Shown here: in pieces, positions 1 through 29,854 of the stretch
How the letters are laid out: each line of letters starts with the position of its first letter
Numbering within the stretch: position 1 is the stretch's first letter
Origin: a virus
IMG/VR virus record: IMGVR_UViG_3300030419_000605
Coordinates: 1 to 29,854 of that record
Direction: 5' to 3' (one strand)
DNA length: 29,854 nucleotides
Notes under the pieces: generated by a model
Told to the model about the DNA's origin: nothing
The model's database searches: none
The model's input: only the letters and a program-made list of their open reading frames with translations
Made by a program: the position numbers and the translations under genes

Positions 1-43
1 GTTCTATTGTATTTTTTTCGTTGAATTTATATTCTTCTTCCAC
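1..43 (-). CDS. Possible start of a further minus-strand gene (partial)
   Basis: A GTG codon at 43-41 overlaps the TAG stop of the endonuclease I gene by one base, and the frame stays open to the left edge (about 14 codons, beginning VEEEYKFNEK). Such stop/start overlaps are the rule in this operon, so a translationally coupled downstream gene is plausible. Too little is visible to name a product. Confidence 0.35.
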   Translation of the reverse strand, partial: MEEEYKFNEKNTIE

Positions 44-468
44 TATTCTCTCCATTCTTTAGGTAAACTCTCGGTGCTATACCACCTGAATCCATTCTTT
101 GATGCCCATTCAGCGTGGCTTCTCTTTGTTCCATCTCTTCTCATCTTTGCATTAGGCATGGGTGCAGAAGGATTAGAGAATAAAAAGACTAGCTCACAAT
201 CATCTGGTAGTATCTCTTTAATCCATTTGTACTTGTTGTACTCTGCATAATCCCAAAACCTTCCTTTAGCCTCTAAGTATATTATCTTATCATCAAGTAC
301 TCTAATAAAATCTGGATGATACTTGTGTGGTATCGAATACTCTATGATTCCATTGTGGTGTTCCCAATTCTTTAGTTCTTCTTGATGTAGATCATACTCC
401 CATTTAGAATCGTATCCTTTAGGTAATCCTTTTTCTATTGGTCTTTTCTTTCTTGGTTTTCTTTTCAT
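43..468 (-). CDS. Endonuclease I (T7 gp3-like Holliday junction resolvase)
   Basis: A 141-residue protein of the T7 endonuclease I family. In T7 this enzyme cuts branched DNA (four-way junctions) during replication and packaging and helps degrade host DNA. The catalytic pattern E...D...ExK of this family is visible: E24 in SKWEYD, D53 in YHPDF and E66-A-K68 in EAKGR. The N-terminus is very basic (KRKPRKKR), fitting DNA binding. T7 gp3 is about 149 residues, so the length is normal. The gene is near the end of the leftward replication operon, after two small genes, and would be served by the promoter inside the upstream nuclease gene. The family call is firm; the in vivo role is inferred from T7. 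Confidence 0.9.
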   Translation of the reverse strand: MKRKPRKKRPIEKGLPKGYDSKWEYDLHQEELKNWEHHNGIIEYSIPHKYHPDFIRVLDDKIIYLEAKGRFWDYAEYNKYKWIKEILPDDCELVFLFSNPSAPMPNAKMRRDGTKRSHAEWASKNGFRWYSTESLPKEWRE

Positions 469-469
469 A

Positions 470-688
470 TCAATGTACAGTATCCTCTCCTTTAGGAGGT
501 CTTATATCGTTTTCTCTTATGATTAGTTCTGCTTTGATTAACTCTTCTAATCTTATTAATAGGATCTCGTCAAGCTCTTCTATCTCTGCTCCTGAGAATA
601 ACACACCACCTATTGATATTAAAAGTTCGTCTAGTTCTATTTTGTTTAAATCTAAAGTAAGCATACTTCCTTCTTTTTCTTTACCCAT
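470..688 (-). CDS. Small hypothetical protein
   Basis: I do not recognise this protein. It is acidic and leucine/isoleucine-rich (IEELDEILLIRLEELIKAE), which suggests amphipathic helices. The frame is open from 703, but the upstream starts have no ribosome binding site. I chose the ATG at 688, which overlaps the stop of the upstream gene by 8 bases and fits translational coupling. A third possible start lies at 664, behind a purine-rich AAGAAGGAAGT. It sits between a hypothetical gene and endonuclease I in the same operon. Confidence 0.6.
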   Translation of the reverse strand: MGKEKEGSMLTLDLNKIELDELLISIGGVLFSGAEIEELDEILLIRLEELIKAELIIRENDIRPPKGEDTVH

Positions 689-980
689 AAAAATCATAAC
701 CACTTGTGTTTGCTTTCTGTTCGTTGTCCAAGTCTTGTTTTAGTCTTTCAAAAGTTAGTTCAGGATTCCTTTTAACTCTTTTGTAAATCCATTTTAAAGA
801 GTACGCACTCAACATAAACTTTCTATTCAAATAAACATGAGTCTGTTCTGATAAATATTCTTCTAAATTATTTATGTTGATTTGTTTAGAATCTTCTTCA
901 TCAGGAATAATACTGCGCAACCATTCAACCAGTATTTGTCTACCTATTCTCCTTACTTCTTTAGCTCTTTTGCCATTCAT
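681..980 (-). CDS. Hypothetical protein, 99 aa
   Basis: Not recognised. The N-terminal part is basic (GKRAKEVRRIGRQ), and the middle and C-terminal parts read as alternating charged helices (LKWIYKRVKRNPELTFERLK). No membrane segment or cysteine motif is seen. Its start overlaps the end of the nuclease gene by 20 bases and its stop overlaps the next gene, so the three genes are probably translationally coupled. It is the first complete gene downstream of the consensus promoter at 1162-1190. Confidence 0.7.
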   Translation of the reverse strand: MNGKRAKEVRRIGRQILVEWLRSIIPDEEDSKQININNLEEYLSEQTHVYLNRKFMLSAYSLKWIYKRVKRNPELTFERLKQDLDNEQKANTSGYDFYG

Positions 981-1833
981 TTGTTATCTCTTGTACTCTT
1001 GGTTCTTTAACTACTGTCGTAAAAAATGCTAGATTTTTAGCGTACTTAAACACTCTCAAACCTTCTCCGTTGTTTGAGTCTTTATGGCAAGTGAGTTTGT
1101 GTCGGCAATAGACACATTGTTTAGGAAGCTTCATGTTCCCTGATGTTCCTTCTGGTATAGGATTATAGCACATTTCAGGAGGATTGTCAAGCTTTAATTC
1201 TCTTTTTAGTTTAGCGATCCTGTGTTTGATGTTTGGTTTATCCATTTCTTCTGGAATAAGTAGTGCCAGTTCTCCAGATTCTTTATTGATTGCTAAGAAA
1301 CCACCACCTGTTGTTCCTTCACTTGCTTCATATCCAGAGAGTTGCGCCATGTAACCAAACGGATCATCTTCAGGTAGTGTTCCGTTTCTAAATTTCTGGA
1401 AAGCAAAACCTGAAGTGGACTTAACATCAATCACTTCTCCATCTATAATACAGTCCATATGTCCAGTAACACCTGAAACCTTAACTTCTTTTTGTTCGCC
1501 AGTTACTTTGTGTCCTGCTAAACGAACCAACATAAGCACTACCTCTTCTAAGATATGCCCATAAAGAAACTTAATCTGTGTTGAGGGTTTCATAGGTAAT
1601 GGCTCATCTTCTGATTTAAAATCGTACCAGAGTTGACGATTAGGTTTACCTACATTAGACATTCTTAAAGTTTCTTTCTTTCTTTCGTATGGTTTTGACC
1701 ATTCAATAAGAATATTCTTCATGGCATTGCCAAATTCTTCAGCGTCTTGTTCTGATATGTCTAGTGCTTTGCCGTTACTAAGCCCATCAAGTTCTTTGTA
1801 GATGTCTTCTATTAATGTATTTAATTTTTTCAT
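961..1833 (-). CDS. PD-(D/E)XK exonuclease with Cas4/AddB-type cysteines
   Basis: A 290-residue RecB-family nuclease. The core is seen in order: a GHILEE helix around 92-97, GHMD at 124-127, IDVKS at 135-139 (D136 and K138 as the DxK pair), and a QLSGYEA helix at 164-170 (the QxxxY motif). The C-terminal part carries C222, C240, C243 and C249. The last three form CxxCx5C, the spacing known from Cas4 and AddB nucleases that bind a 4Fe-4S cluster. By position it would replace the T7 gp6 5'-3' exonuclease in recombination and host DNA breakdown; this is inferred. Its ATG overlaps the stop of the GIY-YIG gene (ATGA). A consensus promoter for the genes downstream is embedded in its coding sequence. 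Confidence 0.85.
   Translation of the reverse strand: MKKLNTLIEDIYKELDGLSNGKALDISEQDAEEFGNAMKNILIEWSKPYERKKETLRMSNVGKPNRQLWYDFKSEDEPLPMKPSTQIKFLYGHILEEVVLMLVRLAGHKVTGEQKEVKVSGVTGHMDCIIDGEVIDVKSTSGFAFQKFRNGTLPEDDPFGYMAQLSGYEASEGTTGGGFLAINKESGELALLIPEEMDKPNIKHRIAKLKRELKLDNPPEMCYNPIPEGTSGNMKLPKQCVYCRHKLTCHKDSNNGEGLRVFKYAKNLAFFTTVVKEPRVQEITNEWQKS
1162..1190 (-). promoter_or_regulatory. Consensus sigma70 promoter inside the nuclease gene
   Basis: Read on the minus strand: -35 TTGACA at 1190-1185, a 17-bp spacer, and -10 TATAAT at 1167-1162, with TG one base upstream of the -10 (extended -10). The expected start site is near 1155. It would feed the three or four genes down to the left edge, including endonuclease I. 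It lies wholly in coding sequence. Confidence 0.8.
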
Positions 1834-2336
1834 AATGTTACTGGTAGCCCTTCTATAATTTCTTGAGCAGTATTTCTATCTGTTTTAAACCATTCTCCGT
1901 TATGTTCTTTAACAATCTTTTTAAGTTTTCTCATAACTTTTGTTTCTGCTTTTCTTCTGTCTTTAAATTTTCTTGCGTATAATAAACGATAGTCTCTATG
2001 TGGACTGCTTGTTTGATAACCATTACATCTATCTTCTGCATCGACAGCCATACCAATCTTTAACCAACCATCAAAAGAAGGATTAGCTATTATATATACA
2101 TAACCTTCAGGTGTTTTTTCATATCCTTTTAAAGCTGAGAAAGCAGCGCCTTCAAATGTTTTATATCTTCCTGCTTTGTGTAAAGGATGAGACTTAGGTA
2201 TGTATTTCCCATTAACAAACATTCGTGTATTGTTTTTCTTTTCGTGAGAAGCTACTCTTCTTCTTCCGTCTGCTTGTCCAACGTACCACCATTCACCATC
2301 TTCAAATCTTATGTTTTTTGTTTTAGTGTGTTTCAC
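1830..2336 (-). CDS. GIY-YIG / T5orf172-type nuclease-like protein
   Basis: 168 residues. The C-terminal half (from about residue 78) follows the T5orf172 branch of the GIY-YIG superfamily: GYVYIIANP, then LKIGMAVD, an arginine helix (EDRCNGYQTSSPH), a conserved glutamate in RRKAETKV and a terminal GEWFKTD. The N-terminal 75 residues are basic with aromatic residues and may bind DNA. Family members include phage homing-type endonucleases and proteins of unknown role. It lies between polymerase and exonuclease genes, overlaps the polymerase stop by 14 bases and is stop/start coupled to the exonuclease. It therefore behaves as an integrated operon member, not as a recently inserted free-standing homing gene. 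Function is uncertain. Confidence 0.75.
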   Translation of the reverse strand: MKHTKTKNIRFEDGEWWYVGQADGRRRVASHEKKNNTRMFVNGKYIPKSHPLHKAGRYKTFEGAAFSALKGYEKTPEGYVYIIANPSFDGWLKIGMAVDAEDRCNGYQTSSPHRDYRLLYARKFKDRRKAETKVMRKLKKIVKEHNGEWFKTDRNTAQEIIEGLPVTL

Positions 2337-4062
2337 TCCAGTTATCTCCTATTTTATATTCGGCATCTAAAGGACACCTCATGTTATAATAATCTCCTGC
2401 ATCTTTGATTGCTTGGACTGCAAGAGAACCAAAATCTTTAGTGTGGTCTTTATTTACTTCGACTTGCCACTCGTCATGTATGTTAGCAACAAACTTATAA
2501 TCTAATTTGTTTGCTTTAGCTTTTTTATCTAGCATAATTAATGCGCGTTTCATTACGATAGCACCACCACCTTGAAGTAAACTATTCAAAGAAGCGTGTG
2601 TGTTTCTTATATGTATGCGCCTTCCATCAATTCCTTTTAAGTATCCTTTTGTTGATGCTTTCGTAACCCTATCTCGAAGAGTCTTAAATGTTGGCTGATT
2701 AGCAAAGAAGCGTTCTCTAAGTCTTGCTCCAGAATCTTTGCTTCCTCCAACCACTTGTCCAAGCTTTGTATCTCCTGCTCCGTACAAGAGTGCATAGATG
2801 AAAGTCTTTGCCTGATTTCTTGATTTAAGTCCTGCAATTTTTTGATTGCGGGAGTGTATGTCGCCATGTATAATTTCATTTGTAAATTCCTCGTCTTTCA
2901 TATAATGTGCTAACATTCGTAGCTCCAAACCTGAAGCGTCAATGCCTACTAATTTATGTCCTCTTGGTACAGTCCAACACTCTCTACACTCTATACCATA
3001 AGGAGTTTTAATTGATGGTACTTGAGCCATATTAGGATTCCTATGTGTCATTCGACCAGTAATTGTGCCGTTAGGTATAACAAACCCATGTACTCTTCCA
3101 TCATCTTCAACAAACTTTACCCAAGACTCTATCTGTGCAATTCTTTTTTGCAGAAGTAAGTACTCTGCTATAAGTTGAGCTTCAGGTATGTTCGTTATTT
3201 TATTTAGAACTTTCTCGTCAACGATAGGTTGACCAGTCGCTGTAAATTTCTTAGGTTTCCAACCAAAGTCTTGTAAGTATTCTCCGATCTGTTTCCTTGA
3301 GCCTAAATTAAAATCTTGTAGCTCTTGTCTCATAAAAGGTTCGTACTTTTTTGATTCAATAAGTTGTTCGTATTCTTTTACTCTTAGTCCTGACTTAGAT
3401 AATGTTCCGTCTTTCTTTAATTTAGGTACTACTTCTTTAATGTCAACCCATCTTGGTTTAAATACTTTGTGAACTTCTTCTTCGACTTCACTCATTCTTT
3501 TGTAAAGACTAGCAAGAAGTTTCTCTGCCTTTGGTTGATCAAACTCAAAACCATTTTGCTCTTGTTCTTTTAATATCAAACTAGAACCTTGCTCTAACTG
3601 AACACTCTCTTTAGAGAAACCCTTAGACTCTTGAACAAGTCTGTGGTAAACCTGTGTGTTAAGTTGAACATCTCTAACACAGTATTGCATCATCTCCTTA
3701 GAATAACATGAGTAATCTTCAAAGTCAATCTTATTATAATTAAGTTTATATCCCCACATTTCTAAACTATGCCCACCTTCTCTGACTGGATTAAACAACC
3801 TAGATAAAACTAGAGTATCTACAAGCTTCTTGTTCGCTAGATCAACACCAGTTAGTTTCTTTATAGAAGGAATGTCAAATCCTATGATGTTGTGTCCTAT
3901 AAGTTTATCTGCTGACTTCAATAACTCAAGCCCTGACTCTATTTGGTGAGGAGCAAACCGATAGATTTCGTTAGAATCAAGGTCTTGAGCTACGATACAC
4001 CACAGTTTTGTGGCTTTCAAATCGTCTGTTTCTATGTCAAATACTAAACTAAGCATAGTCAT
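2323..4062 (-). CDS. Family A DNA polymerase (T7 gp5-like)
   Basis: The replicative phage DNA polymerase, 579 residues from the ATG at 4062 (TTG at 4065 and ATG at 4056 are alternatives). The 3'-5' proofreading exonuclease domain shows FDIET (D9, E11), D63 in GFDIP and Y127xxxD131. The polymerase domain shows motif A VGIDASGLELR (D375), motif B/O-helix from R415 to G428 with K419, and motif C NIHDEW (H529, D530, E531). The O-helix position equivalent to E. coli Pol I F762 is tyrosine (Y423), as in T7 polymerase and many lytic phages. It is shorter than T7 gp5 (about 704). It overlaps the primase-helicase gene at its start and the GIY-YIG gene at its end. Confidence 0.96.
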   Translation of the reverse strand: MTMLSLVFDIETDDLKATKLWCIVAQDLDSNEIYRFAPHQIESGLELLKSADKLIGHNIIGFDIPSIKKLTGVDLANKKLVDTLVLSRLFNPVREGGHSLEMWGYKLNYNKIDFEDYSCYSKEMMQYCVRDVQLNTQVYHRLVQESKGFSKESVQLEQGSSLILKEQEQNGFEFDQPKAEKLLASLYKRMSEVEEEVHKVFKPRWVDIKEVVPKLKKDGTLSKSGLRVKEYEQLIESKKYEPFMRQELQDFNLGSRKQIGEYLQDFGWKPKKFTATGQPIVDEKVLNKITNIPEAQLIAEYLLLQKRIAQIESWVKFVEDDGRVHGFVIPNGTITGRMTHRNPNMAQVPSIKTPYGIECRECWTVPRGHKLVGIDASGLELRMLAHYMKDEEFTNEIIHGDIHSRNQKIAGLKSRNQAKTFIYALLYGAGDTKLGQVVGGSKDSGARLRERFFANQPTFKTLRDRVTKASTKGYLKGIDGRRIHIRNTHASLNSLLQGGGAIVMKRALIMLDKKAKANKLDYKFVANIHDEWQVEVNKDHTKDFGSLAVQAIKDAGDYYNMRCPLDAEYKIGDNWSETH

Positions 4063-5767
4063 CAAACTCTATGTCGTTGTTATCATCTTCATAATCTTCA
4101 GAAGGTATTTCGTTTAACCTTCCAGTTTCTCTGTCGTAAAGTAATCTACTAGCCAAACCTACATCTCCAGTGTATCTTGACTTTAATACTCTCAACTGTG
4201 TTGTGTTTGATTCGTTGGGATCATCGGATTGTTGGTTTCTCTCCAAGGCTATGACGCAATCGGATAATTGCGCTATGCTTTGCGAACCTCTCAAGTGACT
4301 TAGGTTCACTTGTATTCCGTTCTCGTGTCCTTTGTTACCATCAACTCTTCTCAAGTGAGACACCAACACTAAACCTGCGCCTGTTTCTTCTACGATAGAT
4401 CTTAACCTAGTCATTATAGAATCAATAGCTCTTCGTTCATCTCCGTCATGGACTGCGCTAACCAACATATGAAGATGATCAACCACTACCCACTTACATC
4501 CGCAACCTACAATCATGTATCTTAACTTAGAGAAGATCTCGTCAATAGAGTTAGTGCCAAAGTGCGCATGAATCCATACACGATTCTCATTCTCTCCGTT
4601 ATAGAGTATGTCAAAGTACTTATCAATCTCTTCTTGTGAAAACTTCTCTAGTTCTTGGTCGATATACAATCTAGCATTCGCCTCTATAGATAAGATACCG
4701 CTTATTGTTCTGTTAGGATCTTCCTCTAGTGCAATGATACCTACATTATCGTCTGTCTCTTTTATTAGCCAGTGTTCTAGTTCTCTAGTTACACTTGATT
4801 TACCCAAACCAGTTCCACCTGTAAAGGTGACAAGTTCTCCTTGTCTCAAGCCATAGAGTTTCTTGTTCAAACCTTTAAAAGGATAAGGAACACTTTTCTT
4901 TTTCTCGCGATTAAGAAACTTCAGTTTATAATCTGATACATTAATAACACCAGCAGGTGTATAAGTCTTAGCTGACCACCATGCTTGACTAAAAGCATTT
5001 GCTTTGTTTGCAACTAACATCTCATTAGGATCGTTGAACTGTTCTGGTAATGTCATTATCCTAGCTTTGCTTGGAGTAAACAGCCTAGCTACTTTTTGTG
5101 ACGCTTGTTTACCTGCTTTGTCATTATCAAAACAAATGACAATGTTATCAAAGGATTCTAAAAACTCTAGGCTTTCTTTGACATCTTTGACTGCGCCTGA
5201 AGCACCTCGTTTAATAGACACGACTGCCCATTTAGAACCAAGCATTTCGTAACCTGCCATAGCATCACACTCTCCTTCAACAAGTGTAATGTACTTACCA
5301 CCTTTACTAAACAATTGCTCTCCGAAAAGTCCAGTATCTGAGAAAGAACCTGTGATGTTGAAGTTCTTTGAAACTCCGTCATGGCTTTTGTACCTTACTT
5401 TGGTAGCAACCATTTGATTACCTGAGTAGTAAGGGTATATGTGGTCGCCAGTATTCTCGACAACCTTTACTCCGTACTTCATGGCTGTTGCTTTAGATAT
5501 TCTTCTGTCAGTTAAGTCTTTGAATATTCCGTTGGAAGGAACGCTTAACTTATTTCTGTGATCTTTTATTTTAGATACAGTAGGTGTTGTTGTTGTTCTC
5601 TCTAATCCTTGAGACTCACAAGCCTTGTCATAGTCATGGAAATGTTTGTCGCAACTAAAACAGTGCGCTGAACCATCTTTGTTCTTTGATACTGGATCTG
5701 ATCCACCACACTCAGGACAAGGTAGTTTGTATTCATCCCAATTTGATCCTTCATGATCTGTCATCAT
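4049..5767 (-). CDS. Fused DNA primase-helicase (T7 gp4-like)
   Basis: A 572-residue bifunctional enzyme that would unwind the fork and make RNA primers for the neighbouring polymerase. An N-terminal zinc ribbon has C17, C20, C36 and C39. The TOPRIM fold has VEGECDA (E164) and CFDND (D214, D216). The C-terminal RecA-like ring helicase has Walker A GGTGLGKSS at 317-325, Walker B VVVDHLHML with D430, and SHLRR at 470-474 as sensor/arginine residues. All domains are intact. The start at 5767 is preceded by AAGGAG with 8-bp spacing. A 133-bp leader (5768-5900) separates it from the gene upstream; it can form a small hairpin with GGTAG/CTACC arms, but I see no promoter there. Confidence 0.96.
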   Translation of the reverse strand: MMTDHEGSNWDEYKLPCPECGGSDPVSKNKDGSAHCFSCDKHFHDYDKACESQGLERTTTTPTVSKIKDHRNKLSVPSNGIFKDLTDRRISKATAMKYGVKVVENTGDHIYPYYSGNQMVATKVRYKSHDGVSKNFNITGSFSDTGLFGEQLFSKGGKYITLVEGECDAMAGYEMLGSKWAVVSIKRGASGAVKDVKESLEFLESFDNIVICFDNDKAGKQASQKVARLFTPSKARIMTLPEQFNDPNEMLVANKANAFSQAWWSAKTYTPAGVINVSDYKLKFLNREKKKSVPYPFKGLNKKLYGLRQGELVTFTGGTGLGKSSVTRELEHWLIKETDDNVGIIALEEDPNRTISGILSIEANARLYIDQELEKFSQEEIDKYFDILYNGENENRVWIHAHFGTNSIDEIFSKLRYMIVGCGCKWVVVDHLHMLVSAVHDGDERRAIDSIMTRLRSIVEETGAGLVLVSHLRRVDGNKGHENGIQVNLSHLRGSQSIAQLSDCVIALERNQQSDDPNESNTTQLRVLKSRYTGDVGLASRLLYDRETGRLNEIPSEDYEDDNNDIEFDDYA

Positions 5768-5900
5768 TTGTTTTGCTCCTTCTCGTTATTAAAATCTGTG
5801 GTAGTTTTGTTATGCAGAGCTACCAAACTGCTAGATAAAGCGTTGTTCTTAGGATTTATACTTTAAATGCTATCCTCTTTTCCGCATACTTTATCTTTAA

Positions 5901-6197
5901 TTAATCCTCTTCAGGAGGAAAATCGCCAGTCTCTTCGATGTCAACATCTTCTTCGCTATCGTCTGAGCTTGTTTCTTCAGAAGAACCTTCGTTGTTCACA
6001 ATATCTACAATCCGACCAGAAAAGAAATTGATACCTGCTTGTAGTTCTTCTAAGTCTAGTACAAGGTTCGCTTTCTTTTGGTTGAGCCTTTGAAGTCTGC
6101 CAAATATTCCTTTAGCCTCGTCTGGTAGATCATCTACTGAGATTTGAACATCATCAATAGTGATGTAAGGCATATTCATTTCTTCTTCGTTATTCAT
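5901..6197 (-). CDS. Acidic small protein, 98 aa
   Basis: Not recognised. A central helical stretch (GIFGRLQRLNQKKANLVLDLEELQ) looks like a coiled coil. It is followed by a strongly acidic, disordered tail of about 35 residues rich in E, D and S, ending FPPEED. Acidic tails of this kind recall SSB-interacting or DNA-mimic proteins. Its place between SSB and primase-helicase suggests a replication accessory role, which is inference. The start at 6197 follows AAAGGATAT; a second ATG at residue 8 is possible. Confidence 0.75.
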   Translation of the reverse strand: MNNEEEMNMPYITIDDVQISVDDLPDEAKGIFGRLQRLNQKKANLVLDLEELQAGINFFSGRIVDIVNNEGSSEETSSDDSEEDVDIEETGDFPPEED

Positions 6198-6209
6198 TTT
6201 TATATCCTT

Positions 6210-6230
6210 TTATTATTATTATTATTATTA
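6210..6230. repeat. TTA trinucleotide run (7 copies)
   Basis: Seven perfect TTA units lie between the SSB gene and the next gene. The last unit is the SSB stop codon (TAA on the minus strand). It is a simple-sequence tract likely to vary in length between strains. Confidence 0.9.
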
Positions 6231-6692
6231 AAATTCTTCGCTGTCATCAAAGTCGCCACTAAGACCGTCATATTCAACAAGGTCAATGATTTTTACTTTG
6301 ACTAGATCAAGTCCTTGAAAGCGACCAAACTGATTCTCAACTTCCCACTCTCTGTATTTAACTAATACTCTTGAGCCATTACCTACAGTTAGATCAACTT
6401 GCTCTCCATTAGAATCAAAGAGTTTTGGTTTAACATTAGGTGTTCCGTCTTTACGACTTACTTTTCTTTTAATCATAACGGCTCTACCTTCGTAAGCATT
6501 AGAAGTCTTTGGGCTTCCGTCTTTTTTCTTAGCTGTTCCGTTAATGGTAGGGAATCCGTCTGCTTCTAAAGCATCTGCTACTGCATCATCAACGACCAGT
6601 TCAATCTGATAAACTGGTTCAAAGGTAGTGCTAGGAACAGTAATGTTTGCCCAATAAGCAATTCCTTCTACTGTTTTAATACTGTTATCCAT
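6228..6692 (-). CDS. Single-stranded DNA-binding protein (T7 gp2.5-like)
   Basis: 154 residues: a beta-rich OB-type body with a basic central part (TAKKKDGSPK, IKRKVSRKDG) and a C-terminal acidic tail DFDDSEEF ending in an aromatic residue. In T7 gp2.5 and bacterial SSB, such a tail recruits polymerase, helicase and nucleases. Its position just ahead of primase-helicase and polymerase fits the role of protecting single-stranded DNA at the fork. It has its own perfect-consensus promoter about 60 bp upstream, and a second one further upstream behind the candidate RNA. The SSB role rests on tail, composition and context; I do not see a diagnostic motif. Confidence 0.8.
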   Translation of the reverse strand: MDNSIKTVEGIAYWANITVPSTTFEPVYQIELVVDDAVADALEADGFPTINGTAKKKDGSPKTSNAYEGRAVMIKRKVSRKDGTPNVKPKLFDSNGEQVDLTVGNGSRVLVKYREWEVENQFGRFQGLDLVKVKIIDLVEYDGLSGDFDDSEEF

Positions 6693-6748
6693 AATTATAT
6701 ATTTACCTCTCTCTTTTATTTGTTTTAAGTTATAATAGATTAAGCGAC

Positions 6749-6777
6749 ATTATACCACATCTTGATACAAATGTCAA
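6749..6777 (-). promoter_or_regulatory. Consensus sigma70 promoter of the SSB operon
   Basis: On the minus strand, TTGACA at 6777-6772, a 17-bp spacer and TATAAT at 6754-6749, with a TGG extended -10 immediately before it. The expected start is near 6742, giving SSB a leader of about 50 nt. It lies just beyond the 3' end of the structured RNA candidate. Confidence 0.88.
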
Positions 6778-6794
6778 GTCTTTTTTTAAAGGTG

Positions 6795-6961
6795 GGATAA
6801 TAATAAAGGTATTGGTTTTTTGCGAATCATTAGAAAAACCAAAAAGAAAAACTAATCTGTTCAGGACAGCGCGGATCTTACCTCTATTTTGATGAGCAAA
6901 ACTAAGAAAGAATGTAGCAAGATTCCGCAGATTCTTTGTTATTGTTCTTTTATTATTATCC
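6795..6961 (-). ncRNA. Candidate structured non-coding RNA or SSB leader element, about 167 nt
   Basis: It starts at the predicted transcription start of a perfect promoter (7 nt after the -10). The first 13 nt (GGATAATAATAAA, 6961-6949) are exactly complementary to the last 13 nt (6807-6795), closing the whole element. Inside are P2, GCGGAATCTTGC with GTAAGATCCGC (11 pairs, one bulged A); P3 nested in it, TTTTG/CAAAA with a CTCAT loop; P4, CTGT/ACAG; and P5, TTGGTTTTT/AAAAACCAA (9 pairs). The P5 loop GATTCGCA can also pair with the 5' arm of P2 (TGCGGAATC, one bulge), so a pseudoknot or switch is possible. There is no clear terminator behind it, so it could be a free RNA after processing or the 5' leader of SSB mRNA. 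An open 77-codon frame across it has no ribosome binding site and runs through the next promoter. Confidence 0.6.
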
Positions 6962-6968
6962 ATTTATT

Positions 6969-6997
6969 ATTATAAGTCTTTATTAAGTTCTTGTCAA
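6969..6997 (-). promoter_or_regulatory. Consensus sigma70 promoter of the structured RNA
   Basis: On the minus strand, TTGACA at 6997-6992, a 17-bp spacer and TATAAT at 6974-6969. The predicted start is at 6961/6962, exactly where the closing stem of the RNA candidate begins. Confidence 0.88.
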
Positions 6998-7006
6998 GTG
7001 TTAATT

Positions 7007-7243
7007 TTACTTTCTTTGTGTATAATCAAAGTGATAAACCTTTGGGTTATCTAAACCATTAACAATCTTTATTCTACCTAATCCATGCATCTTAAACTTA
7101 GCCTTATTAAGTAATTCATAATCATTATTATTATTTAGTCTAATAACTAAGGACATATCTTTAAACTGTCTTAGATAATCTCTAGCTGTTTCTATATCTT
7201 TTAAGTTTAGGTTTAGTCCAGTCCAATTATAATTATCATTCAT
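7007..7243 (-). CDS. Hypothetical protein, 78 aa
   Basis: Not recognised. Asparagine-rich in the middle (RLNNNNDYELLNKAKFKMHGLGRIKIVNG), mixed alpha/beta, no cysteine or membrane segment. The start has a good AAAGGAG site upstream. It is the last gene of the small-gene cluster before the RNA/SSB region, and a weaker promoter-like sequence lies just upstream (7269-7297). Confidence 0.7.
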   Translation of the reverse strand: MNDNYNWTGLNLNLKDIETARDYLRQFKDMSLVIRLNNNNDYELLNKAKFKMHGLGRIKIVNGLDNPKVYHFDYTQRK

Positions 7244-7268
7244 TTGTTTTACTCCTTTGTGAAGTTAG

Positions 7269-7297
7269 AGGGTATCATAGTTTAGATCAAAAGTCAA
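7269..7297 (-). promoter_or_regulatory. Possible weaker promoter
   Basis: On the minus strand, CTTGACT (-35 TTGACT at 7297-7292), a 17-bp spacer and TACCCT at 7274-7269 preceded by TGA (extended -10). The -10 keeps only the key T-A....T bases, so a weak or activated promoter is suggested. The paired inverted repeats at 7317-7365 are just upstream. Confidence 0.45.
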
Positions 7298-7316
7298 GAA
7301 CTTTTTAAAATTGTTT

Positions 7317-7365
7317 GTTGTTTATTTGCAACAACTATACTTAACTGTTGTTTATTTACAACAAC
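7317..7365. promoter_or_regulatory. Two tandem inverted repeats, operator-like
   Basis: Two 19-bp dyads differ at one base: GTTGTTTATTTGCAACAAC at 7317-7335 and GTTGTTTATTTACAACAAC at 7347-7365. Each has GTTGTT/AACAAC arms around 7 bp, and they are exactly 30 bp apart (about three helical turns). They lie upstream of the weak promoter. They could be a dimer-binding operator pair for a phage or host regulator, or twin RNA hairpins at the 3' end of the upstream gene. There is no U-tract typical of a terminator. Confidence 0.6.
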
Positions 7366-7520
7366 ACTTCCTTTAAATGAAATGCTTTTCTATCTTCTTT
7401 TTCTCTTTGGTTCTCTTTATAAACGAGTAAGAAATATTCTCCAGTCATTCCGTCTCGCACTACTTCTAACTTATAGTCCTCAAAAACCTTTATAAAATTA
7501 TCGATAGCTTCTTGGTTCAC
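7356..7520 (-). CDS. Small hypothetical protein, 54 aa (GTG start)
   Basis: A GTG at 7520 preceded by GGAG with 10-bp spacing opens a 54-codon frame (VNQEAIDNFIKVFEDYKLEV...). Its composition fits a small folded alpha/beta protein: an acidic helix, then strands, then a charged helix. The second of the two tandem dyads overlaps its last codons. Not recognised. Confidence 0.6.
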   Translation of the reverse strand: MNQEAIDNFIKVFEDYKLEVVRDGMTGEYFLLVYKENQREKEDRKAFHLKEVLL

Positions 7521-7541
7521 TTGCTCTGCTCTCCTTCCCTA

Positions 7542-7754
7542 TTAATAAGGGCTTTCATTCATTCTTGTTTCAAAAAGATGCTCTAATACTTCATCTCGTA
7601 GATCATCTTCATCTACTTCACTAAGTATAAACTTGGAAACTAAGTCGGTATCTAATTTGTTATCTATAATATACCTTTGAAGTTCCCAAATACGCATCTC
7701 AGTTACTTCGCTTTCTACTCTCTCAATGATAGCGTCTTTTGACCAGTGGCTCAT
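7542..7754 (-). CDS. Acidic small protein, 70 aa
   Basis: Strongly acidic, helical (IIERVESEVTEMRIWELQR, LSEVDEDDLRDEVLEHLF). Its start overlaps the stop of the upstream gene (ATGA). Not recognised; one of a run of small acidic proteins in the early region. Confidence 0.7.
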   Translation of the reverse strand: MSHWSKDAIIERVESEVTEMRIWELQRYIIDNKLDTDLVSKFILSEVDEDDLRDEVLEHLFETRMNESPY

Positions 7755-7933
7755 AGTTCTTCTCCATTATAAATTTCATCTACATAATCTGATATGCTGT
7801 CAGTAGAAAATCCTTTAGAAATCAATAAGTTATGTCGTCTTTCTAATTCATCTTCTAGGTCGTAGCTCATGCCATTCAGATAATATAAATAGTTCTCGTC
7901 TTGGTAATCGTTGTCGTTAAATTCGTAAGTCAT
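7751..7933 (-). CDS. Acidic small protein, 60 aa
   Basis: Very acidic and tyrosine-rich (NDNDYQDENYLYYLNGMSYD, ending VDEIYNGEEL). The charge pattern is compatible with a DNA-mimic inhibitor, but this is only a suggestion. Stop/start overlap with the following gene; the upstream spacing is 35 bp. Confidence 0.65.
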   Translation of the reverse strand: MTYEFNDNDYQDENYLYYLNGMSYDLEDELERRHNLLISKGFSTDSISDYVDEIYNGEEL

Positions 7934-7968
7934 CTTGTTGTGTCTCCTTATTTTCTAGTTGTAATTTT

Positions 7969-8142
7969 TTATAATTCATCAAAGTAATCCGTCAAAGCCA
8001 TTTCAATAGCTGTTGCAGGTTTCAAATCTTTTGGAAAATAAAACTCTCTACAACCTTTTGGAAACTTCTTGCCTTTTACTTTTACAGTATAAGCAATGGT
8101 CTTTCCGTTTCTTTTTACTGTTCTTGATATTCTAACTCTCAT
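7969..8142 (-). CDS. Small basic protein, 57 aa
   Basis: I chose the ATG at 8142, because AAGGAGGT lies at ideal distance before it. The longer frame from 8190 has no such site. The protein is basic (RVRISRTVKRNGKTIAYTVK), probably beta-strand rich, with a short acidic end (DYFDEL). It overlaps the end of the upstream gene by 11 bases, and its ribosome binding site lies inside that gene. Not recognised. Confidence 0.65.
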   Translation of the reverse strand: MRVRISRTVKRNGKTIAYTVKVKGKKFPKGCREFYFPKDLKPATAIEMALTDYFDEL

Positions 8143-8347
8143 CGCTAGATACCTCCTTATACTCAATTTCAAATAAGTCACAATACTCATCTAAACTTAC
8201 ATGAGCATTTACTTTGTAATATTCTTCATCAGAATATCCACTAATATTACAACTCTCTGCTTGTAAAAAATTCTTTAAGTCTTTTTTACTTTTGAATGTC
8301 CAACCTGTCCAGTCATCACCTTGTAAATCAATTATTTCAATCATCAT
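8132..8347 (-). CDS. Acidic small protein, 71 aa
   Basis: Contains GDDWTGWTFKSKKDLKNFLQ near the N-terminus and an acidic C-terminal half. Two ATGs in tandem behind GGAGAAGA. Overlaps both neighbours by about 11 bases. Not recognised. Confidence 0.65.
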   Translation of the reverse strand: MMIEIIDLQGDDWTGWTFKSKKDLKNFLQAESCNISGYSDEEYYKVNAHVSLDEYCDLFEIEYKEVSSDES

Positions 8348-8561
8348 TCTTCTCCTCTATTTCGATAAGTTTATAAATTCTCTCTAATTCTTCATCAGAT
8401 AGATCAAGTTCATGTCCTATACCAGAACGGAGATGATGCCAAGCAGTATCCTCTAAAGCAATTCGAGCAACCTCTACAATGGTTATCAAGTCTTCGTAGT
8501 CTATTCCTTGTAGAAACTGCTTGGTTTTATCCTCCCAGTAGTGTTCTTTTGGTTCACTCAT
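8337..8561 (-). CDS. Acidic small protein, 74 aa
   Basis: Helical and acidic (IDYEDLITIVEVARIALEDT, LDLSDEELERIYKLIEIEEK). Overlaps both neighbours by about 10 bases, implying coupled translation. Not recognised. Confidence 0.65.
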   Translation of the reverse strand: MSEPKEHYWEDKTKQFLQGIDYEDLITIVEVARIALEDTAWHHLRSGIGHELDLSDEELERIYKLIEIEEKNDD

Positions 8562-8856
8562 CAGACATCTCCTCTATTTCATACCTAACATTACTCCAAG
8601 CATCTTCAAACATTTCTTCTAAGCTGTAGACAGCAGACTCTAACCTACTCTGTGCCTTATATACATCGTTTATAAGATACTTTTGATCTTCTTCTGGTAT
8701 GCCCACATCTTCTGCTAACATCCTTATCTCTGAAATGATATTAATAGGTGTGTCGTCATACTTAATCTGCTTTGTAATGTCTCTGGCTCTGCTTGTTGCT
8801 AAGTCCAGTTCCCATTCTCGATCTTGTATTTGTTTTAGTTTATCTTCTTTATTCAT
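8554..8856 (-). CDS. Acidic helical protein, 100 aa
   Basis: I chose the ATG at 8856, which follows GAGGAGGA; an in-frame ATG at 8886 has no such site. Highly charged and helical throughout (KLKQIQDREWELDLATSRAR, EIRMLAEDVGIPEEDQKYL), with an acidic C-terminus (EEMFEDAWSNVRYEIEEMSDE is only partly typical of coiled coils). Not recognised. Confidence 0.7.
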   Translation of the reverse strand: MNKEDKLKQIQDREWELDLATSRARDITKQIKYDDTPINIISEIRMLAEDVGIPEEDQKYLINDVYKAQSRLESAVYSLEEMFEDAWSNVRYEIEEMSDE

Positions 8857-9088
8857 TATCGTAGTCCTCCTCTCTTTGCATCTCATCTAATCGATAAGAC
8901 ATTAGTTCTTTTTCAAGCTCGTCTTGATTGAGTCTATTAAATATTTCATCTTCAATAAACTTTTCACGATCCGCCTTAGTCCAGTCTAAACCTAAGTCAT
9001 TCATTGTCTCCAGCATCTTCTCAGACTTTTGACGTGCTTGTAGTTTAATCAAAGCTATGTTTATTTTGTTATCTATTGTTTTATTCAT
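8849..9088 (-). CDS. Helical charged protein, 79 aa
   Basis: Begins MNKTIDNKINIALIKLQARQ and ends with an acidic, methionine/arginine-rich helix (MQREEDYDNE). Overlaps its neighbours on both sides by 8 bases. Not recognised. Confidence 0.65.
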   Translation of the reverse strand: MNKTIDNKINIALIKLQARQKSEKMLETMNDLGLDWTKADREKFIEDEIFNRLNQDELEKELMSYRLDEMQREEDYDNE

Positions 9089-9251
9089 TATCGAACTCCT
9101 TAACAGTTAATACAAAATCACCTATATAGATTTCATTTTTATCGCAATCGAACCAACATTCTTCTTTTATCTTTGAAAAGTCTGTTGGCTTGTATTGGGT
9201 ATTCTTCATTAAGTTATCATAAACATCTGTTATAAATTCTTCTTTACTCAT
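9081..9251 (-). CDS. Small acidic protein, 56 aa
   Basis: An ATG at 9251 overlaps the end of the upstream gene, and the TAA at 9083-9081 overlaps the start of the next. The product (MSKEEFITDVYDNLM..., ...IYIGDFVLTVKEFDNE) has an N-terminal helix and C-terminal strands. The overlaps match the pattern of the whole cluster, which supports a real gene despite its size. Confidence 0.6.
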   Translation of the reverse strand: MSKEEFITDVYDNLMKNTQYKPTDFSKIKEECWFDCDKNEIYIGDFVLTVKEFDNE

Positions 9252-9459
9252 CATCATTCACCTCCTCTAAAATAAAACGATACTTCTCTACGTTATTTCC
9301 TATGATTGTTATTTGGTCTTGTAGATGTTCAATATCTTTTTGCAGTACATTCAAATCTAATTCACCATTCAGAATATCATCTTCATTTACTGCAACATCA
9401 TCAAGCAAACAAGCTACAGATATGCTTGCTTCTTCAACTGCTTTTATTAATTTACTCAT
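9244..9459 (-). CDS. Acidic small protein, 71 aa
   Basis: Helical and acidic (MSKLIKAVEEASISVACLLD, LDLNVLQKDIEHLQDQI), with heptad-like leucine/isoleucine spacing in the second half. Its ATG overlaps the TGA of the upstream gene. Not recognised. Confidence 0.65.
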   Translation of the reverse strand: MSKLIKAVEEASISVACLLDDVAVNEDDILNGELDLNVLQKDIEHLQDQITIIGNNVEKYRFILEEVNDDE

Positions 9460-9605
9460 TTATATTCTCCTAATAATTCGTCTGTTCTTTGTTGTATGAA
9501 TTGCCAGCGTTCAATCTTGCTTTCATGTCTAAACTTACTTGAATCTTTGATAGCTTGTTTAAACGCTTTCAATCTTTTTTCTTTTTCTTTTGTTTGTTTT
9601 TTCAT
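9456..9605 (-). CDS. Small basic protein, 49 aa
   Basis: A lysine-rich N-terminus (MKKQTKEKEKRLKAFKQAIK) is followed by FRHESKIERWQFIQQRTDEL. The ATG at 9605 has AAAGGAT about 12 bases upstream, and the stop is coupled to the next start (ATGA). A promoter-like sequence is 70 bp upstream. Not recognised. Confidence 0.55.
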   Translation of the reverse strand: MKKQTKEKEKRLKAFKQAIKDSSKFRHESKIERWQFIQQRTDELLGEYK

Positions 9606-9673
9606 AATGTGTGTTTATCCTTTCATAGTTTCAGTTAATAGTCAATAGTTAATTTATAAGTCATTGATATATA

Positions 9674-9702
9674 AGCATATTTATTTTACTGTGCCTGTCA
9701 AA
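9674..9702 (-). promoter_or_regulatory. Probable sigma70 promoter in the small-gene cluster
   Basis: On the minus strand, a perfect TTGACA at 9702-9697, a 17-bp spacer and TATGCT at 9679-9674 (four of six matches, including the key T-A....T). The expected start is near 9667, ahead of the 9605 gene. It lies in a 133-bp stretch (9606-9738) that holds no gene. Confidence 0.6.
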
Positions 9703-9738
9703 ATCATATATAACTTGCGCATTATATCCTTATAACTT

Positions 9739-9819
9739 TTAGTTATATGTTGCCAGTATTCCTAAGATTGTTAAGACTACTGCAATTGCTATTACTATTA
9801 TTAATGTTGTTTCAATCAT
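9739..9819 (-). CDS. Single-pass membrane mini-protein, 26 aa
   Basis: A 26-codon frame (MIETTLIIVIAIAVVLTILG...) that is almost entirely one hydrophobic segment, with one charged residue near the N-terminus and a TYN end. AGAGG lies 10 bases before the ATG, and the start is 2 bases from the stop of the upstream gene. It would sit in the inner membrane. Possible roles include superinfection exclusion or inhibition of a membrane enzyme; none is shown by the sequence. Confidence 0.5.
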   Translation of the reverse strand: MIETTLIIVIAIAVVLTILGILATYN

Positions 9820-9821
9820 TT

Positions 9822-10007
9822 TTATATTACCTCTAAATTTAATTTACATTTTTTGTTGTTTATTGAAGTGTATGTTATTTTTCCTACACCACCGCACTCT
9901 TTACAACCATGCTCTATCCAGTGTTCTCTATAATCATCGTCTATATATTCTTTATGACCACTACCAGAGCAAGTATTACATTCTTCTAGTTCTATTTCAA
10001 TTATCAT
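9822..10007 (-). CDS. Zinc-ribbon protein with DnaJ-like CxxCxGxG motifs, 61 aa
   Basis: Two motifs, CNTCSGSG (C10, C13) and CKECGGVG (C35, C38), match the cysteine repeats of the DnaJ zinc-binding domain and would bind one zinc ion. There is no J domain. Such stand-alone ribbons in phages are of unknown role; chaperone interference or nucleic-acid binding are possibilities. It is stop/start close to its neighbours in the small-gene operon. Confidence 0.7.
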   Translation of the reverse strand: MIIEIELEECNTCSGSGHKEYIDDDYREHWIEHGCKECGGVGKITYTSINNKKCKLNLEVI

Positions 10008-10009
10008 TT

Positions 10010-10375
10010 TTATTTACTCCTTTTTTTATTTCTTTGTTTGTTCCATTGTTTTACTTCCATTGCATACTCATTGTATTCTGTAGCTATGTCCTCGAAATCT
10101 TGTATATGACTCTCTAACTCTTGATATTCTTCCTTATTGCAATGTGGGCAAAGTGCCTGATTCGATAAACTAATCGCTTCCCTCTCTTCTTTACATAGAG
10201 AATAAAGACGGCTTCCTAGTTGATGATAATACTTAACAAGAGCTTTAACATCTCTATCGTTTAGAGTCTCATCAAAACTTTTTATCCTGTCATCAATTGA
10301 AAGTTTCCATAGCTTAATAAAATCTTGACGGCTGAAGTTTTGCCACTCTTTATTATTTATTGTTGTTTTAATCAT
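10010..10375 (-). CDS. Hypothetical protein, 121 aa
   Basis: Largely helical and charged, with a CPHC motif near residue 76 and a basic tail (QWNKQRNKKRSK). A single CxxC is visible, so metal binding would need a partner or dimer. Not recognised. It lies 2 bases upstream of the zinc-ribbon gene. Confidence 0.7.
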   Translation of the reverse strand: MIKTTINNKEWQNFSRQDFIKLWKLSIDDRIKSFDETLNDRDVKALVKYYHQLGSRLYSLCKEEREAISLSNQALCPHCNKEEYQELESHIQDFEDIATEYNEYAMEVKQWNKQRNKKRSK

Positions 10376-10395
10376 TTATATTTACTCCTCTTTAA

Positions 10396-10782
10396 TTAAA
10401 ATTGTTTTGTTGCTTCATTATAACCAATTATAAAACCAATCATTTTGTTTTTATCGTTGAAAGTCTTGATATTGGTCTGGCTTCCGTTTTTTAATCTAGC
10501 TTTAATACTTGCCCCGTAATAACTACAATTATTAATGGATATACTTTCTATATCTTCAGGCTTATACTGATTAAAACCATTTGTTTTAATATGCTTTGTA
10601 AAATCCCAGCATTGATAAGCATTATAGTATTTATTATTCCCTCTTAATATCATATTAACATTTTGTTTATTTCTTTTAAATAATAGATCATTTCTAAGTT
10701 GTATTTCTTCACTTGTAAAATGCTCACAATTATTTGCTTTTCTTTGTAGTTCTTCTAGTTTTTTAATTTCTTTTTGATTCAT
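10396..10782 (-). CDS. Hypothetical protein, 128 aa
   Basis: Basic, asparagine-rich, with an N-terminal helix (EIKKLEELQRKANN) followed by a mixed alpha/beta region ending GFIIGYNEATKQF. AAAAGGAGC precedes the start. Not recognised. Confidence 0.7.
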   Translation of the reverse strand: MNQKEIKKLEELQRKANNCEHFTSEEIQLRNDLLFKRNKQNVNMILRGNNKYYNAYQCWDFTKHIKTNGFNQYKPEDIESISINNCSYYGASIKARLKNGSQTNIKTFNDKNKMIGFIIGYNEATKQF

Positions 10783-10813
10783 TTTTATTATGCTCCTTTT
10801 ATTTTTGATTAAG

Positions 10814-10882
10814 TTATATGAGCCTTTTTAAATCATACTCAGGATTATTGGATCGTGTTTTTTTAGATCCATTTTTTTTCAT
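10814..10882 (-). CDS. Possible 22-aa basic peptide
   Basis: An ATG overlapping the TGA of the upstream gene (ATGA) opens a 22-codon frame, MKKNGSKKTRSNN...LKRLI. The overlap matches the pattern of this operon, but a frame this short can arise by chance. The DNA also contains GGATC/GATCC arms that could form a weak hairpin in the mRNA. Confidence 0.35.
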   Translation of the reverse strand: MKKNGSKKTRSNNPEYDLKRLI

Positions 10883-11079
10883 TGAATCAAGCCTTCTTCT
10901 TGTCTGATTATTTCGTCTTGCACTACTTCGGCAACTATGTCGATGTGATCCGTGCCTTCTGGTAGCTCTTGAGCTTTGATTTCAACTAATCTATCGAACC
11001 TTGCTTGTTCTAGTTCTCTAAGCTCCTCTTTTTTCTTTTCGATTATGTTTATTTCGATTTCTTCTATTTCTTTGTGCAT
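10879..11079 (-). CDS. Acidic helical protein, 66 aa
   Basis: A glutamate-rich N-terminal helix (MHKEIEEIEINIIEKKKEEL) that looks like a coiled coil, then DHIDIVAEVVQDEIIRQEEG. A strong AAAGGAGC site precedes the start. Not recognised; a small acidic early protein. Confidence 0.7.
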   Translation of the reverse strand: MHKEIEEIEINIIEKKKEELRELEQARFDRLVEIKAQELPEGTDHIDIVAEVVQDEIIRQEEGLIQ

Positions 11080-11098
11080 TTTATGCTCCTTTATTTTT

Positions 11099-11122
11099 GC
11101 CCAGATCTTGAGGTGTCTGGGC
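11099..11122 (-). other. Intergenic RNA hairpin
   Basis: A perfect 7-bp stem, GCCCAGA/TCTGGGC, with a 10-nt loop lies between two minus-strand genes. On the minus strand it is followed by A residues, not U, so it is not a standard terminator. It may be an mRNA processing or stability element. Confidence 0.55.
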
Positions 11123-11136
11123 TTGACCTTTGTTAA

Positions 11137-11412
11137 TTAGTCGTAATCTATTGTATGGTCGTAAACTGTTGACCCAGTTCTCATCGTGGATATATACTCT
11201 TTGTCTTTTAAGTCACCTTTGTAGATGTCAAAAATAAGCTCATATTTACCGATGTAATTTCCGCACCTTGTGTAGACTTTCCAGATATAGTCCTTCGCAT
11301 CTGTTTCAGTCTCAAATCGCTCTGGTCGTCTGTTGGCTGTCTTAGTGCCGTCTTTTAACCATATGAAGTAAGGATGCTTTTTTACTGTCTTATTTGTCCG
11401 TTTAGTATTCAT
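11137..11412 (-). CDS. Hypothetical protein, 91 aa, first gene of the leftward operon
   Basis: I chose the ATG at 11412, because AAAAGGAGC lies just ahead; the frame extends to 11478 without a ribosome binding site. The product starts with a basic segment (MNTKRTNKTVKKHP) and has aromatic strands (YFIWLKDG, YELIFDIYKG), ending acidic (DHTIDYD). Not recognised. It is the first gene downstream of the divergent leftward promoter at 12037-12065, so it is likely the earliest leftward product. Confidence 0.7.
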   Translation of the reverse strand: MNTKRTNKTVKKHPYFIWLKDGTKTANRRPERFETETDAKDYIWKVYTRCGNYIGKYELIFDIYKGDLKDKEYISTMRTGSTVYDHTIDYD

Positions 11413-11546
11413 GGGCTTTTTTGCTCCTTTTATTTGTTGTTGCTTTGTTAAGTCCATGTACCCACTATGACAGCTCATCTGGATAATGCAAGGTTTATTT
11501 TAAATTAATTTTGTGGAGTTCTTGTCAAGTTTGGTTAAAACCTTGT

Positions 11547-11569
11547 AAAGCCTTGTATAGTAAGGCTTT
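11547..11569. repeat. Inverted repeat (hairpin) in the origin region
   Basis: Perfect 8-bp arms AAAGCCTT/AAGGCTTT around a 7-nt loop. No U-run follows on either strand, so a terminator is unlikely. A second dyad, TAATCT-CCGCT-AGATTA, lies at 11641-11657 with weaker outer pairing (ATGTT/AACAT, 11634-11673). Confidence 0.65.
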
Positions 11570-11716
11570 CAGAGGTGCATGATCTATAACTTGATAGACT
11601 TCATAAGGACTTGATAAGACTCATATACTAGTTATGTTGGTAATCTCCGCTAGATTATATTACCTTATAACATCTGGTTATATCTATATAACTTAATAAG
11701 GCTTACTAAGTCTTAG

Positions 11717-11838
11717 TGTGGATATCTTGTGGATAACTTTACAAGCTCTTATCAAGTCTTTACAAGTGTTGATATCCTGTGGATAACTTTACTTTGAATC
11801 TTGTCAAGTCTTGTTGAGTGTGGATATCTTGTGGATAA
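11717..11838 (+). other. DnaA-box array, putative replication origin
   Basis: Three copies of TGTGGATAA (the complement of TTATCCACA, the strict bacterial DnaA box) at 11728-11736, 11778-11786 and 11830-11838. Each is preceded 11 bp upstream by a near-box: TGTGGATAT at 11717 and 11819, TGTTGATAT at 11767. All are in one orientation, at 50- and 52-bp intervals, separated by CAAGTCTT-type sequence. An AT-rich stretch (11877-11930) that could unwind lies next to it, and the divergent promoters follow. The whole gene-free region is about 11480-12030. A DnaA-dependent origin or a DnaA-titration site are the two main readings. Confidence 0.65.
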
Positions 11839-12036
11839 CTTCAAGGGGATGGGCAGTGTGCCATAGGGGGTGCGGGGTATATAATATAGTTATTATACAT
11901 TTTTAGTAAAATTAGGATATATACTAGAAAAGGGCGCTGTCTGACTTATTAAGACTTAACACAACTTTGCGCGCACTTAACAAGGGTTTATTGAGGCTTG
12001 AGATATAGGTATCAACCCTGCCCTGACTTAATATAT

Positions 12037-12065
12037 ATTATACATACAAATATTCATTTTGTCAA
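12037..12065 (-). promoter_or_regulatory. Consensus sigma70 promoter, leftward half
   Basis: On the minus strand, TTGACA at 12065-12060, a 17-bp spacer and TATAAT at 12042-12037. The expected start is near 12030, producing a leader of about 600 nt across the origin region before the first gene at 11412. It is back to back with the rightward promoter, with 23 bp between the -35 boxes made of T and A tracts that resemble UP elements. Confidence 0.85.
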
Positions 12066-12088
12066 GTACTTTTTTTTAAAAATATAAC

Positions 12089-12117
12089 TTGACAAACCTG
12101 TAAACTAGTCCTATAAT
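12089..12117 (+). promoter_or_regulatory. Consensus sigma70 promoter, rightward half
   Basis: TTGACA at 12089-12094, a 17-bp spacer and TATAAT at 12112-12117, preceded by A/T tracts. The expected start is at 12123-12125, only about 4-6 nt before the ATG of the terminase small subunit, so that mRNA is nearly leaderless. Confidence 0.9.
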
Positions 12118-12128
12118 AGATAAACATA

Positions 12129-12584
12129 ATGGTAAACACATACTTACAAGAGAATAAGAGATCTAAAACCCTTACTGAGAAACAACAAAAGTTCTTAGAC
12201 TGTCTGATAGATACTAATGGTAATCCGAAAGAAGCAGCTAAACTAGCTGGATACACAGGTAATCATTATCAAGTAGTTAGAGCTTTAAAAGATGAAATCA
12301 TAGACTTAGCTACAGATGTACTAGCACATAGCGCACCTGAGGCTGCCTTTAAGTTAGTCGATATAATGCAAACAGATAGACCTATTCCGCAAATATCTAA
12401 CAAACTACAAGCAGCACAGACAATCCTAGATCGTGTAGGTGTTACTAAAAAGGAACGATTAGAAGTTAATCACAACAATACCGGAGGTGTGTTCATTCTA
12501 CCAGCTAAAAATATAATAGAAGGAGAAACAACAACTCTACAAGAAGAAGAAGAAGAAGATAATGAACAACGAAGAATTAAATAG
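12129..12584 (+). CDS. Terminase small subunit (Terminase_2-like)
   Basis: 151 residues. LTEKQQKFLDCLIDTNGN followed by PKEAAKLAGYTG is the helix-turn-helix opening typical of Terminase_2-type small subunits, which recognise phage DNA and hand it to the large subunit. A helical middle (APEAAFKLVDIM, KLQAAQTILDRVGV) for oligomerisation and an acidic tail with five glutamates follow. The start is fixed by the promoter: the ATG is 4-6 nt from the predicted transcript start and has no Shine-Dalgarno sequence. It is the first rightward gene, separated from terL by nine small genes, unlike the usual adjacency. Confidence 0.8.
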   Translation: MVNTYLQENKRSKTLTEKQQKFLDCLIDTNGNPKEAAKLAGYTGNHYQVVRALKDEIIDLATDVLAHSAPEAAFKLVDIMQTDRPIPQISNKLQAAQTILDRVGVTKKERLEVNHNNTGGVFILPAKNIIEGETTTLQEEEEEDNEQRRIK

Positions 12585-12750
12585 CGACAACCAAGCATTC
12601 ATAGCTTTCTGTCATTGGTTATATGACGAAAACTGTCACGAGCGTATTGAACACGGACAAAAGCCTTATAAACATTTTCAAGTATATTACACGACACATC
12701 TAAAATGGTTAAAAAAAACATACAAAGAAAGAGATGAAAGTACGCAATAA
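12562..12750 (+). CDS. Hypothetical protein, 62 aa
   Basis: Contains aromatic and histidine residues (FIAFCHWLYDENCHERIEHG, HFQVYYTTHLKWLKK) and a charged end. Overlaps the end of the terminase small subunit by 23 bases; the GAA-rich codons of that tail probably serve as its ribosome binding site. Not recognised. Confidence 0.65.
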   Translation: MNNEELNSDNQAFIAFCHWLYDENCHERIEHGQKPYKHFQVYYTTHLKWLKKTYKERDESTQ

Positions 12751-12898
12751 AGAATATCAATCACTAGGCTTACGAGAGCTAGAGAAACTAACATTTGATT
12801 ATCCTAACGATGCCCAACTAGGAGAAAAGATTCGTGAAATAGTACATGAGTCTCGTAAAACCATACCAAGTAAACGACAAAGTGTTTATCTAACATAA
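12734..12898 (+). CDS. Small hypothetical protein, 54 aa
   Basis: MKVRNKEYQSLGLRELEKLT..., ending RQSVYLT. Its start overlaps the previous gene by 17 bases and its TAA shares a base with the next ATG (TAATG). Charged and probably helical. Not recognised. Confidence 0.6.
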   Translation: MKVRNKEYQSLGLRELEKLTFDYPNDAQLGEKIREIVHESRKTIPSKRQSVYLT

Positions 12899-13104
12899 TG
12901 CCACCACCGCCAACTAAATTCAAACCCACCGAGAAAAACTACGATAGACGTACTGGTAGATACACAACAACTTATCATTACATGAAAGCTACATCAAAGA
13001 AAGACTTATTTGATTATCTTAATTCTAGCAATGCTACACCAAAGAAAAAACACAAGGTTTTAAAAGAACTACAACGAAGAGGAATAAAAGTAAAATGGAC
13101 CTAG
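12898..13104 (+). CDS. Small basic protein, 68 aa
   Basis: Begins MPPPPTKFKPTEKNYDRRTG and has a basic C-terminal half (ATPKKKHKVLKELQRRGIKV), which suggests nucleic-acid binding. Coupled by overlap to both neighbours. Not recognised. Confidence 0.65.
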   Translation: MPPPPTKFKPTEKNYDRRTGRYTTTYHYMKATSKKDLFDYLNSSNATPKKKHKVLKELQRRGIKVKWT

Positions 13105-13823
13105 ATTTTGAAAAGATGAATATGCAGATACATAACCTACCAGCAATGGTTATGTTAGAATGTCAATTACCTGAGAAATTAGTTAATGATTTAAACGAAT
13201 ATTTAGATGAGTACAAAGACACAGCCGAAAAGAAATCACTAGCAGGTACATTGGTCGGACAAATACACAGAGGCGAACAACTCTTAATGGACCACACACA
13301 CGAAAAGCTAGAAGATTACTATAAGTTTTTAACAGCTATGGGAGTAACTTATCTTCATGCGTTTGGTAATGTTACTGGTATTCGCCACGAAAATAGAATC
13401 ATAGATATAGATGAACTGTGGTCAGTACATAGTTTTGAAGGTGATTACAACCCAATACACGATCACGGTACTAAAACAATCATGGGCATATCTAGTACTT
13501 GTTGGACTATGGTTCCCGAACAAATAGGAAAGCTAGGTGAAATAGGAACAGGAAAGGCAGAGAACTATAGTCTTTATAATGATTCAGGTGCTTGTGACGG
13601 CTTTATAGCATTTCAATATGGTCGTAACGAGATTATGAATGCAGAAAGATTAAGACCGCCACAATCAATATGTTTACAACCTAAAGTCGGCAGACAATTA
13701 ATGTTTCCTTCGTGGGCGCAACACATGGTCTATCCGTTCTTTGGGGAAGGAGAAAGGCGAACTGTCGCAGCAAACTTGAATTGCTGGGATCAAAATCAAC
13801 AAAAACAAAAGGAAGAAAAATAA
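13095..13823 (+). CDS. 2-oxoglutarate/Fe(II)-dependent oxygenase-like protein
   Basis: 242 residues, with the double-stranded beta-helix pattern of phage 2OG-Fe(II) oxygenases. A first metal motif NPIHDHG has H122-D-H124. A second half has LMFPSWAQHMVYP with H210, followed by an arginine pair (R221/R222) that would hold 2-oxoglutarate. The sequence FPSWxxHxVxP...R is a hallmark of this group. Such enzymes hydroxylate proteins, nucleic acids or small molecules; the substrate here is unknown. It is followed one base later by a peroxiredoxin, so the two are probably translated together. An auxiliary gene, not a virion gene. Confidence 0.8.
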   Translation: MDLDFEKMNMQIHNLPAMVMLECQLPEKLVNDLNEYLDEYKDTAEKKSLAGTLVGQIHRGEQLLMDHTHEKLEDYYKFLTAMGVTYLHAFGNVTGIRHENRIIDIDELWSVHSFEGDYNPIHDHGTKTIMGISSTCWTMVPEQIGKLGEIGTGKAENYSLYNDSGACDGFIAFQYGRNEIMNAERLRPPQSICLQPKVGRQLMFPSWAQHMVYPFFGEGERRTVAANLNCWDQNQQKQKEEK

Positions 13824-13824
13824 A

Positions 13825-14334
13825 ATGCTAACAGTAGGTGATATATTCCCTGACTTTCATCTTGATGGAGTCAACGAGAATAACGAAATGATAAAATATA
13901 ATTTCTCAGACTTAAACAAATGGTCTGTTATATACTTTTATCCTAAAGACTTTACATTTATATGTCCAACTGAGATCGCAGAGATGGATCGATTAGTTGA
14001 CGAGGATGTATTTATTATGGGTGTAAGTGGCGATAACGAGTTCTGTAAACTCAACTGGAAACAAAGTAATTCACTTATAAGCGATATTAGGCATCCGTTG
14101 ATAGCAGATTGTGGTCTTTCACTATCTGAAGACTTAGGTATAATCTCTTTTGAAGAAGGTGTTTGTTTACGCGCAACATTCATTATAGATCCAGAACAAG
14201 TAATACAACACGTATCAGTCAATGCTTTGGATACTGGTCGTAACGTAGACGAGATTATTCGTACACTTAAAGCTTTACAAGCTGGAGGACTAACAGGATG
14301 CTCTTGGCAAGAAGGAGATGAGTTTGTTGCTTAA
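13825..14334 (+). CDS. AhpC-type 2-Cys peroxiredoxin
   Basis: 169 residues that line up over their full length with bacterial AhpC/TSA peroxiredoxins, which reduce hydrogen peroxide and organic peroxides. The active site DFTFICPTE carries peroxidatic C47 with T44. R116 in CLRATFIID is the conserved arginine. The C-terminal LTGCSWQEGD carries C159, the likely resolving cysteine; the family often has another nearby. Extra cysteines are C74, C96 and C114. It is complete and intact. It sits in a small auxiliary cassette between the 2OG oxygenase and a lipoprotein gene, ahead of the packaging genes. The enzyme call is firm; a role in defending the infected cell against oxidative stress is inferred. 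Confidence 0.93.
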   Translation: MLTVGDIFPDFHLDGVNENNEMIKYNFSDLNKWSVIYFYPKDFTFICPTEIAEMDRLVDEDVFIMGVSGDNEFCKLNWKQSNSLISDIRHPLIADCGLSLSEDLGIISFEEGVCLRATFIIDPEQVIQHVSVNALDTGRNVDEIIRTLKALQAGGLTGCSWQEGDEFVA

Positions 14335-14584
14335 TAACATAAAGTATATAATACCTGTAGCAGTGTTATGTTCTACTGGTTGTAGTTCAATAATAAATAC
14401 AGAAGAACCAAAGAGCGTAAGATCACAGGCACAATGGTATTGTCTTAACAGAGTTTTTGATTACGAAACTAATTGTAATTGTGATTTATATCCTAGAGGT
14501 GTTACAAAAGAAAGATATTGTGATACTTGGGCAAATTTAACAGCACAAGGACATAACGTGGAATTAGAGATTCCAGCAAGATAG
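14318..14584 (+). CDS. Predicted small lipoprotein, 88 aa
   Basis: The N-terminus is a signal peptide (IKYIIPVAVL) ending in a lipobox-like STGC, with the cysteine near residue 22. The mature part has four more cysteines (YCLNRVF, NCNCDLYPRG, YCDTW), possibly two disulphides. It overlaps the peroxiredoxin by 17 bases. It would be anchored to a membrane facing the periplasm. Exclusion of superinfecting phage or a spanin-like role are possible; neither is shown. Confidence 0.65.
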   Translation: MSLLLNNIKYIIPVAVLCSTGCSSIINTEEPKSVRSQAQWYCLNRVFDYETNCNCDLYPRGVTKERYCDTWANLTAQGHNVELEIPAR

Positions 14585-14703
14585 ATTTATTGGATATAAG
14601 ATATAAATTAATTTTATTTATCTTTTTCTATTATCTTACTATATTAATAAAGGATATTAGAAATTGGTATGTATTTAACCACTAAACTTGGAGAAATAAA
14701 AAA

Positions 14704-14907
14704 ATGGAAGAAGTAAAAAGAAACTATTGGTATTTAGGTATAAACGAAGAGTTTATGAATAGGTTTCTAGGTATTGAAACTACTAAGGTTCGAGCTAGAA
14801 ATGCAAAAGGACATTTTGTAAAAGATGATCCCAAAACAAAAAAGAACGAAGCCTATAAAACCGTAAGAAAACCAACTAGAAAAGTTAAAGCAAAAAAAGC
14901 TAAATGA
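14704..14907 (+). CDS. Small basic protein, 67 aa
   Basis: An N-terminal part (NYWYLGINEEFMNRFLGIET) is followed by a lysine/arginine-rich tail ending RKVKAKKAK, consistent with DNA or RNA binding. GGAGAAAT precedes the start. The 119 bp upstream (14585-14703) hold only AT-rich sequence with a weak AGATA/TATCT dyad followed by T residues. Not recognised. Confidence 0.65.
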   Translation: MEEVKRNYWYLGINEEFMNRFLGIETTKVRARNAKGHFVKDDPKTKKNEAYKTVRKPTRKVKAKKAK

Positions 14908-15068
14908 CAAAGATTTGGCGCAAACAAGAGTGGGAGCGACAATTAGAAGAGAATCCTGATGAATGTATTAGGATCTCTCCTGATTTAGTAATCAATAAAA
15001 GCAATAAACAAAAAGATAAAGATGAACAACAACGAAAACGAAAAGAGCTTACTACAAAAGACGATTGA
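14904..15068 (+). CDS. Small charged protein, 54 aa
   Basis: MTKIWRKQEWERQLEENPDE..., ending in a lysine/glutamine-rich helix. Starts at ATGA overlapping the previous stop. The next gene starts inside it, 47 bases before its end. Not recognised. Confidence 0.55.
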   Translation: MTKIWRKQEWERQLEENPDECIRISPDLVINKSNKQKDKDEQQRKRKELTTKDD

Positions 15069-15330
15069 TTTAAAAAGACGAACAAGTTCTACTATTCCTT
15101 TTGGTTATAAACTATCTTCTAAAGATTCTAAATATATGGAACCTATCGAAGATGAGTTAGAAGCACTCGAAGCTGTCGAAGGAATGATTATTAACGAAGA
15201 AATATCACTACGAGATGGTTGTTATTGGTTAGAGAATCATACAGGTCGTAGTATAACACCTATGGGTTTAAAGAAAATTATAGATAAAAAGTATGGCACA
15301 AGAAACGAAAGATTGGGATTTACATCCTGA
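15022..15330 (+). CDS. Recombinase-domain-like helix-turn-helix protein, 102 aa
   Basis: Residues 24-92 (IPFGYKLS, then EDELEALEAVEGMI, EEISLRDGCYWLENHTGRSI and TPMGLKKIIDKKYG) follow the layout of the linker/DNA-binding domain (PF07508-like) found after the catalytic domain of large serine recombinases. There is no resolvase catalytic domain. Its stop overlaps the start of terL by 38 bases. It may act with terminase in DNA recognition, or be a regulator; the similarity is by eye only. Confidence 0.6.
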   Translation: MNNNENEKSLLQKTIDLKRRTSSTIPFGYKLSSKDSKYMEPIEDELEALEAVEGMIINEEISLRDGCYWLENHTGRSITPMGLKKIIDKKYGTRNERLGFTS

Positions 15331-16996
15331 GAAATATCTAACTGAAGAAGATGGAGTTACTTTTAAATTAACTAAAGCAGGATTGCCACGTAAGAAAGGC
15401 GGTAGACCTAAAGGTAAAACATCTAATTATAATTATTCGTCATCTACTAAAGCTAAGATGAATGCTAGACGTTCTGTTAGTAAAAAGAAAAAAAGAATTA
15501 AACAACTTCAGAATCAGATAAAATCACACAAGACTCACTTAAAAAAACAAAAAGAAGTTTTAAATAAACTCGATAATAAAACAGACAATCAAGTTGTACT
15601 TGACACGGATTTAGAAGCCCTTAACCCAAGTACACAAGCACACATTCAACACAATCCCGAAGAATCCGTAGTCTTTCATCCTAATGACGGACCACAGACT
15701 GAGTTCCTTGCAGCCGGAGAAAAAGATGTACTCTACGGTGGTGCAGCAGGTGGTGGTAAGTCTTATGCTATGTTAGTTGATCCGTTACGATACGCTCATA
15801 AGGCTGCTCATCGTGCTTTGATTTTAAGAAGATCTATGCCTGAGTTAAGAGAATTGATTGATAAATCTCGTGAACTTTATCCTAAAGCATTTCCGGGCTG
15901 TAAGTTTCGTGAAGTTGAAAAGCTATGGAACTTTCCAAGCGGTGCTAAGATAGAGTTTGGATTCCTAGAAAAAGACGCAGATGTTTATCGCTATCAAGGA
16001 CAAGCATACAGTTGGATAGGCTTTGATGAAATAACTCATTTACCTACAGAGTTCGGTTGGAACTATCTTGCTTCAAGGTTAAGAACAACAGATCCTGAAA
16101 TAGAAACTTATCTTCGCTGTACTGCAAACCCCGGTGGTGTTGGCGCACATTGGGTTAAAAAAAGATATGTAGAGGTAGCAGAACCTAATAAATCTTTTAT
16201 AGGAAAAGACGGACTATCTCGTAAATTTATACCAGCAAAGCTAGATGATAATCCTTATCTTGCTAAAGACGGAAGATACGAGCAAATGCTTAAAGCACTT
16301 CCGCCTATACAGCGAAGACAACTTCTTGAGGGTAATTGGGATGTAGCTGAAGGCGCTGCCTTTGTTGAATTTGATCCAACCGTTCACGTAATCCCTCCTT
16401 TTATTCTTCCTGTAGTGTGGGAAAGAGTTAAAGGAATAGATTATGGGTACTCATCTGAGAGTTGTTGCCTATGGGGAGCAGTAGATAGAGCAGACGGAAC
16501 TTTAATAATTTATAGAGAATTATACAAAAAAAACTTGACAGGTCTTGATTTAGGTCGTATAATAACAGAAATGGAAGTAGAAGATCCGTTTTCTGTCCAA
16601 GGAGTATTAGATACTGCAGCTTGGGCAAGAACAGGAACAACTGGACCTACTGTTGGAGAGACACTACAACAACTAGGTCACAAGCTCAGAAGAGCAGATA
16701 AAAATAGAATACAAGGTAAAATCCAAATTCACGAGTACTTGAAAGTTCAGAATAATGGGAATCGACCTAAACTACAAATATTTAATACTTGTCCTAATTT
16801 GATTCGAGAACTACAAAGCATTCCATTGAGTAAGACTAAACCTGAAGACGTAGACACGAATGCATCAGATCATGCATACGATGCGCTACGTTATTTAATA
16901 ATGAGTAGACCGCGCATAAACGATCCAATACAGCGCATAAGAGAATTAAAAAAGGAATCAATATATAATCCATCAGATCCAGATTTCGGATATTAA
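15293..16996 (+). CDS. terL: Terminase large subunit
   Basis: 567 residues, the packaging motor. The N-terminal 130 residues are a basic extension with a lysine-rich coiled coil (KKKKRIKQLQNQIKSHK). The ATPase has Walker A GGAAGGGKS at 149-157 and Walker B IGFDEITH with D245/E246, followed by the coupling motif around TANPGG (278-282). The RNase H-like nuclease has D383 in GIDYG, D440 in GVLDTAAW and D526 in SDHAYDALRY. All catalytic residues are present. It drives DNA through the portal encoded next door and cuts concatemers. Its N-terminal 38 bases overlap the upstream small gene, and a perfect promoter lies inside its nuclease domain. Confidence 0.96.
   Translation: MAQETKDWDLHPEKYLTEEDGVTFKLTKAGLPRKKGGRPKGKTSNYNYSSSTKAKMNARRSVSKKKKRIKQLQNQIKSHKTHLKKQKEVLNKLDNKTDNQVVLDTDLEALNPSTQAHIQHNPEESVVFHPNDGPQTEFLAAGEKDVLYGGAAGGGKSYAMLVDPLRYAHKAAHRALILRRSMPELRELIDKSRELYPKAFPGCKFREVEKLWNFPSGAKIEFGFLEKDADVYRYQGQAYSWIGFDEITHLPTEFGWNYLASRLRTTDPEIETYLRCTANPGGVGAHWVKKRYVEVAEPNKSFIGKDGLSRKFIPAKLDDNPYLAKDGRYEQMLKALPPIQRRQLLEGNWDVAEGAAFVEFDPTVHVIPPFILPVVWERVKGIDYGYSSESCCLWGAVDRADGTLIIYRELYKKNLTGLDLGRIITEMEVEDPFSVQGVLDTAAWARTGTTGPTVGETLQQLGHKLRRADKNRIQGKIQIHEYLKVQNNGNRPKLQIFNTCPNLIRELQSIPLSKTKPEDVDTNASDHAYDALRYLIMSRPRINDPIQRIRELKKESIYNPSDPDFGY
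16535..16563 (+). promoter_or_regulatory. Consensus sigma70 promoter inside terL
   Basis: TTGACA at 16535-16540, a 17-bp spacer and TATAAT at 16558-16563, in the terL codons for KNLTGLDLGRII. The expected start is near 16570. It would raise expression of portal, scaffold, capsid and tail genes independently of the terminase. Confidence 0.82.
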
Positions 16997-17002
16997 AACA
17001 AC

Positions 17003-19183
17003 ATGGCAGATAACGAAAATACATTTATAGATAACTCAGATAATCTTTTCTTTGAAGATATTGAAGGAGAAGAAGGAAAGAAGTTAGTATTAGGAGAGGA
17101 CCAACAACTTAATTTAGTAGGAATTATACAAGGTCGTTTTTCAGATGCAGAAACTTCAAGGATTCCTCACGAAGGTAGATGGCTTAAAGCTTACAGAAAT
17201 TATAGAGGCTTATACGATAAAAGTATAAAATTCAGAGAATCTGAAAAATCTAAAGTCTTTGTAAAAATTACTAAAACTAAAGTATTAGCATCTTTTGGAC
17301 AATTAGTAGATGTAATCTTTGGTACAGGTAAGTTTCCAATTGGTGTTCGAGAAACTAAAATGCCAGAAGGTGTTGCTGAGTTTGCACACCTAGACACACA
17401 GAATCCAACTCCTAGTATTGAAACAAGTGTACCAGATCAAGAAGAAATAGAAATTGAAAATCCTTTTGATGTAGGATACGAAGGAGATGGTAAAACTTTA
17501 AAAGCTGGCGCAACTTTCAGCAACGGAAAGTTTTTATTAGAAGAAGAAGCTAGTGAAGTTCTTAGTGCTGGTACTAGCCCAATGCCTCAAGAGATTGAAA
17601 TTAAACCTGCGCAGATGGCAGCAAGACGCATGGAAAAGTTAATACATGATCAAATCGAAGAATCTAAGGGATCTTCTGAAATAAGAAACGCTTTGCTTGA
17701 ATCTGCACTACTCGGAACAGGAGTTGTTAAAGGTCCTTTTAATTTTAATAAAACTCTTAGTCGTTGGGATGAAGGAGAAGACGGTGAAAGAACTTATGCT
17801 CCTGTAGATGTTAGAGTACCTAGAATTGAGTTTGTAAGTTGCTGGGATTTTTTCCCTGATCCTGCAGCAACAAATATAGAAGAGTGTGAGTACGTCTTTC
17901 ATAGACATAAATTAAACAAAAGCCAACTAAGAGCTTTACGTAAAATGCCTTACTTTGATAGTGATGCTATACGAGAATGTTTAATGATGGGAGCTAACTA
18001 CGAAGATAAGTATTATGATATACAATTAAAAGACGATGAAAATAATTCTTCAAGAAACGCAGAAAAATATGAAGTATTAGAATATTGGGGAATAATGGAT
18101 GCTGAATATCTACGACAAGCAGAAGTAGATGTTCCAGATAGTATAGATGATTTAGATGAGGTTCAAGTTAATGCTTGGATATGTAACGGTAAACTTCTTC
18201 GTATAGTTATAAATCCTTTTACTCCGCATAGATTACCTTACCATTCGTTTCCGTATGAGCGTAATCCTTACAGTTTCTTTGGTATAGGTGTAGCTGAGAA
18301 TATGGATGATGCGCAACAGATAATGAACGGTCATGCTCGTATGGCTATAGATAATCTTGCATTAGCTGGCTCTTTAGTATTTGACGTAGATGAGTCAGCA
18401 CTTGTAGGTGGTCAGTCAATGGAAATATATCCGGGCAAGATTTTTAGAAGACAAGCTGGGATGCCCGGTCAAGCAGTACATGGTTTGAAGTTTCCTAATA
18501 CTTCACAAGAGAATATGATGATGTTTGATAAGTTTAGACAACTTGCAGACGAACAAACAGGGATACCTAGTTACTCACACGGACAAACAGGTGTGCAAAG
18601 TATGACAAGAACAGCTTCTGGTATGTCAATGCTACTAGGTGCAGCAAGTTTAAATATTAAAACTGTTGTAAAGAATTTAGATGATTTTCTACTGAAGCCT
18701 TTAGGTGAAGCATACTTCCAATGGAATATGCAATTCATGGAAGGTAAGCTAGGAATCGAGGGAGATTTAGAAGTAAACGCTATGGGAACAAATAGCTTGA
18801 TGCAGAAAGAAGTACGAAGTCAGAGACTTACTACATTCTTACAAACTGCTCAAAGTCCTGCTATTGCTCCTTTTGTTAAGATTTCTAAATTAGTAAGTGA
18901 ACTAGCCTATAGTTTGGATCTTGATCCCGATGAAATACTCAATGATCCAGAGGAAGCAGCTATTATGGCACAAATAATAGGAATGCAACAAAATGTTGGA
19001 CAAGGAACTGGCAACGAAGCTTCTCCCACTGGTGAACAACCGAATAACATGGGAGGCGCTGAAGGAACACCTGAACAACCGCAAGAACTTGGAGCTACAG
19101 GCACTGGCGGTGGCAACATCGGAATCGGAAATGTACCGCAAGCAGGGGAAGATAGCTTCTCTGGCACTGTTGGAACAGCTTAA
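17003..19183 (+). CDS. Portal protein
   Basis: 726 residues, placed between terL and scaffold/capsid, with the length and composition of podovirus portal proteins. These form the dodecameric ring at the head vertex through which DNA enters. Segments typical of portals are visible, such as WDFFPDPAATNIEECEYV, the crown/stem-like helix region around ENMDDAQQIMNGHARM and a QTGIPSYSHGQTG motif. The last 60 residues are a glycine/proline/glutamine-rich, apparently disordered tail. The DNA of that tail also encodes another protein in a second frame (18993-19229), which explains its unusual composition and higher G+C. The ribosome binding site before ATG is poor. Confidence 0.9.
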   Translation: MADNENTFIDNSDNLFFEDIEGEEGKKLVLGEDQQLNLVGIIQGRFSDAETSRIPHEGRWLKAYRNYRGLYDKSIKFRESEKSKVFVKITKTKVLASFGQLVDVIFGTGKFPIGVRETKMPEGVAEFAHLDTQNPTPSIETSVPDQEEIEIENPFDVGYEGDGKTLKAGATFSNGKFLLEEEASEVLSAGTSPMPQEIEIKPAQMAARRMEKLIHDQIEESKGSSEIRNALLESALLGTGVVKGPFNFNKTLSRWDEGEDGERTYAPVDVRVPRIEFVSCWDFFPDPAATNIEECEYVFHRHKLNKSQLRALRKMPYFDSDAIRECLMMGANYEDKYYDIQLKDDENNSSRNAEKYEVLEYWGIMDAEYLRQAEVDVPDSIDDLDEVQVNAWICNGKLLRIVINPFTPHRLPYHSFPYERNPYSFFGIGVAENMDDAQQIMNGHARMAIDNLALAGSLVFDVDESALVGGQSMEIYPGKIFRRQAGMPGQAVHGLKFPNTSQENMMMFDKFRQLADEQTGIPSYSHGQTGVQSMTRTASGMSMLLGAASLNIKTVVKNLDDFLLKPLGEAYFQWNMQFMEGKLGIEGDLEVNAMGTNSLMQKEVRSQRLTTFLQTAQSPAIAPFVKISKLVSELAYSLDLDPDEILNDPEEAAIMAQIIGMQQNVGQGTGNEASPTGEQPNNMGGAEGTPEQPQELGATGTGGGNIGIGNVPQAGEDSFSGTVGTA

Positions 19184-19229
19184 AGATCAAGTAGACGAGG
19201 CACTTAATAGAGGAGAAGAGAATGCCTAA
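18993..19229 (+). CDS. Overprinted helical protein, 78 aa, overlapping the portal gene
   Basis: This frame shares 191 bases with the 3' end of the portal gene in another frame and continues 46 bases beyond it, ending 8 bases inside the next gene. The product looks like a real small protein: ITWEALKEHLNNRKNLELQA, then a segment ESEMYRKQGKIASLALLEQL and a helical end. A MYRxQGxIAxLxxL segment of this type occurs, as I recall, in small proteins near podovirus portals. The portal frame over the same DNA is low-complexity, so this frame is probably the constrained one. CTG leucine codons abound here, unlike in the rest of the phage, because of the overlap. Confidence 0.65.
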   Translation: MLDKELATKLLPLVNNRITWEALKEHLNNRKNLELQALAVATSESEMYRKQGKIASLALLEQLKDQVDEALNRGEENA

Positions 19230-19851
19230 ACTAGACGGAAAAGAATATGAATATACCGAAGAGGGTATAGAACAGTACGAAGAAGATAAAATGAAAGATC
19301 AAATGAATGATCTTATTCCTATGGAAGAAGAACAAGAAATGGTTCCAGACGAACAAATGGAAGACGAATATACAGATTTTATAATTGGTGAGTCTTTGAC
19401 TCCCGAAGACGAAGAATATTTGCTGACTGCACTTGAACAAGATGATCGACTAAGTATGATCTTCGACCAAGTAGTAGAAACAGCATCCGAATTTTCAGGC
19501 TCTGGTCCTGTCGAAGGACCGGGGAGTGAGATGTCCGATTCGATACCTGCAAGGTTATCGGATGGGGAATTTGTTATGACAGCAAAAGCAGCTAATAAGA
19601 TTGGTCCTGATACCCTTCAAGGCATGATGGAACAAGCTGAAATAGAAGCTGATATAGATGATGTCAAACGACAAATAAAACAAGCTGGTGGATCTGTTGA
19701 AATAGAGGAAGAAGAACAAAGAAAAAAAGAAATAGTTGATTCTACTTTATCTGGAAACAAAAGCGTGGTAATACCCGAATCTGTTACAGATAAAAAAATA
19801 AAAGAATCTATGCTTTTTTTGAATCCTAGAAACAGTCTATTCGCTAGTTAA
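19222..19851 (+). CDS. Acidic virion-associated protein, 209 aa
   Basis: Function not known. Very acidic N-terminal half. A central glycine-rich piece (SGSGPVEGPGSEMSDS) leads into IPARLSDGEFVMTAKAANKIG, a motif I recall from proteins encoded near portal genes of marine and other phages. The rest is a charged helix (AEIEADIDDVKRQIKQAGG). AGGAGAAG precedes the start. Between portal and scaffold, it is probably a head-assembly or structural protein. Confidence 0.7.
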   Translation: MPKLDGKEYEYTEEGIEQYEEDKMKDQMNDLIPMEEEQEMVPDEQMEDEYTDFIIGESLTPEDEEYLLTALEQDDRLSMIFDQVVETASEFSGSGPVEGPGSEMSDSIPARLSDGEFVMTAKAANKIGPDTLQGMMEQAEIEADIDDVKRQIKQAGGSVEIEEEEQRKKEIVDSTLSGNKSVVIPESVTDKKIKESMLFLNPRNSLFAS

Positions 19852-19861
19852 TAATCGTAGA

Positions 19862-19997
19862 GCCACCTGTTCTAGTCAAACAGCCCTCTACATAATAACT
19901 TTAAAAAAGTAAAAATACCTTTTGATGCCACCTTACTTAGGCAAGCACTTATAAAGAAGACGTTCTTGGAATAAGCCACCTTCGGTATAGTAAGCAC
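19862..19997 (+). repeat. Degenerate repeats in the leader of the scaffold-capsid operon
   Basis: GCCACCT occurs at 19862, 19927 and 19975. The last two are part of a longer pattern, GCCACCTT followed 16-17 bp on by AAGCAC. The first can form CTGTT/AACAG and the second TGCC/GGCA hairpins. This 163-bp stretch (19852-20014) is the longest untranslated leader among the late genes and precedes a strong AAGGAAGGAG site. A regulatory leader for scaffold/capsid mRNA is likely; no consensus promoter is seen. Confidence 0.4.
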
Positions 19998-20014
19998 AAA
20001 GGAAGGAGAGTAAA

Positions 20015-20917
20015 ATGACTGAAAATGAAAATGTAGCTTCTACAGAAGAAGCACAAAACGAACCAGTACCTAATCCGTACAACGCGAGAAAATCGTGGCA
20101 TACGGAAGATGTTATGCCTAAAGAAGGTTTGACTGCTGAAAGTTTATTTGTTGCACCTCAAGAAACTAAACAAGTTGAAGAAGGCGACCAACAAGTAGAA
20201 GAACAAGAACCAGCAGAAAAAGTTAAACCTTATTCACAGCCTAACTATAAAAAAAGGTACGATGACTTGAAAAAGCATTACGATAATAAGCTTAACGAGT
20301 TCAGAGCAAGAGAGCAAGAACTCATAAATGAAGCAACTGCTTCACGACCTGAGTACCAAGCTCCTAAAACTGTTGAAGAACTTGAACAATTTAAAGCACA
20401 ATATCCTGATGTCTATGATGTGGTTGAAACTGTTTCACACTTACAAAGTGAAGCCAAAGTCGAAGAATTAAATTCTAAGATTGCGTCTTTACAAGAAAGA
20501 GAATCAGCAGCCTTGCGAAAAGAAGCAGAAGCAGAATTGCTTAATGCGCATCCTGATTTTGTAGATATTCGAGAGAGTGATGAATTTCATCAGTGGGCAG
20601 AATCTCAACCAGAAGATATTCAAGCATGGGTTTATAATAATCCTAATAATGTTCGTTTAGCAAGTCGAGCAATTGACTTATTCAAACAAGATATGGGATT
20701 AGCTTCTAATAAGAAGAAACAGACTTCTAATAAGTCTAACAGGAGTTCAAGCTCAAAGGCTGCGGACATGGTATCTACAAAGACTACAACGATAGATGCT
20801 ACGTCTGAGCCTAAAATTTGGACCCAAGAGGAGATCGCAGCACTCCCTATGGATGAGTTTGATCGGCTCGAATCAGAGATCGATAAAGCTCTTGAAGAAG
20901 GAAGAGTGCGTGATTAA
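20015..20917 (+). CDS. Capsid assembly (scaffolding) protein
   Basis: 300 residues, hydrophilic and acidic, directly before the major capsid gene. It has a disordered Glu/Gln-rich N-terminus (EEGDQQVEEQEPAEK) and long coiled-coil helices (YDDLKKHYDNKLNEFRAREQ; KVEELNSKIASLQERESAAL). A Ser/Lys linker (KKKQTSNKSNRSSSSKA) and a C-terminal helical part (IAALPMDEFDRLESEIDKAL) follow. The C-terminal helix is where scaffolds of this type usually bind coat. Composition and position identify it; there is no catalytic motif. Very strong ribosome binding site (AAGGAAGGAG). Confidence 0.85.
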   Translation: MTENENVASTEEAQNEPVPNPYNARKSWHTEDVMPKEGLTAESLFVAPQETKQVEEGDQQVEEQEPAEKVKPYSQPNYKKRYDDLKKHYDNKLNEFRAREQELINEATASRPEYQAPKTVEELEQFKAQYPDVYDVVETVSHLQSEAKVEELNSKIASLQERESAALRKEAEAELLNAHPDFVDIRESDEFHQWAESQPEDIQAWVYNNPNNVRLASRAIDLFKQDMGLASNKKKQTSNKSNRSSSSKAADMVSTKTTTIDATSEPKIWTQEEIAALPMDEFDRLESEIDKALEEGRVRD

Positions 20918-20950
20918 AAAGTAACTATTAACATTTAAAGGTGACTTAAA

Positions 20951-21940
20951 ATGGCTTATAATCAATCTGATGCTCTATTTGAGCAATCGACTGATACTAA
21001 TGGTAACTTTGGTAACTCCCAAACTGGACAAACTAATGCATTCTTCATGCCCAAGGTTTATTCCAAGAAGGTACTTAACTTTTTTAGAAAAGCCTCGGTA
21101 GCTGAAGCAATCACTAACACCGATTATTCTGGTGATATATCCGCTTTCGGAGATACTGTACGTATCGTTAAAGAACCTACGATTACTGTTTATCAGTATG
21201 AAAGAGGTGCTGACGTTACTCAGACCAAACTTACTGACGTTGAAGAAACCCTTACTGTTGATGTAGCAAACGCTTTCAAATTCAAAGTAGATGACATTGA
21301 GAAATCTATGTCTCACGTAAACTGGAAAGAGGTCGCATCCTCTTCTGCAGCTTACGCTCTAAAAGATGCTTTTGACGAAGGTGTTATCGCTGAAATGTTC
21401 TCGGGTGCTTCTACATCTTCACCTGACCATGTAATCGGTTCCGACAGTTCAACTGCTGATTCTAGTATGACTCACGCAACTAACTCTGTTGACCTACTTG
21501 GTTCAGATGGAACTGGTGTAGATCCCTTAGATCTTATGGCTAGAATGGCTAGATTGCTAGATGACCAAAATATTCCTGAAGAAGGAAGATGGTTTGTAGC
21601 ACCTCCAACTTTTTATGAAGAGTTGTCAGGTTCTAGTTCAAAGCTAATGTCAGTTGACTACAACGCAGGTCAAGGCTCTTTAAGAAATGGCTTAGTATCA
21701 AGTGGAAAGTTACGTGGATTTGATATGTATAAATCTAATAATATTGCTAGTACGTCTAACGCTACTGGTAAAGTTATTTGTGGACATATTAGTTCTACAG
21801 CAACAGCACAAGCTATCACACAAACTGAGGTTCTTCGTGATCCCGATAGTTTTGGTGACATCGTTAGAGGTCTTCACGTCTATGGCGCTGATGTACTTCG
21901 TAGCGAAGCTTTAGTAGCAGCTTTCTATTTAATTGACTAA
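20951..21940 (+). CDS. Major capsid protein
   Basis: 329 residues behind a strong AAAGGTGA site, immediately after the scaffold. The sequence (FFMPKVYSKKVLNFFRKASV, GDTVRIVKEPTITVYQYERG, then EETLTVDVANAFKFKVDDIE) is typical of podovirus HK97-fold coat proteins: an N-terminal arm, then strands of the P domain, and a late WFVAPPTFYEEL segment. Codon use is less AT-biased than in the early genes, as expected for the most abundant protein. A long hairpin follows the gene. Confidence 0.92.
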   Translation: MAYNQSDALFEQSTDTNGNFGNSQTGQTNAFFMPKVYSKKVLNFFRKASVAEAITNTDYSGDISAFGDTVRIVKEPTITVYQYERGADVTQTKLTDVEETLTVDVANAFKFKVDDIEKSMSHVNWKEVASSSAAYALKDAFDEGVIAEMFSGASTSSPDHVIGSDSSTADSSMTHATNSVDLLGSDGTGVDPLDLMARMARLLDDQNIPEEGRWFVAPPTFYEELSGSSSKLMSVDYNAGQGSLRNGLVSSGKLRGFDMYKSNNIASTSNATGKVICGHISSTATAQAITQTEVLRDPDSFGDIVRGLHVYGADVLRSEALVAAFYLID

Positions 21941-21965
21941 TCGTTAATTAGAAGAAAACGAAAAG

Positions 21966-22004
21966 GTATGTGGGAAGAGAATTTTAGGTTCTTCTTCCCC
22001 ATAC
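21966..22004 (+). terminator. Long stem-loop after the capsid gene
   Basis: Arms GTATG-(T)-GGGAAGA-GAA and TTC-(T)-TCTTCCC-CATAC, about 15 pairs with one bulge on each side, around a TTTTAGG loop. On the plus strand it is followed by TAG and a run of A, not U, so it is not a canonical intrinsic terminator. It may partly stop transcription or protect the 3' end of capsid mRNA. Confidence 0.55.
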
Positions 22005-22023
22005 TAGAAAAAAAAGGAAGAAA

Positions 22024-22200
22024 ATGCCAGAGTTAGGAAACAACAAAAATCCTTTTATTTTAAAAAACAAAAAGAAAGGCAATAGAAAATTAATAAGTGC
22101 AGGTACTAGAATGACTGCACAAGAAAGAAAAACATACAATAAGAATTGGGATCGTATATTTAATAAATCCCAAAAGAATTATAACAGACAGAAAGGTTAA
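22024..22200 (+). CDS. Small basic protein, 58 aa
   Basis: MPELGNNKNPFILKNKKKGN..., ending KSQKNYNRQKG; very rich in lysine and asparagine. AAGGAAG precedes the ATG. It lies between capsid and tail genes. Not recognised; perhaps a nucleic-acid-binding or minor head protein. Confidence 0.6.
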   Translation: MPELGNNKNPFILKNKKKGNRKLISAGTRMTAQERKTYNKNWDRIFNKSQKNYNRQKG

Positions 22201-22213
22201 GGAGAAAACTATA

Positions 22214-22336
22214 GTGAAAATTAAAATAGCAGCTTTGACTATTTTTTTAGTAATAATATCCGGTTGTTCTATCGTTAAAGAAACAATAGATACTAATAAA
22301 AATGTAGAAACTATTGACGAAATAACTAACGAGTAA
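22214..22336 (+). CDS. Mini-lipoprotein, 40 aa (GTG start)
   Basis: A GTG with AAGGAG at good distance opens a 40-codon frame, VKIKIAALTIFLVIISGCSI..., with a perfect lipobox ISGC (cysteine at residue 18) and a short charged mature part (KETIDTNKNVETIDEITNE). It would be a membrane-anchored peptide of about 23 residues. The size recalls Rz1-type or exclusion lipoproteins, but no partner spanin is visible here. Confidence 0.6.
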   Translation: MKIKIAALTIFLVIISGCSIVKETIDTNKNVETIDEITNE

Positions 22337-22343
22337 TAGATAA

Positions 22344-23105
22344 ATGGCAACAACATATTTACAATTAACTAATGAGTTATTAAGAGAATCAAACGAAATT
22401 GCTTTAACATCTGCTAATTTTGGAGATGCATTGGGAGTACAAGCACACGTTAAAGATTGTGTAAATAGAGCTTATAACGATATTGTAAGCGCAGAGCCTA
22501 GGTGGTCCTTTCTAGCTACAGGAGAAAGTGGAGCAACAGATCCTTTTTATGGTAATGTATATGTAGAGACTGTAGCAGGAACTCGTTGGTACGAATTAAA
22601 AGCGTCTTCAAGTTCTATTACCACAGATTATGGCGCAATAGATTGGAATGATTTTTATCTTACAACTATAGGTGTAAGTGGTGCTTCAACACCTTATACA
22701 AGTAGAAACTTATCTTTTTCAACAATAGAAGAATGGAAAGATCATTACAGAGAATCTGAAAACATAGATGATGCAGATACTCAAACTTGGGGAGAGCCTA
22801 AAGTAGTTATTAGAAGTCCTGACGGTAGAAAATTCGGAGTAAGCCCAATACCAGATAAAGTATACAGAGTATGGTTTTTTGCTTGGGATTTACCGACAGC
22901 ATTAAGCGCACACGGAGATGCTATAGTATTTCCAGATATGTATAAATCAGTATTATTAGCAAGAGCTAGGTATTATATGCATCAATTTAAAGATAATCCA
23001 CAGGCAGCAGCCTTTGCATTAGATGATTATAAGAAAGGATTAAGACAAATGCGGTCTAATCTTATGAGTCCTGCTCCTAAATATATGTCAACGGATCAGA
23101 TATAA
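22344..23105 (+). CDS. Head-tail adaptor / tail tubular protein A-like
   Basis: 253 residues. The start (TTYLQLTNELLRESNEIALT) and helix VKDCVNRAYNDIVSAEPRWS match the N-terminal helical part of T7 gp11/P22 gp4-type adaptors that dock on the portal. The middle is beta-rich, and VFPDMYKSVLLARARYYMHQ is the C-terminal helix with which such adaptors contact the portal clip. Position after capsid and before the nozzle gene fits. The exact family cannot be settled by eye. Confidence 0.8.
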   Translation: MATTYLQLTNELLRESNEIALTSANFGDALGVQAHVKDCVNRAYNDIVSAEPRWSFLATGESGATDPFYGNVYVETVAGTRWYELKASSSSITTDYGAIDWNDFYLTTIGVSGASTPYTSRNLSFSTIEEWKDHYRESENIDDADTQTWGEPKVVIRSPDGRKFGVSPIPDKVYRVWFFAWDLPTALSAHGDAIVFPDMYKSVLLARARYYMHQFKDNPQAAAFALDDYKKGLRQMRSNLMSPAPKYMSTDQI

Positions 23106-23106
23106 T

Positions 23107-24735
23107 ATGGCACAGTCACAACCTTTTGCAGTAGCTTGTCAAGGTGGTTTGAATGAAGTATCAAGCCAGTTTGAATTACTAAGAGTTCCGGGAGAAGCTA
23201 CACAATTAAGAAACTTTGAAGTTTCTACAAAAGGCGGGTATAGACGTATTAATGGTTATACTCAGTTTGGAGATGGCACAAGACCAAATAGTAGTAACGC
23301 TATTAAAGGATTACAAGTCTATGCAGACGGTTTGATAGCTTGTTCAGGAACAAATATATATTTTAGTCAAGACGGAGACAGTTGGTTATTATTAAATAGG
23401 GCAAGTGTATCAGGAAGCGGAGATAACTATAGTACTTTTACAGGTAGAAGTACGTCAGCAAGAACTTCACAAGGTCAAGCATCTTTTGCAATATATGAAG
23501 GTGATACTGATTACGGAGAATTAATAGTAACTGATAGAGGTTCAGCAGTAAAACCTTTTTATTTTAAAATGACTGGTAGTGGAGATTTAGATACTAGAAC
23601 ATTTTATGCTAAAGAGATAACAGTTGATGGAAGCACTTATCCTAAGTATTGTGTAATACACGATAGACATTTAGTAGTAGGAGGTGCAGGTACAGCAGAA
23701 AATACTATATATTATAGTGGTACTGACGATATAGATGATTTTACAAGTACAGGTTCTGGAAGCATAAAGTTAGATGATCAAGTAGTAGGTTTAAAGTCTT
23801 TTCGTAATGATCTAATAATTTTCTGTAAGAACAGTATTTATAAATTAGTAAATATTAATAGTTCTTCTACTATAGCAGTAGAGCCTATTACAAAGAATAT
23901 AGGCTGTATGGATGGAGATAGTATTCAAGAGATAGGTGGACAATTATTGTTTTTAGCTCCTGATGGTGTAAGAACAGTAGCAGGTACAGCCAGAATCGGT
24001 GACGTAGAGTTAGGATCTTTGAGTAGAAAGATACAACCAATTATAGGAGACATAGCATCTAATATTGGATCTTATATTATAAATAGCTGTGTAATTAGAA
24101 AGAAATCACAATATCGTTTATTTTATGGTTCTTCTGGGACTTCAACATCAGTTTCTAAAGGAATAATAGGAACATTAAGAACGACTGCAGAAGGTGGCTC
24201 AAGATTTGAATGGTCTGAAGTTATAGGAATACAAGCAAGTGCAGGTATAACTTCTGGATTTACAAACACTGGTGTAGAGAAATTTTATCATGGTGATTAT
24301 GATGGTTACGTTTATAATCACGATACAGGAAATGATTTTAATCCAGCAGGAACATCAACAAACATAGCTGCAAAATACCAAACACCAAGTATGGATTTTG
24401 GAGACTTAGGAACACTAAAGACTTTAAAATATGTAAAATTATCAGTTAAGCCAGAAGGAGCAGTACAGCCTTCTCTAGGAATTGGATATGATTACGATGA
24501 TAATTTTGTAGCACAACCAGTAGATTATGTATTAGATTCTATACCTCCTGCTGCAATTTTCGGATCAGGTGTATTTAATACTTCAACTTTTGGCGCTGCA
24601 GAAAATCCAATGGTTAGAAAAACAGTAGAAGGATCAGGAAGAACTGCTTATTTTAAAGTACATAGCGATGATAAAAATGGTCCTTATACAATAAATGGAA
24701 TATATATAGATTACGTACCTTCAGGGAGAATATAA
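23107..24735 (+). CDS. Tail nozzle-like protein (T7 gp12 / P22 gp10 position)
   Basis: 542 residues, almost all beta strands and loops. It opens with a typical nozzle start, GGLNEVSSQFELLRVPGEAT, followed by LRNFEVSTKGGYRRINGYTQ. Later repeats such as LKSFRNDLIIFCKNSIYKL and GCMDGDSIQEIGGQLLFLAP resemble blades of a beta-propeller. Start is one base after the stop of the adaptor gene. By position and fold it would form the lower tail tube or plug. Confident as a tail structural protein, less so for the precise equivalent. Confidence 0.75.
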   Translation: MAQSQPFAVACQGGLNEVSSQFELLRVPGEATQLRNFEVSTKGGYRRINGYTQFGDGTRPNSSNAIKGLQVYADGLIACSGTNIYFSQDGDSWLLLNRASVSGSGDNYSTFTGRSTSARTSQGQASFAIYEGDTDYGELIVTDRGSAVKPFYFKMTGSGDLDTRTFYAKEITVDGSTYPKYCVIHDRHLVVGGAGTAENTIYYSGTDDIDDFTSTGSGSIKLDDQVVGLKSFRNDLIIFCKNSIYKLVNINSSSTIAVEPITKNIGCMDGDSIQEIGGQLLFLAPDGVRTVAGTARIGDVELGSLSRKIQPIIGDIASNIGSYIINSCVIRKKSQYRLFYGSSGTSTSVSKGIIGTLRTTAEGGSRFEWSEVIGIQASAGITSGFTNTGVEKFYHGDYDGYVYNHDTGNDFNPAGTSTNIAAKYQTPSMDFGDLGTLKTLKYVKLSVKPEGAVQPSLGIGYDYDDNFVAQPVDYVLDSIPPAAIFGSGVFNTSTFGAAENPMVRKTVEGSGRTAYFKVHSDDKNGPYTINGIYIDYVPSGRI

Positions 24736-24738
24736 AAG

Positions 24739-27700
24739 ATGGCACAAAGTTATACAAGACAAAGTAGTTTCAGTGATGGAGACACCATTACTGCTGCATT
24801 GTTTAACAATGAATACAATCAATTAGTCAACGCATTTACATACAGTTCAAGTAGTGCTAGTTCAACTGGTCACAGGCATGATGGCACAGCAGGACACGGC
24901 GGTAACATACATACTATAGGCGATTTAGACTTTTTAAATAAAATAGTAGCAGATAGTACAAACAATCGCTGGGGAATATTTGTAGAGGTATCTTCAGCAG
25001 CAGTAGAACAGATTAGAATACAAGACGGAGCTATTGTTCCAGTTACAGATAACGATATAGACTTAGGAACAAGCTCATTAGAATTTAAAGATGCATACTT
25101 TGATGGTACAATAACTACAGATTTATTAACAGTTTCAGGAACAACTAATCTTGACGGTGCTATTCAAGTAGATAATACTATAACTGTTGGTGTTGATGAT
25201 ACTGGATATGATGTTAAATTCTTCGGAGATACTGCAAGTGCATATATGTTGTGGGATACATCTGCTGATGATTTAGTCTTAGCAGGTTCTGCAGGTCTAG
25301 ATGTCGCAGGAGATATAGATGTTGATGGAACAGCTAATTTAGATAATACAGATATAGACGGTACACTCGCTGTAGACGGTACAACTATTTCATTAGATGC
25401 CACTACTTCGTTAAACATAGATAACTCTAATACATCTAATGGTATTACTATTGGTACTGCAACTTCAGGTGTTCCAATTTCAATAGGTCATTCAACTTCT
25501 GAAGTAACAATAAACGATAATCTTACAGTTACAGGTACACTTACACTTGGTTCAGGCGCTGAATTAGCAGAAGCCGAACTAGAAATGCTAGATGGAATCA
25601 CAGCAGGCACAGTAGCAGCTTCTAAAGCAGTTGTTGTAGATTCAAATAAAGATATAGGTTCTTTCAGAAATATTACACTTACAGGCGAACTTGACGCAGC
25701 TACATTAGATATAAGCGGTAACGCAGACATCGATGGTACTACAAACTTAGATGCAGTAGATATTGATGGTGCAACACAAATTGACGCTACTGTAACAGTT
25801 GGAGTAGACGATACAGGTTATGACGTTAAATTCTTTGGTGCTACTTCTGGAGCCTATATGCTCTGGGATGAATCCGCAGATGATTTAAAATTAGTAGGAG
25901 CAGCAGGATTAACTATTGCTGGTAACGCAGATATTGACGGAACCTTAGAAGCAGATGCATATACAGTAGACGGTACTGCATTAAATGAATATATAGCTGA
26001 CACAGTTGGAGCAATGGTTAGCTCTAATACAGAAACAAATATTACTGTAACTTATGAAGACGGAGATAATACACTAGACTTTGTAATCGGTACACTTAAC
26101 CAAGACACTACAGGAACTGCAGCAGTAGCAACAAGTGTTACAGCTTCAGCCAATAACAGCACAGACGAAACAGTTTATCCTACATTTGTCGATGGCGCTA
26201 CAGGATCACAAGGAATTGAAACAGACACAGGCTTTACATATAATCCTAGTTCTGGATTATTAACTATAGCAGGTGAACTTGATGCAGGATCTCTTGATGT
26301 TTCTGGTAATGCTGATATAGATGGTACACTCGAAGCCGATGCAATTACGGTTGATGGTATAACTCTAGCTGAATATATTGCTGATACAGCAGGTGCAATG
26401 TTCTCAAGTAATACTGAAAGTGGTATTACAGTTACATACCAAGACGATGATAACACAGTAGATCTTTCAGTTGATGCAGCACAAACAGGAATTACTTCAT
26501 TATTGGCTACAGATATTAAGATTGGTGAAGACGATCAAACTAAAATAGATTTCGAAACAGCAGACGAGATACATTTCTATGCAGCAAATGCAGAACAAGT
26601 GTATGTAGCTGATGGTATCTTTGGACCACAAACAGACAGCGATGTAGATTTAGGCTCTAGTGCTGTACGTTGGAAAGATGCTTATGTAGACTCTTTAACA
26701 ACTACAGGTGCTTTATCTGTAGGTGGGAATCTTACAGTTAATGGTACGACTACTACAGTCAACAGTACTACAGTTACAATAGACGATCCAATCTTTACAT
26801 TAGGTGGAGATTCAACTCCTAGCTCAGATGATAATAAAGATAGAGGTATAGAGTTTAAATGGCACAATGGAAGTGCTGCTAAAGTTGGATTCTTTGGATA
26901 TGACGACAGTACTTCAGCATTTACATTTATTCCTGACGCTAGTAATTCTTCAGAAGTATTTAGTGGTACTGCAGGAGCAGCAACATTTGGCGCTATTACA
27001 GGAACCACAGGTACGTTTAGTGGAGTTGTTGATGCAGACGCAGGTATAACTGTTGATAACATTACAATTGATGGAACGGAAATAGACCTTAGTTCAGGCG
27101 ATCTCACGCTAGATGTAGCAGGAGATATTATTCTTGATGCTGATGGTGGAGATATTATTTTAAGAGATGGTGGAACATCTTTTCTTACAGCAACGCATAG
27201 TTCAGGAGATGCTGTATTAACATCAAATGTAGACGATAAAGATATTATCTTTAAAGGCTATGATGGCGGGAGCTTAATAACTGCCCTTACTCTTGATATG
27301 TCAGATGCAGGTACAGCAACTTTTAATAGCAGCGTAACTGTTGGTGCTAATTTAGATGTATCAAGTGGAACCATCAAACTCGATGGTAATTATCCGACTG
27401 GCTCAAACAATGTGGCGCTTGGTAATACAGCATTAGACGATGGCTCACTGAGTGGTGGCAGTAACACAGCCATAGGTTCTGCTGCACTTACAGCTAATAC
27501 TTCGGGAGCTTCAAATACAGCAATTGGTATGCAAGCACTGGATGCCAATACCACAGGTACTAACAACACTGGGCTTGGTGTAAACAGTTTAGGTGCAAAT
27601 AGCACAGGTACACAGAATGTTGCGGTTGGTACTTCTGCTTTACTGGCAAACACCACAGCATCTAATAATGTAGCTGTCGGTTATCAGTCTTTGAAAGAGA

Positions 27701-29854
27701 ATACAACAGGGAGCAACAATGTTGCTGTTGGTAAGCAAGCTGGAGAGCAAATAACAACAGGTAATTACAATACTGCAATAGGTTCTTTAGCGCTTGACGA
27801 TGCTACAACCGCCTCAAACAACACAGCAGTTGGTTATAGTGCATTAACAGCAACCACCGCAGGAAACAACACTGCGGTTGGTTATTTAGCTTTAACAGCA
27901 AACACCACAGCTTCAAATAACACAGCAGTCGGTAGGTCTGCACTAGCAGCAAACACTACAGGCACAGACAATGTTTCTGTTGGTTCTCATTCACTAGACG
28001 CTAACACCACAGGCTCTGACAACACCGCTATCGGTGATAACGCTCTCGGAGCAAATACAACAGCAGACAACAATACTGCGGTGGGTTCAAGCGCTTTAGT
28101 TACTAATACCACAGGTACTTCAAACGTAGCCGTTGGTAAGGATGCTTTATCTACTAACACCACAGCTTCTAACAATACCGCAGTAGGTTTAAGTGCTTTA
28201 GCAGCCAATACCACAGGGGCTAACAACACTGCTGTTGGTAGAGAGTCTTTACTTGTTAATACCACAGGTACTTCAAACAGTGCTTTTGGTAGTACAGCTT
28301 TAGATGCAAACACTACAGGTGATTACAACACCGCTATTGGGCAGGCTACTTTAACAGCAGCCACCACAGCAGATAACAACACAGCCCTTGGATATGCGGC
28401 TTTAACAGCAGCCACCACAGGTGCTAGTAATACGGCTGTTGGTGCTTTTGCTTTAGACGCTAACACCACCGCAGATTACAACACAGCCGTTGGGCAAGCA
28501 TCCTTAGGAGCAAACACCACAGGTGCTAATAATGTAGCCGTTGGCTATGCTGCACTAGACGCAAACACGACAGCAGATAATAACACAGCAGTAGGTCACA
28601 ACAGTTTAAGCGCAAACACCACAGGTGCTTCTAATACAGCTTTAGGTAAAGGCTCTTTAGGTGCTAACACTACAGCATCTAACAACACAGCAGTAGGTTT
28701 TGGCGCTTTAAATTTAAACACCACAGGACACAGTAATACAGCCGTTGGCACTAATGCTTTGGATGCCGCAACAACTGCAAGTAGAAATACTGCTGTAGGC
28801 TACAATGCTCTTACTTCTAATACTTCTGGTGAATACAATACGGCAGTTGGTGAAACAGCAATGGATGAAAATACCACAGGAGAATATTCTGTTGCTGTAG
28901 GTAGAAACGCTTTAGGAGAGAACACTACAGGTAGCTATAACGTAGCTTTAGGCGCTATGGCTTTAGATGCTAATACAACGGATTCTTATAATATAGCTAT
29001 TGGTTATGCAGCTTTAACAACAAGCGATGGCGGTGTTGGAAACACGGCAGTTGGTTATTCTGCTGCAACCTCTTTAAGTACTGGAGACTATAATGTTGCT
29101 ATTGGTTATCAAGCCTTAGACTCTAATACAACTGCTTCAAATAACACAGCAGTTGGTACAAATTCTTTAGGAGCCAACACAACGGGTACTTCAAATGCTG
29201 CTATGGGAACATCTGCTATGGTTTCAAACACCACTGGTGGTTCTAATGTAGCAATAGGTCAAGACGCTTTATACAGCAATACCACCGCTTCAAACAACAC
29301 AGCAGTTGGTAAAAGCGCTTTAGAGCAAAACACTACAGGCGCACAGAACGTAGCGGTGGGTGCGAATGCTTTAGACGCTAACACAACGGCAGCAAATAAC
29401 ACGGCAGTTGGCTACAATGCTTTGACAGGAAATACCACAGGAACGGCAAACGTAGCGGTGGGTACTGCAACTTTGGTAGCTAATACAGAAGCAAATAATA
29501 ACACCGCAGTTGGGTATGCAGCTTTAAACGCAAACACCACAGGACACAGTAATACAGCCGTTGGTAAAGACGCAGGTATAGCAATTACTACTGGAGCCTA
29601 TAATACCCTTATAGGTGCTTTGGCAGGTGACGAAATAACTACAGCCGATAGTAACACTTCTGTTGGCTACCGATCAATGGCATCTACAACGACAGGCACA
29701 CAGAATACTGCATTGGGAGCAGATGCTTTTAGAGTTAATAGCACAGGCTCGTATAACACGGCAGTTGGTTATCAGGCTTTAGTAGCAAATACGACTGCAA
29801 ATAATAACACTGCACTTGGTTATGGTGCTATGCAGTCAAACACGACAGGAGCAG
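24739..29854 (+). CDS. Giant modular tail fibre protein (3' end beyond the window)
   Basis: The frame from ATG 24739 stays open to the right edge: 1705 codons, and more beyond. It starts MAQSYTRQSSFSDGDTITAA, probably the tail-attachment part, then GHRHDGTAGHGG. Next come beta-rich modules found in marine phage fibres, for example DIDLGTSSLEFKDAYFDG, LEMLDGITAGTVAASKAV, VGVDDTGYDVKFFG and AEYIADTAGAMF. From about residue 890 it consists of 16-residue units with consensus NTTGxxNTAVGxxALx. The NTAVG core resembles the head repeats (NSVAIG) of YadA-type trimeric adhesins, which form left-handed beta-rolls. A trimeric fibre with a long rigid shaft is expected. The end, possibly with an S74-type chaperone domain, is not visible. 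It is probably the receptor-binding apparatus. Confidence 0.9.
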   Translation, partial: MAQSYTRQSSFSDGDTITAALFNNEYNQLVNAFTYSSSSASSTGHRHDGTAGHGGNIHTIGDLDFLNKIVADSTNNRWGIFVEVSSAAVEQIRIQDGAIVPVTDNDIDLGTSSLEFKDAYFDGTITTDLLTVSGTTNLDGAIQVDNTITVGVDDTGYDVKFFGDTASAYMLWDTSADDLVLAGSAGLDVAGDIDVDGTANLDNTDIDGTLAVDGTTISLDATTSLNIDNSNTSNGITIGTATSGVPISIGHSTSEVTINDNLTVTGTLTLGSGAELAEAELEMLDGITAGTVAASKAVVVDSNKDIGSFRNITLTGELDAATLDISGNADIDGTTNLDAVDIDGATQIDATVTVGVDDTGYDVKFFGATSGAYMLWDESADDLKLVGAAGLTIAGNADIDGTLEADAYTVDGTALNEYIADTVGAMVSSNTETNITVTYEDGDNTLDFVIGTLNQDTTGTAAVATSVTASANNSTDETVYPTFVDGATGSQGIETDTGFTYNPSSGLLTIAGELDAGSLDVSGNADIDGTLEADAITVDGITLAEYIADTAGAMFSSNTESGITVTYQDDDNTVDLSVDAAQTGITSLLATDIKIGEDDQTKIDFETADEIHFYAANAEQVYVADGIFGPQTDSDVDLGSSAVRWKDAYVDSLTTTGALSVGGNLTVNGTTTTVNSTTVTIDDPIFTLGGDSTPSSDDNKDRGIEFKWHNGSAAKVGFFGYDDSTSAFTFIPDASNSSEVFSGTAGAATFGAITGTTGTFSGVVDADAGITVDNITIDGTEIDLSSGDLTLDVAGDIILDADGGDIILRDGGTSFLTATHSSGDAVLTSNVDDKDIIFKGYDGGSLITALTLDMSDAGTATFNSSVTVGANLDVSSGTIKLDGNYPTGSNNVALGNTALDDGSLSGGSNTAIGSAALTANTSGASNTAIGMQALDANTTGTNNTGLGVNSLGANSTGTQNVAVGTSALLANTTASNNVAVGYQSLKENTTGSNNVAVGKQAGEQITTGNYNTAIGSLALDDATTASNNTAVGYSALTATTAGNNTAVGYLALTANTTASNNTAVGRSALAANTTGTDNVSVGSHSLDANTTGSDNTAIGDNALGANTTADNNTAVGSSALVTNTTGTSNVAVGKDALSTNTTASNNTAVGLSALAANTTGANNTAVGRESLLVNTTGTSNSAFGSTALDANTTGDYNTAIGQATLTAATTADNNTALGYAALTAATTGASNTAVGAFALDANTTADYNTAVGQASLGANTTGANNVAVGYAALDANTTADNNTAVGHNSLSANTTGASNTALGKGSLGANTTASNNTAVGFGALNLNTTGHSNTAVGTNALDAATTASRNTAVGYNALTSNTSGEYNTAVGETAMDENTTGEYSVAVGRNALGENTTGSYNVALGAMALDANTTDSYNIAIGYAALTTSDGGVGNTAVGYSAATSLSTGDYNVAIGYQALDSNTTASNNTAVGTNSLGANTTGTSNAAMGTSAMVSNTTGGSNVAIGQDALYSNTTASNNTAVGKSALEQNTTGAQNVAVGANALDANTTAANNTAVGYNALTGNTTGTANVAVGTATLVANTEANNNTAVGYAALNANTTGHSNTAVGKDAGIAITTGAYNTLIGALAGDEITTADSNTSVGYRSMASTTTGTQNTALGADAFRVNSTGSYNTAVGYQALVANTTANNNTALGYGAMQSNTTGA
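25186..26460 (+). repeat. Duplicated protein modules in the fibre
   Basis: VGVDDTGYDVKFFG...AYMLWD is encoded at 25186 and again at 25798 (612 bp = 204 codons apart). NADIDGTLEADA...VDG...YIADT.GAM is encoded at 25921 and 26305 (384 bp = 128 codons apart). Protein identity is high but many codons differ synonymously, so these are old duplications kept by selection on the protein. Confidence 0.8.
27400..29854 (+). repeat. 48-bp / 16-residue repeat array, about 50 units
   Basis: Consecutive 16-codon units with core NTAVGxxAL and linker xxNTTGx or xxNTTAx run from SNNVALGNTAL to the edge without a break. TTG and TTA linkers often alternate, TTA being followed by xNN and TTG by xxN, which suggests a 96-bp higher-order unit. 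Copies differ at the DNA level (for example aataccacagg versus aacactacagg), so they have diverged after expansion. A few units are irregular in length or core (around 29020-29080 and 29570-29650). Confidence 0.9.

Follow-up and report, generated by a model that had tools for sequence, protein, structure and literature searches.

H-type pseudoknots with U·A-U major-groove triples are known from the SAM-II and preQ1-II riboswitches and from telomerase RNA. HK022 put and the EAR-type RNAs are antitermination RNAs. To our knowledge, catalogues of structured RNAs cover pelagiphage-like viruses poorly. For a phage single-stranded DNA-binding protein (SSB), the well-studied case is gp32 of T4 and RB69, which binds a pseudoknot and an A/U-rich tract of its own mRNA; the T4 gene 32 pseudoknot is ~28 nt long and is found in the 5′ UTR, near the ribosome-binding site of the mRNA that it controls (PMC535899).

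The locus described here is in a 29,854-base virus record, IMGVR_UViG_3300030419_000605, the whole of which was analysed and is called the window. The window encodes phage-like proteins, including a Cas4-type exonuclease, a DNA polymerase, a primase/helicase, a terminase and a portal. The terminase is 64–65% identical to those of Pelagibacter phages HTVC103P, HTVC104P and HTVC115P, which places the virus near the HTVC103P-type group, a group linked to SAR11 hosts (PMC8528129). The RNA stands ahead of an operon in the order SSB-primase-DNA polymerase, and the SSB 5′ UTR in the window is A/U-rich. A profile search with the SSB finds the T7 gp2.5 structure 1je5 (E 0.0049), an AlphaFold model (pLDDT 87) finds the same structure by Foldseek (E 3e-7), and 35 of 38 SSB relatives match the Gp2.5-like PHROG (phrog_112). 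Judged by these profile and model matches, the gene downstream of the RNA is a real SSB.

A preliminary description, made from the sequence alone, had proposed a structured RNA with its own perfect promoter, closed by a 13-bp stem with a distant arm and followed closely by a second perfect promoter. All of its elements are found, on the minus strand (Table 1), and an RNA with a promoter of its own is borne out by covariation across 16 distinct sequences. The arms of the closing helix, P0, are 141 nt apart; promoter P1 is placed to start transcription at 6961–6963 or nearby, at the first base of P0; and the −35 of promoter P2 lies 17 nt beyond the closing stem. The 11-pair stem with one bulge is the P2 hairpin, here 11–12 bp, and the 4-bp hairpin is P3. 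The perfect 9-bp hairpin needs revision: its stem is real, but belongs, as the second of two, to an H-type pseudoknot (S1, AUUAG/CUAAU; S2, UUGGUUUUU/AAAAACCAA) rather than a lone hairpin. Overlooked at that stage were the pseudoknot, a further likely helix, called a, and an open frame from the ATG at 6963. The pseudoknot pairings came from reading the relatives; a minimum-energy fold cannot show them. Folding of the window element is beyond chance: its minimum free energy is −36.8, dinucleotide shuffles give −24.8 ± 3.6 (z −3.3) and none of 200 shuffles folds as stably, and the z scores of the 16 distinct sequences range from −1.6 to −4.0.

Table 1. Features of the RNA locus in the window, and examples of a second RNA in other contigs.
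Feature	Position	Strand	Remarks
Promoter P1	6969..6997	-	TTGACA-17-TATAAT; -35 at 6997-6992, -10 at 6974-6969
Structured RNA closed by P0	6795..6961	-	~165-167 nt; from folding and relatives
P0 5′ arm	6949..6961	-	GGATAATAATAAA; partner 6807-6795
P0 3′ arm	6795..6807	-	TTTATTATTATCC
Helix a 5′ arm	6930..6934	-	GAATC; partner 6828-6824; moderate support
Helix a 3′ arm	6824..6828	-	GATTC
P2 hairpin	6871..6928	-	arms 6928-6917 / 6882-6871; basal pairs rewritten between groups
P3 hairpin	6857..6869	-	CTGTCCTGAACAG; CUAU/AUAG in the L009 group
Pseudoknot S1 5′ arm	6852..6856	-	ATTAG; partner 6833-6829
L1 loop	6843..6851	-	TTTTTCTTT; first five U invariant; putative third strand with S2
Pseudoknot S2 5′ arm	6834..6842	-	TTGGTTTTT; partner 6820-6812
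Pseudoknot S1 3′ arm	6829..6833	-	CTAAT
S2 3′ arm and A-tract	6812..6821	-	AAAAAACCAA
Promoter P2	6749..6777	-	TTGACA-17-TATAAT; -35 starts at 6777; predicted own start for SSB
Overlapping 77-codon frame	6730..6963	-	ATG 6963, 5 nt past the P1 -10; without Shine-Dalgarno
Shine-Dalgarno of SSB	6713-6706	-	GAGAGAGG
SSB, T7 gp2.5-like	6228..6692	-	profile and Foldseek match to 1je5; phrog_112
Second RNA, examples	L094 815-905; L098 1869-1952; L258 2124-2211		relatives L094-L107, L116, L258-L312

P1 and P2 are two of the six perfect (12/12) sigma-70 sites within the window. The others are a divergent pair at 12065 (−) and 12089 (+), probably the main early switch region, and single sites at 1190 (−) within the exonuclease gene and 16535 (+) within the terminase gene. 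The P1 spacer is nearly invariant among relatives, and when viral contigs were searched with the P1 pattern, all 18 matching contigs were carriers of this RNA. Promoter P2 is found in 16 of 16 distinct sequences, its −35 being TTGCAA in the L031 group. An inverted repeat within the P2 spacer, ACATCT...AGATGT in most relatives, is a candidate operator. Between the RNA element and SSB, no terminator-like site is found in the window, nor was a terminator seen after the element in three other sequence groups checked by eye. In the remaining two of the six groups, L013 and L031, the pseudoknot is followed by a U-tract or by an A/U hairpin with a run of U.

Carriers of the element, found via the SSB protein and a motif pattern, comprise 19 IMG/VR contigs and the window. 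They hold 16 distinct sequences in six sequence groups (represented by the window, L002, L003, L009, L013 and L031), and all 20 members belong to one phage lineage. Each contig has one strong copy, which always precedes SSB and is flanked by the two promoters; the gene 5′ of P1 varies between groups, as judged by eye. True members score 99–147 bits with the covariance model, so matches of 17–25 bits in SAR11 single-cell genomes are attributed to A/T-rich chance. Covariance matches on the element's opposite strand are shadows of its self-complementarity, and among the matches listed from a genome pattern scan, four chance-like places pass the pseudoknot filter, none of them in SAR11. The element was never found away from SSB in the covariance searches run. 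The closest isolates, HTVC103P, HTVC115P and HTVC033P, gave no convincing covariance match, and at E ≤ 1e-4 the element was not found in 197 genomes of the family of the Pelagibacteraceae genome G030, in a search run without a positive control.

Other noncoding stretches were also seen. In the cultured pelagiphage HTVC115P, SSB is preceded by a noncoding gap of 280 nt with promoters on its flanks (L049 3068-3345), which shows no sequence homology to the element and no significant folding (z −0.9). Just 5′ of P1, noncoding stretches in three contigs (L042 921-1440, L012 ~2450-2680, L031 1-220) carry tRNA-like acceptor and T-arm sequences with long inserts, in which ARAGORN and Rfam find nothing.

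The preliminary description had recognised no known family, and the RNA matches none in Rfam. Three scans of Rfam 15, which includes 6S, SAM-II, preQ1-II and the Ocean and other marine families, gave no match on the element at lax thresholds (E up to 5 for the window, 1 and 2 for relatives), and a BLASTN search of 50,697 phage records with the element as query gave short chance matches only. The literature, searched in part, gave no description of the element and nothing usable on pelagiphage noncoding RNA or put RNA.

Compensatory changes in the stems, which the preliminary description had named as the thing to look for in homologues, are present. Over the 33 pairs examined, pairing is kept in 95.6% of cells; with partners slid the figure is 34–54%, a control that favours the structure because these very sequences were used to derive it. 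Double-change cells number 33, against 10.9 in shuffles. In a tighter core alignment, double-change cells and the covariation score are each reached by 0 of 500 shuffles, whereas the number of pairs that show a double change, six, is not unusual (156 of 500 shuffles attain it); such shuffle counts are not probabilities, as related sequences are not independent.

The support is distributed among the helixes as follows. The outer pair of S1 is AU, UA or GC according to group, with 98.5% of cells paired and a score reached by 0 of 500 shuffles. S2 is paired in 99% of cells and hardly varies, 7 of its 9 pairs being invariant; it therefore rests on invariance and offers little test of covariation. 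The P2 hairpin largely keeps its pairing while its sequence is rewritten, with basal pairs GC/AU/UA/GU and CG/UA, and P3 shows a GC to AU change between groups. Four of the six groups, whose sequences differ, have a P0 far above shuffles (0–1 of 200); in the L009 and L031 groups it is weak. Helix a joins GAAUC, immediately 5′ of the P2 hairpin, to GAUUC, immediately 3′ of S1, and has the variants GAACU/GGUUC and GAGCC/GGCUC. Its pair types include CG/UA/UG and AU/GU/GC and 92% of its cells are paired, though one of the five pairs is often broken; support is moderate, since 5 of 500 shuffles reach its score. Helix a is probably a further helix, closing a four-way junction in which it and S1 may lie side by side. 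Neither the five U of L1 nor the A-tract of S2 varies, and within the pseudoknot the two run parallel. A U-rich L1 and an A-rich S2 strand in this topology are the marks of U·A-U triplex pseudoknots, and the U5 of L1 appears to be placed for U·A-U triples with S2.

A second pseudoknotted RNA was found, among more distant relatives of the SSB, in at least 38 marine phage contigs. Its pattern, GAGYCA...GCCCTC.ATCTCCATCC...GATGGGG...TGRCTC, has no evident sequence similarity to the first RNA and stands ahead of SSB, at a distance of ~150 nt, in 38 of the 59 matches; several of the remaining matches are GC-rich chance matches. The second RNA is closed by a stem and includes two covarying hairpins, along with a pseudoknot, CCAUC/GAUGG, that does not vary, with 96.9% of cells paired and 15 double-change cells against 3.2. 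No match was found to Rfam in the members scanned or to phage records by BLASTN. Many members have a terminator- or attenuator-like hairpin and U-run before SSB. Like the window element, the second RNA is conserved, pseudoknotted and positioned before a homologous SSB gene; it differs in having a three-way junction and another sequence, and no second promoter was seen before SSB.

What might the element do? We favour a folded leader or regulatory element acting in cis on the SSB-replication operon over a free, trans-acting RNA, with coding and origin readings well below; the preference is tentative. A cis leader is proposed to work as follows. RNA polymerase would start at P1, and the nascent RNA would fold into a compact four-way junction and a pseudoknot with U·A-U triples. 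P1 transcripts would read on into SSB-primase-DNA polymerase, and the fold that they carry would be bound in cis by a regulatory protein, the simplest candidate being SSB itself when it exceeds single-stranded DNA. Control would then be autogenous, as for T4 gene 32, and promoter P2 would supply a second, unleadered level of SSB mRNA. That SSB binds the fold and represses its own translation as gp32 does is proposed by analogy.

Three things suggest action on the SSB operon: the linkage to SSB, upstream neighbours that change, and a window in which no terminator is found. The cis role is ranked first because a second, unrelated pseudoknotted RNA at SSB makes a role tied to SSB likelier. Selection at the RNA level, as read from the alignments, also argues for a cis leader: compensatory changes are accompanied by suppressed synonymous change, with pS of 0.11–0.31 in the core and 0.33–0.74 in SSB. 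Against it, P2 sits between the RNA and SSB in every group. That is, SSB does not need the P1 transcript, and the element is within SSB mRNA only when P1 transcripts read through. In addition, the end of the pseudoknot is ~120 nt from the SSB AUG, farther than in T4, and the linkage to SSB may be simple synteny of close relatives.

The same intervening promoter, together with ends closed by P0, suggests an independent unit, and with it a free RNA, a possibility we hold in somewhat lower regard. Here the P1 unit, its ends joined by P0, would end or be processed before P2, and the structured RNA would act in trans, its target being host RNA polymerase, a nuclease, an mRNA or some component of the ribosome. 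The predicted start at the first base of P0, the maintenance of P0 by different sequences in most groups, the perfect promoter that SSB has right behind the element, and the U-tract or A/U hairpin and U-run of L013 and L031 all accord with such a unit. The absence of a terminator in the window and, by eye, in three other groups speaks against it, as do the failure to find the element apart from SSB and the negative search of the G030 family, itself run without a positive control. A private promoter on each side leans toward an independent unit; the strict linkage to SSB, and the fact that most groups lack a terminator, lean toward action in cis.

A bolder, rather unlikely version is that the element represents a class of phage RNA that is new, built as a four-way junction locked by a triplex pseudoknot, stable and made from its own strong promoter, which senses the load of SSB or of single-stranded DNA. 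Helix a and S1 would fold back and the U·A-U triplex pseudoknot would lock the 3′ side; unrelated marine lineages would have evolved differing SSB-proximal RNAs for the same job.

The overlapping frame raises the prospect of a small leaderless protein gene of 62–92 aa, with the RNA folds incidental or secondary, which we consider improbable. The ATG exactly 5 nt after the P1 −10 and a frame open through the core are shared by 15 of 16 sequences, and, L013 apart, indels in the core come in multiples of three. The chance of the frame staying open under substitution alone is 0.13–0.73 per pair, so an open frame by itself is weak evidence. The core pN/pS is 0.65–1.93 (~1), with changes even across codon positions, as against 0.17–0.33 in the SSB genes of the same contigs, where most changes are at third positions; purifying selection on the amino acids of the frame is not seen. 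L013 has no such ATG and has stops in every frame, yet keeps the core helixes and P0. Furthermore, the C-termini diverge, compensatory pairs alter amino acids, and the frame has no match in PHROG or Pfam. Given a pN/pS of ~1 and a group that lost the frame and kept the helixes, the alignments indicate that selection holds the RNA, not a protein, and the 77-codon frame is probably not a selected protein. It may be translated as an unconstrained leaderless peptide, perhaps as a leaderless translated leader. The preliminary description had set a conserved frame, or the absence of compensation, against a structured RNA; the frame is indeed open in nearly all sequences, but the stems show compensation and selection at the protein level is lacking.

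A transcript of a replication origin, in which the RNA or an R-loop primes or opens a phage origin beside the replication genes, seems very unlikely. Tandem promoters and A/T-rich DNA stand directly before SSB-primase-polymerase, and the logic parallels that known for the T7 primary origin. However, RNA conservation of a tertiary type is not expected of a primer, and the relatives HTVC103P and HTVC033P lack a match. The 6S-like closed duplex of the preliminary description, here taken as a mimic of an open promoter, is scarcely credible despite the length of ~165 nt and the end-closing stem, as the fold is a multibranched junction with a pseudoknot rather than a rod with a central bubble, and no 6S family of Rfam matches it.

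The element offers a testable handle on how the level of SSB and replication is set in phages that apparently rely on host promoters. Evolution has kept its shape, not its letters, and it may regulate the genes with which the virus copies its DNA.

How, then, does the element compare with known systems? With HK022 put and EAR, compared via Rfam only, it shares the position of a folded RNA directly after an early phage promoter and ahead of an operon, but here the downstream operon also has a promoter without the element. With the U·A-U pseudoknots it shares, as a sequence pattern, the order S1-L1(U-rich)-S2-S1′-S2′ and an S2 A-tract parallel to L1; unlike SAM-II, preQ1-II and telomerase RNA, it has no Rfam match and no ligand gene context, it is within a four-way junction, and its triples are putative. 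The T4/RB69 gene 32 operator is matched in having a pseudoknot (here the S1 and S2 pairs) in RNA upstream of the start of a phage SSB, followed by an A/U-rich 5′ UTR. It differs in that the core here is ~125 nt and comes with a junction and P0, the RNA and SSB are separated by a promoter, and the SSB is of the gp2.5 type, not gp32. Two unrelated pseudoknotted RNAs before gp2.5-like SSBs would extend the lone well-studied precedent of T4 gp32 to abundant ocean viruses.
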